Of a stretch of 64,000 bases of DNA, positions 1-64,000 are shown piece by piece. Made by a program: the position numbers and the translations under genes. Within the stretch, counting starts at the first letter, position 1; each line of letters begins with the position of its first letter. The notes beneath the pieces are model-generated. The model was not told where the DNA came from. It saw nothing but the letters and a program-made list of their open reading frames with translations, and did no database searches. The DNA comes from Paraphaeosphaeria minitans (taxonomy: Eukaryota; Ascomycota; Dothideomycetes; Pleosporales; Didymosphaeriaceae). Location: contig WJXW01000001.1 of assembly GCA_015832175.1 (NCBI GenBank), positions 806,001 to 870,000 of the forward strand, read 5' to 3'.

Positions 1-2
1 CA

Positions 3-924
3 ATGGCCTCCAAAATTTTAGTCTATTGATGCTCCTGGTGCTCGCACACAAGGCGGTTGCATCTGAACAGATAAGGCCATTCATCAATCAGCTACCCGAA
101 TATTCGTTGATGGCTGATTGCGCCGAGCCTCATGTATCAAAAATCGTACGGGACATGGATAATGGATGCGGAGATGGTTCCCAAACAACATCATACAATT
201 GTTTCTGCCACCCGTCATCTTCGTACTTCAGCACCCTCATCGGCTCGAAAAGTAGAGAAAGCTTGCAAGACCGCTAATCCGGGTGCCTAGGAAACTCATG
301 CGCAGGAATTATTCGACAATTATTGTCACCTTGGTGACTCACTCACCTTGGGTTAGCCTCAGTGGTTCACCTTATGACACGCCGGGTATTCACTAAACTG
401 GGTCAGCAATATCTTCTACGACCTCTTCAGCATTGTCCACATCATCATCGGTATCGACTGCTTCGTCAGTGGGATCAAGTTCAGTGGCAGAGTCAAATAG
501 TACCCCTGCCTCTCCTGCATCAACTCCGCATATGATAAGTGCATCAACGTCGCCAACGCCTTCATCAGCATCATCGAAACCTTCATCATCAACGACGGAG
601 CCCGCAAAAGACACGCCAGCACCGAAGAAGATCAAAACCGCGGCTATTGCTGCAGGGTCACCATACCGATCGTACTCATCACAGTAGCCATCGCGGCTTT
701 TCTCATCTTCCAGAGGATAAAGTAGCAAGCACCCGTAGAATGTATAGCTACCCGACCACGAGAACAAATACGAAACTCACGATCTGAAGCTTGAGGCCCA
801 AGAAGCCCACTCAACACATTCGGACTACACCGGGTCGTCAGAAATGTACGAGCTAGAACAAGAGACAGTTCCTCTGCGAGCTCTTGAGATCGGTGGCAGT
901 GTGGCCATACACGAGATGCATTAG
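3..924 (+). pseudogene. Broken gene for a Cys-rich, Ser/Thr-rich single-pass surface protein
   Basis: Pieces of one protein can be followed through several frames. A signal-peptide-like start (ATG at 3, stop after 8 codons; hydrophobic MLLVLA continues from 29 in another frame) leads into a six-cysteine extracellular segment (for example GCGDGSQTTSYNCFC) that shifts frame near 255 and hits TAG near 290. The same frame then resumes with AQELFDNYCHLG. From about 400 a Ser/Thr-rich stalk runs in frame to about 656. The membrane helix VTIPIVLITVAIAAFLIF is in a different frame (657-722), and a cytoplasmic tail ending EIGGSVAIHEMH is back in the stalk frame, stopping at 924. The order (Cys domain, stalk, helix, tail) is typical of fungal wall-associated membrane proteins; the Cys spacing is only loosely CFEM-like. 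At least three frame changes and one internal stop argue for decay. Assembly errors could mimic single shifts but hardly all of them. Confidence 0.6.
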
Positions 925-1090
925 CTAGCAAGCGTATCATTAGCTAGCTACTTAGAGTCGCATGTGTTTGGTTGCCTCAAAGTCAGAAAGATGGGAAGTA
1001 TGGAGTCGGTTTTACTGATTTCTACGGTGGAACGTCTGATGGGAGCCAATGTTCAACGCGCATGGTTGAGGCTGAATGCGAATATGTTAT

Positions 1091-1997
1091 CTAAAACTTT
1101 TCACAAGCAGGCCGCATATCTGGATAACTGTCAGTGATTTTATATGTGGCGACTAGTCACTTACCGAGCTCGTGCGTCCAAAGGCAAGGCTTTTGGTTAT
1201 GTAGCCACAAGTACGTCTCGCCAACCGCATCTGCACTCATTTTCTTTCCCTTCTTCTGATCTTCTCCGTCTGCATCCGCAATGCCGCCATTGGCAATAGT
1301 GTGCACAACATGAACGCCCTTCTCGCTCATCTCACGCGCAAGTGTCTGCGCAAGCTGGCGTACTGATGCGCGGCCAGCTCCATATGCGGCAAATTGCGCA
1401 CTGCAGCGAAGCGCGCCGAGTGTTCCAGTAAAGATGAGAGTCTATAAAATATGGTTAATTGATTTCTACGGGTTGACAGGGCAAAATCTTTACGCCTTTC
1501 TTCTCGCCTCCATCCGTCAGGCCTTTCTCCCCATGATCCGCGAAGAAACGCTTCAACGACTCTTGCGCGAACGTAAAGGCGCCACCGACATACGTCCCCA
1601 GAGAATCTTCAAATTCTTCACGCGTTTCTTCTAAGAACGGCTTCTTGGAAGAATGCTTGATGCTGTAAATCGCCATGTTCAATTTGAGATTTTTGAAGCT
1701 GTGGTGTTTCTGGATTTCCTTGAAAGTGTTTTCGAGTGATATTTTTGACGTGTCGGTAGCGAAGGTCTCCAAGATGGCATTGGGGCTTGTCTTGCGTACT
1801 GTGCTGACAACTTCATTTAGCGACTCGGGACGGCGAGCAAGAATAGCAACAGCCAGGTTTCCGTGAGACGGATCGGAGAGAATGCGGGCGATACCAGTTC
1901 CCTAAAGATCAAGTCAGCCGCGTGAGTTTGACATTGATGATAGGCTTACTGTGTTGGGACCAGCACCAATTAAAATGGCAAGACCTGATGGAGGCAT
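1091..1997 (-). CDS. Short-chain dehydrogenase/reductase (SDR) family protein, 253 aa
   Basis: Four exons on the minus strand: 1997-1950, 1901-1494, 1441-1165 and 1119-1091, summing to 762 nt. Introns of 45-52 bp start GTAAGC, GTAAAG and GTAAGT and end TTTAG, TATAG and CCAG. The N-terminus carries a Rossmann dinucleotide-binding motif (AILIGAGPNTGTGIAR); later comes TLIFTGTLGALRCSAQF and the catalytic region AAYGAGRASVRQ. The classical SDR pair is Tyr-x3-Lys; here the Lys position is Arg, so activity may be altered. The C-terminal THELDMRPACEKF is the same tail as in the second SDR of this window (23287-24129, WELDLRPAVEKW), so both belong to the same subfamily. The likely role is NAD(P)-dependent oxidoreduction of an unknown small molecule in the cytosol. 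The gene stands alone next to a decayed surface-protein gene. Confidence 0.85.
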
Positions 1998-4900
1998 TGG
2001 GTTTTAATTTTGTTCGCTCACGATAATCTTTTTTGTTGCAGGTATGAGTTTTGGGTAGAATTTACCGTACCTATGGTCCTGTCGTCACTGTCAAGCATTC
2101 GATTACATCATTGTGGAGCCATCGCATCAGCTTTCTGCGGGGTTGGTTTCGCGGACCCTGGCGGCCCAAGCTTTCAACCTCAGACTGTTTACATTCTCAG
2201 TCAGATACACGACGTCCAACAATTCTATAAGCTAATGACTGGGCAGTGGAAATACTACACATCAATATATGGAGGTTCCCTATATTTTGGTTTCTCATTG
2301 TCGGGCGCTATGTATCTCGCAGCCCTGACCAGGAATGCATGGAGACACTGCTTGCCGAATTCGGTGAAGCCAGCTTGATCGGTGTCTCTGGCTCTCCGAA
2401 GGCCCCGCACATGAGGGTTGGTTTCTCGGGCACAGCTATGCGGACAACCACTTGAACAATACAGGTCACTGGATGAGCGGATACGCACGCAATGCGAGGG
2501 GATCGATCGGGTAATCATGGGCAGTGGCGATGTATACGAGGGCCGGATTATCCGCGCATGGTCCTGGAGGACCTGCGTTGGAGGAAGAATCCCTGCATGG
2601 GTAGGGCAACAGGGCAAAACACTTGCATATGTTCCCACTTACAACCGCCATTATCTGCGCCAATGTTTATTTTTAGCCTGCAGGAACAAGCATCAGTCGT
2701 AGGAGAGTTCGAGAAGCGGCCGGAGTGGATGTAATGCTCTGAGCCATGGCCGTGTGGCAGGCATGCCATTGTGGGAGCGAAGCCAGGGGCCGCGTTCCCT
2801 CAATGTGATGATGAGTCATACTGGTATCTGAAAATCAATGGGATTCGTGAGAGTTGGGAAATACGGACGATGAGGTGGACAACGCACATGTACCGACCAG
2901 TGAGATGTGCCGAACCGGAGGACCAGGCACCTGCAAATCTCCATGCATAGGCGCTCGGCGTTTATAGAATCGGTCGATCAGACGGCTTTCTGCAATGGCA
3001 GAATGAAGTATTTGCTCACGCCATATGGTGTAGGAAGCGGTTCTGGAGCTACGACATTGCGTGTTTGAAGATCGGCGAGATGATGTTGGCACAGCTGCTC
3101 GATCGAGAGCGGGGCGACAATCGGCCCGTGCGCCGTCTTATTTGAACGACAGCCGTGGAGGGCAACGTTCTCCACCAGTCATCACGCGCTCACGATCCTC
3201 AATCAAGAATGGCGTACTTTGCGAGGTACGTTTCACTGCTTTTTCTACGGTATCAAAGTGAGACTGTCAGGATAACGGTGCTGCGGGGAGATGTGCTAAT
3301 CATAGAATAGTGTCGAGAGGCCGCCCGTAAACTGATAAGAGCAGGAGGAAGAGGCATAAGCGACGGCGTCGACGCTATGGACTTCTACTCGTTATTTTGA
3401 ATCTGGATGACGTCAACCAGAGTGCCCCGGCATGTATGAGCAGTAGCCCACGGTGGCCTTAGCCTTACCCCCGCGGTATCAACCCAGGGGCCCACCATCC
3501 CGTTTCGGAGCCCAGTGTAAATTGTAGTCGACTTGCTCCAGGATAAACACTCATCGTGTATGATTATGACGTAGGCCGACAATGATGACCATAGAAAAAC
3601 TCATCCGCAAACGGGTTGATCCAGACGTATCCCGCTCGATATACAGGCATTGAACGGTTTGGACGTATCGCGGCCCTGAAAAAAAAAAGACCAATGTGGC
3701 AGAAGTTTAGTATTTCCGGGAATCCGGTGAACGCGCTTTGGCTAGATGCGTGTTGAATCTTCGGCTACACCACACACAGCCGGTGGTCGGGCAGCCACAA
3801 CCAGCCGTTCCTGACATAGCCACAAGCTAACACAGGTCAACGCTGGAATCTGCCTCGAGAAAGCCTTACCAGAGACGATTGGCAACACTGTAGAAATTCG
3901 GGGCTGAGTATTCTTGAGCGAGGCCTGGTTAAACACTGCTCCGCCTACTTAAAGACGTGTATAAGTGAACGTGCCGCCAGCACAGTCTGGAAGATTTCTG
4001 CCCAAACTCGAACACCCGGCGGTACCAACGGTTTCCCGTCGTGTCGCCGCGATGTCACATTTAGGGATCGTCGAAAACCGGTCAAAAGATATTCAAGGTG
4101 TTCTTCCAACCAACCAATTGGCTTTGTCAGCGACTTATGATACTACACAATGACCAAATCTCGTTGCCGACGGCGTCAAGCGAAAGATACCGGTGCAGCC
4201 TCATTCTTTCCTACGACTTCGCTTACAATTTGGTGTATCCAATCTGGATACCTGCAAAGCGCTCGACCCTCGACTCTTCGAACCAGGACTGGCGTTGTAC
4301 CACCTACTCTCATGCTCGTATGGCTTTTCCCCTGGCTGGAAATGTGGTTGCATGTCGCTCTATTGCAGACGACCAAAGAATGCAGTAAGCAAAAACAAAA
4401 CATCGCCATGAACTCATGGCCTGTCATTGCGAAAGCCCCAATCCTAGCATGCGCGCTTAGAACTCCACCAGTGCGGATCTACTTGACCCAGCAGGGGTAC
4501 CAACCGGAAAGACTTCACCGTACGTCCGTCTAGCTTTCCATGGTATTGTCGCCGAGCGAGGGCATACTTCCCTGCTTTGATGTCCTCGGCGACTCATCCT
4601 GTTCTGCGCATCGAACAGGGCCATCACTCCGATCACGCCTCCAGGTAATGATTCTGACCGATCTGTGCCCAGTGTCCAATCGGATATTGCGGTGTTACCG
4701 TGACTTTGCCTTATTCAAGATAGCGTTGTCCGTTCTATCGCACACCAATCTGGCAGCCGCGTGTTGTTCGTGGATGCTGTTGTGGCCGGAGGAATAATAT
4801 CTGATGAAGACGCATGCGACGTATGTTTACGTGTCACCCACAGGGGCACACCAAGGTCCTGCCGTATAAAGCGGTTTCCAGCGGGAATGAGGGCACTGCA

Positions 4901-5333
4901 ACTCACGATGCCGTTTCCATCCTACCGTACGTAGCTGTCGGAATAAAGTCCTTGCACATACGCTTCGCCTGTGCCCAGATAACCTCGACTGCACCCCGAA
5001 AATCGAAAAAATGCTCCTCGTGATCGAGCTTCACAAATGGTCTTGCGAGTGAGTTGCAGTTCGTATGAAACTTCGTGTTTGTTTCGTGCAGAAACTCTAC
5101 TGACTGTGTGCAGTCTCAACTTTTCTAGTCACAGACATATCGACAATATCAACCCCCCAATTTGCCACTCTTCTACGTCGCACGTCAGGAAGATTGACCA
5201 TCTGCTCCTGGACTCACCGATAAACCACGTTACTTCAACGTTACCAGAGCCTTACTGACAGTCCAACGATCCATCAAGACATAGCTTTGTGAGTTTGCGG
5301 ACGCGAAGTATTCGCAAGTCTCTACGGAAAATC
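1998..5333. other. Gene-poor intergenic region
   Basis: About 3.3 kb with only short, overlapping open frames in all six frames, none ATG-initiated with recognisable domains or supported by flanking splice signals. A minus-strand stretch near 2840-3170 reads as weakly protein-like but is too short and interrupted to call. No transposon ends, long terminal repeats or AT-rich islands were seen. The last few hundred bases presumably hold the promoter of the zinc-finger gene that follows. Confidence 0.5.
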
Positions 5334-6758
5334 ATGTCTCGATTTTCACTGGATAGTTTACCCATGTACTCTCCACCAGCATTTACCCCGCAAGCATATA
5401 CAGCAGAAGAGTACGCATACCTGATCCCAGCGGAACTGCCGGTAGACCGGGAGCCTTGTGAGTTATCAACACATACTGATCCAGGCCTTGGTCGACAAAT
5501 GAGTCGACATGAAGATGCGGAGTGTTATGCAACGCCAGTAGATGCCGTGGCTCGGCAGAGACACCATCTCCTCGATCGGGTTACCAGCGCCCCTACGAAT
5601 ATCGGTCGTGTACAAAACACCTCTCCCGCCATTTCGCGAGCTTTAACACCTATTAACACTTCCGTCGACATGACGCGAACTTCACCTGTGCGTATGAGCG
5701 CTCACTATGTTTCTCCAAGCAAGGACCACGGACACGACTACCGGGCAATTGATGTAGCTTGCACCACGTTGCTGAGCCCTCCAACAACTCTCAGTCCTTC
5801 TTCCTTTCAAATGTCTCCTTCAACATCTACCTCGCCCAGAGGTTCCGTCATATCTGGGACCGCAGACTACCGCACTGCAAAGCCTGCTACACATGGTATG
5901 CAAAATGCGAACGGCCCTCTGCAACGCACATTCGGACTCCAGAACAGTCAGTATAACATGTACTCTCGCGATCAATATCCTTACAACCAATCTCTGTCTC
6001 CCGCATCACCCATCACTCGCCACAATGACAACTTCATGATCGCAGACCATGCTCCATTCGCCACAGCGGCCACCCACTTGCATCACCATTCGTCTCATAA
6101 TCCGGAAGTTTCCGAGCAGTTACCCTATCTCTCAAATGCGCAGCAAAATCTGTCAGCTTATCATAGAGTCCAGTATGGGCTGAGTGACCTTACCAGTCAA
6201 CTATACCGGTTTGCTCAAAGGAGGCTTTCTGCATCAGAACAGTATATCAATGGCCTACCGTCGCATGTTTCCTCTGGCCCTTACTATGACGGATATCAAT
6301 CGCAGCACACAACATACAACACTTCTTCCAGCCTCGATGAGGCCCTACCAGCTTATGATGCGAGCGGTAGCGTACCACTGCGCGTGGAAGAGCCTCCCCG
6401 GCCTCAATATCGCCAAAGCAAAGTCAAACGAACTGCAGCCACAGCCGCTCGCGCGATTGTGAATCTACTCCCGCTTGCATGTCTCCACTGTGGTGAATTG
6501 TTCACCGGGAAATATCAGAAAGCAAATTGCCTTCGCCACATCAACCTTTTCCATGTCGATGTGGACCTTTCCGCTGCAGGCATCGACGATGGAAAAACCT
6601 GTCGAGCCTGCTTCCAACGCTTCAGACGGCCAGCCAAACATGAGTGGAAGCAGCATCGAATTGAGGACTGCCGACCTAACAAACGGCGCATCGAAAAACG
6701 CGGTCGGGAAATGAGGATTTATATGCCACCTATGCCAGAAGAAAGCGGAAGTAATTAG
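5334..6758 (+). CDS. Zinc-finger protein with long disordered N-terminus, 474 aa
   Basis: Single exon. The frame is open 45 nt upstream but only with a GTG, so the first ATG (5334) is chosen. Residues 1 to about 375 are low-complexity Ser/Pro/Tyr/His-rich, typical of the disordered arm of fungal transcription factors. The C-terminus carries two zinc-binding modules. The first is LACLHCGELFTGKYQKANC followed by LRHINLFH (C-x2-C-x15-H-x4-H). The second is degenerate, CRACFQRFRRPAKHEWKQH then RIEDC (C-x2-C-x14-H-x4-C). A basic tail (PNKRRIEKRGREMR) could be a nuclear signal. The first module shares the unusual FTG-x-YQK-x-N core and the 15-residue spacing with the protein at 11369-12304, so the two are paralogues. 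The likely role is a nuclear DNA-binding or RNA-binding regulator; no target can be named. Confidence 0.8.
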   Translation: MSRFSLDSLPMYSPPAFTPQAYTAEEYAYLIPAELPVDREPCELSTHTDPGLGRQMSRHEDAECYATPVDAVARQRHHLLDRVTSAPTNIGRVQNTSPAISRALTPINTSVDMTRTSPVRMSAHYVSPSKDHGHDYRAIDVACTTLLSPPTTLSPSSFQMSPSTSTSPRGSVISGTADYRTAKPATHGMQNANGPLQRTFGLQNSQYNMYSRDQYPYNQSLSPASPITRHNDNFMIADHAPFATAATHLHHHSSHNPEVSEQLPYLSNAQQNLSAYHRVQYGLSDLTSQLYRFAQRRLSASEQYINGLPSHVSSGPYYDGYQSQHTTYNTSSSLDEALPAYDASGSVPLRVEEPPRPQYRQSKVKRTAATAARAIVNLLPLACLHCGELFTGKYQKANCLRHINLFHVDVDLSAAGIDDGKTCRACFQRFRRPAKHEWKQHRIEDCRPNKRRIEKRGREMRIYMPPMPEESGSN

Positions 6759-9700
6759 TGAGGGTCATTGTCTTGGTCAGAGGCAAAAATCTCGTTGTTC
6801 TTTTACTTCGACCTTCGATAGCCCGAGAATTGTACGTGAGGCATGTTCGATTTGCAGTCTTGCACTCCGTCTAGTTATTTGAGCTGGCGTGGACTGTTGT
6901 GTCTCAAATTACCCTTAATTGAACAATCTTCCTTGCACTGCAAAGATTGAATTCTACTTCCATAAACACCCTGGATTGTTCGCAGCGGGCGCGAGAAAAG
7001 AAAGACAGTGCGGTAGACGGTCACATTATTCTGTTGACAGAGTGCCGAACGTTCCGATTAATCCCACTCATAGGGGCTGGCACAGAAAACCACATATCTG
7101 GAGAACAGCTGATCCTCTCAGAACTCGCTGTGAAACAAGGTTATAAAATTATGATATTATAATCTAACATGAGATTTCATACTGTAGCTACGAGAAGTCC
7201 GGAATTTTTCGTCAGCCACTGTGACCCCATGGACAGAAATTCCAGTCAATAGCGAACCACATTCAAACCGGCTCGAGCCTTGTTGAGCGGTCATTCGATC
7301 GGAGGTCGGTAGGTACTGTTTCGAGTATCCATTTTCATATAGTCTCGGATGAGCGGTTGTTACTCGGCATGCAGGGTTACCACCAGAATGGTAGACAGGT
7401 CCACATATAGAGCTCGAAAGTTGAATCTAGGGTAGCACCATACGCACGAAAAGCTATTATAGGCATCTCCGCCAATATAGCCAGGTACCGGGGCAAGGCT
7501 GTCATCACGTGTCTGAGCTGGCTCCATGCATCAGCCTGATATCTGATCTCACGATCAAAAATACTAGCAAGTGGAAAGATAAAGAGAGGGCCTGAGGTAG
7601 TGATACGATGGCAGTTCGAGATGTTTGTAACTGCACGTGCCGGATCCAACATGCCTCGGAGATATGCATATACGCGCAGGGGACACGATTGACTATGAAA
7701 ACTGCGGCTTAATTACAATCAGGATTTATCATGTGACGAGCGAAGCATTGGCGCATGCTATGCATCGATTTCCAAGATATGGAGGACGATGGATCGACAT
7801 CGGTCCACGTCTGCCTTCCGGTGAAGCCGTGCATGTATGCAGAGTGCTATCTGGGAGCAGGAGTGCGGGATGAGCTGCTTGGGCGAGCTGTGTCACCTCT
7901 ACCTGACATGAACTGCATGCAAGGTCTGAAAAGTTTGATGTGTCCATGACCGCGTCCTGTTCATGGTCACACACATGCAAACCTTTCTGGAGCCGGCTGT
8001 CAATTGAGGTCGCTTCGGCAGAGAGCATCGCGACTTACCAACGTTTGGGCGCTTAATATCAGGATACCTACCGTATGGTATACATGGGCTCTAGCGCTCC
8101 TTCATCTAGTTTTCATGTTGGAGAAGGCAAAAAAGGCAATTGTGCCCCGCATATGAGACCATACAGTAGAGCAAGGACTCGAAGAACAGACAGCTACTTC
8201 GAGACCATGATCACGATCATATCGGCTGCTCCGGTCTCGGGTCAGACTTTCGAAAGTGCACCCGGGTCTCACAAGCCCCTAGGGTTGCCGCTCGTGCAGG
8301 TCTCGTTATTGCGTGTGGATCGTGAGGTTTCGCAGGCTGCAGACGAGTGGCGGAGTGAAAAGCATGCTCACGTGGCAGAACTTTTGAGCCCGTGTAAACC
8401 ATTACGACCTTTGTTCTCGTATGGTACAAGTGTATTGAAATTGATGCAGCTCCAGATCTATCAGGGCGTCGCGGAGAAAGCCGCACGAGACGCGGGCCGC
8501 ACTCACACAGGTGGGCATACCTACGTGCTATCGATAGGTAGGTAAAAGGTGCCGCGGCTCGCTTGTGTCGGACCACAACCGTCGACCTGGTCGACCTGGC
8601 CGACCTGGCTACACTTGCAACCCGACATCACCTGTTCAACTCTTCGCAACCCTCGCCTTCATGATTCGGAAGCCGCTTGCACTTGCCTAATTCTAGCACG
8701 TGGAGAAATCGGTACTTGCACTATGCCCAGGTGGAGGGACCGATGCTAGGCTGCGAGGGCACAGCGGACACACTCGCCTAGAGTGTGCTTGCATCTGCTA
8801 TAACCGACAGGGATTGAAGGACTTCTGGGCTAGGGTCTGGTGACCAAATATAACAATAACGAGGTGTGCAGTCTATCGCTAAATTTTTGTGCTGACTTGG
8901 AAACAGGTAACGGAGATAGAACATGTGCCATGTGATCTTCCCCAAGCGGCGCTCCGCCCCTTCGTTACATATTCTCCATTATCCAGCAATGGCCCGTTAC
9001 AGCTAAGTAGTTTTCTTACAATCAGTCTCATACATTGAAGATAGGACGATTACTAGGTTAGCACAGCCTTCAGACCATGGTTGCATCGGATCAAAGCCGC
9101 ACGGTGGCTTCTTCTTTGCATCGATGACTCGCTGTAGCTGCCACCGTGTATGTGACCAAGTATAAATGTCTTTGAGGCTATGTACTTTGCAGCATCGCCG
9201 AGACGCTCTGTGTTTAGACGATTCGTCGAAATACAGGTAACATGCGGCTCCACATAAGCTTCGGTCCCCGTACCATAGCAGTTCACTGTCTCACACGTAG
9301 ACAGCACCAAAGGCCGAGGGATTACTGATGATCATAATGGGGCTCAAACTCGATTGCCGTTACATCTGGCCCCATTTACTGAGCCAGGCATCTCGGCAAA
9401 CATCAGTATAAGGAACCAATGTACTGCAGCGACTGTTGGGACTGGACGGCTTTTGTCTCTGGTTATGCGGACGCATATCTTCTTTATTCCTCTCACTCCC
9501 TCCAGTTCGTCCTTGACCGAAACCTATCTACAGTCCTGTCGTTCTGCGTTGAACCTCTTTTGAAGCCACGCTACGAAACGAGATGGAAGCAACCACTCCT
9601 GAATTGTGTAAAAGTCTCGCTTTCCCTTGGGAAAGCTACCCCAAAGTTCTTTTACGGAGCAGGAATCGATGACTTCCAGGGTTTCCAAACGTCTCCGAGT

Positions 9701-10842
9701 TCGTTCTAGTCAGTAAAACCTTCGTACCACGTAGGTGTAGAGTAATGAAGGCAGAATTACAATCACCTATGATACCATCGTTTGGTATACCACCCCGAAC
9801 CATTCTGCGATTGGAAAGGCTCTGATTACATAACAAGCAAGAAGACAGTATCGATACGTTCGATCTAAGCGTACTTTTGAGAGAGCAATATTGGAAAATC
9901 CCTCTATCGTTGAGACTGCAAGCCGACACATCTCGATGCATTGGCATTGGAGGACCGCTATCATCAAAAGAAACGCCGCCTTTGAAACCGGTGAGAGTAT
10001 CTGCACGTTCCGGGGTTCCGTGGTACATCAACAATCTCGCACGTCTGCGAGCAGACTTCGGCACTGGTCATGAATGCTGCGCGCAAGAGCCTTGAGGATC
10101 ACCAGGTCCTCCCGCTGCATGTCAAGTCCACCAACACCAATAAAAGCGTCCTCCATTGGTTATGGTGCAAATTGGTGGATATGTGGGTGCATCTACCAAC
10201 GCACCACATGCAGTGGCAGCCTGCTTCTGCATCCACGAAATTGTCCTCCGTCCACTCCACAGCGACTCCAGCCCGGTGAGTCCTGCAGTCCCTCAAAACA
10301 TACGGATGAGAAGTCGTACGTGCCGCCGGGCAAACAGGATGCGGACACCACCCCCGCCAATCGAGAACCCAAAGTACGGACAATGTGCCCAGCTGAGCGA
10401 AGGGCAACATATTGCCAGCGCGATCCCTCGCCTTCGTCCTCTCTGAAACATAATGGAGAATCGTCGAAGCGTTCTCCTGGGCTCACTCTGATTGCTCAGG
10501 CGACGACGTCAGAACCATCGGCGGACGTTCAGGCGGACCATTCGGTGGACTACTGGTATCAGCTGCTGATGGCCAAGGATTTCCTTGACCTGGACATCAG
10601 AGGCCATAAAAGTCCTCCGGGTCTCGACGTCTCTTCTGAAAACCAGCACCACCCGCCTCGGATCTTACAACATGCGCCTCCTTTTCGAGTTTGCTGGCCG
10701 GGATATTCAGTCTGTCCACCAATCGTTGAGCCCAACCTATAAACTCGTTGCTGATATTGACTAGAATCATAAGCTCTGACCGTAACAAGCAGGGCAGAGT
10801 ACTTTGGTCGGGCGTAGGAGAGCAAAATCTGACCGTCATATC
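6759..10842. other. Gene-poor intergenic region
   Basis: Roughly 4 kb without a gene I can support. Open frames up to about 220 codons occur at 10.07-10.74 kb, but they lack proper starts and overlap protein-like frames on both strands. For example, a minus-strand frame near 10600-10790 contains SNEFIGWAQRLVDRLNIPAS, while the plus strand there reads GSYNMRLLFEFAGRDIQSVH. This may be eroded coding DNA, but no family is recognisable. Confidence 0.4.
8581..8607. repeat. Three tandem copies of a 9-bp unit
   Basis: Three near-identical copies of GTCGACCTG (the third is GCCGACCTG) in intergenic DNA. Short, probably slippage-derived. Confidence 0.6.
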
Positions 10843-11137
10843 CCCAAGCTCCCCCGGTTCCTATAGGATTGAACTCGTGGACAATCGCAGTCAGACCCTA
10901 CCATACACGTTAGCTACACCACCAAACTCACCAGGAAGGCGCAACAACTGGCGACGTCGAGTGGTAGAGAACTTCAGGAAAGTCTTCAAACGGTCGTCTA
11001 CGGCTGCGATAGGAGTCGAACTACCGTCATCGCCGCCCACGTGTGTCACTGAGCTGTGGGAAAATCATTGCCCTTCGTTTCCAAACAGTAATCAGCCCTA
11101 CGTTAGCGGGAAGGCTGAGCTGTCGTCTCAAAGCTCT
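10843..11137 (+). other. Coding-like segment ending in a consensus splice donor; possible unassigned exon
   Basis: An open frame of about 98 codons reads like real protein: TVISPSSPGSYRIELVDNRS, then the basic segment NNWRRRVVENFRKVFKRS, ending KAELSSQSS directly before GTAAGT at 11138. A branch-like CTAAC and acceptor AAACAG follow at 11240-11261. There is no ATG in the frame, and joining at 11261 does not reach the frame of the zinc-finger gene that starts at 11369 without another intron. An acceptor at 11344 (GCGCAG) would join in frame. It may therefore be an upstream exon of that gene, or a relic of a duplicated one. Confidence 0.35.
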
Positions 11138-11368
11138 GTAAGTATTCAATGGATTCGATACTGTCTCATGACGTGCCCCTCCCTAGAAGAGTAAAGAACC
11201 AAAAGCCAGAATCGGGTAGATGTTGGGTAACATGAGTAAGCTAACGCTGTGCTTGAAACAGTTTTGTGCTGAACTTGAGGAAAGTCCAACCGACGATAAC
11301 CCTCATCAACGCAATACCTCCCCTCTCACGACCGTCCGGCGCAGAAGCCTAGGCACGGAGAAAGAGAT

Positions 11369-12304
11369 ATGTCCTACACGGCCAACCCTGCCGAAGTTGA
11401 ATACAGAGCCGCGACCAATCAACAGTTCATCGATCCGAGTCCCTGGTGGCAACCGGCGTTCGCGCATGAGCAACCCACTACCGTTTTCACAGCCACTGCA
11501 ACACAACGGTACATTCCAATGAACTTAATATCCAATGATGTAGCACCTAGTCATGTCGGATATCTACCACCTGGTCCATACGAGACGAAACCCTTGAATC
11601 GTAGACATACCGTCGACATATCACGAGCCAGCGGACATGGCTATGCTCCCCAATACAGCATTGGCCTTGCTGCAGGCTTCCCTCCCTTTACTTCGATCCA
11701 TCAATATTATCCCTCGAACTTCGAGTCCGGACTTACGTCACCACCATCAAGCTCACGTCCGTCCTTCTCATCATCATCAAACTCATACAGCCCAACAGCC
11801 CCAAACAGACACATCAACCACAACGACCTCAAAACTCAGGGCTCGCCAATATCCGTTTCAGCATTTCCGACAGGCACATGTCCATTTAGCCCAGCAGTTT
11901 CGGCTCAATCTCCTACCCAGAGTCAGCTTACACAACCACCCCAGATTCAGCAACTCGACGAGATTTACCCGTACGTGCCCCAATCCGAGCCGATTTGTGA
12001 CCCGTACGTGCCCGGATACGACCCAGAATCTATGGTTAACACGGCACCCCCTGCTGAGACCACATTTTGCTTAGTCCCAGGCTGCAAGTCCAAATTCACG
12101 GGCGAATACCAAAAGGGGAATCTAAAACGCCACCTCAAGTCCAACCACCCTGAGCTCTTGGAGAGTCCAGCCGATCTAGAGAAACTGAAGTGCAGCCTTT
12201 GTCCGCAGTCATTCAAGAGATCGGACGCGAGGAAGAAGCACGAGCTTCGTACGCACGGTATTGGTCCCGTCCCTCTGAAGAAGCATCGGTATGCTTCATC
12301 GTGA
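11369..12304 (+). CDS. C2H2 zinc-finger protein, 311 aa, paralogue of the 5.3-kb gene
   Basis: The ATG at 11369 opens a single frame. Residues 1-230 are Ser/Pro/Gln/Tyr-rich and disordered. The C-terminus has two C2H2 modules. The first is FCLVPGCKSKFTGEYQKGN then LKRHLKSNH (C-x4-C-x15-H-x4-H, three residues longer than the classical 12). The second is canonical, CSLCPQSFKRSDARKKH then ELRTH (C-x2-C-x12-H-x4-H). A basic tail follows (PLKKHRYASS). The FTG-x-YQK-x-N core links it to the protein at 5334-6758. A nuclear regulatory role is inferred. The true N-terminus may lie upstream, because coding-like sequence with a consensus donor ends at 11137. Confidence 0.75.
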   Translation: MSYTANPAEVEYRAATNQQFIDPSPWWQPAFAHEQPTTVFTATATQRYIPMNLISNDVAPSHVGYLPPGPYETKPLNRRHTVDISRASGHGYAPQYSIGLAAGFPPFTSIHQYYPSNFESGLTSPPSSSRPSFSSSSNSYSPTAPNRHINHNDLKTQGSPISVSAFPTGTCPFSPAVSAQSPTQSQLTQPPQIQQLDEIYPYVPQSEPICDPYVPGYDPESMVNTAPPAETTFCLVPGCKSKFTGEYQKGNLKRHLKSNHPELLESPADLEKLKCSLCPQSFKRSDARKKHELRTHGIGPVPLKKHRYASS

Positions 12305-13805
12305 AAGGGCTCCATGGAAGTTGTTCGTTTTGGAGGAGTTGAGCTGGCTCTGGACTTTTTTACCGTACACTTCTCATGTCACCCTACATTGCTTCCGTTC
12401 TTTGTCTCCTAGGTTCGGAATGGAAGAAGCTTCACTGCAAAGCTCTAATACAGTGGACAACGGAATTCCCAGGATATCATTATCGGCGGTACCCCGCTGT
12501 TCTTGACTATCACTTCTTTCAACCCCACTAGGTTTCCTAAACGCATGCGGCCTCGGTCCGTGCCTTTTGTGTGTTTCCCCATGTTTCTTAGGCTCGGAGC
12601 TCCGGAAGGAAAGAGCCCCATCATCGGCGGCCACCTAATAGTTGACGCGTGTCTACAAATAGTGTGTGACTACGTCGTCTCGGTATGATAACGATAAATT
12701 CGAATTAAAAAAAAAAGTCTCACAGCCCTTTAGACATCCACACTGTCATCACCATAAGCACAGCATGAAGTCCACTAAAGCACTGAGGTCCACTTAAGCA
12801 CTGAGGTTCACTTAAGCACTGAGGCTCTAGCTGCTGCATTTCATTACTCACATCCTATAAGAAGACAAAGCGCACAAGCGGTTGCATGATCCCTGTGTCC
12901 ATGCATGTGCGTCTGTGGCAGCGCTGCACACTGTATGGATGCCTTACCGGTCGGGGGCTGCAGTGCAGTGGGGCATCTGCCTTGTAGTTCGCACAACGAC
13001 GACGACGACTTCGAACTCGGATATGTCGTCGTGTGAACGTGAAAACGGGCGATACAGTATCACGTTTAAAGCCCAATTCGTATAGTAGCTTGAGTCATTC
13101 TAGGACCCATCGTTAGATATCCGACTATCGAAGGCCTCGGCCTATATCCAGTCTTGATGTTCCCACGAGTTCCGGATATAGAAAAGTGCGCGGACTAGAA
13201 AGTGTTGGGAAGCTCTCAGGGCGAGGGTAAGCCCGGGTTCATGCAGTAGAGGCAATTCGAGGCAAGTGCGATGGGGACGCGCTACAACCGACGTCAGCTG
13301 CCTAGTGCACACCAAAGAGCAAGTGGAGTTCGATATCACGATACAAGCGCCTATAACTCCTCGTCGTAGTACCTCGCTTGCCACTCCCGGTCTGTTGTTG
13401 CAAGACGTAAGTTGCACAGCGTCCATGCTCAACGGTCACCCACTACATATGTCACCACGGGACAAGGCGCGGACTTCTGTGTGGTATAGCAATGTGCAAT
13501 GCATTTTGAAGATAACTGGCATTCTTGCGCAGTAAGATTCAACAAGCAAACGCCGAAACACCAGACCTCCGCTTCCCAATGAGAGTAGCGCGAAGCGGTG
13601 CAATGCGTGCCGCATGATCGCAAAGACATGATTGGTTACCACGCATTAAGCATGGCCGACATATACGTATGTATGCCACCGCACGTTCATCTCCACCAGC
13701 GCTCGGTGCAGCATCACAAGCTTTATCAGCATTGTGTGGCCCTGCTCCGGTCCGTCACTCCTCCTGGCGTGCGGTTGAGGCGTCCTGTGGGTACGTGTCT
13801 GAGGT
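12305..13805. other. Intergenic region with a short tandem repeat
   Basis: About 1.5 kb between the zinc-finger gene and the convergent TMA46 gene. Apart from the 18-bp repeat at 12771-12824, nothing coding or structured was recognised. Confidence 0.5.
12771..12824. repeat. Three tandem copies of an 18-bp unit
   Basis: Units at 12771-12788, 12789-12806 and 12807-12824 follow the pattern TYCACTWAAGCACTGAGG with one or two substitutions between copies. Non-coding. Possibly a minisatellite, useful as a strain marker. Confidence 0.85.
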
Positions 13806-14915
13806 TCAAGAGGCTTCGATGCCTGTTGCGGTCGCCATACGCTCCTCTTCTTTCCTCACACGCGCGGCTTCCGTCTCTCGTCGGAGTGCTTCGAGATTCC
13901 ACGTGCCGTCATCGTCTTCTTCATCAGACGAGTCGTCCTCTCCGCGTTGCCAGTCGCCCTTCTCGAACATTGCCCTACCCGTGGCCTCCTTCATCTTCTT
14001 GGCCTGCTCCTCTGCAACCTTCTTGTCCATGCGCTCCTTCTTCCACTTGGTGAAGCTTTCCTCTGTGACAGGTGTGAGTGTTCCTGTGAGCTTGTGGCGC
14101 TCCGATTCCAAGAAGTCTTCGAGCGTGAGCGTAGCCAAGGGCGAATTCTCCATAAGGGCTTTTTCAGCAGCGCGCTGTTCTTTCGTCTTGAGCACGAAGC
14201 TGAGAAAATTAGCATGTGGGTACCCGATTCTTTTGTAGAAGAAACATACCCAGGTGGCAGCGAATGTTTGTACATGCACTTGTCGCCTCCGTTCGGACAT
14301 ACCCAAAACCATCCATACTTTTGGTTTTCCACAGCCTCGATGAAGTACTTGCACACCTTGTCCGTCGTTGTCTTTGGGTTTCCATGCTTGCTCATCACCA
14401 CGTTCCGCAGCTTCTCCTCGTCCCAGTCGTCCATCTTATCGTTCTCCTTCTCCTCCTTCTCAAGTTCTCTGTTGTCCGTGTAGAGACTCCTCTTCTCAGT
14501 CTTCCGCTCCACAGCGGGGTCATGCGAGAACTTGCATTTGCGACCCTTGTCGCAGTGCCCTTTCTTGAAGAATTGGCAGAGCACGGTCTTGGGGTCGACA
14601 CCAAAGGGAACCTTCTGCACCTGGACGGGCTTGAAGAGATCGGCGACTTCCTTCTTGGCTTGTTCGGCGGCGGCTTTTTCTTTCTCGCGCTGTAGCTTGT
14701 CGGCTTCCTTCTTTTTCTCGGCGGGGGATTTGGCGCCCGCGGCGGCCTGCTGCAGGTATTTGATCTGTTTCTGTGCGGCTCCACCCTTCTTATTTTTCAT
14801 GCCAAAAGACTAGCAGTAATCAGTATGCAAGTACTACAGCAGTGCTGCGAAGCGAACGCACCTTGTCGACGGCCACCTTCGCCGCCTTCGGCTGGTCCTT
14901 GCCCTTTGGCGGCAT
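13806..14915 (-). CDS. TMA46: CCCH zinc-finger translation factor, TMA46/ZC3H15 (DFRP1) family, 335 aa
   Basis: Three exons: 14915-14862, 14809-14250 and 14199-13806 (1008 nt), with introns of 52 and 50 bp (GTGCGT...GCTAG and GTATGT...CTCAG). The protein starts [18 protein letters not shown], as in the family, then a Lys/Glu/Ala-rich helix. The first CCCH finger is [19 protein letters not shown] (C-x7-C-x5-C-x3-H); a second ends [12 protein letters not shown]. An acidic C-terminal region follows ([18 protein letters not shown]). Length and order match yeast Tma46 (about 345 aa) and human ZC3H15, which bind and stabilise the DRG1/Rbg1 GTPase on ribosomes. It is expected to be cytosolic and ribosome-associated. 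It is transcribed divergently from OST4. Confidence 0.93.
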
Positions 14916-15338
14916 ATCGAAAAGATGTTTTTACGCGCGCAAAAATTCCGGGAGTGCAAGGAGTATGCGTGGAGGTGTAGGGACAGTGGATGAAGTTGGT
15001 GGTTCGGGCCTGCTGGCGGATTGTCTTGGAGATGTCGAGGCTGCGCAAAGTGAGAATGACGCCGTCGGTTTTGGTGGGGAGTGCGGGAGTGAGTGGCGGC
15101 GGAAGGCACGAGCCAGGAACCGCGCCAAGATACCGTCGCGGAAGCTCCAAGTGTCTTTACAATCCCAGCTTTACGAAGTGCAGAACACCGCCCGTCGCTT
15201 TCAATTGAGTCGCTCGCTTGACGTGATACTCGCTGCCGAGCGTAGGTTACTCTCCGTGCAGACAGATTCTTTCACTAACCCATAAGGACAGCCAACCCAA
15301 GAGCACATACAGCTTCACATCACGAACGCGCGACCAAG
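14916..15338. promoter_or_regulatory. Shared divergent promoter region of TMA46 and OST4
   Basis: 423 bp between two outward-facing start codons. Both genes serve basic protein production, so a common bidirectional promoter is plausible. No TATA box or specific operator was recognised. Confidence 0.5.
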
Positions 15339-15491
15339 ATGATTACCGACAACCAACTCTACACGCTCGCCATCTTCCTCGGAAGCGCGTCCATGCTCTT
15401 GATCGTTCTCTACCACTTTCTCGAGGTCAACTCGGAAGACCACGTTGCGGATGAGAAGCCCAGGGCTGCAGCGGGCAAGGTGAAGGCATGA
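15339..15491 (+). CDS. OST4: Oligosaccharyltransferase subunit OST4, 50 aa
   Basis: A 51-codon single-exon gene starting MITDNQLYTLAIFLGSASML and continuing LIVLYHFLEV, then a polar tail ending AAAGKVKA. The start and the single membrane helix closely match OST4, the tiny ER membrane subunit that holds STT3 and OST3/6 together in the oligosaccharyltransferase performing protein N-glycosylation. Yeast OST4 has 36 residues; the extra 14 here are a hydrophilic C-terminal extension, common in filamentous fungi. It is shorter than usual gene-finding cut-offs and easily missed. Confidence 0.95.
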   Translation: MITDNQLYTLAIFLGSASMLLIVLYHFLEVNSEDHVADEKPRAAAGKVKA

Positions 15492-15875
15492 TGGACTGGG
15501 GCCTAGAGCGCATGATACCACAAGAGAGCAGTGGCGCACCCCCTATACAACACGACGAGATGGTGTGAAAGTTGGTGCAATAGGGAGGCCAGCCACGCGT
15601 ATAGGCCCATCACATGGTTTATGGGCGGCGTAGGGAGCGCGAGTGCTCATGGAGTCTGGAGTTGAAATTGCAGAAGCTGTGGCAAGCTTCCAATTGATTC
15701 GTTACTTATGAAACAATCACTTTGCAAAACCTCGCCCCTTGTGGACGTTCTGCCCAAGTTGTCTCTTTCGACGATGCGTATGCAGAGCAGTCACAAGAAG
15801 CTGATATGGAAGTATAACGAACTGGACTATCACGGCCTTGCTGACCCTGTTTCTACTATCTCACGAATGTTGGTA
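15492..15875. other. Convergent 3' intergenic region
   Basis: 384 bp between the ends of OST4 and the AT-hook/C2H2 gene. Presumably two facing transcription termination regions; no gene seen. Confidence 0.5.
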
Positions 15876-18800
15876 TCATCCCCGCCGCATCTCGTCCTCC
15901 GCATCAACGAGCTCCTCTTCATCGTGGTTTTCGACGAAGCCTTTGCGGCGTTTCTCGTTGACAAGTGTCGCACCCCCGCGGTCCATTCCTGGTCCGCCGA
16001 TGCGTTTCTTTTGCGCGACTATACGCTGTTGTATAGCCATAGCCTCCTGTTGTACATCGTGTTTTGGTGGGCGTCCGCGACCACGGGGCGCTGAAGGCCC
16101 TGGAGCACCGCTTCGATCAGGAGTATCAACGCGACTACTTTCGAGATATTCTAGGCGGGGCGTGAGCTTCGGTGTTACACGACGTCCATGGGTATCACTA
16201 AGATATGCTTCGGAATCGGTCGCATCTATTCAGTCTGTTAACATCAGCATGTGCACATGGAAGAAGGTGATTGTGCAAACCTGAAACCCCGCTTGCCGGT
16301 CCATCACCCAGCTCCCAGGATAGCGGGCTGAAGTGCAGCTGCTCCAAGTGATGCATCCAGTTGGCAATTGTCGTGAACGACTTGGGTGTGTGCTGCTCAA
16401 AGCGCATAGCATCCTGGTTCGCCACCTCTGTTGCGCAGTCTGCCCAGTGACATTCGACAAAGCCACTGGTATTGAGTGAGTTTCGATGCACTTTGAAGAT
16501 GTGCTTCTTCAGTGTGTCGAGGTTGTGTAGCTCCGCTTTGCAACCTTGCCACTTGCACTTGAATGACTGATATCGATTGGTCTTGTTCGGGGCGCTGGGC
16601 GAGCGGGAGTCGATCCGAATAGGTTCGTTGCCATTGTTTCTCGGGATCGAGTTACGCAGTGCGCTCGGCTTTGCGGGCTGAACTTGAAGCTGGCGAGGAC
16701 CAGTAAATCCGTTTGGGTTAAGTGTAGCTTGGGCTTGCGCAGAGCCATGTATGTTCTTGCGCCAGCCAACGGGGCGACCTCGTTTCTTCGGCATCGGGTT
16801 GCCATAGGCGTCGTACTGTGTCGCGGATCGGAACGCAGAGTAGCCGACTCCAGCAGAGCCCGCGCGCGGCGCGCTTGCACTCATCGTCTTCGGTGCCGGG
16901 CGCGCCGGAGTAGAAGGTTCGGTCGTTTGGTCGGGCCCGAATGAGTTGCGCGGCGGGCGACCTATGCGTTTCTTCTGTTTGAACGGGTTGACCGCTTCAG
17001 CGAGCGGGGGCGCTTGGACCTTTTGGTGATTCGTGCTTTCAAGTGACTTCAGGGACAACCCTCGTCGTTTGTCATCTCCCTCTTCATCCCACTCGTCCTC
17101 ATCGTCGTCATCGTCGGCGAAACGTTGAGTACTGTCTCTGAAATAGCCTCGCGGTGGTTTTCCTGGGTCGATAAGATCCCAACGCACTGTACTCAGATCC
17201 GCATCTTGATGTACTTGGGGCAATGTAGCCCTCAGTGCCTCCAAATGCTGGTTTAGCTGTCGCTGTTCAGGATGTCTGCCGCAGGCCAACAAAACATCGC
17301 GCGCGATAGTCTTAATATTGTAGGTGTTGCGACGCAAGGCCTTGTTGCGATCGAGCGGCTCTACGATATCAGCATGTCGCAGATCACGAGCGTGCGATGC
17401 CGGAGGGACGGGTTGGTGAATTGCAGAGTGCGGACTGTATTGAGCTGAGCCAGAAAAATGAGGACCTTCGTTTACATCCATGTGATCGGGAGGAGTATGT
17501 CTAGAAGGGGTGAATGACGATATCGAAGCAACTTGCGTTCTCTTCGGAAGGGGTTCGATCTCATCTTCATCTGCTAGCGTCAAATCGATAAGATCACTGA
17601 ATTCGCGCTTTCTTGCGGCTTCTTCTTTATTGGCAGGTCGTTTCAGCTCTGGTTTGATGGGCACCATCTCTGCGACAAGAGCAGAGATTGGAGCCGTAGA
17701 CGGATGTGAGTCCGGAAAAGCTAGGTTCGTAGGAGATGGTGCCGCAGAAGGATAGTTCGCGATTGAGGTTGCGGGAGTAACAATGTCTCGTTTCATAACA
17801 GCTGGGGGGGCGACGGGCACACTGGGGGCAACTGCTCCACTGTTGGGAATCTGCGCAGTTTTGGCTCGCGACATAGAGTTGACGTCCGGTACAGCGGTGA
17901 GTAGGCTCCTCGCAAAAGCAGCTCGATCCAGCTTGATGCCCCTGTTTTCCAAGTGCTCACAAAGTTCAATATATGATGGGTTTCCGTCAAGCATTTCGAG
18001 GATATGCTCAGCGTATACGGGCATTTGTGGGTTCTGACCGTTCAGGTAAGCGGCTGCCGCGGATGCCAGAGTTGTCTTCTTCTCTGGAGGCCAGATAGTG
18101 TGACCACCAGCCCGTGTTGATGTAACTGCAGCAGGAACTGCAGGTCTAACTGCGTGTTGCGTTGCGATGAGAGTTGCTGGCTTCGCAATCGCCGCTGCGG
18201 ATGATTCTCTCGCGGCGGGAAGTTTCTTCCTTTGATTGACCACCTGAGGAGTGCTTGCCTGAGCTGGCTGAGCTACAGGCGTGGCTTGTGGTGCTGGTTT
18301 AGCGGGTGCAGTTGGCGACTTCGGCGCTTTCGCACGCCTTTCCTCCTCCCAGATGCGCGCAAGCATAGCGGGGTCTTTTGAGTTGAACTCCCTCATCTTA
18401 GCCATTAGAGCCCGAATCTCGGCCTCCATAGCATCACTCATGGTACCATCCTCTGCACCGCCAGCGGAAGTGCCAGAGCTGGCCTCAGCGACAGCTGGTT
18501 GCTGAGACTTCCGACTCTTCTGCTTGCTCTGCTTTGCCTGTAGTGATCTCTCCTCCTCTTCCTGCTGCCTCCGCTCTTCTTCCTTTTTCTTCTCATCCTC
18601 TTTGCGCGCCTCTTCCGCTATTCGATCTTCCTCTGCGCGTGTAGCGTCTTCGACAGCTTTCTGTGCACGGAGTGCTTCTTGTTTCCGCTGGTACTCAGGC
18701 CATGGGTCGTAGACCGCCATCGGATCCACAGTAATCGCGCTTTGATTATATGATTCCGTAGCGTTGATTGCAGGTGCCTGAAGAGTTGGCGTTGGCGTTT

Positions 18801-19542
18801 GATTGTCACCATGATTGTAAGAGGGTGAGGCTGCTGCTGGGCCGCTGCGCGTTGCGTCGATCGAGGGTAGCTGCCGATTACTGTAATCGTTGTATTGTGA
18901 AGCTGCAGATATTGCTGCGCCCCTCGCTGACGTCGCGGGAGGCTGCGCCGGGGACGCAGAACGTTGTGGCTGCTGATGAAACGTAGTTGACGCCCGCTGG
19001 GAGGGATGTCCAGTGGTCATTGCTGGTGAAGGAAGCCCTCGAGAAGTAGCGGTATGGCCACGGTTGGAATTTACACTACGAGGCCGCGCTTGCAATTGTC
19101 CATAAGTAGACGGTGTAGCGTGGGGTTTGGAAGGCTGGTGGGATTGACCTTGAGGGGCGTTGCTCGAGTAACGATGAGTGGGAGCGTTTGTAGCGGTGAA
19201 AGCGGCCTGGCTCGTGGGCGTCGCGTTGCTTGGCGTATATGCCGTGTTGCTCATGTTGCGCAGAACCTCCGCAGCTCGACTCGTTGTTTCCCGATTGCCA
19301 CCATAACTACTGCCGCCCCAATTATTGTCCTGAGCCCCGCCATATCCACCACTTTGGTTGTTGTACGATTGCGCTTGGTAAGACATATAGTCTGATGCAT
19401 GTGAGGTGGCAGGTGTCGATTGGTACTGACGCGATGACTGGGGGGCGTTGTTGATGGCCGGCGCGGTTTGATATCCAGAGTATTGCTGCGCAGAACTCTG
19501 CTGGTACGGGTAGTTGTACGAATTGTAGTTGTTGGACGCCAT
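15876..19542 (-). CDS. Large AT-hook and C2H2 nuclear protein, 1203 aa
   Basis: Two exons: 19542-16281 and 16225-15876 (3612 nt), with a 55-bp intron GTTTGC...GAATAG. The alternative acceptor nine bases earlier would give an immediate stop. The N-terminal 280 residues are Gln/Ser/Tyr/Asn-rich and disordered. A charged Glu/Lys/Arg coiled coil spans about 285-350. A folded-looking segment follows (PVYAEHILEMLDGNPSYIEL, about residue 510). Three AT-hook cores (GRP motifs) are visible: KKRIGRPPRN near 857, KKRGRPVGWRKN near 920 and RGRGRPPKHD near 1137. The zinc-binding stretch is FKCKWQGCKAELHNLDTLKK then HIFKVH near 995, plus a second C-x4-C finger near 1034. AT-hooks bind the minor groove of AT-rich DNA, so a chromatin-associated regulator is likely. 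I cannot assign it to a named complex. Confidence 0.85.
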
Positions 19543-19974
19543 GACTGTAAGGCGTATAGAGCCTCAGCCCCATCCGATACCTCTTCCCGTGAATGTCTGA
19601 TCAAGCGCGTCAGATGGTGGGCGAGTGGCTTAACGCCGGATTGGATAAATGGAGCTGTTCGTGAAAAGGTCTCAGTGCAGACGGGCCGCCAGTCACGAGA
19701 TCCAGGATAGGCGACAACTGCAGGCAAGAGTCGTGAACCAAGACCAAAAGATGCGCGTGACGCGTGCGATCGTAGAGCTGTGCAAGTTTGTCAACGCGTA
19801 GTCGGTTTCGCCGAGGAAGTCGCTTCCGCTGCGCCAAGCCGACACTAACCAAGCCATATGGGGAGGGCACGGCTAGCGCACCTTCTGTAAGCGAACACTG
19901 CGAATTTCGACCTCACACATTCCAACCGTCAAACCTAGCCGTCACAACACCACCGTCGACTAACCACCAGCACA
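19543..19974. promoter_or_regulatory. Divergent promoter region of the AT-hook gene and RPL26
   Basis: 432 bp between outward-facing start codons. Pyrimidine-rich runs (ACACCACCGTCGACTAACC) lie just before the RPL26 start, as is usual for ribosomal protein leaders. No specific factor site is claimed. Confidence 0.5.
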
Positions 19975-20641
19975 ATGACCAAGGTTCAAGCCAATGTCGC
20001 GAGCTCGCGCCGCAAGTCGCGCAAGGCGCACTTCAGCGCCCCCAGCAGCGTTCGCCGCATCATCATGTCGGTTCGTGGGCCCCGAGGCAGGAAGTCAGTG
20101 CTAAGAAGATGTACTGACGTTGGCAGGCGCCGCTCAGCAAGGAGCTCCGCGAGAAGCACAACGTGAAGAGGTATTTATTCCCTCTCAATTGACAGACGCA
20201 TCGCTAATTCCAATAGCATCCCGATCCGAAAAGACGTATGCCTCCCCGATCCACGCACACCCCCGGAACGTATACTGAACAGTACCAGGACGAGATCATG
20301 ATCGTGCGCGGCACCAACAAGGGTCGTGAGGGCAAGGTCACTTCCGTTTACCGTCTCAAATATGCTCTTCACATCAACGGTGGTACGTATACCAGTGCCG
20401 GCGCTTGTCCCGTCAATCAACGCTTACAACCCCACAGTCGTCCGCGAGAAGAGCAACGGCCAGTCCGTCCCGATCCCCATTGCCGCCTCTAAGGTTGTCG
20501 TCACAAAGCTCAAGCTTGACAAGGTATGCACATGATGGTTAAGTTGCAATATAGCAAACTGACCCGGGAAAGGACCGTGAGAACATCCTGGAGAGGATAA
20601 GCCAAGGTCGCGAGGCTCAGAAGAAGAAGTCGGAGGCATAG
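19975..20641 (+). CDS. RPL26: 60S ribosomal protein L26 (uL24), 135 aa
   Basis: Six exons: 19975-20070, 20127-20170, 20217-20235, 20289-20382, 20438-20523 and 20573-20641 (408 nt), with five introns of 46-56 bp. One exon is only 19 nt. The protein starts [20 protein letters not shown], has the KOW-like segment [18 protein letters not shown], then [15 protein letters not shown] and [10 protein letters not shown], and ends QKKKSEA. This is ribosomal protein uL24 at normal length; it sits near the exit tunnel of the large subunit. High intron density is typical of fungal ribosomal protein genes. Confidence 0.97.
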
Positions 20642-21952
20642 ATGGTGGTGTGCTTTTCTCTGGTTCACGACAATTTCATGGCTGTAATGCCCGGGGAATA
20701 GGCGCGGGCTGTACCTCTTTACATCGAGCGGACGGAATGCATAACATGTCTACAACACTTTCCATTGCCACAATGCATGGAAAAGTAGGGGCGTTATATC
20801 AGTTCAGCTCGGGCTATGGACACGGCCTACGATGGCATGTAACAACGACATAGGTTACGATCACAAGCGATACCACCTTCAGTGTACCGTGCATTTTCCT
20901 TCGCTGCCTATCCACCCTCGCCGGTCGCGACTTGTTCCCCCAAAACGCTAGAATATCTACTTGACAGCCCTTCTCGATGGCTGAACCAAGTTATACGACT
21001 AGCGGAGAATGATCAAACATGGCTTCATAGAAGCTATGCTCGCCTGCAGACCGCTCCTGATCTGACCTTGAAGGTTGCGGTTTGATGGCGAGATACATGA
21101 TACTGTCAATGCCAGTGCTAATCATTGGCACGAATCCCACCCGTATCATGTTGGCCCACATAGGTGCACCGATTTTATGCTCACCATTGAATAGGAACAT
21201 CCTGGTTGCGATCTCAAGACGACATCGAATCGGAAAAGTGTTTGCCCACGGGACGACCGAGCATTTGCAACCTATCCATTTGGGCCTGTTGGAACCGCCA
21301 TGTATTTGCATTGTACTTCGTGAAGGCTTAGGAAGGACGAGAAGGGTCAGTCTAGTCCAGCTCAAATACGCTCCGGCTGACGGCAACACTTTGCCCTGGA
21401 GTCAAGCTGTCAACATATATACCATTGCATCCCACTTTTTAATGCACTCTCATTCCGATGACTATGAATACATTCTACATCGTTCGCACATTACTGCCCT
21501 CGTTTTGCACTCTGCCGCATATATGCGAGACCTGATTGAGCAGGTAAGTAACCAAGCGAGGGGAGGCCATGCCAGGGAGGGGAGCGACGTAGCCAAGATG
21601 ATTCTCATACAACTTCATGTGTACGTCCCGTTTGGTACAGCTCACTAATTCTGTACCGATTAGCGCCGGGCCATGTCAATTTTACGGACCACTCCGCTTA
21701 CCTACCATTCCCTGGCGCGGCAATCCGAAGTATACATCCTTACTCGGCATCAGCTCGGCGATGTTATCTTTTATCACCGCTGGAAGGCGGCACTATCCGC
21801 TGCGTTGTATATAAAGTCTCCGGGTGCGCGTTAAAAATGGTGTCCTCATTTGTTTAGCTTGCTCGCCTTTCTTCCTTAGCCCACTACCTACTGCTTCGGC
21901 AACATCATACCTGCTTCAACCATTTCCCCCCCTCGTTCCCACAGCACCGAAT
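20642..21952. other. Intergenic region upstream of the methyltransferase
   Basis: 1.3 kb. A 188-codon open frame at 21085-21648 starts with ATG but shows no family signature, domain or codon pattern I trust, and it overlaps an equally long antisense frame. The rest is the promoter of the downstream gene. Confidence 0.45.
21808..21815 (+). promoter_or_regulatory. TATA box of the METTL7-like gene
   Basis: TATATAAA about 140 bp upstream of the ATG at 21953, a normal distance for fungal promoters given a leader of about 100 nt. Inference from sequence only. Confidence 0.45.
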
Positions 21953-22932
21953 ATGACTGCCGTTCAAGACTTTTGTACGGTCTGCTTGTCGCTGCTATTT
22001 CCCTGGCAGTTCTTGGGAATTGCTATATCGTACCTTCCTGGAGCCATCAAGCACTTGATGCAGACTGAGCCACTCCAAAACATATCCTTTTCTCGTATTC
22101 GAGACGCCTGGTTCAATGCATTTTGGGCCTGGGCTGGTGCGAATATTCGAGTTGGGAACGGGCCGCGCATTACAGCGCTTCTGGGAGGTCGCGTAAGTCA
22201 GGCTCAGGTGGTCGATAAGCCTGTGGTGCCCCCCGTTAGTGGCGTTATTTTGGACATCGGGCCCGGACCCGGCTTCTGGGTTGACCTATACGCCAAAAAT
22301 AATACGGGCGATTTGAAAGTATATGGCGTGGAGCCGAATACGACAGCGCACCCGGGGCTTCGAATGCGAGCCCACGAGGCGGGCCTTGACAACGTCTACC
22401 ACATCATCCCAGCTGGAATACAGGACATCTCGAAGATTGAAGTGACTGAAATTGATGGCAGCACCAGCAAAATCGAAAAGGGAAGTGTCGACTGCATTGT
22501 GACTCTTCTTTGCCTGTGCGGCATTCCTGAGCCCGAGGAAAATATCACTGAACTTTACCAATACTTGAAGAAAGGCGGTAGGTGGTACATCTTCGAGCAT
22601 GTGAAGACGAACAGGAATTATTGCATGCGTTATTATCAAGGTGCGTGGCAATGATATCTTGTCGCAGGTTCCCAGCTTATGTTCGGTTAGCGTTCGTCAA
22701 CCTGTTTTGGCCGCATATCATAGGGGGATGCGAGCTGTGCAGAGGTAAGCTGGTCCAGAACGGCTTCACGCTGTGCATTTTATTGATACATCTGCTAATC
22801 GCATACGCGTACTCAGATACGAAAAAGAGTCTTTTGCAGGCGGGCTCGTGGGAGAAAGTTGATCTCGTGCAGCCTCCCGAAGAGACCTGGTATGCAACAG
22901 TCCCTCATATTTTCGGAACTCTGACCAAGTGA
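21953..22932 (+). CDS. METTL7-like membrane-associated SAM methyltransferase, 285 aa
   Basis: Three exons: 21953-22640, 22691-22744 and 22817-22932 (858 nt). The frame is open further upstream but without ATG, so MTAVQDF is the start. A hydrophobic N-terminus (residues 8-30) suggests membrane anchoring. SAM-binding motif I is VILDIGPGPGFWVDLY (about 98-113), followed by the acidic strand YGVEPN and the later strand GSVDCIVTLLCLCGI. The family-typical region LYQYLKKGGRWYIFEHVKTN and the FWPHIIGGCELCRDTKKSLL segment match METTL7/TMT1-type enzymes, which methylate small thiols or other lipophilic substrates at the ER. The exact substrate is unknown. Confidence 0.85.
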
Positions 22933-23286
22933 TCCAACTCTACGCTGTTTCAACGGGAGGGGTACGACGCGTTTCAAGTCTACGTTTTGCGAAAGGGGCT
23001 TGGTGTTGCAGTTGTGGTTGTGGCTGCGGTTGACCAATGAGGTTGAGGCTCCCTTGCTCACGCTCGCTTAACAATCGTGACGTTGCTCGGTCTCCGGCCG
23101 GTCCCATTCTACGCAATGTCTTCAGCATTACACAGCGGCAGGCGTTTACTAAACACCGACGAATATCTAATCACTGCCAACAATAAAGGTGTGACCTACA
23201 GTCTCCCCCCTCACTCACGCTGTTGTGCTTCTGTCTTCCACCCACTGCATTGTCCACTTTGCCTCGAACAAAGCCATTTACCAATC
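22933..23286. other. Short intergenic region
   Basis: 354 bp between two genes on the same strand. A Cys-free, glutamine-coding-looking palindromic stretch (GTTGCAGTTGTGGTTGTGGC) is low complexity only. No gene seen. Confidence 0.4.
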
Positions 23287-24129
23287 ATGTCTCCGAAGCT
23301 CATTGCCATTGTTGCGGGTGTAGGTGCGGGTACTGGCGCCGCTGTCGCGCGCAAGTTTGCAGCAGCATATCCAGTCGTGCTGTTGGCGAGGAATCCTGAT
23401 AACTTCGAGGGTCTTGCTGAGGAGATCAACTCAAGTGGTGGCAAGGCTATCGGTGTTAGCACCGATGTCTCGGACTCAAAGAGCATCCATAATGCTATTG
23501 ATACCATCAAGAAAGAATTCGGATCTGATGTGGCTGCTGCAGTACGACATAATACAGCCCCTACTATGAACAGCAACTGAACTCTAGGATAGGCAGCTAT
23601 TTTCAATGCTAGTGGAGGCTTCATGCGGAAGCCGTTCCTCGAGGTGCCCGAAGACGCTTTCACTCAGTCGCTTACTGTCAGTGCAAAAGGCGGGTTTCTT
23701 TTCTCACAAGCAACTCTCCCTCTTCTCCTCGAAGGAAAAAAACAAAAGTCCCAATACCCGCCATCGCTCATCTTCACTGGCGCAACCGCTTCCGTCAAAA
23801 GTAGCGCACAAATGTCATCCTTCTCGACTGGCAAATGGGCGCTCCGGGCGCTATCCCAGAGTTTGGCAAAAGAGTTTGGACCGCAAGGTGTGCATGTGAG
23901 CCACGCCATCATTGACGGTGTAATTGACATCCCTCGAACGAAGGAGTGGTTGAAGGATGCCGGCCCAGATGCCAAGTTGAGCGCAGACGGGGTGCGTACC
24001 ATTGTACAAGAGTCGAAGTCAAGCTAACAACATGCGTAGATTGCCAACGACTACTGGTATCTGCACACGCAACCGAGGACTAATTTTACATGGGAGCTTG
24101 ACCTGAGGCCTGCTGTCGAGAAGTGGTAA
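23287..24129 (+). CDS. Short-chain dehydrogenase/reductase family protein, 247 aa
   Basis: Three exons: 23287-23541, 23593-23991 and 24040-24129 (744 nt), with introns of 51 and 48 bp (GTACGA...GATAG and GTGCGT...CGTAG). Motifs: an N-terminal dinucleotide fold (IVAGVGAGTGAAVARKF), LLARNPDNFEGL, AIFNASGGF, SLIFTGATASVKSSAQM, the active-site helix SSFSTGKWALRALSQSLAKE, and the C-terminal WELDLRPAVEKW. The catalytic Tyr position is Phe (F-x3-K). As I recall, this Phe is common in the bacterial relatives of this subfamily, so it is probably not a disabling mutation. It is a paralogue of the gene at 1091-1997, which instead keeps Tyr and has Arg in place of Lys. Substrate unknown. Confidence 0.85.
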
Positions 24130-24584
24130 GGTGCTCGCTGTCACTCAAAGGGGTTACTATGTATCCGAGAGATGTCAGACCTCAAAGTCCTGCGCCTGGA
24201 ACCAGTGGTTCTCATTTATAGTTCTACTTCCTAGGCTGTGATCTTGGCTAGGTTCAATTCGCTTGATAGGCGAAATTCGTGTATGGCTGTTGTTCGACGA
24301 GGTCTTGGTTGTTGAGTGGTGGTCTTCACGTCGTCCACTGGTGACTGGTTCATGGGTCTAGGCTTCAAGAGACAGTCTATTCTAGATTTTTGAGGGTTCA
24401 CGCTGCTTCCATGTGTGCATTCCGACCGATCTCCTGCTGCATTCTTCACTACCTTCATGTTTTGGGACGCTAGCTTACCCCCTTACATGCCGTACACCGT
24501 ATTCGCGTGCATAACACCCTAGAATCTTACTAAAGCTCTATCTCGGTGGTCGAAAGTGCCCACTGTCCTTTTTCCTGCACCTCA
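24130..24584. other. Intergenic region
   Basis: 455 bp between the SDR gene and the secreted-protein gene; no coding or structural signal. Confidence 0.45.
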
Positions 24585-25658
24585 ATGTATCTTTTACTCA
24601 TGGTATGCTCCTTAGTCTTCGCGAATGCTTCTCCCGCGAAGCAGCCACGATATCTCCACGAAGTCAATGGAATATCGGACACCCTTTCTTTGCGTGAGAA
24701 AGCTCCCAGTGTGGATACACGCTCGACGGGTTACGCTCTGAATCTTGGGCGGTCGCCTGATTCCAAGAATCATGCATGCATCGAGGTCGACCCTATATCA
24801 CCGTTCAACGACAACAGTAGATCGCAAATGGTCGACAACTTTTTACCAGCACCGTTTAGGATCCTAGCACTGAACTGCAGCCGCTGTCCACGCGACTTAC
24901 GCTGCTCTCAAACCCTCCTTACGAGGGTGACGCCTCCACATAATGACCAAGCAACGCCTCAGCGTGCGGGTCTTGTTGATTATAACGCAATAACCGGCCA
25001 AAAAGACTCTGAAATCCCCACGGTTGTGGGCCAGCAACCTTCGCCATGTCCTCTCCAGAAATGTAGCGAGGCCGGAGCACCACCGTGTGGACCCGGTGCC
25101 ATTTGTAGAAAAGACTACTGTGCATGCCCATCCGGAAGAAAGGGCCAACCCTTTGGTCTTAAGGAATGGATGGGACTGAGAGTCCGGAAATGGCCAGAAG
25201 CGCTGAAAGTCTTTGTCAACCCGGGTGTGTCCTGCGAAACACCTTGTGACACGCCGTTCTGTGGAGAGGTGAGGAGGGGACGTGGGTGCGACGGGCTGAA
25301 GAGTTCACAACCGGGATCTTCGATTCATACGGTATTGGAGGCTATCGATGCACAGGAACAAATCGAATCGGTGGTTCAGCCTTCTCAAAGCCTTGGTCTC
25401 GAAATATTGATCTCGACGTTGCAGAGCAGAATCGCAACGTCAACATCGACTCCCTTGGGTCAAATCGTGTCGAAAACGAGAGTGGTACCAGTAGGCTATG
25501 TGTCGCATTTGAGCATCGCACTTCCTCAGAGTACTGGAGAAAGGCCAATGGGAGCTATACCAACACGGAGCGCCACGAATGACGATCTCTCGCTGCCAAT
25601 GGCACCTGGTGGTATGGGAGCTATACAAAAACCGGGAGTCCCGCCCCTCCAGTCCTAG
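24585..25658 (+). CDS. Predicted secreted protein with EGF-like cysteine motif, 357 aa
   Basis: Single frame from ATG 24585; the GTG 39 nt upstream is not used. The first residues MYLLLMVCSLVFANASPA form a clear signal peptide. The middle holds a cysteine-rich module: CPLQKCSEAGAPPCGPGAIC, RKDYCACPSGRKGQPFG, then PGVSCETPCDTPFCGEV. The GAIC-x4-CAC-PSG pattern is EGF-like. The rest is Ser/Thr/Pro-rich and presumably disordered. No membrane anchor is visible at the C-terminus, so it is likely secreted or wall-bound. The function is not recognised; candidates are adhesion or a host-interaction protein, which is inference only. A later short intron at the 3' end cannot be excluded. Confidence 0.65.
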   Translation: MYLLLMVCSLVFANASPAKQPRYLHEVNGISDTLSLREKAPSVDTRSTGYALNLGRSPDSKNHACIEVDPISPFNDNSRSQMVDNFLPAPFRILALNCSRCPRDLRCSQTLLTRVTPPHNDQATPQRAGLVDYNAITGQKDSEIPTVVGQQPSPCPLQKCSEAGAPPCGPGAICRKDYCACPSGRKGQPFGLKEWMGLRVRKWPEALKVFVNPGVSCETPCDTPFCGEVRRGRGCDGLKSSQPGSSIHTVLEAIDAQEQIESVVQPSQSLGLEILISTLQSRIATSTSTPLGQIVSKTRVVPVGYVSHLSIALPQSTGERPMGAIPTRSATNDDLSLPMAPGGMGAIQKPGVPPLQS

Positions 25659-26481
25659 AACAATGCGGAATACATTGTTGGCGTTGCAGAACTCGACAGT
25701 TTTATTGCGTTGTTGGCTCTTTCAGACTACCGTAGGTAGTAAGGAAATCATGATTACGGAGACGTTAAAGCCCAATAGCTCAACATGTTTCCTTGATACA
25801 CGATTGCAAGCGATAAGACAGTTCTTGACGTGGTAGTATACTGTTCGAAGTGGAAATCGAATAAACCCTAGGGGGTCGCATGACATGAATTGCACAGATG
25901 ATCGCGGTACTAACCTTTGAATTCCTATTTACTGGGTTTTGACAACAGAATTGCGAAACGGTGCATCTTTATCTCCGTCTTTGCAGTAATAATCTTTTTC
26001 ATGCTACACACTGTCATCTGTGTTGCTGATGGGAAGCATTTTATATGATACAACTAATTCGGCGAGTAGTCTCATCGGCCGTTATAAGTATCTCGATCAG
26101 AGCATATACTGACTTTTCCAGAGATTGAAGTTATAATTTGAATGTTTCAGATTGAACATCGGGGTATTCCCGTACGCGTATTCTCAAGTTCGATAATTAG
26201 GGTGCGTCGTTTCTCTCATTGGTGAGAGTATCTGCCAAGAGTTCATGCTTGAAGGTATTACACTACGCTCACTTGGAGCTCTCCATTCTACGTTCGTGGG
26301 ATGTAAGTTCTATGGCGGTAAGGATCTAAAAATCATTTCACAATGTACATCGCGTCACGAAGCAATATCTAAGCACCCAAATACGGACATGAAAAGGGCA
26401 GTTTCATGTGTTTCATGGGTATCACCGACTACCGTACCTAGGCAGGGTAAGAGAATCCGACCTCCATCACCTATGACCTCA
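25659..26481. other. AT-richer intergenic region
   Basis: 823 bp between convergent genes; richer in A+T than its neighbours, no gene or repeat recognised. Confidence 0.45.
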
Positions 26482-27753
26482 CTAACCCTCCGCTAGGCCA
26501 TCAAGAAACCTTGCATTACTGAAAGCCTCGCTCATGTAGAATTGCGACATTGCCATCCATTCATTGACCCACTCCTTCTTCAACCACTTCCGATCTTCCG
26601 ACCAGATCTTCTCATGCACCACTTTGACCTTCCCTTCGTCGTCTTCTTTCGGAAATGCGGCGTTCCACTCTCTATCCAACAATTGTGCAGGGAATGCCCC
26701 ATTGATGTCGAATTGCCAGTTCAAGAAAGCCTGCTCGACCAATTTGACATCGTACCTGTCATATTTGAGATAGTTCTGCAGAAAGCGTTGATGCATGCGT
26801 GTTGAAGGAGAAAAAACAAGGGCTCCTCCATTGATGCTTTTAGCGACTGGGTTGAACGGGTCTTGCGGGATGCCTGCGAAGACGTATGGCTCGCAAGTAG
26901 ATGTACCGTCAAGCAGGTAGTCCTCGAGAGCAAGTTTCGCTTCTATACAATTCTGTTCGGTCGCGACGTCGAAGATGCCATCGATGTTGGCGACTGGAAA
27001 TGCGTCCGCGTCCAGGGAAAATATTCGCGAGAACTCCGTTTCTTTCCACATATTCAATTTCGCGAAAAGGTTTTTCCACCGTTTTTGAATTCCCTCGGCT
27101 TGAGGGTCCCACTCGAGCATTTCGAGCTCTCGAACGATGGCACCGGCTCCGGCGAAAAGTTCACGCTGTTCGGGTGTAACGTAGTTGGCGACGTAAACAA
27201 CGAAAGCGTAATTTATACTTCGAGATTTGGGAGACCAGAGTAGGCGATAGATGAGCGAGTGAATGGCGATATAGTAGGGGTCCTTAATCGAGGGATTATT
27301 GGTTCCCATGAACGTCGCATATACGTTTGTCTTGGGTCCGGTAGGGTTGTAGTTGTGTGGTCTGTTATGGCTGAACTTCTTCAGAACGTCCATTGGTAGA
27401 TCTAGCTCTAGGTCTTGCTGGAAACCGAACTCGGCCTGAAAGCCGACTTGCGCAGCCTCAGTTGCTGGAGATGACTTTAAACTAGCCGGCAATGGTAGGT
27501 CGGGCTCATTAATGGACAGGTCTGTGGTCCCATCCTGAGGTGTTGCTTCATTCATAAATGATTCTGGTAGGTTTGGCTTTGTCTCTAATGGCCCTTCGTG
27601 CGTCTTGCTGCCCTTGGAATCATCCTGATCCCACTCTGTGAATGGTATACCAAAAGTGTAATTGTCTGAGATGGCTACTTGATTCAGTGTGATAAAGTAG
27701 ATGACCGTTATTAGGATGACTGTCGGCGTCGCAACCGTGCGCCAGCGTCTCAT
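26482..27753 (-). CDS. Glycosyltransferase family 8-like type II membrane protein, 423 aa
   Basis: Single exon from ATG 27753. A short cytoplasmic start (MRRWRT) and one hydrophobic helix (VATPTVILITVIYFITL) give Golgi-type type II topology, followed by a disordered stem to about residue 140. The catalytic domain begins near KTNVYATFMGTNNP. Key motifs are NLFAKLNMWKETEFSRIFSL followed by DADAFPV (DxD metal-binding, about 250) and SINGGALVFSPS, all typical of glycogenin-like GT8 enzymes. It probably transfers a sugar from a nucleotide donor to a glycan in the Golgi lumen. It lies next to an acyltransferase-3 protein and a GT32 enzyme, suggesting a common glycan pathway. Confidence 0.85.
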   Translation of the reverse strand: MRRWRTVATPTVILITVIYFITLNQVAISDNYTFGIPFTEWDQDDSKGSKTHEGPLETKPNLPESFMNEATPQDGTTDLSINEPDLPLPASLKSSPATEAAQVGFQAEFGFQQDLELDLPMDVLKKFSHNRPHNYNPTGPKTNVYATFMGTNNPSIKDPYYIAIHSLIYRLLWSPKSRSINYAFVVYVANYVTPEQRELFAGAGAIVRELEMLEWDPQAEGIQKRWKNLFAKLNMWKETEFSRIFSLDADAFPVANIDGIFDVATEQNCIEAKLALEDYLLDGTSTCEPYVFAGIPQDPFNPVAKSINGGALVFSPSTRMHQRFLQNYLKYDRYDVKLVEQAFLNWQFDINGAFPAQLLDREWNAAFPKEDDEGKVKVVHEKIWSEDRKWLKKEWVNEWMAMSQFYMSEAFSNARFLDGLAEG

Positions 27754-28480
27754 GGTTGTGAGGATGATGAACAGTAAAGCTAACGACTTCTAGATGTCTC
27801 GCTGCCAAACAAGGAGCTTGCACCACAGGTATGGTCTCTTCCTATCTCGTCTTGGGCACTTCCCGACAGACAAATTGGATGGTACGTTGTCCGAGGTGAC
27901 TGGACTCACCAAGCCGGAAGGGATCAATGACAAACCACGGTTATTGCGACATCTATTGAGATGCACATGAAATTGGTTGAGCATGCAAGGGTGGGGTCGA
28001 GCGTTATTGATTGACATGCGAGATAACGATGCTGCGCAATGCCGCGGTTACGGCGTGGTATTGCAGTTGTACATGCTCCAGATCTGCACAATTCTCGCAC
28101 GCCCGATGAATACCGCATATTGAGAGTATGGTATCTCTGTCACCCATGCTGATCAAGCGGCGTAGCGCAGGGGCCTTGAACTTACCCCGCTAGCGGGTAG
28201 CTGTCTGGGGTATGGGGACGGGCAGGATGGTTAGCGCCGGACGCAGCACCGTTTATGGATAGCCAATAATCCTTTACCATAGGTATTGGGAGCAAGAATT
28301 TATCAGTTTTCGAAGCTCGAAGATTGCGACGTCGAGCTCAGGATCTGGTCCGAGGTACATGTGAATTACCGGCACATGACCATACTCATACGTATGCACG
28401 GGAAGCAGCGACATCGGGCACACGGGTTTGGTAATTCGAACTGATGTCATTTCCTAAACTAGTCCGTGTCGCTGAGATTA
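27754..28480. other. Intergenic region between GT8 and acyltransferase genes
   Basis: 727 bp; promoter of the GT8 gene and 3' region of the acyltransferase. No gene seen. Confidence 0.45.
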
Positions 28481-29962
28481 TTAGGCTGCAGACTTTGGTG
28501 ACGAGAGAGGGGCCAAGGACTTATTGTAGAGCCAAATGGTGAAGTTGACGCTCGGCTCGTCGAACAGTCTGGTCACCACTTCTGCTGCCCATAGTGTGAT
28601 CGGAAAGATTACCAACTGTGCTGCCCAGAAAGCCAGTTCAAATCCCATTGGGCCACTCCTCGAAATGGGGAACTTGTCCATCCAGCCTGGAATGCGAAGC
28701 TTGTGATCATCTCTCTTAAATCCGACCGCGGCGTAGATGCGATCAGCCAGGAAGAATATGACCGGGCCGTGTACGAGGTACAGCGCGAAAGAAACACGGG
28801 CAAGGTACTGGCAAAAGCTAGTTTCGAAGAAGTGCTTCAGCCAGGGCAACCGTGGGACGGAAGCGACCGTGAACAAAGCCGCCCAAAAAAGGTAGAACCA
28901 TTTGCCGTCGAAGACAGCTTGGGGCTTCAGATGTGACAACCACTTCCAACCTGGCGACTTTTTCAACACACCTGCATAGTCATCTCCATCACAGGATGGG
29001 GCGCCTCCAAGGTACATCGCAGTGATGAATAGATGGAAGAAAATCAACTCCTTAAAGTCCTCAAGCTTGGTGAAAATGCGCGGCAGTTGGCCGCTGGCTG
29101 CGAGCAGCTCCAGGTCGCACAACAGCATTCCAGCCATGAACAGGGCACCGTACCATCCGTCAACGATGTACAGGAAGTAAAAGATGAGTCCCGTTTGAAG
29201 CCATAGTCGCGCGGTCCTGGTACACTTGGAGAGGGCCAAGAGGGCGGTGTAGACGACGATGGATCCTTTGAACTCGATCGGGATCGACCATGAGTGAGGG
29301 TGGTATAGTAAGGGGAATTCATACAGGTTTCCAGTCAGGAATACAAAGCTGTAGTTCTTGAAGGTCGTATAGTATTGCCACAGGTCCTCACGGAACGTTT
29401 CTTTCTTCTCACCGTATGCGGCAGAGATTCCTGGGTAATGTCGCAACACCAAACAGAACAGACTGACTGCGATGACTGGAACGTAGAGTCGGATCCAGCG
29501 TCGGAAGAGTGCTGAGCCGACACTGTCCGTTACGTTCTGATGTTGGCCTTTGTGAATCAAACTGAGTGATTTTACAGAAAGCACGTATCCCGAGATAACG
29601 AAGAAGATGGAGACGGCAAAGTGGCCACCTGAGAAGAAATGTCGAACGAAAGGCAATGCAGCAAAATGATGTCTGCCTTCATAGCCAAATGCGTTTTCGT
29701 AGATGGTATTTCCTTGGGAGTCGTGTGCCCAAAGCTGGTTATGATGAAGGTAAACGATCAAGGCCGCAAAGCCTCGAAGGCCGTCAAGCCACGCTGTCGG
29801 TCGCAATCGCTTCTTTGGACTGCCAGGACGCATAGTCAGAAACTGAGGTCGGACCACGTCGAGACTCCATTTTCTCGGCCGTACAGATTTCCAAGTTGCA
29901 GAATGTAGATTGACTTCTTGCATGCGCTCCTGGTCTAGCAGCCCTTCGTACTTCGCCGGCAT
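28481..29962 (-). CDS. Acyltransferase-3 family multi-pass membrane protein, 493 aa
   Basis: Single exon. The frame extends 57 nt further with a GTG, but the first ATG (29962, MPAKYEGLLDQERM) is used. The hallmark is LDGLRGFAALIVYLHHN near residue 75, then FFSGGHFAVSIFFVISGYVL. About ten hydrophobic helices follow. Family members O-acylate sugars or other small hydroxyl compounds at membranes (OafA/NRF-6 type). The C-terminal segment (LARVSFALYLVHGPVIFFLA) matches the usual last helices. It is divergent from the GT32 gene and upstream of the GT8 gene, so O-acetylation of a surface or secreted glycan is a reasonable inference. Confidence 0.88.
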   Translation of the reverse strand: MPAKYEGLLDQERMQEVNLHSATWKSVRPRKWSLDVVRPQFLTMRPGSPKKRLRPTAWLDGLRGFAALIVYLHHNQLWAHDSQGNTIYENAFGYEGRHHFAALPFVRHFFSGGHFAVSIFFVISGYVLSVKSLSLIHKGQHQNVTDSVGSALFRRWIRLYVPVIAVSLFCLVLRHYPGISAAYGEKKETFREDLWQYYTTFKNYSFVFLTGNLYEFPLLYHPHSWSIPIEFKGSIVVYTALLALSKCTRTARLWLQTGLIFYFLYIVDGWYGALFMAGMLLCDLELLAASGQLPRIFTKLEDFKELIFFHLFITAMYLGGAPSCDGDDYAGVLKKSPGWKWLSHLKPQAVFDGKWFYLFWAALFTVASVPRLPWLKHFFETSFCQYLARVSFALYLVHGPVIFFLADRIYAAVGFKRDDHKLRIPGWMDKFPISRSGPMGFELAFWAAQLVIFPITLWAAEVVTRLFDEPSVNFTIWLYNKSLAPLSSPKSAA

Positions 29963-30774
29963 CGTGTAAGGGGCTCGTTGAGGGGACCAAGACTTTGCAG
30001 TGATGGTGTGCGACACCACGGTGTGAAGAGAACACTGTAACCTTCACACAGCGACGTAATAAGAGTGCGAAAGAATCGGCAATCCCCCCCCAACCCCCCC
30101 AACCCCAAAGCCTTCGTAAGTCAATGCATTGGTTTGCTTGCGTGACAGAAGCACGGACTTCATACCAACTGGGCTAAAACCGGGACGTCGAGGCCAAATG
30201 ATGATGATTCGTTAAGCCATTGATAGTTTGGTGCTGATTTTACTGCATATGCGGGGATACGGGGTCAGGCTCGGCGAGCAATTTGCTCGGACCTTCACAT
30301 GCACGGACGCACAGTTTCATCCAAGCTTGTGAGCGGTTCATCAGGGCTGGCCCTGGCAGCATCACGTTGTCGCGTGCCGAAAACGTTTTGGTGGCGTCTG
30401 CAACTGCGGAGTCTACCTGTGTAAGCTTTAGCTTGGCGGAGACACTATCCTAACTCAGCACATTGTGCCGATGAGGCCCACGAGCCGTGAGTTTGGGCAT
30501 GCAGTGCTCAAGTTTCTCCCTTATCAAACGAGATACTGACCTGCCATTCACGTATGTACCGAGCGCCTATCGCTCCTTCGAGGCCCTTTTGGTAGATGTC
30601 ATGCTGCCTGCTGGCCGAGGCTTTTCCTCCCCAGGTCCGCGGATCATGCTGGGTAAGGATTATTAGGGAACGAGGATTCGGGTAGCAAGGAGCTGCTTGA
30701 TGAGTCCCCCATAGCTCCCTGAAGCTCGATGCTGGCAAAAAGGCGCGCAGCTGCAATTTCCCTTTGATATCAGC
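29963..30774. promoter_or_regulatory. Divergent promoter region of acyltransferase and GT32 genes, with C-rich tract
   Basis: 812 bp between outward-facing starts. At 30083-30107 two runs of seven or eight C separated by AA form a strongly strand-asymmetric tract; its complement is G-rich and could form a quadruplex. No gene is present. Confidence 0.5.
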
Positions 30775-32050
30775 ATGCGAACGCGGTCCTTCAGACCTCC
30801 ACCGCTGAAGTTCCATCTCGACACGAAGATGCCTGTCCACTCGCCAATTGCTTCACACTTCAGGAGCAGATTGACCACACAAATCCGACGAGTGCTGCCT
30901 GCATACCTTGCTCTACTCTTCATAGTATTCTTCTTCGCCAATGCACATTTTTTTACAACTCCCATCCGAGCGGCACATAGGTACAGAAGGGAGCTTAAGT
31001 ACCAACAGCCCCTGCAAGCATCGACGACCACCATCCCGAAGAAGATCTGGCAGACCTGGAAACAAGGACCGCTCACCTTCGAACAGCGAGACTCGGATAC
31101 AGCGAAGACATGGCCGGCGAAGAACCCAAACTACCGATACGAGGTTCTGACGGATGACAATGCCCTCGAATACGTCGAGGAGCATTATGGCGTCCGTGGA
31201 TTCAACCGACCAGACATCGTCAATCTATACCGAGAGCTCAACATTACGATCATACGAGCGGACCTCCTCCGTTACTTGATCATGTATGCCGAGGGCGGAG
31301 TGTATGCAGATATTGACGTGGAATGCTTGCGGCCGGTCCAACGGTTCATTCCAGAGCGCTACACCGAGCTCGAGGTCGATATGATCATTGGGGTGGAGAT
31401 TGACGAGCCTGCCTTTGCAGATCATCCTGTTCTAGGTTCTAAGTGCAAATCATTCTGCCAATGGACCTTTGCGGCTAAGCCTCGCCTTCCTGTCATGATG
31501 AGGCTGATTGAGAACATTCAAGAATGGATCCATGACCTGTCCAAGAAGAAAGGTGTGCCCGTCGGACAGCTTGAGCTCGACTTCGACGAGGTAATCAGCG
31601 GAACAGGCCCGTCGGCTTTCACAGATGCAGTCCTTGCCCAGATGACTGCGATGAACGGCGGCAAAGAAGTGGCCTGGGATCCTTTCCACAATTTGGCTGA
31701 GTCAAGGCTGGTACAAGGTATACTGGTGCTGAACGTGGAAGCTTTCGCTGCAGGCCAGGGCCATTCCGACTCAGGGAATCACGACTCCAGGGGGGCGCTT
31801 GTCAAACACCACTACCATGCGTCGGGCTGGCCATCGCTTCACCCGCGCCGCAATCATCCCATGTACGGTGAGGTAGAGAAGTGCAACTGGAAGCCAGAGT
31901 GTGTTGCTGAATGGGTAAGTGTAATCGATAACATGTTCTTTCCGAACGACCCGCTAATCGTCCCCACAGGATAAAAATGCGGCGCACTGGGATAAACTCT
32001 CCAAAGAAGAGCAAGACAGGCTTCTTGCGAGCAAGCCGCCACAAAGGTGA
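30775..32050 (+). CDS. GT32/OCH1-like alpha-glycosyltransferase, type II membrane protein, 406 aa
   Basis: Two exons: 30775-31914 and 31970-32050 (1221 nt), with a 55-bp intron GTAAGT...CACAG. ATG 30775 is the first; a second in-frame ATG at 30829 is also possible. A membrane helix lies near residues 42-60 (LPAYLALLFIVFFFANAHFF), followed by PKKIWQTWKQGPLTFE and the GT32 signature RADLLRYLIMYAEGGVYADI with DVECL; the DxD is D-I-D near residue 178. Yeast Och1 starts outer-chain N-glycan mannosylation in the Golgi; other GT32 members build inositol-phosphoceramide glycans. The acceptor here is unknown. Context with GT8 and acyltransferase-3 neighbours suggests a glycan-modifying set. Confidence 0.88.
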
Positions 32051-32814
32051 TTTACTCATGGTGGTCATCTGAGAGATCATTAGAATTTCGGGATCATGTC
32101 TCTTCCGAATAGAGAACTGACAGTCCGACACGTTCATGGCGTGCAGCGCAGGTTGAAGTATGCCCGCTTTGCATCGTCGAACCGGAAGAGGAGCACATAG
32201 TTGTTGAGATGGATGCAGTTTTGTGATCCAGAATCGACACATCGTCACGCAGAGGCATGGAGCTGGAGTTCGGGCGTTTAAGGAGTCATGATGCATCTTA
32301 TGGGGCCACAATACCCACGCATAGGCTCAATGGATATGATAAATTTCTTTCGCGAAGGTGACGTTGAGATGTGACATGAATTATGTCAACCCCACTTTGA
32401 CTTATGTCAGCACTTGATCTTCGCTGATTGGCTCACTGTTTCTCTACCAGGGGCTCTGTATAGTGAGATATGGGGCACGACTCCTATGCGAGACCGTAGC
32501 TACTAGGCAACAGTGGCTGTATCGCCAAGTCTGGTATGGTAATGAACGGTAACATCAGGCAGATATCTCTGTTCGGGTTCCACCCACAAGATGGTGTAGC
32601 CTGATACCTAGGCGACTGTCTGATCTCGTGCTAAAACAAGCCATCCGATTGGACGGAAGCTACAAAAATAAGCACGAGGGGTAGTTGCCATTATCTATAC
32701 AGGTCAGCTTCTGTTCCGTACGAGACTCTACCGGTCTCTATAAATCAATAAGCCCCCTTCGTTGTATATTCTACACTGTCCATCTTACTTACAGACTGGC
32801 GATTACAACAGTAT
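32051..32814. other. Intergenic region with TATA-like element
   Basis: 764 bp. CTATAAAT at 32738-32745, followed by a pyrimidine-rich stretch, looks like a surviving promoter for the degraded ATPase gene downstream. No gene present. Confidence 0.45.
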
Positions 32815-33943
32815 TTGCACTCAAAGCTCTGGCGTCTTTGGGATGCTAATCATATGCAGGGTTACCTACTAGTTCAACTCTCTAGACTCTATCCGCAGTA
32901 CCAAAACATGAAAGAAGCTCCCTTTAGATCGATCCGTGCCGTCAGAAATATATACACTGACTCCACATCTCGCTCCCGAAACTCGTCCAAATGTTTAGAG
33001 ATCAAGGACCCTGTCCTTGAAGCGCCGAATCAAGGAGTTTGGGAATCTCACTTCGTTGCTCGACTTTACTCGAAGCAAAAGACCGATAATAATAATGATG
33101 ACTACACGCAGAAGATCTTGTCGATTGAAATCAAGAGCCACACGCTGCAAACTTTGCTTGACAGTATTTTCCATGAGTCATGGCTATCCGAGCCCGTATG
33201 CGGATGATAGCCCATACACTTTCTTCCCTCCTACAGCCCTCTTCTTCATCGATGGAAAGCCATTCAGGACGCCATCAAGGGGGAAGTTAACAATGATCTC
33301 CGCGAAGAGCTGCACAGGTCAGCAAGAAAACCGAGCCGCTGCTTACCAACCACATCCTCTCGCTCGCAGAGATGAAGCGCGCCTCGCTTCTCACCTTTGA
33401 TCAGCTTGGGCTCGTGCTTGCCCCCGGAGAGTTCAAAGTGTCCAACATCGGAGGTAACATATGCCTGTTCAAGATTATGAGCTGCGAAGCTATACAGCTT
33501 TGGCGACTAGGGCTATACTGGCGATGAAGTCGACGACGAGAAGACGTACTGGATCATAATTCTGGGGAAGATCGACTGGAACGGAAGCGGGCACGGACGG
33601 GTTCACTACCACGAGCACCAATCAACATTTTTTTTCGAAGGCTCCAAGCTCATCCACAAGCTGGAATACTTCCCATTCGAGTTCGCCCCGTATCAAGCAA
33701 ACCTACGCGAGGTACTTCTACAGCGAGGTAGAAAGTTTGATCGTTACTGCCTTCAGGCCGCGTGTCGAATTGATCCTGGTATACCACGATCTCCACGAGG
33801 CAGCACGGAATCAAGTTTGCAAGAACTTGATCCGCAAATTGCCAGCGAACGACGTGCAAATGAACGATGGCGACTTCGATAAGCTTGCCAAGACAATCAT
33901 GAATGGACGAGATATCAATAACTTGATCAAAGACTGCGCTTGA
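32815..33943 (+). pseudogene. Degraded AAA ATPase gene (DUF7025-type N-terminus) with the ATPase core deleted
   Basis: Successive fragments in different frames follow the order of fungal AAA ATPases with the DUF7025-type N-terminal region. In order: ILSIEIKSHTLQTLLDSIFH; SHGYPSPYADDSPYTFFPP; SPLLHRWKAIQDAIKGEVNN; TEPLLTNHILSLAEMKRASL then LTFDQLGLVLAPGEFKVSNI. Next come a surviving intron (about 33453-33510, GTAACA...GACTAG) and GDEVDDEKTYWIIILGKIDW, ending LREVLLQRGRKFD. Within about 20 bp the sequence jumps frame and resumes as AFRPRVELILVYHDLHEAAR and DFDKLAKTIMNGRDINNLIK. That is the C-terminal lid of the AAA module. The Walker A and B motifs, sensor and arginine finger that should lie between are missing. 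At least three frameshifts plus this internal deletion make it non-functional. Confidence 0.75.
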
Positions 33944-34232
33944 GGATACGATTTTGGATTTCGAAATTCGTTTTGTCCACAAAACCGAACCCGAGAAGAA
34001 ATTGACGCTGAACAGTCTGTTGATAAGGACACGAAACCCTCCAGACGCTGCTCAGGATCCTGTCATGATGCCACTCGAGGCCTAAGCCAGGACTTGCCGT
34101 CGCCCGTCGTAAATGCTGCTCTTCCAGTCAGCAACGTCTGATTCTGCCCAGGAGAGGTAGTCCACGAGACAAGTCCGTCCTACTCTCACTTCGCTACACA
34201 ATGAACCTACGTCTAATCTCCAACATACACGA

Positions 34233-34642
34233 CTAAATATCATTCCACAGCGCCTCAATCGCGCCTTTGTCCGATGGCCTCGCCGCGCTCTGCTTCAACA
34301 TCAGGCAGTTCTTGAAGTTATCACCCAGGAAAGCGACGAGCTTGGCTGTGTAGAAATCGTCCTTGCGCGACTCTCGCATACCGATGCCTATGTGTTGAAG
34401 TACTTAGTGATGGAAGAAACCTGTTCCATAATCGAGCGTCTACTTACCGCCGGCATCGCCTGGTGCTTCGCGTGGATAACAGGTGGTGACGACCTCGAAA
34501 GTGTGAGCGCTGGGGTACAAGGCGCCAAAGATGACGTGCGCATGCCCTGTAGCCTGTAAGTATCGGAGCTGTGGTTACAGGCGACAGTGCTCTTACTGGC
34601 AATGCGATTGGAGAGCTTCTCGATGTCGTCGAGGTGGTCCAT
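34233..34642 (-). CDS. Conserved-looking hypothetical protein, 99 aa
   Basis: Three exons: 34642-34597, 34546-34448 and 34387-34233 (300 nt), with introns of 50 and 60 bp (GTAAGA...CTACAG and GTAAGT...CATAG). The protein starts MDHLDDIEKLSNRIA, has a compact hydrophobic segment HAHVIFGALYPSAHTFEVVT, then REAPGDAGGIGMRESRKDDF, and ends AIEALWNDI. No signal peptide or membrane helix. The clean splice signals and continuous protein-like reading across three exons indicate a real gene, but I do not recognise the family. An additional upstream exon is possible. Confidence 0.6.
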
Positions 34643-35386
34643 GTTGCTCCGTAGTCGAGACTTGAGATGGCGAGCGCAAGTCCCACGCTTTGTTGTGAAA
34701 CCAAAGTTACACCGGTAGGAAAGGCACGCTCCGCACTTGGTACTACCGTATGCAGATGGTTGCTGCATCGAGTGCCAGCAAAAATGGTGAGTACGATGGT
34801 TCGTAGCAGGAGCCTTCCGCCACAAAAGGCACACCTGAGATTTCGATCACGATCAGAAGCATCGCGTGCTGATCTTCTGAGGTGAGATAGGTAACACAGA
34901 CCCCTCCCTGTGCTCAATTGCTTGTCCGACTTTCCTCTGGCTACACGAGATAACGTACTCACTTCTTTATTACAGTCCATGCGCGGGGCACATCAAGCAG
35001 GGGTTCCGCTCACAGCCCATTGGTTGCGTCACAAACGATAGGAGAGACCTTGTGGCAGAGGACACTGGCACAATTGTAAAGATAATGGTACCAAAAACTG
35101 TTAAAAATGATCTAAAATTGTTGAAATGGCTTAGGTTTCAATGCACAGTAGCTGAAATCCAGGCTATGCAAAGCAGTAAATGAACCCACAAATGACCCAC
35201 AAGTGCTACTTGCGTGCAAAGACTTATATCCGATGGGTAAGCGCAGTGCGCTGTTAGACATTGGGGCTGTGCCCAACTGCCTTTTGTTTCTAGCAGAGGA
35301 AGAATTCGCAGCTGATAACGGCCATGTCGATCAAGCAGTCGTAGTAGATGAAGCATCGGTTCTATGCCGCGATACCATGTACTGTT
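34643..35386. other. Intergenic region
   Basis: 744 bp between the small hypothetical gene and the 3' end of LEO1. No gene or repeat recognised. Confidence 0.45.
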
Positions 35387-36874
35387 CTACTCATCATCCT
35401 CGTCGTCGTCCACAACCACCCTTCTCTTTTTCGACCGAGCGACCACATCCTCGTCTTCGTCGTCATCGTTGCCTCTGCTCCGCTTTGGACTTCCCGATTT
35501 CCGGCTCCGGGGCTCTTCAATGATGCCCTCGTCGTCATCCTCGTCGTCATCGACGACTTCGGGCTCCTCGTCGCTGTCGGCGATGAAGTCGTCCGACTCA
35601 TCGTACTCGTCTTCTTTGTTGCCTCCACGTCGAGCATAAGCGTCGTCTTCGTCGTCGCTCCAGTCCTGGTGTCCACGACGAGCCTGCGTCCGCGGCTTCT
35701 TAGCTCCACCTTTCCTTCGGCCCTCACCGCCTTCGAGCATGTCGGCATCAAGACCATAGCCGCCCCTAGGCTTGCCCAATACGCGATTACTCCGCTCCTG
35801 CTCCCTAATGGCATGCTTCTCCCGCGCCTTCTGCTGCTTCAGTTTCTCCTTGTAGTGTGCCTCTTCACGTTGTCGACGAAGTTCAGGATCTTCGTTTACG
35901 TCGATGAAGGAGATGGCTTGGTTGGCATCGTCGCGGCCTCGGGAGGCAGCGGCTGCAAGGTCGTTCTGCAGCTTCTCCAACGCTTGGTCTTTTGTGTTCG
36001 TCGTGGGGGCCACGGACAAGAAGATGGTGAGCTTGTTCGTTACGCGCAAGACGTTGGGACCTTCGCAAGGTGCCACGAGGTACGTGTAGCTCTCCTTGTT
36101 GTGTTCGTCTTTCCGCCTGCCTTTGATCATGGTAGGCGTGGGCACTACAGGGTGTGCCTGTGGAGGCGCAAGCATCTGCGCACTGATCTCGTAGTGATTG
36201 ACCGGGTCGTTGGCATGCTGCAGCGTAAGAGAGCCGTCGGACCACCGCAATATGCGTGCGTTGGACTGTAGGTTTGAGGGGTCAGATGGCGAGCGGCGCC
36301 ATCGGATGGTGGTCATGGCGGTGTTGAAGGCAGAGAAATGATCAGACGCGGGCTTGTTCGAGTGGTGGTCTGTTGTCGGCGGCTGGAAGGTTTTGTGGGA
36401 GAAGGCGGTGGGGTCGATGGACATGAAGGTCGGGATCTTGAGGAGGTAGACCTCGCCGTCGCTGGGCTCGGGCACGGGGTGACGCGCGATTTCGGCGTCC
36501 TCGAAGGTGAAGTTCTGATTCTGCGTCTCGGCATCGGGCGTGTCCCTCTCCGTGAGGTCGTTGCGTTCCTCGTCATCGCCGGAGTCGAGGTCTTCGTCAT
36601 CGAGCTTGCGCTGCCTGTGCGTCAAGTCAGCGCCGCAGCACAGCAAAGGGCAGATAACAACTTACTCAGGCTGGTCTGCGTCGTCGTCATCATCGCCAAA
36701 GAGATCGCCATCCAGGTCGCCGCCGCCGTTGTCGTCGTCGTTGTCGTCGTCTTCTTCTTCTTCTTCTTCTTCTTCTGCTACGTTCGCGGGCGTTCCAGCG
36801 GCCTCTTCTTCTGCGGCGGGCGCGCTGGCTGGAAAGTCTTCGTCCTCGGACGGCGCATTCGAAACATCGCTCAT
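35387..36874 (-). CDS. LEO1: Paf1 complex subunit LEO1, 478 aa
   Basis: Two exons: 36874-36666 and 36614-35387 (1437 nt), with a 51-bp intron GTAAGT...CACAG. The first 70 residues are extremely acidic (Glu and Asp runs, then DGDLFGDDDDDADQPE). The folded core includes VYLLKIPTFMSIDPTAFSHK, NARILRWSDGSLTLQ, YTYLVAPCEGPNVLRVTNKL and FLSVAP, all typical of Leo1. A basic-acidic C-terminus follows with RSKKRRVVVDDDEDDE. Leo1 joins Paf1, Cdc73, Ctr9 and Rtf1 on RNA polymerase II to promote elongation and histone modification. It is divergent from MOB2. Confidence 0.95.
36751..36776. repeat. CTT microsatellite encoding the LEO1 glutamate run
   Basis: Eight and two-thirds perfect CTT triplets; on the coding strand these are GAA/AAG-phase repeats giving the Glu tract near residue 35-42 of LEO1. 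Likely length-polymorphic between strains. Confidence 0.8.
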
Positions 36875-37265
36875 TGTCGCGTTGATCTGGCCGGGCGTCG
36901 AAGGGAAAGCCAGAGGCGCGAGGCGCGAGGTGCAGGATGTAAGCACAACGCAAGCGCGATCAGAGGGTCGATGAGCGGTGAATTGATTGCGCGAGTGAGA
37001 GGCAACGGCGATGCGGTGCTGTTCAAGATGCACTACCGACCGACAATGAGCTTCGCGCTGTCCCGATGCGGCTTAGCCTCTCCTGCTGTCGTGGTCGCGC
37101 TGTCCAGGCGGAGGCTCCGCGCCCCTTTGCTCGACGGCCATTCCAGGCGTATCACCAGCGTCCACGCTCCATCTGTCTCCCTCACACTCACCGTTCACGC
37201 CGCCGGACCAAGTGCACTCAGCCTCTGCACCGACCTCGACCGCCGCACCCCATCTGCAGCCGGCT
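36875..37265. promoter_or_regulatory. Divergent promoter region of LEO1 and MOB2
   Basis: 391 bp between outward-facing starts, GC-rich and without an obvious TATA box, as expected for constitutive genes. Confidence 0.45.
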
Positions 37266-38585
37266 ATGGCGTCCTTTTTCTCCAGCGTGTGAGTGCTTGG
37301 CATGCGCCTCTCCCCCCAACTGCTTGCAGCAGCAATGCGTCTGCGTGTTTCGAACCGCTCAGTCGACGTTTGTTTCACCAGCTGTGCTATGCTGTGTCTC
37401 CTCTAGTCTTCACTAATTGTCACCTTCCTCGCTTAAACCAAGTCCTTCGTGTCTCCCCTCAATACCTGTACCGCTTTCTAACTCCCACCAGACGCCAAGG
37501 ACTGGCCGGACGCTCCAACAAGAGCAACAACCAGCAGGGCAAAGGCGGCAACGGCACCCCTTCACCAACCACCAGCGGACCATACTCGCCTTCTACCGCC
37601 CCAGGCCAGACACCAAGCTTCCCCCCCATGCCCCATTCCCCCGCATTGTCCTCCGCCATGTCTTTCGAGAGCCAAGCTACGCAGGAGGGGGCATCCTCTG
37701 GTTCGCGCCGCCCACCGTTCTTCTTCCGCGAGGAGTACTCGTCTTTGATTGTCCGTGGTAACTTCATGACTTTGGCTGCAAAGCCCAACCTCGTCGAGGA
37801 GGGCGAGTGGCTGGCGCATCAAGGTACGTTATGGCCCCGGATCCCTCTGCTCACGTGATCAGTAACTAACCCAGCTCGCGTGAGCAGTCGTCGAGCAGTA
37901 CCGCTTGCTAGAGCAGATGATCAACATCATCAAGGTACCGGATGAGAGGACCGGAAAGCCATGCTGCAACCCAGAAGTGTGCCCGACCATGTCGGCCAGC
38001 GGCCACACGTACACATGGCTCGACAACAACAAGAAGCCCATCAAGATCCCCGCCATCCAGTACATCAACCTCGTCCAGAAATGGATTTCAGGCAAAATCA
38101 CCGACCCCTCCATCTTCCCCACCGACACCGCCCGCTTCTCAGACTCAGCCTCGAGCTACGCCTCAGGCTCCCTCACTCCGTCATCTACCCCTCAGCCCCT
38201 CGGTCCTACCAGCATCAACGCCCCCCTCTCGCAGCTCTCCGGCCGCGAATGGCTTGGCAAGAGCTCCGGCTTCCCCGAGACCTTCGAGTCCGACATCAAG
38301 AGCATCTACCGCCAGATGATGCGCTGCTACGCTCACATCTACCACGGCCACTGGCTCGACCCCTTCTGGCACGCGGGCGCCTACAAGGAGCTCAACACGT
38401 GCTTCGTACACTTCATCAACGTCGGCAAGCTGTTCAACCTCATCACTGACAAGGAGATCGAGCCCATGCAGCCTCTCGTCGACCTGTGGCTGTCCAAGGG
38501 CTTGCTGCCGCCGCCGCCCCAGGCCGCCCAGGCCCCGAAGGAGGGTGCGCCTCCGAGCGGTACGCCGCAGGGTGTGGCCGTGTAA
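37266..38585 (+). CDS. MOB2: MOB2-like kinase activator, 350 aa
   Basis: Three exons: 37266-37288, 37492-37823 and 37888-38585 (1053 nt). The first exon is only 23 nt (MASFFSS plus part of V) and is followed by a 203-bp intron. Joined, the start reads MASFFSSVRQGLAGRSNKSN. A disordered Ser/Pro/Gly region leads into the Mob/phocein domain: LVEEGEWLAHQVVEQYRLLE, NPEVCPTMSASGHTYTW, AIQYINLVQKWISGKI, then MMRCYAHIYHGHW. The Cys and His positions coordinating the structural zinc are present. An insert of about 50 residues rich in Ser/Thr/Pro splits the domain (DSASSYASGSL region). MOB2 activates the NDR kinase Cbk1/Orb6, controlling polarity and cell separation. Confidence 0.9.
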
Positions 38586-39228
38586 GGTTTTGCTAGTTGG
38601 CCGCTTTAGTGTGCATACGGCGGAAGAGCCGCTGTCTGGAATGGCTGGTCTCTAGCACGAGGGTGATCCAAAGTTTTACGGCCTGTGTCGGTTGGGATGA
38701 AATGAAAGCTGGCGAGGAAATTGGTCGCATAGACGGAGTGGGCGTTCAGGTTCTGGGATGATGTGCATTCGGCATGATATACAAGACTTATGACTTGCTC
38801 GTTGTGAATGGAAACAATCTTGCAACCCAACACTCCTAGTTTCGAAGAGCCGAGTCGTGAAATCACAGGCATGTATCCGCCAAGGAAGACTGCAGAGCTG
38901 CGGTTTGTAGCAAAAGCAAAGGCTCAAATTGGATAGTAGCACTGTAGAGTACTCGGTAGACTATTTCCGATTTGAACCACCAAACAATCCGTGACATTTA
39001 ATGATGTAGCGATCATGGCAGTTCACAAACTCCAGTGGTGAAAAGGAAATCTGCCCCGCTCCACCATCCGATTTGAATAACACGCAAGCACAGACACATT
39101 TGTAGAGGTTCTTCCGAGGTCGTTAAGGGGTGATAAGGTGGGGGTTGAGAATGGGCTGTCTGGGTCGCAGGCAGACCTGGGCACGGTGGCATGTCGCATC
39201 GTCATCGCGGCGGTCGGGTTGCATCGGC
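38586..39228. other. Convergent 3' intergenic region
   Basis: 643 bp between the ends of MOB2 and ARF1; no gene seen. Confidence 0.45.
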
Positions 39229-41640
<2,412 letters not shown>

Positions 41641-42237
41641 CTACTGCTTTCCCCATCCGATTGTGGAATCCGGGGGACCCAATCCGAACGTAGGAGGGGT
41701 CGTATCGCGCTTCTCCTTGCCCCATGTAACCACCGTTGAAGGGGGACCCAGTTCAATCGTGTCATCAGGCTTAGTCGAATCCCTCTTCTCCTTGCCCCAT
41801 GTGACCACCGTGGTAGGAGGAGTGAGTATTATCGTGTCATCAGGCCGCGTCGAGTCCCTCTTTTCCTTCGACCATCCGATGGTGGAGTCCGGAGGCCCCA
41901 GTCCGAACGTAGGAGGGATCGTGTCACGCTTCTCTTTTCCCCATGTTACGATAGTGGTGGGCTTCCCGAGCCAAAAAGAGTCGGTTGGAGTGGGAGCACT
42001 GGCATCACGCTTCTCTTTGCCCCAGGTAATGACAGTAGAGGGAGGCCCAAGTTCGAAGGTTGGCGGACCTGTGCTAACAGTGTCTTGCACCTGCAAATAG
42101 TCAGTAACGATATGTTGGTTGGGAGGATCGCACGACGAGTGCTAGAGAGTCCATACCTCCGGCTGCGCAATGGGCAGCCCGCTCACTTTTACGAAGAATG
42201 AGCCAGCGGCTAACACCGAAATCAAACTGTACTGCAT
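41641..42237 (-). CDS. Secreted Kex2-processed repeat precursor (KEP / RiPP- or pheromone-type), 176 aa
   Basis: Two exons: 42237-42157 (27 codons) and 42090-41641 (149 codons plus stop), with a 66-bp intron GTATGG...TTTGCAG. Exon 1 encodes a signal peptide, MQYSLISVLAAGSFFVKVSG, then LPIAQPE. Exon 2 is entirely repeats: six units of 28, 27, 23, 25, 25 and 21 residues. The first five end in KEKR, the classic Lys-Arg site of the Golgi protease Kex2; the last ends GWGKQ at the stop. Unit cores end in TVITWGKEKR, TIVTWGKEKR, STIGWSKEKR, TVVTWGKEKR or TVVTWGKEKR. No cysteine occurs. This is the architecture of alpha-pheromone precursors and of dikaritin-type precursors, whose excised peptides act as signals or become cyclic peptides. 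The peptide sequence matches none I know. No UstYa-type oxidase or tyrosinase gene was recognised nearby. Confidence 0.85.
41644..42090 (-). repeat. Six in-frame precursor repeats
   Basis: Units at 42090-42007, 42006-41926, 41925-41857, 41856-41782, 41781-41707 and 41706-41644. Units 3 and 6 are nearly identical (PPTFGLGPPDSTIGW), as are 4 and 5 (RPDDTI/KPDDTI followed by PPTTVVTW/PPSTVVTW). Unit 1 shares its head with 3 and 6 and its tail with 5, so it looks like a hybrid. The pattern implies recombination between units. Confidence 0.9.
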
Positions 42238-44629
42238 GGCGTTCTCGTTTACGTCAATGTGATGAGTGAATACTAGTGTGTGGGAGCCCTTGATAGAGAT
42301 GGGGAATGTTATAAGAAGTAGGAGTAGGGTAGGCTAGAGTATGGTTCGGATCAACCACAGACATGACGAGAGTCATATTCATATACTTAGCGTTTAGTTG
42401 CCACGGTTGCCACCGGCTTCGAAAGATGGCGAGCTATCAACATTTGATTCACGCTACTGCGTTGATGGCAACCACTATCGTATCGTCAATTTGGATAAAC
42501 CATGCCGTATCACCCGCCATAACTTGTTCCTTTTGCGACAGAGACTAGACGGGTCTCGTAAGGGAGAGATTGCACGGCGTAAAAGGCGACTGATAGGCGA
42601 ACGCGCGAGAGACACCCAATAATCAACCCCGAGCATGACCCATGTTCATGTACATGGGTGGCACGACGATCATGTGGGGTGAATGTCCCTGACGGTCTGC
42701 GCCGAGGCTGATGGAAGCAGGGATATGCAGTCCACCATAGTGCTTCTGGTGGGCTGGGCCCATGCATTGGGCAACAGGTACCATGTATGCGGCGCCCAGA
42801 ATCTTAACATCAAGTAGATAACTGAAGGTTCTCGGCACCATGAATACGGGCTGCGTTCATGGTGACAGGGCAAGGCAAGATCTCGTTGTGATGCAGATGC
42901 CTAATGCGCCTTTCGACCTCTTTATTGGGTTCGTTCAAGGTCTCGCTGCATCGACGCACAACGAAAGATTCTTGTGAAGGTGACTAAATAGCCGCTTTCT
43001 TAGCTAGTCTAATACTACACTATGAGTCCAGACCTTCGACCGATCCTGCACCAATTGGAGTGTCCGAAGTGCCCGATGTGAATGCTTTCGAAAGCATGGG
43101 TAGACTGTCCACAACGGTCTTGCAGATGCCACATCGTCGCTGTGATATGGGTTCATTTGTACTGAGACTATTTACGGCACCTTTGTGCAACGATCTGGAG
43201 TCGAGTGAGCAATCAATTGAAATTGTTAGCAAGAACAGATGCTAAAAGTGATGGTGCTGGAAGGCGAGGACAATAGCTAAGAATAGCACACGATAGGCGA
43301 TACGACTTGATTTCCTTTAAGCACTTGGAATAGGTACTGACCTTTGCGTAAACGGCACGCCGACATGGTGAAGCCACCGAAGTGGACCTGACAGATTCGC
43401 TGATATTCGCTCGTCTCCTCGTTCGAGCTTGGTAATACCTACAAAGCGAATGATGTTTTGCAAGGTTGTCGACCATGAAGCGAGCCGCGTAGATTGCGGT
43501 TAATCTGAGTAGACTGCAATGATCGACCTTGGCAGCGCTGCAATTAAAATGGCAGCGAGCGAAGATCCAGAAAGGAAAGTTTTGGATAATATCAGGGTTT
43601 CTCTAGCTTCTTGAACCAGTCGTCTTTGGAGGGCCGTAATGTTTTGCAGATATGCTTCGAGACAAATCTGATCAATTGCCATCGGTCCCAAATATTGATG
43701 TTAAGCACAAGCTCACATTCTAAAGGTTTCGAGAACAGAGGTCGAAATTCGATAGGCATCAATAATCTGTCACTGTTTCTGGAGTGCAATTTCGTCGCGA
43801 AGCTGGACAAAGAGACAATTTTCAGGCCTAGGTAACGGAGCCCAACCTTGGGATAGCGTTATCGAGCTTGTTGGAAAAGTAGGTGTGTACAAAGTGTGGT
43901 ACGTTTCATGTATGTAATATGCTATGCTGCCATGGAGTCGCTCGTGAATGGCGGAGCACTATCATAACGTTGTATGGCGACTTTGACCAAGACTATGATA
44001 TCTCCTTCAGTATCGTTTGGTTTCTGACTCAGTCGATTGACGCCTCGTCACACGTGTTTAAAGAATTTCAAACCAAGACGTTGGGCAGGACGGGACCGTC
44101 TGCACGTATCTGAAGCAGAGCCAGCCAGCCAACGGACTGTCACAGGACAGACTCATGAGCTGTGGTCAATAGCATTGGTTAGACTAACAGGCAGCTCGAC
44201 AGTAGCAATCAGCGGGGAAGGTCGCATCTCGCGGCTTCACGATCAGGTTAACGGATGAAGGCATCGTTATGTGCGCATATGCAGCGTAGACGACGGTATG
44301 AGAACGATAATGCAACGTGTGTAGGCAAGGATGCTGCCTGGAAGGTTGAGCCTGAGCTGTTGGGAAGGCCTCTGGGACGGGAGGTGTCTCCGCTCCGCCG
44401 CCAAGACAGCGCGCTACCTAGATCAGCCCAAGTTTTCCATCACACTACGCGACGACAGCAACGGACCCTCCTGACAAGCTTGTATTGGCGGGTCGAAGCC
44501 ATTGTGACCAGTCTATCCTACACGATTCCCCAATTGACGTCTTTCGCCCCGGGCAGAGCGTCTACGCTCGCGACACTCAATCGCATCTCCCTCGGAAGCG
44601 CACGAAGCTCGAAGCATGTCCCGGTAGCA
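42238..44629. other. Gene-poor island with eroded minus-strand reading frames
   Basis: 2.4 kb. Minus-strand pieces read like protein but are broken. Around 42830-42970 there is RRIRHLHHNEILPCPVTMNA, followed in another frame by a His/Met-rich segment ending VVPPMYMNMGHARG near 42623. Around 43500-43870 there is LRDEIALQKQ, a stop, QIIDAYRISTSVLETFRM, then ICLEAYLQNITALQRRLVQE ending at a stop near 43500. I recognise no family. They may be remnants of one or two genes beside the peptide precursor. Confidence 0.35.
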
Positions 44630-46795
44630 ATGACAGCACTTTGGTCCCGGACATTTCGCACCCCGGGCACCTGTAGGTGCATATCATGCGCTGCGAACGT
44701 ATCCGCCGTGGGAGGGCGCCCCGGAGCGACTGGCCTTCGAGGCGCATGGGCTTTTCGCACGCCGACATCCACTTTCGTCTACACGACCGTGTTTGCTGCA
44801 GGTTATGTCATAGACGCAAAAGCTCAACAAAGCCGGAGCAATCGATGGGACTCTGCGATTAAGACCATACAGGAGGAGATGCGCACACTACAAACGCCGG
44901 CACACCAATGCACTGCTGGCGTTGCAGCCCAACAAGACACGCTCGGCTCTGTGGAGGCGACTCCTAGCGATCTGGACTGGGACAATGCGTTCAAGGCCGC
45001 TGGAATGGATATGATTGACGATGCTGTGTTGGACAAGCGGCAGGAGCAATTGGACACAGCCCTTGTCCCAGAGGTCTTGTGGGACTTGCTGCGTCCGGAC
45101 TCCCACCTCGATGAACCTTTGCTCGACTGGCCTGCTAGCACTGGTCCCGATCCGGGACTCAGATACAATCTGCCTCCTCAGTCTCTCTGGGCGTTAAAGA
45201 GTGTGCGCTTAAAGGCCCTGCGCAACAGAGTGACTCGGAAGAAACTCGCCTTGCAGGAACTCTCAGTGTGTTCGTTGATCCACAATTTACTTGGCCACTC
45301 TAAATCATACTTGTTGTCAGATGAAGATCTTGCTTCGTTATCGCCACATATCATCACATTAGCTCACATTCCCGATCGAGATAGATTATACATGCGACGT
45401 GAACTCGACGCAAACATGGCAGCACTTAAAACGACCAAAAAGGAGGACTGGCCCAAAGATACAATGAGCATTAGAACGGGTGTAAAGATTATGGCAGAGC
45501 CTACTTACTTCCAGGACAGTGATGGGGATTTCCACCACATCGCCAACCAGCTAAATGTGGCCATCAAGAAATTGTTCGAGGAGTACCATGACAAGCGTAA
45601 GGAACCGCAAAACATCGCTGTAGCCACGGCCAAGATCTGTCACAATCTGCTCATCTCGACAGCTGCTCCAGACCTACAGACCTTCAATATCCTCCTCACC
45701 GGCTTCCGAAGATGGGAACAACCACGACTTGTTGACAGCGTCATCAAGGAGCTGGACGGCTGCAAAATCCGTCCAGATGAGATCACCTGCGCCACCGTTT
45801 TGAATCATTATGCGGAGGTCTGGCAGCCCGAGCAGTTCAGTAAATTTGTTGCCAATATGCGAGGTGCTGGCAATGCATTGATGTTGGCAAGGCCCGATAT
45901 CACCATCAACGAAGCGGGAGGTGGCCGCCTAATCCGTATCAGCGAGACGAAGGTCTTGCAGAAGGTTTATCCTACGCCTATGGTATTCGACGCTCTCATG
46001 CATGGCGTCTTGACATTCGCTGGCTTCGAAAGAGCGATGGATATATACTTTGAGATGAAGGATGACGGTTGGGGCTTGAGCATGGTTGGGCTATCTCGCC
46101 TTCTGGATGATTGCCTGCATCACGCCGACTGGCAGGGAGGCCTGATCGTCTGGAAAGAAATTGCAAGCATCAAGGGACGCATCCAACATGAACTCCTTGC
46201 CAAGGCATACGCACAATTGCTGGCCTTGTGCTCCGTTACACAAAACCCGACAGCTTTCAATACCGTCCTAAATGATGTGGTCACGCAGGGCTTCAATCGT
46301 AAAGCGATGTTGACCTCGTACAAGGAGATCAGAAGCACCATCCGACCACAGAAAGGCGATCTTGCGCCCGCTTTCACGGCTGATAATCTTCTCATCGCTG
46401 TGTCAGATTACTTGAAGACCAGTGAGAATACAGAGGCCGAAACGGCGACCTTTTTCGAGGAAATAGACGCAAGCGTTGTTGAGGGCGACCTACACCCTCA
46501 GCAGCAAGGTACCGCGGAGCATGTGGATCCTTGGGCTGCATGGGTGGAGCATGAGCTCGGCGAGCCCATCCAGACCAAACCGCCAGAAGGGGCTACGGAA
46601 TTCGATACAGTGCCAGCCCTCAAAGAGGAATCAGAAGATATTCCACGGACTATGAAGCCTCCGGCACAGGGTACTGCAAATGAGGTTGACCCATGGGCTG
46701 TATGGATGGCACACGAGCTTCGCGAGACAGTGTCAGGTAAAGCAACGCCACCGGACGACAGCGAAGTATCAGCGAAGCGCGGGGATGATCCATGA
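44630..46795 (+). CDS. Mitochondrial pentatricopeptide-repeat-type protein, 721 aa
   Basis: Single frame, open from ATG 44255, but the second ATG at 44630 is preferred because the protein then starts MTALWSRTFRTPGTCRCISC. This short basic leader with the RC-x-SC motif is typical of a family of fungal mitochondrial PPR proteins; the preceding 125 codons look non-conserved. After the leader come a hydrophobic stretch (STFVYTTVFAAGYVIDA) and helical hairpins such as DLQTFNILLTGFRRWEQPRL, then VDSVIKELDGCKIRPDEITC and PMVFDALMHGVLTFAGFERA. These are PPR-like helix pairs that bind RNA. An acidic tail contains two copies of a VDPWA-x-W motif. The likely role is mitochondrial RNA processing or translation; the target RNA is unknown. 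Confidence 0.8.
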   Translation: MTALWSRTFRTPGTCRCISCAANVSAVGGRPGATGLRGAWAFRTPTSTFVYTTVFAAGYVIDAKAQQSRSNRWDSAIKTIQEEMRTLQTPAHQCTAGVAAQQDTLGSVEATPSDLDWDNAFKAAGMDMIDDAVLDKRQEQLDTALVPEVLWDLLRPDSHLDEPLLDWPASTGPDPGLRYNLPPQSLWALKSVRLKALRNRVTRKKLALQELSVCSLIHNLLGHSKSYLLSDEDLASLSPHIITLAHIPDRDRLYMRRELDANMAALKTTKKEDWPKDTMSIRTGVKIMAEPTYFQDSDGDFHHIANQLNVAIKKLFEEYHDKRKEPQNIAVATAKICHNLLISTAAPDLQTFNILLTGFRRWEQPRLVDSVIKELDGCKIRPDEITCATVLNHYAEVWQPEQFSKFVANMRGAGNALMLARPDITINEAGGGRLIRISETKVLQKVYPTPMVFDALMHGVLTFAGFERAMDIYFEMKDDGWGLSMVGLSRLLDDCLHHADWQGGLIVWKEIASIKGRIQHELLAKAYAQLLALCSVTQNPTAFNTVLNDVVTQGFNRKAMLTSYKEIRSTIRPQKGDLAPAFTADNLLIAVSDYLKTSENTEAETATFFEEIDASVVEGDLHPQQQGTAEHVDPWAAWVEHELGEPIQTKPPEGATEFDTVPALKEESEDIPRTMKPPAQGTANEVDPWAVWMAHELRETVSGKATPPDDSEVSAKRGDDP

Positions 46796-47281
46796 TGCGG
46801 CCGCGAGAGAACCTGGAACTCGCCCATCACTTCCTTCAGTCACCCCAAAACGTATAAGAGTTGGCGAAGTACCACACTGCACCCGGCCAATTGAGACAAA
46901 AACTAATATTAACTGTATACTGTTTGTAAATCTCTTGTACTGTACATAGACGCGTTGTATGAATAGCGGAACGAAGCGTTTTGCAATGGCGTCGACGAGA
47001 CCATGAGCACGGCGAAGCGCATATATGCTTGGCTTCTGATTTGCATTTACGTTGAATGGCTACATCTGAAAAAGTGACATTGCTTGTAGCAGCACACCAA
47101 CTACGAGGGACCGTGGAGCCTTCAGCAACATCGCTTCACACTACGCCACTGCCAACCGCAGAGTCAAAAGCACAATAACTTTCTTTCAAACTGAGATTGC
47201 GCACATGAAATGCTTGGATATCTTCTTACACAAACGCCTCGCAAAGCCCAGAGCTCAAAGCCAAATGTCCCTTCACCAGGA
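46796..47281. other. Convergent 3' intergenic region
   Basis: 486 bp between the PPR gene and the convergent AhpC/TSA-2 gene; no gene seen. Confidence 0.45.
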
Positions 47282-48087
47282 TCAAAACACGCCCGGCGCT
47301 GCCGCCGAAAAGCCTAGCGCTCTAATGCCATCTTCGAACACGATGTCTTCGTCTACACTCTGCATGGGCGCACCCCATCTCACGGTGCCCCGCTCATCTA
47401 CCGCGTATGCGCCTCCTACCTGCCACCGGCAACCTCCCTCGCCTACAGGCTGCCACACCGCGCCCTCCTGATTGCCCAGTTTTATCTGATTGATGCCATT
47501 ACGCGGGTTGAGCACGTGGCCCCAGTTCGAGACGCCCAGACCCCACATCGCGTACAGCTCGCGCTGTTGGTCGACGACCATGTCTACGTTCCATGAGCCT
47601 CCGATCTTCTTCGTCCAGGCGGCGGTCGCTTCGGGTGTGCAGTGTGAGATGGCAATGAAGTGGACGCCGGGGTGGCGGTTTGCGAGGGAGCGCATGCGGA
47701 GGAAGAGTTTCTGTGTGACTGTGGGGGTCCCCGTCAGCGATCTGGTTTTCTGGCTCTATCCGCGCTGGTGCAAAACTTACAGGGACATCCGCAGAACCTT
47801 AGGAACAGAATCACACATGGTCTGCCATCAATGGGTGGGAACCTCAGTTTGGCGTTGCTCGGAGCGCGGATGTTGATCGATGGAGGATCAGCCACAGGGT
47901 AGCTCTCCGCCGGCGCCTGCCACGAGCTGAATGGCTTCCCCCACTGTACGTTCGCGAAGGGATTTGAGAACTCGAAGCCCTGCCAGCCTTCTCCGCCCTT
48001 GCTTTCGTTATTCGGTAAGGATGGCAGCGAGACGTTGCCCAGGCCGGCCCTCTGGAGCGCAATCTTGGTGCCAAGTTTGCTGAACAT
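47282..48087 (-). CDS. AhpC/TSA-2 (peroxiredoxin-like) thioredoxin-fold protein, 247 aa
   Basis: Two exons: 48087-47781 and 47718-47282 (744 nt), with a 62-bp intron GTAAGT...CACAG. It starts MFSKLGTKIALQRAGLGNVS. The thioredoxin-fold strand PCVILFLRFCGCPFTQKLFL holds the Cys-Gly-Cys-Pro site, with R-F-C-x-C-P as in peroxiredoxin-like 2 proteins. GVHFIAISHCTPEATAAWTK and VDQQRELYAMWGLGVSNWGH follow, then GGAYAVDERGTVRW. Family members are thiol-based redox enzymes or regulators. The basic, positively charged start could target mitochondria, but this is uncertain. Confidence 0.85.
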
Positions 48088-48597
48088 GGTGGTGTACCTA
48101 ATGTGGTGCTTGTTTCTTTTGCCGTGGAAAAGGAGGGAGGAAGGAGAGAATGCAAGGTGGTGAGCTGACAACTTAGGTACGTGTTATTAGCTGACTTCGT
48201 AGCGAGCGAGGCTGATGAAACGGGACGTGTCGCACGGACTCGCAGTCGTGGTGTCGGGATTGCAGGTAAGTAGAAGGTCCAGATGCGGGTACCGGTACAT
48301 ACGGGTCCTCACGTGGTTCGGCGCCAAAACACCAAATCACTAGGTATGGGAAGGTCCCTGAATACCATGCACGACATCTCAGCACGATCATGGGCAACCT
48401 TGCCACTGCTTTTTATGGATCCAGGCACTTTCCATGTTCAAATGCGAGCGAAGAAGTTTAGCTGTGGTATCATGGTAGGTACAGAACAGAAATCCACCCC
48501 AGATCAGTAACGAGCCCGATAGGTAACAGCCACGCCACAGTCGAACATATCCGTACAGTCGGTCGCGGGGCTCGTATCAGCAAACTCGTAGCAATGG
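48088..48597. other. Intergenic region
   Basis: 510 bp; promoter of the peroxiredoxin-like gene and 3' end of the methyltransferase-like gene. No gene seen. Confidence 0.45.
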
Positions 48598-50649
48598 CTA
48601 CCTCTTATAAGCAAAGATGGCTCCGCATTCGAACACCGTGCCATGTTTCACGCATTCGTCCACGATCTCATCGTTCTCCCACCAGGACTGTAGTTTGTCG
48701 GAAGTCTCATCGCCGTCCACGTATGGACCCCAGATATCCTTCCAGAGCGCTCGTCCGACAAGCATCTTGAGCTCCGCGTCAACGCAGGATCCATCGAAGG
48801 CGCAAGGTAGCTGCATGATCTCGTTCACGCCTTCCTCGGTTGGGAGCTCGAAGCCCGCGTCAGCAATCCAGCCAGGAAACAGCATGCAAGGTTTGGAGCA
48901 CCGAAAAGTCTTCTCCAGATTAATCGACAGCCGATCCTCGATCCATGCTCTTAGCAAGGGACCCGCGGTTTTTCGCACCGGTGCAGCGTCCATGATCCTG
49001 ACCTCGAGCACCCCTCCTGGCGCGAGCAAGCGGTGGCATTCGCGTAACAGCTGCGGTAACTTCGATGACGGCACCAGCGACGGGAGCGTTGATGCGCGAA
49101 CGCGGGAGAACGTCGCATCCGGCCAAGGGCATGGGATAAGGCCTGGCTGTGACACCGTCGTGTACGACACGTTTCCTGGCAGCGGCATCGGTCGTCGAGG
49201 TTCGGTGGTCAGGTATTGAACCTTGTGTCTTGGATGCATTGCAGAGAGCTGGTATACTTCCGCTGATCACGATCAACTACGCCATCGATCGTGTTGACGG
49301 GGTACGACTTACCTAGATCTCCGTACAATTCTAGGATCTTGCCTGTGTTGCACTTCGGTTGCGGATTCGATTGTAGTCGTCCCGTGTTTTGCAGCTGGAA
49401 TGCAGTCCTGCAAAGAGTCAGCATGTATCTCATACGGTGAAGTCGATAGTTTGGGCGTCTGTTGACTTACAGTACCCATAATCGCTTCTCTAGATGCAAC
49501 TCCTCGTTGGTTTCCTCGTCGTTGGGGTCATCCCATTCCTCCTTGAGACGATCAAGGATGACCTTTGGACCCGCACTCTCCATGCGCCTAATGAACCGCT
49601 GAAATCTGGTGAGTTCCAGCAGGCTGTTCTGCGCCATTGTAATTCCATCCAATACCGGCGTTGGCAGCAGCTCCTTGCGTTGCCTGAGCGGCCGCTCGAA
49701 CTCTTGTATGTTCTCGGGTTGCAAGACATGCCAGTCGTTGGGAGGGATCCACGGAGCCAATTTGGAAGATGTGAAGCCGTTGGCGTGCGATCGGTAAGTC
49801 TCGGTTGGTGGTACTGGTGCCACGTCTTCCTCGGGTTGGTCTTGCAGTTTCAGGCGCTCAAGTCTCATGCTTGCATCGATTTTCCCAGTACCGTTTCTGT
49901 TACACTGTAAGTTTTAGAGTAACGGTTCCACCATGGCGAACACTCACTGTCTTTTGCTCTCATTAGACGTTGTCGGGGTGATTGTGGCAATATCGTCGAA
50001 TTGCGCGGCTACAGAACTCCGCCTTGTTGTGCGAGTGACGAAAGAGCGAGGAGTGCGCGGTTGGATCTCTTCGATTTCATCAGCAATATGCACCTTGGGA
50101 TAAGGTTTCAGACTCCATCGTCGCTCATCTTGCATGCCAAGTCAGTATTGCAACGGCCAGGAGAAATATTCACAGCTTACGGGAAGAGCGAGAACCAGTG
50201 GAGTTGGCACCACGCGAAGACATGTCACCTTCCAACTCCGGTACTTCGAACTCGGGTGCTGGAGAATCTAGCGGCGCACCGGATGGAAGGTTCGAAGACA
50301 GCGTGGAGGAATACGTCCAACCTGGTTGCAGTGAGGGATCCTTCAACTCCCGGAGTGGTTCCGACTCGATTGAGCGAAGAACGGTAGATGTCGGTCGTGA
50401 GGCGCCTGTGACATTGCTGCGGCTTGTCGAAGGTCTCGCTTTCTTGTTGGGCCTGAAACTTTTTGCTTTTCGGAGGCTTGACGTCCACCACAGCTGTCGT
50501 TCGTCGGCGAGTGATGAAGTTATTGAGCTCCGAGAGCTGGTGATGGAAGGCGTCGTGGAATGCAGCGAGTGCTCCTTCGCCTTTCTATCTCTCCGCTCAC
50601 CAACTTTCTCTGTGTTCGGATCGGTCCAAGAGAGGTCGGCGGAGAACAT
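48598..50649 (-). CDS. Methyltransferase-like protein with disordered N-terminus, 609 aa
   Basis: Five exons: 50649-50181, 50128-49948, 49896-49471, 49407-49313 and 49256-48598 (1830 nt), with introns of 51-63 bp. Residues 1-200 are Ser/Thr/Arg-rich and disordered. A helical segment follows (AQNSLLELTRFQRFIRRMES, then VILDRLKEEWDD). The Rossmann part starts CNTGKILELYGDLVYQLSAM, where the usual glycine-rich motif I (E-x-G-x-G) is degenerate. Later motifs are better: IPCPWPDATFSRVRASTLPS and LLRECHRLLAPGGVLEVRIM, as in class I SAM-dependent methyltransferases. It may be a divergent enzyme or a pseudo-enzyme. The substrate is unknown. Confidence 0.75.
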
Positions 50650-52106
50650 TACGAATGAAGCAGAACAAAGTGTGGGTTGTAAGAGGGGCGCTAGAATCTA
50701 CGGAAGGGCATGGGGAGAAGAACCAATGCTGGGTATCAAAAGGGATCAAGTGTGGCTAATCGCTTCCAGATACAAAAAGCACAACCAGGTGCCGACCAGA
50801 GAGCTGGTAGCTAGTGTGGAGAGTCCAGGCGGGCGCACGAGGGCCTCTTTTACAAGAGCACCTGAGGTCGTCGACTGTCACACATTCCGCCTGTGGCTTT
50901 ATTGGGCTATGAAAGGGACTTCATAAGGAGCTCAAAGTTGAGGTCGAGAACAAACTAGCAGGGACCAGAGCTGTTGTGCTCGCATGCGGGATGTTGGAGC
51001 CAGAATGCCAATCCTTCGGCTTCACGGAGCGCCAGAGTTTCGCTTACACGTGGGCCAAGCTGGTACGGTTGCGCAGATTGACTCGAGCCTTCGCAAATCC
51101 ATTTCGTACCACCTCCACCAATTGGTTAGCTTATCGGTGCCCCGCTGCTACAAGTCTCTTCTTTGGTCGGGACGGGTTCCAATGGGCCATCCAATCGGGC
51201 GATGTGCAGACACACTGTGAATCCAAAGGTCATGTGTCATGCATTCAAGGCCGCGTCTGCTACAGTCTGAGACCGCCTCATCCCTCCCAAGCGCAATCGG
51301 CAGAGCGAACAAGACCATCTTTTTGGCCGCTCACCATGGAATTTCCTGCAGAGACAACTGCCGGTCACGACCTCGCACACTTACTGCAAAGCAAACTTGG
51401 AGCGGGATAATCGTCGTTGCCCCTGCTGGTGTGGTCTTTAGGGGTCAGGATTTACCACAAGTATGCAGCACAGCCCAGGCCGTGTCCTTGCGGGAGAGGA
51501 GATCTCCAATGTCCGTCGTTTTAGGACACACGCGGGGCGGTTGATCGCCAACTGGAAAGGCTTAGATCGACGAGCTGTTCCTGACGAGCGGTTGAAGAGC
51601 AGGGTTCAAGGATCGGATCGGACCCCTGACTCGGTACCTACCCGCACTTACTCTTCCGTCCCTAGCAAACCAAATATCCACAGCGTCGCATTACTGCAGC
51701 TGCAAAGCCACCATGGCAGGGCGCTGTGGCCTGTTGCTTGAACATGGGTGACGGCACTGTCAACTACGATTTGACAGCTCCTCCGTCCCGCATTCTGCTC
51801 TCACCACGTCTCGTGGCTGGCCATTGTCTGCAGCCTCATCCCCGTCTGCTTCTGTATTTGAAAGTCGAGAACTCCCTTGCTTGTCATCGGTCTATCCTGC
51901 GCTGGCCCCTGCAGACACATCGAAAGCAGGCTAATTCACGTCGTCCTGGTTGTTTGCACCTCCTGCGTACCCAACACTTCTCTCAATCCTTTCTTTCCAT
52001 GGCTCTCGGCCCAAAGACATCTACTTAATCATCCTCGACGGAAGAGCGTTTGCCTTTGCATCACGTTTGCATCCTTGTACTCAATTTCGATCACACGCCT
52101 CCCGTC
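50650..52106. other. Divergent intergenic region
   Basis: 1.46 kb between the methyltransferase-like gene and the purine permease. Several open frames of 80-145 codons are present, but none has a family signature. It contains both promoters. Confidence 0.45.
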
Positions 52107-54301
52107 ATGAACGCTATCAGACGCAGAATCGACACCGTCGACCGTCGGGTAGCGGCGTCTACGTTTGGGCGGATTTTCCACCTCGAAGGCTCAGGTCATG
52201 TGAGTTCTCTCTTCCATGTCCTTGTGGAACATACCAGCTGATCGTAGAAGGACTTTGAGATCAAGAACACCCAGTTCACCATCGAACTACGTGCCGGGCT
52301 GACAACGTTCTTCACGATGGCATACATCATCTCCGTAAATGTGAGTCTTACAACCATCTACGTGGGCTAGTCTTGACTCTTGAAGGCGACCGTCTTGTCC
52401 GACACGGGAGGCAACTGCGTTTGCAATGACCCTAACGACCCGCTTTGCACAACCGACAGAGACTATGCTCTCTGTGTGGAAGGTATGGCGTATTCCACCC
52501 CGTTCAAGACTATGCTAACTCGCAACAGATCTGCATCGGTCTCTGATTACAGCCACTGCTGCCATAGCAGGGTTCAGCTGCGTTTTATTTGGCTTTCTTA
52601 CAAACATGCCCGTCGCACTTGGGTAAGCTATCCACTCATAGCTCGATTTTCGACGTGTTCGTACTGATATTACCCACAGACCTGGTATGGGGATCAATGC
52701 TTACTTTGCATACCAAATTGTGGGTTTCCACGGCAGCGGTTCCGTGCCGTATAGCCTGGCTCTGACTGCTGTGTTTGTGGAGGGATGGCTCTTCATGTTA
52801 CTGTCCCTCATCGGGATGCGTCAGTGGCTAGTCAAGGTTATCCCCGTATCGCTGAAGATTGCGAGCGCATGTGGAATTGGACTGTTTCTTGCCGAGATCG
52901 GTTTGGGGCATTCGGCAGGTATTGGAGCCATCCAGGGAGCTAAAAACACACCCCTCGAGATTGCAGGATGTCCAGACGTCTACAAGGACGAGAACGGTCT
53001 CTGCACGAGTCACCAGATGACTTCTCCGACGGTGAGTTCTCGTGCATAGCCGTAGGCTCATCGTTTGCATCCAGCGCGGCAACTGACGGGTAATTGCAGA
53101 TGTGGATCGGCATCATGTGTGGAGGTGTAGTTACAGCCTATCTTATGGCCTACAAGATTAAGAGTGCAATGATTGCTGGCATTGCTTTAGTCTCAATCAT
53201 GTCTTGGCCGTGAGTAGAAATCTGCCATTATCGTTTCCGTGTAGTACTGATGTGCAGCACAGACGAGGAACATCTTTCACCTACTTTCCCCACACCAAGC
53301 AGGGCGACGACCGCTGGAACTTTTTCAAACAAGTTGTCGACTTCCATCCCATCACGACCCTTAATGTCTTGGATTGGGGTGTATCGACTGCGCCATCGCA
53401 CTTCGCACTCGCTCTCTTCACCTTTCTTTACGTCGACATTATTGATTGCACGGCCACACTGTACAGTATGGCGCGTTTCTCCGGCGTTGTTGATCCCGAG
53501 ACTGGAGATTTCCCCAGATCTACGCTCGCTTATTGCACAGATGCATTGTGCATCTCCATTGGTTCTCTGCTCGGCGTTTCTCCCGTCACCGCTTTCATCG
53601 AATCGGGAGCTGGCATTGCCGAAGGTGGGAAAACAGGCTTGACGGCCATGACCTGCGGCTTATGCTTCTTCATTTCTATGTTTTTTGCTCCGATCTTCGC
53701 GTCGATTCCTCCTTGGGCGACCGGATGCACATTGATCTTGGTAAGCAACACTACCGACTCAGCACCGTGTCTCGGTTCTAACTGCGGCCAGATCGGCTGC
53801 TTGATGATGCGCCAGATCGTCACGATCAATTGGAGATACATTGGCGATGCTGTCCCAGCCTTTGTCACTGTCATGTTCATCCCGTTTGGCTACAGTGCAG
53901 CTTACGGATTGATCGCTGGACTTTTGGTGTACACGGTCCTAAACGGATTGATCTACATCACGAAGATCATTAGCCGTGGACATATTGTACCAGACGATGA
54001 GGACGATCGCGAATACTGGACGAGTGAGTACTGCGACTAGCCAACTCCAAATGCCGAACTAAGAGTGCATACAGTCAAACCACACGGCAAGCTTCCCTGG
54101 TTCATTACAGCCAGTCAAGCCGTCGTTTCCCATTTTGGGCACGGAAGCACTCATGATCTCAAGCATGATAGCACGTCGCTCAAAAGCGGAACCTCACAAG
54201 AAGGATTCCGCAGCCGATCACGGGACATGAATCGCGAGCTCGACACCGTCGTCGTGCTGCCCAGGGATCCTCGCGACGAAAAGATATTCCGGAAGACGTG
54301 A
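52107..54301 (+). CDS. AzgA-type purine (adenine/guanine/hypoxanthine) permease, 591 aa
   Basis: Nine exons: 52107-52199, 52248-52340, 52386-52482, 52529-52622, 52680-53031, 53100-53209, 53263-53740, 53792-54023 and 54075-54301 (1776 nt). Introns are 45-68 bp. The start MNAIRRRIDTVDRRVAASTF leads to the first helix AGLTTFFTMAYIISVN. The family signature region is FLTNMPVALGPGMGINAYFA, with WPRGTSFTYFPHT, DIIDCTATLYSMARFSG, SPVTAFIESGAGIAEGGKTG and YIGDAVPAFVTVMFIPFGYS. AzgA proteins of Aspergillus are proton-coupled plasma-membrane purine transporters of about 580 residues. The first acceptor could lie 3 nt downstream, changing one Lys. Confidence 0.93.
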
Positions 54302-56745
54302 AGGGAGAAGCTGACGATTGTAGAGGTAGTGCTAAGGTTTCATATTCCTTGTCTTGGGGAGCTGCAAGTGCTACGCCGTTGCATAGGCAAATGCCATCCT
54401 TCCCTGGAAGGCCCTGCGGCGGCTGAAGTCGTGCACGGTATTGTTTACCAGAGACCTGTATTCGTTTTATCACGACATCCGATACCCACATGATCTCGGC
54501 TTACATAGTTTTGCGTTCTATCATTCGGTCATTCACTGCGTTCGTTGCCTCGAATTGATGGACGTGCACATCCTTGCCCACTAGCCTGAACTCTGAAGCC
54601 TCCATCATCATCAGTTTTCCTGGCTACTCTACTACTAGGTATCTTATATTAGACCGACGGCCAAAGTTTGGTAGCTTCGGCAGGTAAAAAGTGGGGAGAC
54701 GAGCATCGCTCCATGCCTATAGGCTAGGTACATGACAAGTTTCCTCGTAATTGGAAACTCGTCAATTGCGTGCATATTCGGCAGGATCGAAAGTGAGTAA
54801 TCGACTATCCCATTTGAGCACTAATTCATCTACCTAGCTGAGATTTCAAGATGGCTAAACATGCGACAACATTTGGTAGAGTGTTATCTGGGATGAATGG
54901 TATAAGTCGGGGAAGACCTGACCCCTGTCGCGCGCTAAAGTGATGTGGGTGTGGGGGAGCCCCGAGCCGTGTTTTGGTGCGAGTTCTGCCTTTGATCTTT
55001 TGGTGATGACTATCTTCAGTGGGCCATTGGACATTGCCAGGTTTACGATGGCAGCCAACTTCTACAAAAGCGGGTTTGAACCGATCGACCATGATTCGGA
55101 GGATAAGTCCAACTTGGGCATAGCATGTTCACGTGATACTGTGTTAACCTTGGTACCTTGGAAAGTAAGCGCCTCCCTCTGCAACACCTTCTCAACGGCT
55201 TCGGATCTCGGAAGCTCCAGTTGATCTGTCAATTCATGCCAAAATCAATGCTCTCGGCCCCGCGGTTGCTGCATACCTACTTTGCGACGGACATTTTACC
55301 TTTTGCGACTGATGCCCGTCGATGCTCCCCTGGTCGGTGCGACACGTCAGGCCCACATCACGCGAGCGAGACCATGCCAAAGATGCCTCGTATATTGTTT
55401 GCTCGCGTGCTAGTTCGAGATGAACGTCATGGAGTACCGTACCAAGTCCAACAAGCGTAGCAAACAGGGCTCATTGGGCCACCGAAGCACCACCTTTATC
55501 AGCCCTACGATCATCGCCACGCTGAAAAGCCTTCTGTCTGGGTAGCAAACCACTGTCGTTCCGATGCGACACAGCTTCACTCCCAAATTCCAGGTCCAAT
55601 CTTGTTGCGCGCTGCCTGGTAGAAGGTACCATGGAATCGCCCCCAGCATCCCTACCGGCAACAGGATAAACCGTTGACAAAAGGCAAAAGATGGCGCTCT
55701 AGCGGACTGTTCCAGATCTAAGGGCCTCTTACATGTCTGCCACGAAGTCCGTTTTTGTGCGTGGTTGCACGCTGGATATCTTGTCTCCACTTGTCCTATT
55801 TTCGTGTCGTTACACGGGGACTGGTTGACCTTCCAGAAGTATTTACCACGCAGACGCCACTTGATGCAAATTTCGGACACGGTCGGACGCGTCTGTTCTT
55901 CGCGCAAAATTTGAGACATCTGGTTCTCCACACAATCTCACCTTTGAAAGAAGAATGCCCTACATGCACGACCTCGGGATGGCGTCTGTTTAGTCGGCGT
56001 CTGATTTGAGGTAACTTATTGTCACACGTCGGGGAAGGCTTAGGGAGTGCATGTCATCTCAAATGAAGCTTGCGGGAATGCGCAAGCTGTGTTCTCAGCC
56101 CGCGTCACGTCGAGCATTGGTGTACCACACGTGCGGCTACACCGCAGGCAAGGGGCGGTGAGCGGCGCTCAGAAGGTAAAACTCCGCCCGCTCCCTCCGC
56201 AGCCAGCCACAGGCACCTCTCGTACAACAAAGCCCAAACCTCTGAGCCCCTCACCAGAGGCTCATTAGAGTCGGTGAGGCGGCTGCCACAAAGAAGCTGC
56301 CAAGAGGCTTCGGCCCACGGTCCGCATACTACATGGCCTCTCCGCGGCCTGATGTCCCCTTTTCGGTCAACGGTGCCTGCGCTGAAACTCATCCACATAC
56401 AGAGCGAGTAGCAGTCTGAACATTCCTTGGTGCGGTGGGTGCTAGGGCTGCTTACTGAGGCTCAGCTTGGAGCCAAGAGCACTGCGTTCCTGTGGTTGCT
56501 TTGGTGCTTTAGAACGAGATGGATCGCCGCATGCCAGTCTGCTGGGTCTGGGATGTTTGGTATGCCATGAGGTGGGATGGGTTGCCTGCTTTATATAGTC
56601 GCTGGCTGGAGTTCAACTGGCGTGTCAGCAACTCTGTTCGGATACCTTGAGATCCGTAGACGATATTGTTCCATCTCCGTACTCGATAGTGCGTTCCGTT
56701 CAGTCAAAGCAATCCACCTTGAACCTCTCAAAATAGGGTCTCACG
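54302..56745. other. Gene-poor intergenic region
   Basis: 2.4 kb. A 173-codon minus-strand frame at 55410-55931 has no recognisable domain and many rare features; it is not called. The end holds the promoter of the Zn2Cys6 gene. Confidence 0.45.
56592..56597 (+). promoter_or_regulatory. TATA box of the Zn2Cys6 gene
   Basis: TATATA (within CTTTATATAGTC) lies about 150 bp before the ATG at 56746. Inference from position and sequence. Confidence 0.4.
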
Positions 56746-57624
56746 ATGCCGGAAATGAAGCACGTTGCTTGTGCCCGCTGTAGAGATAGGAAAGTCAAGT
56801 GCGATGGTGGTAAGCCGGGATGCAAGCGATGTCAACGGAATGGCACGCCATGTCGATATGTTCGGGGCAAGAAACAGCAGACGAGAAGCGAGTGGTTGCA
56901 GCACCTCAGGACTTTCAGTTCTCAGCCAGGTACACCTTCTTGCCACATATACGGCTCTGCTGCCGCCTGCTGAACGACTCTCGATAGGCAGATCCGATGT
57001 CACGCGAAGCCTGACCCATCCTCCATCCCAGCCAGCGTTACCCCGAACGCCTCCGCTTCAGCCTCACTATCGAGACGACAACATGCCCTACGCGAGGTCG
57101 CCGAGCCCATATCTGTTCGAGCACACGGCGGTCGTGGATGAGTGCAGTCAAAGTCGAAGTAGTCTTCCGGGAGGCAGCCCGTTCGGCGGCCAGGTGAGTA
57201 CGGAGGGATGCCGTGGCAGTGCGCCATGGTTGTCACTGTCGACGGGATACGATTTTGTGGATCCGCACGCCTACCTCTTCCTGCCGTCAGCGTCGTTTCG
57301 CGATACAAACTTCACATCCGACATCCTCACGACCGCGAATAGCCAGGCGCAATTAACTGTATACCCCGCGTCAACGAGGCCGTACACACCAGTTTCGAAT
57401 ACCTCGGAGACTACTTCTTCCTATGACGGGCTTTCAGAAATGTAAGTGGTGCTACGCGGAATGTGATGTGATGGTAGACTGAGATTGCTAGGTCCTTCCC
57501 GTATGACGCTGCTTCATACGGTGTGCCTATCTGCTCGGAAACCATGTCCTGGACCCCAACACCAGTGTATGAAGGGCAAAGTGGTAGCTTTCCTTCGCCT
57601 AATCATAGCTCACCGTATTCATGA
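56746..57624 (+). CDS. Short Zn2Cys6 binuclear-cluster transcription factor, 256 aa
   Basis: Three exons: 56746-56929, 56988-57441 and 57492-57624 (771 nt), with introns of 58 and 50 bp (GTACAC...GATAG and GTAAGT...GCTAG). The binuclear cluster is at the very start: Cys 9, 12, 19, 26, 29 and 36 in C-x2-C-x6-C-x6-C-x2-C-x6-C (MKHVACARCRDRKVKCDGGK). A basic linker and WLQHLRTF follow. The remaining 190 residues are Ser/Pro/Thr-rich without the large fungal regulatory (middle homology) domain. It is a nuclear DNA-binding protein; targets are unknown. The end converges on the TLC-domain gene. Confidence 0.88.
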
Positions 57625-57835
57625 GGTCGAACCCTTCAACACCGACGACTACATGAAGAAGGATCAGAACGATGTCTTCAGTCATGGCAGGCGGCGAAAT
57701 AGGATATGCAATTAACGACCAATTGGACATCAACTATAGAGACCGTCGCTCTCAAGCGTTCTGGATGTATGACAAACTAGACTTGTTAAGACAATGTAAG
57801 CAAGTCCTACTCTATTGTCGTTGTCCTTCACCCAC

Positions 57836-58934
57836 CTACTGTCCCTTCTTCATCTGTCCGTCCGCCTTGCTGCCCGGTTGCGCCACAAACCTCTTCCTAA
57901 CAGCCTTTACCATCTGGCTGAACCAGTAGAAGTTCAACAAACTCAAAGCGGTGTTGCCAACGAGGTAGATGCTAACCAACCACATAGGTGGGCCCCCGGC
58001 GTCGCAGCCGCTCATGTAACCAGGACTAATCGAGCTTGCGTTTGTCTCGCAATTTCCTGTGACTAGCATCGATACCAGTGGGTCTGAGGGCGTTGTCAAG
58101 GCTTTGTAGATGTCCGAATAAATCAAGACGGATTGGTACGTTCCCCAGACAATGCGGCAACCGAAGAATGTGGCGAGTAAAGCGATTCCGTTACAAAATT
58201 GGATCTTTGAGCCGGTAAGATCTAGCTTGTCGCAGAACCAGTGTATGTTTAGGAAAGGCGTTGAAAGTTCGTACAAGACGAAAGAGAGGCCATAGTAGTT
58301 TCCAAAAGGTCTCTGTAAAAAAGAGTTAGCTGATCAGAACTTGGTCTTGATGCAGTTGGGTTGCCTACAAAACCAATGCACGTAATAGCCAAAGCGCCGA
58401 TGGCATGTACCAGCGCGCTAACCCCCGAGATCGATAGATATTGCGAAGAGACCTGGAGATCCCAAAGGAAGTATCCTAGGTAGCCGTCAGTAAATTCATA
58501 TGCACTTGCCGTCTCAGTGCTCCAATATCGCAGGCTAGAAACATCCAAAGTTCTTTTAGCTTACCTGCAGCGAAACCCTGCACCATGCCACTAGCTGGTG
58601 TGTATCCCCAAAGCCGCCCCCTCCAATCCATCTCCTTGCGCTGAGGATCACTGCAGATGACATACAGTGCCGCAGCATTGACGAACAGGGCCTGGATCAT
58701 GGAGACCCAGTGCATATCCCAGTTCAGGCGGGTGCGCTTGTTGAAGCCATTGTACCTCTGAGGGCATAGTATGCGTGACAAGGTCGGCGAAAGGTAGTAG
58801 AGAATGAAATGATAGCATAGGAATCCGAGTAGGATCTCGTGCGCGTGATATGGCAAGGTGTTCAGGGAGAACTTGTTAGCGAGGGGCTTTGTGAGCTCCA
58901 CGAAGAGCGCAGGGGCCGGAATAGGGTCGCGCAT
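57836..58934 (-). CDS. TLC-domain multi-pass membrane protein, 317 aa
   Basis: Three exons: 58934-58565, 58475-58369 and 58312-57836 (954 nt), with introns of 89 and 56 bp. The protein has about six to seven hydrophobic helices, for example HEILLGFLCYHFILYYLSPT, VSMIQALFVNAAALYVIC, SALVHAIGALAITCIGF and MWLVSIYLVGNTALSLLNFY. RPFGNYYGLSFVLYELSTPF followed by LNIHWFCDKLDL matches the TLC (TRAM-LAG1-CLN8) domain of TMEM56/TLCD-type proteins. Related proteins act in lipid sensing or trafficking at ER or plasma membrane; ceramide synthase activity is not implied, because the LAG motif is absent. The C-terminus is basic and ends GQMKKGQ. Confidence 0.85.
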
Positions 58935-59830
58935 GTCGAGGTCGAGTGCAGAGTGTAAGAAGAGTGGTGGAAGACGAGCAGCAGAAGTTACGGTGGTCGA
59001 AGCATGATTGTTTTAGGTCTGCAGCAGGAGGCGCAACCAGGCAGGTTCGATTTCGAGTCGTGTGCTTGTTTGAGAAGAGCTCGGAAACGGCGAGGCCGTC
59101 AGACACTGGGTGGGGTAGGTAGTCTAGGTAGGTAAGCGTTGTCCGTGCGCTGCATGTTTCCCGGAGAGCTTGGAGCATCTGCGCCGACCGACCTCTCCAC
59201 TCCATCACACCTCTGGACGAAAGTGCCTTCCCCCCCACCCCTGAAGGCCCCGCGAACAGCTTCAATAACCATCGACGCTCAGTGTAGGTTACTCTACGCC
59301 CTCAGGAATGGCGGTGCTGGACGGCATCCACCCTTCAGTTGACTAACGACCGAGATCCGCCATGCAGCTATCCATTGAGCACCTCAGAACAGGTCAGCGC
59401 CCCCTTCATCACCCCAGGGGCGCATCCTAACTGTGCCCAGACGTTCACTTCGTCTCGCTGCCGGTCGGAAGAACAGTCGGCCCGGCCAGGCACCAAACAA
59501 ACGCGTGACTGCCGTCAGCCTGCGACGACGGACGCCCGTGCGCATATATTTCGATCGCAACGGCGCTCGACAACTTCACCCCGGGCTCGCGATCGCACCC
59601 GGCATTCAACCGTCTAAACTGTGGCACGCTCGTTCACTTTTCGTGCGGTCACTCTAAGGTTCCTCAACTTCGGCACAAGGCATTCGAGCAGCTTGCTGTG
59701 AATTTGCAGTATCGCGAGTTCGTCTAGCGATACCTATCGAAGCCTGAAATAGGCCCATACTTTCTGTGCTCCTTGACTGTGTACACAGTCCTCTTGAAAT
59801 CAATTCAAACCGTCCCCGACCTAGAACAAA
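58935..59830. promoter_or_regulatory. Divergent promoter region of the TLC gene and CUS2
   Basis: 896 bp between outward-facing starts. Several short GC-rich open frames occur, but none is convincing as a gene. Confidence 0.45.
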
Positions 59831-60922
59831 ATGTCCGGCCGTCAGGACATCGATGATCTATTTGCGACTGTTGCGCACATTGGCGGAGATTCGGAGGTGC
59901 AGAACAGCGGCGGTGAAGCTGTTGATCACGGCACCGGCCAGAAGCGCAAGGAAGCCCCGACTACTGCAGGCGTACGTTGTTGCGGCACCTTTCCAGCTTC
60001 ACAGCTAACGACCAACAGGCGTCCACCAATAAGCTGCAGAAAGCTATCGAGAATCGCGCCGTCTTTGTGTCTAATGTCCCTCGGGATGCCACTTTCGAGG
60101 AGATCGAGGAGACCTTCAAGAAGACGGGTATTATCGAGAAGGGCGTTGACGGCAAACCCCGTATCAAGATGTACACGGACGCTGGTGGCAAGTTCAACGG
60201 CGATGTGCTCATTGTGTACTTCAAGAAAGAGTCGATCCCGCTGGCCATCTTGCGCTATAATGCTTGGGAGTTTCGCCCCGGGAAGGAATCGGAGGGTAAA
60301 ATCACAGTTGAGGAAGCGGATATGTCGTTCAAGAGAATAGTTGACGGTGAAGTTGTCAAGAGCAAACTCGTCCGAAAGGACCGCAAGGCCGCCGAGCGTA
60401 CTCGCGCAGAACTCAACCGGTAAGTGAACTGCTCAAGGTCTCGCTTAATCGCCTTTCTAACGAGATAACAGGAAGCTCGCCGAATGGTCCGACGACGATG
60501 AGGAGGAGGTACAGAAAACCTTCGCGTCCAAGAAAAATCAGTGGTCCAAATTTGTCATCATCAAGAAGGCCTTTACTTTGGACCAGATCAACGATGAGGA
60601 AGATGAGGGCGCTGTACTCGAGATCAAGGATGATATGCGTAAGGCGGCTGAGAAATTTGGAGAGGTTACCAATGTCGTCCTATATGACAAGGAGCCGGAT
60701 GGCATCCTGACTGTGCGGTTCAAGGAGCTCGAAAGCGCGGAGGCTTTCGTGAATGCCTTTGACGGCAAGCGTTACAACGGTGAGAATCTTCGGCTCAGCG
60801 TTGCTGATGATCGTCCTCGTTTCCAGAAGACAACGAAGGAGGATGCCTCAGACGTTGAGGACAACGTTCGTCGTATGGAGGCCTACATGGATGGCGACAA
60901 GACTGATGAGGATGACGAGTAG
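59831..60922 (+). CDS. CUS2: U2 snRNP-associated splicing factor, CUS2/TAT-SF1 family, 330 aa
   Basis: Three exons: 59831-59971, 60019-60419 and 60472-60922 (993 nt), with introns of 47 and 52 bp. The start is MSGRQDIDDLFATVAHIGGD. The first RNA-recognition motif includes RAVFVSNVPRDATFEEIEET and GDVLIVYFKKESIPLAI. A charged linker has EWSDDDEEEVQKTF. The second motif includes KFVIIKKAFTLDQI, VTNVVLYDKEPDGILTVRF and ESAEAFVNAFDGKRYNGENL, a UHM-like domain. The protein ends in an acidic tail. In yeast, Cus2 helps fold U2 snRNA and interacts with SF3b; human TAT-SF1 has the same two-domain order. Nuclear. Confidence 0.92.
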
Positions 60923-61252
60923 GAGCCCTTGACTGAGCCGCTCGGTCTGGATCTACTACTATCGAAATCCCGCGGCACTTGTTAGGCTGTTTGGCACCAC
61001 GCCTCTGCACACAGTCCCCGGCTCTTGACTACTTTCACGTACTTCAGTGCTGGTTTATGATACCCGGATGGCCAATCAGCCATTGATTTGAAACGGGAGT
61101 AAGGGCGTTCATGTCCTCGATTATGTAAAAGGGTTCATTGTTAAGCAAATGATGCAAAATTATCTTCGAGAATTGGAAGCAAGCCATGCTTGTGAGGTGT
61201 ATGAATCATGTGGTATTTGCCCATACGCAGTGATCTGCTTTCGTTGGCCTAT
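60923..61252. other. Convergent 3' intergenic region
   Basis: 330 bp between CUS2 and the convergent P450 gene; no gene seen. Confidence 0.45.
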
Positions 61253-62924
61253 TTACATCAACTCCGTCGTTCTCTCCTCGCTCTCCTTGATCCACTTTTC
61301 CAACAACGCCCTATTCCTGGGCTTGAATCCTACCTTGAAGTATTTTGGTTCCATTGTCAAGCTAGTGGGAATCGCGTTCGCCTTCAGACAGTCCAGAACC
61401 GGCGCATCCCTCGGGTCTTTCGGCGGCTTAAACTCAAACGCACTAATCAACCGCACAAAAGCAGTGTACAGCTCGCGATTCCCCAGATGCGAGCCAACAC
61501 ACATGCGACTCCCTGCGCCATACCCATAATGCGGCGTACCCGCGCCCTCCGCCACCTCCAAGTACCTCTCCGGGTCGAACTTTTCGGGCTCCTTGAAATG
61601 CGTCTCGTCGTAGTCCGCCGCATACGCATTCATGTAGAAGGTCGTCCCCGCGGGGATAATGACGCCATTCCAGGGGATGTCCTTGATGCTGACGCGGGGC
61701 AGGCAGATTGGGATGACGGTCCAGAAGCGGAGTATCTCCTTGTAGAGAGCGGTGATGTAGGGGATTTTTTCCTCGTCGAGGCAGCGCGTCCAAGCGTCGT
61801 TGTTTGGGTAGACCTTTTGGATTTCGGCGTACGCGCGCGCCTGGATGGATTGGCCTGCGGGCGAGGCGAGGTAGGCGATGCCCATTATCAGGTTGCCGGG
61901 CACGGTGTCGAGACCCGCGGAGACCATGGTGAGGCAGATGGATTTTATTTCCGCTGGGGGGCGTTAGTGGAGGGTAACAAGGGATGCGGGGATGCGGGGA
62001 GGGATGGGAGGAAGGGAGAAGTACCTTCGTTCAGTTTGGCTTCGGGGTCTTTGAGGATGTTGCCGGTGATGCATGGTTTGTCGGTGCTGCTGGCGATGCG
62101 GTCCTTCAGCCCTTTGAGCAAGTAGTCCAGATACACGTCTCTCCTCTCCCTGAACGTGATCGCGTCTCTGGTCTGCTTAGGGAACAGCCGCAGCAGCGGG
62201 ATGTAATCCTGCCAGTTATTGCTCGTGCTTCTGAAGTTGCTCACTCCTCTCTCCACGTCCGTGATCTCATGCAGCAACTTGTCATCTTTGTCGCCATCGA
62301 TTCGGTATCCGTAGTTTAGTGTAAGCGACGTGTTGAGCGCATATCGCTGCCAGTACGCACGCGGATCGAGGTCGATCTCCCCACCTTTGGAGTCAGCAAG
62401 CAGCTCTTTGATGCTGACATTGGATTCGAGGTCGATGTGGGGCATGTACGACTGTACGGCTGGGCGGTTGAGTGCGGTGGCGGCGGCCTTGCGGCGGTTT
62501 TTGCAAGACTCGTCCCAGGGGGAGGTTCCAATGGTGAAGCCCTGGGAGGAGGAGACGACGGTGTGGAAGGTGTGCAGGGTGGGGCGCGAGATCAGGGCGG
62601 ACTGGTGTGTGATCCAGAAGTGGCGAACTGAGTCAAAGGTATTTGCGAAGACGATTCTCTGGAATTATGGTCAGGGCGAAGAGGATACAAATGGAAGGAA
62701 CGTACCTTGTTGCCCATTCGCACCTGGAAGACGGGCCCGTACTTCTTCACCCAGCCCTGAGCGACTTTCGCATGGTTCTCTCCAAGCTCGTACAAGCTGC
62801 CAAACAATGGCAGTCCTTTGACCTCTGGAAGTCCCTTGATGTGTGGTTGATCCGTTCCATAAAGCAACCGATACAGGAAAAAGGACACCACGGCTGCAGC
62901 CGCAACATAGACTGCCAAAGTCAT
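61253..62924 (-). CDS. CYP504-type cytochrome P450, (3-hydroxy)phenylacetate hydroxylase-like, 517 aa
   Basis: Three exons: 62924-62706, 62658-62025 and 61953-61253 (1554 nt), with introns of 47 and 71 bp. ATG 62924 gives a normal ER-membrane anchor (MTLAVYVAAAAVVSFFLYRL). P450 landmarks: the I-helix region SICLTMVSAGLDTVPGNLI; the ExxR helix KEILRFW; and the heme loop YGYGAGSRMCVGS with the ligand Cys near residue 434. Sequences such as FGSLYELGENHAKVA and GFTIGTSPWDESCKNRRKAA are characteristic of CYP504 (PhacA/PhacB of Aspergillus), which hydroxylate phenylacetate or 3-hydroxyphenylacetate to yield homogentisate. The neighbouring fumarylacetoacetase fits this. Whether it is the A- or B-type enzyme needs a phylogeny. 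Confidence 0.88.
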
Positions 62925-63732
62925 GACTTGGTTCGTAACGCTGACCAGAATGCGGGAAAGGAAAGGAAAGGAAGTTACAATGAGGTTGAACGATTTGGAG
63001 CTACGTAGGAGGGATAGCAATCTTGAATGATTTGGAGCCACGTACGAGGGATAGCAATGTTGAATGATTTGGAGCCACGTACGAGGGATAGCAATGTTGA
63101 ATGATTTGGAGCTACGTAGGAGGGGTAGCAATCTTATACCTAGGCACTCTGCGACAAGACGTGGAGTGGAGCAAGTTTGGCAATGACCTCGCCGCATCAC
63201 CATCCGATCCTGGCGTCAGTCCGCGGCTAAGGTACACAGCAAAACATCCTGTCTCATTGAGGGCCAATTACTGCCCTCTCAATCGATGAACTGTGGCCTC
63301 GGATGTCCATAAGGATCGTCTGCGACCCGAGTGATGTCCGATGCATAGGTGCAAAAGCGGGGCTACAACGGAATCTGGCCGCTCACTACCTAGGTACCGT
63401 AGCGCGATGCGGAGCGCTGAGGTAGTGACAGCACCTGGCGGGGTAGACTAGGCCCTTGGCCTGCATCAATGTTGTTGTATTCTCGATAAAGGTCACTTAT
63501 TAGAAATGGGATGGTGAGTTCGTACGAGGTGGGCATCATCTCCGTGTCGGAATCGTAGTGTGCGGAGACTTTCCGTCAGCAAGGACAGCCAGCAAAATGT
63601 ACGAAGCACACCTAGACTAGCCCGATTGAACAATGGCAACAACGGTCGGGCAGACTCGTGCTTTTTCGACATTGACTGCTTCCTCTATCCCAACGAGTCT
63701 ATAGGTACTTGCATCTACATAAACATGGCTGG
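62925..63732. other. P450 promoter and downstream region of fumarylacetoacetase
   Basis: 808 bp. It contains the purine run GGGAAAGGAAAGGAAAGGAA near 62953-62972 and the four-copy 37-bp repeat. No gene seen. Confidence 0.5.
62986..63133. repeat. Four tandem copies of a 37-bp element in the P450 promoter
   Basis: Copies start at 62986, 63023, 63060 and 63097, each exactly 37 bp and beginning TTGAAYGATTTGGAG. Each contains either CTACGTAGGAGGG (a perfect CTACGTAG palindrome, copies 1 and 4) or CCACGTACGAGGG (copies 2 and 3), then TAGCAAT. They lie 62-209 bp upstream of the P450 start codon, so they may be repeated binding sites for a regulator, or a minisatellite. Confidence 0.92.
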
Positions 63733-64000
63733 CTAGTAGCCAAGATTCAACGCCGGCTCTATCTTGCCGGTGACTTGACCAAACCCAACCAGGGCCTCTT
63801 CATCAGTCCCGCAGACGCCCGTGAACGTGACCTCGTCACCGTCTTGCAAGAAGGTCCGCTCTTCGTCACCGACCTTGAACGGCTTCGTCCCGCCTTCGGT
63901 GCCCTCGAGCAGACAACCATATTCTCCCGCAGCCGTGCCGCTTATTGTTCCCGAGCCAAGCAGATCGCCAGTTTGCAGGTTACAGCCAGTGGATGTATGG
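63733..64000 (-). CDS. fahA: Fumarylacetoacetase, C-terminal part (gene continues beyond window)
   Basis: The last 88 codons read from the window edge: GCNLQTGDLLGSGTISGTAA, GEYGCLLEGTEGGTKPFKVG, DGDEVTFTGVCGTDEEALVG, FGQVTGKIEPALNLGY, stop at 63733-63735. This is the conserved C-terminal catalytic end of fumarylacetoacetate hydrolase, the last enzyme of homogentisate (tyrosine, phenylalanine and phenylacetate) breakdown, giving fumarate and acetoacetate. No intron lies in this part. The rest of the roughly 430-residue protein lies beyond 64000. Confidence 0.95.
   Translation of the reverse strand, partial: HTSTGCNLQTGDLLGSGTISGTAAGEYGCLLEGTEGGTKPFKVGDEERTFLQDGDEVTFTGVCGTDEEALVGFGQVTGKIEPALNLGY

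Follow-up and report, generated by a model that had tools for sequence, protein, structure and literature searches.

This locus raises the question of what is released from a short gene of Paraphaeosphaeria minitans that consists of a leader and a run of similar repeats, and of what the released products might do. The gene lies in the window, by which the whole analysed stretch of 64,000 nucleotides is meant, and had been picked out from the sequence alone as a precursor of several similar short peptides released by Kex2.

Gene model and repeat units

The gene runs on the minus strand from 42237 to 41641, with its start codon at 42237 and its stop codon ending at 41641. These are exactly the limits given in the original prediction, in which the strand was absent. 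The precursor of 176 amino acids is encoded by two exons. Exon 1 (42157..42237) carries the start codon, a signal-peptide-like leader and a short pro-region (27 residues), and exon 2 (41641..42090) carries residue 28, the six repeat units and the stop codon. The intron between them (42091..42156, likewise on the minus strand) is a 66-bp GT..AG intron in phase 0, in which a branch-like site, TTACTGAC, was recognised by eye. Its removal is required, because the unspliced reading runs into an in-frame TAG. The leader, MQYSLISVLAAGSFFVKVSG, is followed by the short pro-region and then by the six units; it was called signal-peptide-like by eye and because relatives in Alternaria and Bipolaris have similar leaders.

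Translation bore out the predicted layout of six imperfect units after the leader, with units 1 to 5 ending in KEKR. All units lie on the minus strand. Unit 1 (42007..42087, residues 29–55) and unit 2 (41926..42006, residues 56–82) are 27 residues long, unit 4 (41782..41856, residues 106–130) and unit 5 (41707..41781, residues 131–155) are 25 residues long, and all four end in TWGKEKR. Unit 3 (41857..41925, residues 83–105) has 23 residues and ends in GWSKEKR, and unit 6 (41641..41706, residues 156–176) has 21 residues, ends in GWGKQ at the C-terminus of the protein and is closed by the stop codon at 41641–41643. The units fall into two sub-types, one with T-[VI]-[VI]-T-W or similar (units 1, 2, 4 and 5) and one with PDSTIGW (units 3 and 6). 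When residues 21–176 were shuffled 20,000 times, five KR dipeptides were never reached (shuffle mean 0.5), and KEKR, observed five times, occurred at most once in any shuffle. Composition does not yield five KR sites.

At the DNA level, part of the units is covered by a 75-bp tandem repeat (41699–41868, 2.3 copies, 81% matches). The pN/pS ratio between units was 0.30 (units 4 and 5), 0.33 (1 and 5), 0.50 (1 and 4) and 0.32 (2 and 5), and between units 3 and 6 eight of 20 codons differ, six of them silently. One antisense frame gave similarly low values (0.35–0.60) for the same four pairs, implying that the silent-site bias alone cannot fix the reading frame; homology does so, in favour of the minus-strand frame. 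With differences between units that are mostly silent and homologues that match the frame, the open reading frame behaves as a coding gene.

Relatives and predicted maturation

A single-sequence search of the protein database, covering proteins of 0.55–1.75 times the query length, revealed no near-identical protein, and the gene seems to lack annotation in the protein records of P. minitans. The search gave 11 relatives among 87 candidates. A profile search gave at least 34 relatives (7,997 proteins scored), all 11 of the former among them. Organism names were available for 11 of the 34: four from Bipolaris, two each from Alternaria and Ascochyta, and one each from Boeremia, Stemphylium and Lindgomyces. 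One species was checked for each of these six genera, and all six belong to the Pleosporales. The relatives have the leader in common, as well as a core that resembles DTIELGKPSTxVTWG and leads into KR or KEKR; several of them share the intron position with the query. At this position, three predicted proteins (P0006 compared with P0001, P0016 with P0013, and P0033 with the query) contain an in-frame insert with V as its first and Q as its last residue, which is what a phase-0 GT..CAG intron left unspliced would give. Judged from the protein letters alone, these inserts in at least three predicted proteins would support both the orthology and the intron.

These results bear on whether the reading frame is a working gene at all. 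That it is a chance or decayed repeat would agree with the lack of a near-identical database protein, but the homologues, the intron position conserved in several of them and the silent-site bias make this extremely unlikely.

The ends of the cores were counted in 34 proteins, the query and P0001–P0033 (P0034 was left out, and some of the entries are fragments or near-duplicates), with a simple Trp filter and with a dibasic site taken as KR, RR or KK ending at most eight residues past the Trp. Of 149 core ends, 107 led to a dibasic site, 29 to the protein C-terminus and 13 to neither, one of the 13 being a Trp within the apparently unspliced intron of P0033. The dibasic sites are thus mostly conserved, and the objection that the original prediction had raised against itself, homologues without conserved KR sites, does not apply. 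In the relatives (query left out), 78 of 91 dibasic sites were followed by D, E or Q.

The internal units of the family end in WGKR (44), WGKEKR (18), WSKR (7) or rarer forms. The 29 protein C-termini, some of them from fragments, end in WS (15), WGKE (8), WGKQ (2), WG (1) or otherwise (3). Accordingly, 24 of the 29 (WS, WGKE and WG) are the ends that an internal unit would have after a Kex2 cut and trimming of Lys-Arg, which fits maturation of the Kex2/Kex1 type. From this comparison of sequences, the mature ends in the family are probably WG, WS or WGKE. The mature end in W-G/S-K that had been proposed for the window gene has to be revised, since Kex2 cleavage and Lys-Arg trimming would leave WGKE, WSKE and WGKQ. 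The predicted trimmed peptides of units 1 to 6 comprise 25, 25, 21, 23, 23 and 21 residues, with calculated [M+H]+ values in linear form of 2644.314, 2705.346, 2215.092, 2542.304, 2472.214 and 2172.061. They are acidic (charge −1 to −3) and mildly hydrophilic (GRAVY −0.48 to −0.85), and their cores are cysteine-free with a conserved Trp end, as had been stated.

The string W-G-K-R can also be read as an amidation signal. A genome search for PF01082 (peptidylglycine monooxygenase) gave no match, and the control genomes gave none either. The genome contains one P_proprotein (Kex2-type) match, at C5:219098, as expected of a single Kex2. Kex2 is described as preferring an aliphatic residue at P4 (PMC8528282), and the P4 residue of the KEKR sites in the window gene is Lys, a point against the Kex2 reading.

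A second precursor with a similar core

When the window protein was compared with the whole genome, a weak match was found on contig C6 (E 0.29). It belongs to a minus-strand gene (C6:1830550-1832463) for a secreted-looking protein of 622 amino acids, which is identical to PMIN03_002807 of P. minitans over the 361 residues searched (100%). PMIN03_002807 has 598 amino acids; the first 60 residues are the same, and by eye the difference in length falls in a Glu-Pro-rich stretch, indicating that the acidic repeats of this gene vary in length. Its units include SDQITFVPPTASLSWGKR and PNSIGIQPPRVSFSWGKR. It has SWGKR ends and shares with the window gene, in the same register, a core approximating D-x-I-x-[LI]-x-x-P-[ST]-x-x-[VI]-[ST]-W-G-K-R. 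Unlike the window gene, it encodes acidic Pro-rich spacers and a Cys-bearing C-terminal region within its 622 amino acids, and its intron, of 45 bp, lies elsewhere, inside the leader. The C6 precursor had no match over the cut-off in Pfam or NCBIfam and none among PDB sequences.

A search with the C6 protein gave 26 proteins among the matches listed (7,991 scored), its own record included, and 12 of them carried organism names. P. minitans, Karstenula, Melanomma, Byssothecium, Lophiotrema, Periconia, Bimuria and Delitschia were checked and belong to the Pleosporales; the remaining four named organisms presumably belong there as well. The two families were compared over the 14-residue stretch preceding each W[GSDNTE], which gave 113 distinct segments for the first family and 275 for the C6 family. 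With profiles applied across the families in both directions, the in-register score was beaten by none of 2,000 column permutations in each direction (z 4.5 and 4.4), and it exceeded the scores at all 16 shifted positions. The first-family profile gave a mean of −11.3 bits on the C6-family segments, and in the P. minitans C6 gene four of 12 segments scored above zero with it, implying that the two families are well diverged. On these sequence comparisons, common descent of the core in both families is likely, convergence being the alternative.

In the C6 family, D, E or Q follows the dibasic site at 168 of 177 sites. XA or XP follows it at 43 of 177 sites, compared with 12 of 91 in the first family (query left out). 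P0034, which was found by the first-family profile, has two of seven segments above zero with both profiles (three of seven if a weak one of 2.7 bits is included). This partial protein of Lindgomyces ingoldianus (161 amino acids) has WGKR as well as WGKEKR ends, and EADA past KR, and so mixes features of both precursor families.

The genome was also searched with patterns meant to pick up additional copies of the core; these patterns are blind to units ending in WGKEKR, those of the window gene included, and may miss other copies. The first pattern gave one chance match, and the second gave that chance match again, together with three matches in the C6 gene (one match in the control). A WGKR-gap-WGKR pattern, with one simple-repeat match against three control matches, was uninformative.

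Class, alternatives and known systems

Kex2-processed repeat proteins (KEPs) were defined as a class by Le Marquer 2019 (PMC6339444) and Umemura 2020 (PMC7329392); their hallmarks are a leader, a minimum of three similar units set off by dibasic sites, and units making up most of the protein. The window precursor has six units of 21–27 residues with five KEKR sites, where at least three similar units of 8–100 residues between dibasic sites are called for, and its repeats span residues 29–176 of 176, where Le Marquer 2019 (PMC6339444) sets a threshold of 15% of the protein. We therefore regard the window gene as very probably a KEP precursor. The claim that it was previously unrecognised falls for the class, which dates from 2019–2020, and holds at most for the peptide family, whose relatives are already in the databases as hypothetical proteins. 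The window protein had no match over the cut-off in Pfam or NCBIfam, in line with the claim that it fits no known family, and none among PDB sequences. None of the motifs that the results section of PMC6339444 names corresponds to its core. Among the 838 KEP types of Umemura 2020 (PMC7329392), type G-9 covers 14 genera including Alternaria, Bipolaris, Ascochyta and Stemphylium, with a DUF3328 neighbour in 0 of 48 cases (PMC7329392); with this overlap in genera, it could be either the window family or the PYG pheromone. The window family may already be present among these types, unnamed in a supplementary table. Full-text literature searches (outside supplements and figures) with the core strings gave no match that was fungal by title, and searches with the relatives' locus tags gave no paper.

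Among repeat precursors cut by Kex2 are those of the dikaritins, and those of victorin and epichloecyclin are of this type. The proposed likeness to ustiloxin, phomopsin and victorin precursors held for the layout, and membership of their type was not supported. It is very unlikely that the window gene encodes cyclised dikaritin-type RiPPs modified by UstYa-family oxidases: each core contains a Trp, with which Trp-based cyclisation is conceivable, and UstYa matches elsewhere in the genome (at least 27 match rows genome-wide) could act from afar, but the closest UstYa match (PF11807) on the window's contig, among the matches listed, is at 1,100,041, 252 kb from the gene, and none of the six cores contains Tyr. 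Among KEP genes with UstYa (DUF3328) neighbours, the mean distance was given as 3.09 genes (PMC7329392). A Pfam scan of 28 other open reading frames of the window gave eight over the family cut-off (Leo1, Mob1, two glycosyltransferase types, an acyltransferase, a permease, a methyltransferase and a short-chain dehydrogenase), with no sign of a peptide-modifying cluster among the 28. The Leo1-like (35390–36661, minus strand) and Mob1-like (37884–38582, plus strand) genes near the precursor are ordinary housekeeping neighbours, and the window also contains a 37-bp tandem repeat (62986–63135, 4.1 copies, 92% matches). The likeness to alpha-pheromone precursors, also proposed, likewise held for the layout, and membership was not supported. 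The genome has a Ste2 receptor gene (C2:734773-735653, E 5.1e-73), and pattern searches of the genome revealed no convincing pheromone gene of the PYG or two-cysteine type. With Ste2 present and the fungus's own pheromone unaccounted for, an alpha-type mating pheromone precursor was retained as an explanation of the window gene. A PYG...GKR pattern with one mismatch allowed gave no match in the genome (three in the backward control), and a two-cysteine pattern gave 14 (three in the backward control), none with a repeated dibasic core in its frame. The only exact PYG match, at C1:892036, was rejected, being in a frame different from that of the covering 163-aa open reading frame, which is transporter-like by eye. 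Dothideomycete alpha-pheromones are described as having PYG[L/M]P[I/V]G or two cysteines, and Pleosporalean ones PYG[L/M]P[I/V]G (PMC6339444). The window cores have neither, and an XA/XP dipeptide for Ste13 follows KR at only one of five sites (DA, DT, DS, DS, DT). Moreover, the window-gene family occurs in Alternaria dauci and A. sp. BMP 0032, in whose congener A. brassicicola a PYG pheromone is named (PMC6339444). A pheromone role is accordingly very improbable.

The reading that we favour, and consider reasonably likely, is that of a KEP giving linear secreted peptides; the alternatives as to biological role overlap with it. Directed to the secretory pathway by its leader, the 176-aa precursor would be cut by Kex2 after the five KEKR sites, and a Kex1-like carboxypeptidase would take off Lys-Arg. 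Six acidic, presumably linear peptides of 21–25 residues, ending in TWGKE, GWSKE or GWGKQ, would then be secreted to act extracellularly; our guess is that they most likely serve Pleosporalean fungi as linear signals. That the product is linear, rather than a cyclised RiPP, is fairly probable; in mushrooms, KEP peptides have been detected that are linear and minimally modified (PMC9769878). That the peptides signal, rather than having a surface or antagonistic role, we put at slightly less than an even chance. A point against the favoured reading is that kep knockouts of Coprinopsis cinerea had no detectable phenotype (PMC9769878). A structural or surface role on hyphae, like that of Rep1 (repellent) of Ustilago maydis, a Kex2-cut repeat precursor (PMC8528282), would suit relatives spread across several Pleosporales families, in which a general hyphal role could be expected; the acidic, mildly hydrophilic cores count against this, and we think it possible but rather unlikely. 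Many KEPs have been suggested to act on other organisms (PMC6339444, PMC9769878), which here would be host plants or, P. minitans being a mycoparasite of Sclerotinia, other fungi. As far as the alignment shows, however, the core is conserved across genera and not diversified by species, so that such a role is unlikely.

More tentatively, the two precursors may belong to a Pleosporales-wide peptide hormone family with one Trp-ended core (about DxIxLGxPSxxVTWG), two unlike precursors and a receptor other than Ste2, a conjecture that we consider speculative. The short precursor would then present bare repeats and the long one acidic spacers and a Cys-bearing tail, and P0034 of Lindgomyces would be a link between both. 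The role is known for few KEPs. The core here is compact and conserved, relatives of the gene occur in well-studied genera, and a second precursor carries the core too, so that synthesis of the peptides, detection by mass and functional tests are all within reach. Should a signalling role be borne out, a large fungal order would have a peptide hormone that is not a mating signal.

Compared with known systems, the window precursor shares its layout with the dikaritin precursors of ustiloxin and phomopsin and differs from them in the distance to any UstYa match and in its Tyr-free cores. It shares layout and expected processing with ascomycete alpha-pheromone precursors, from which its core, neither PYGxPxG nor two-cysteine, sets it apart. 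With Rep1, the likeness, by description and not by sequence, is in the Kex2-cut repeats. With KEPs, it has in common the layout of a leader, here signal-peptide-like, the similar units between dibasic sites and the coverage of most of the protein by these units.
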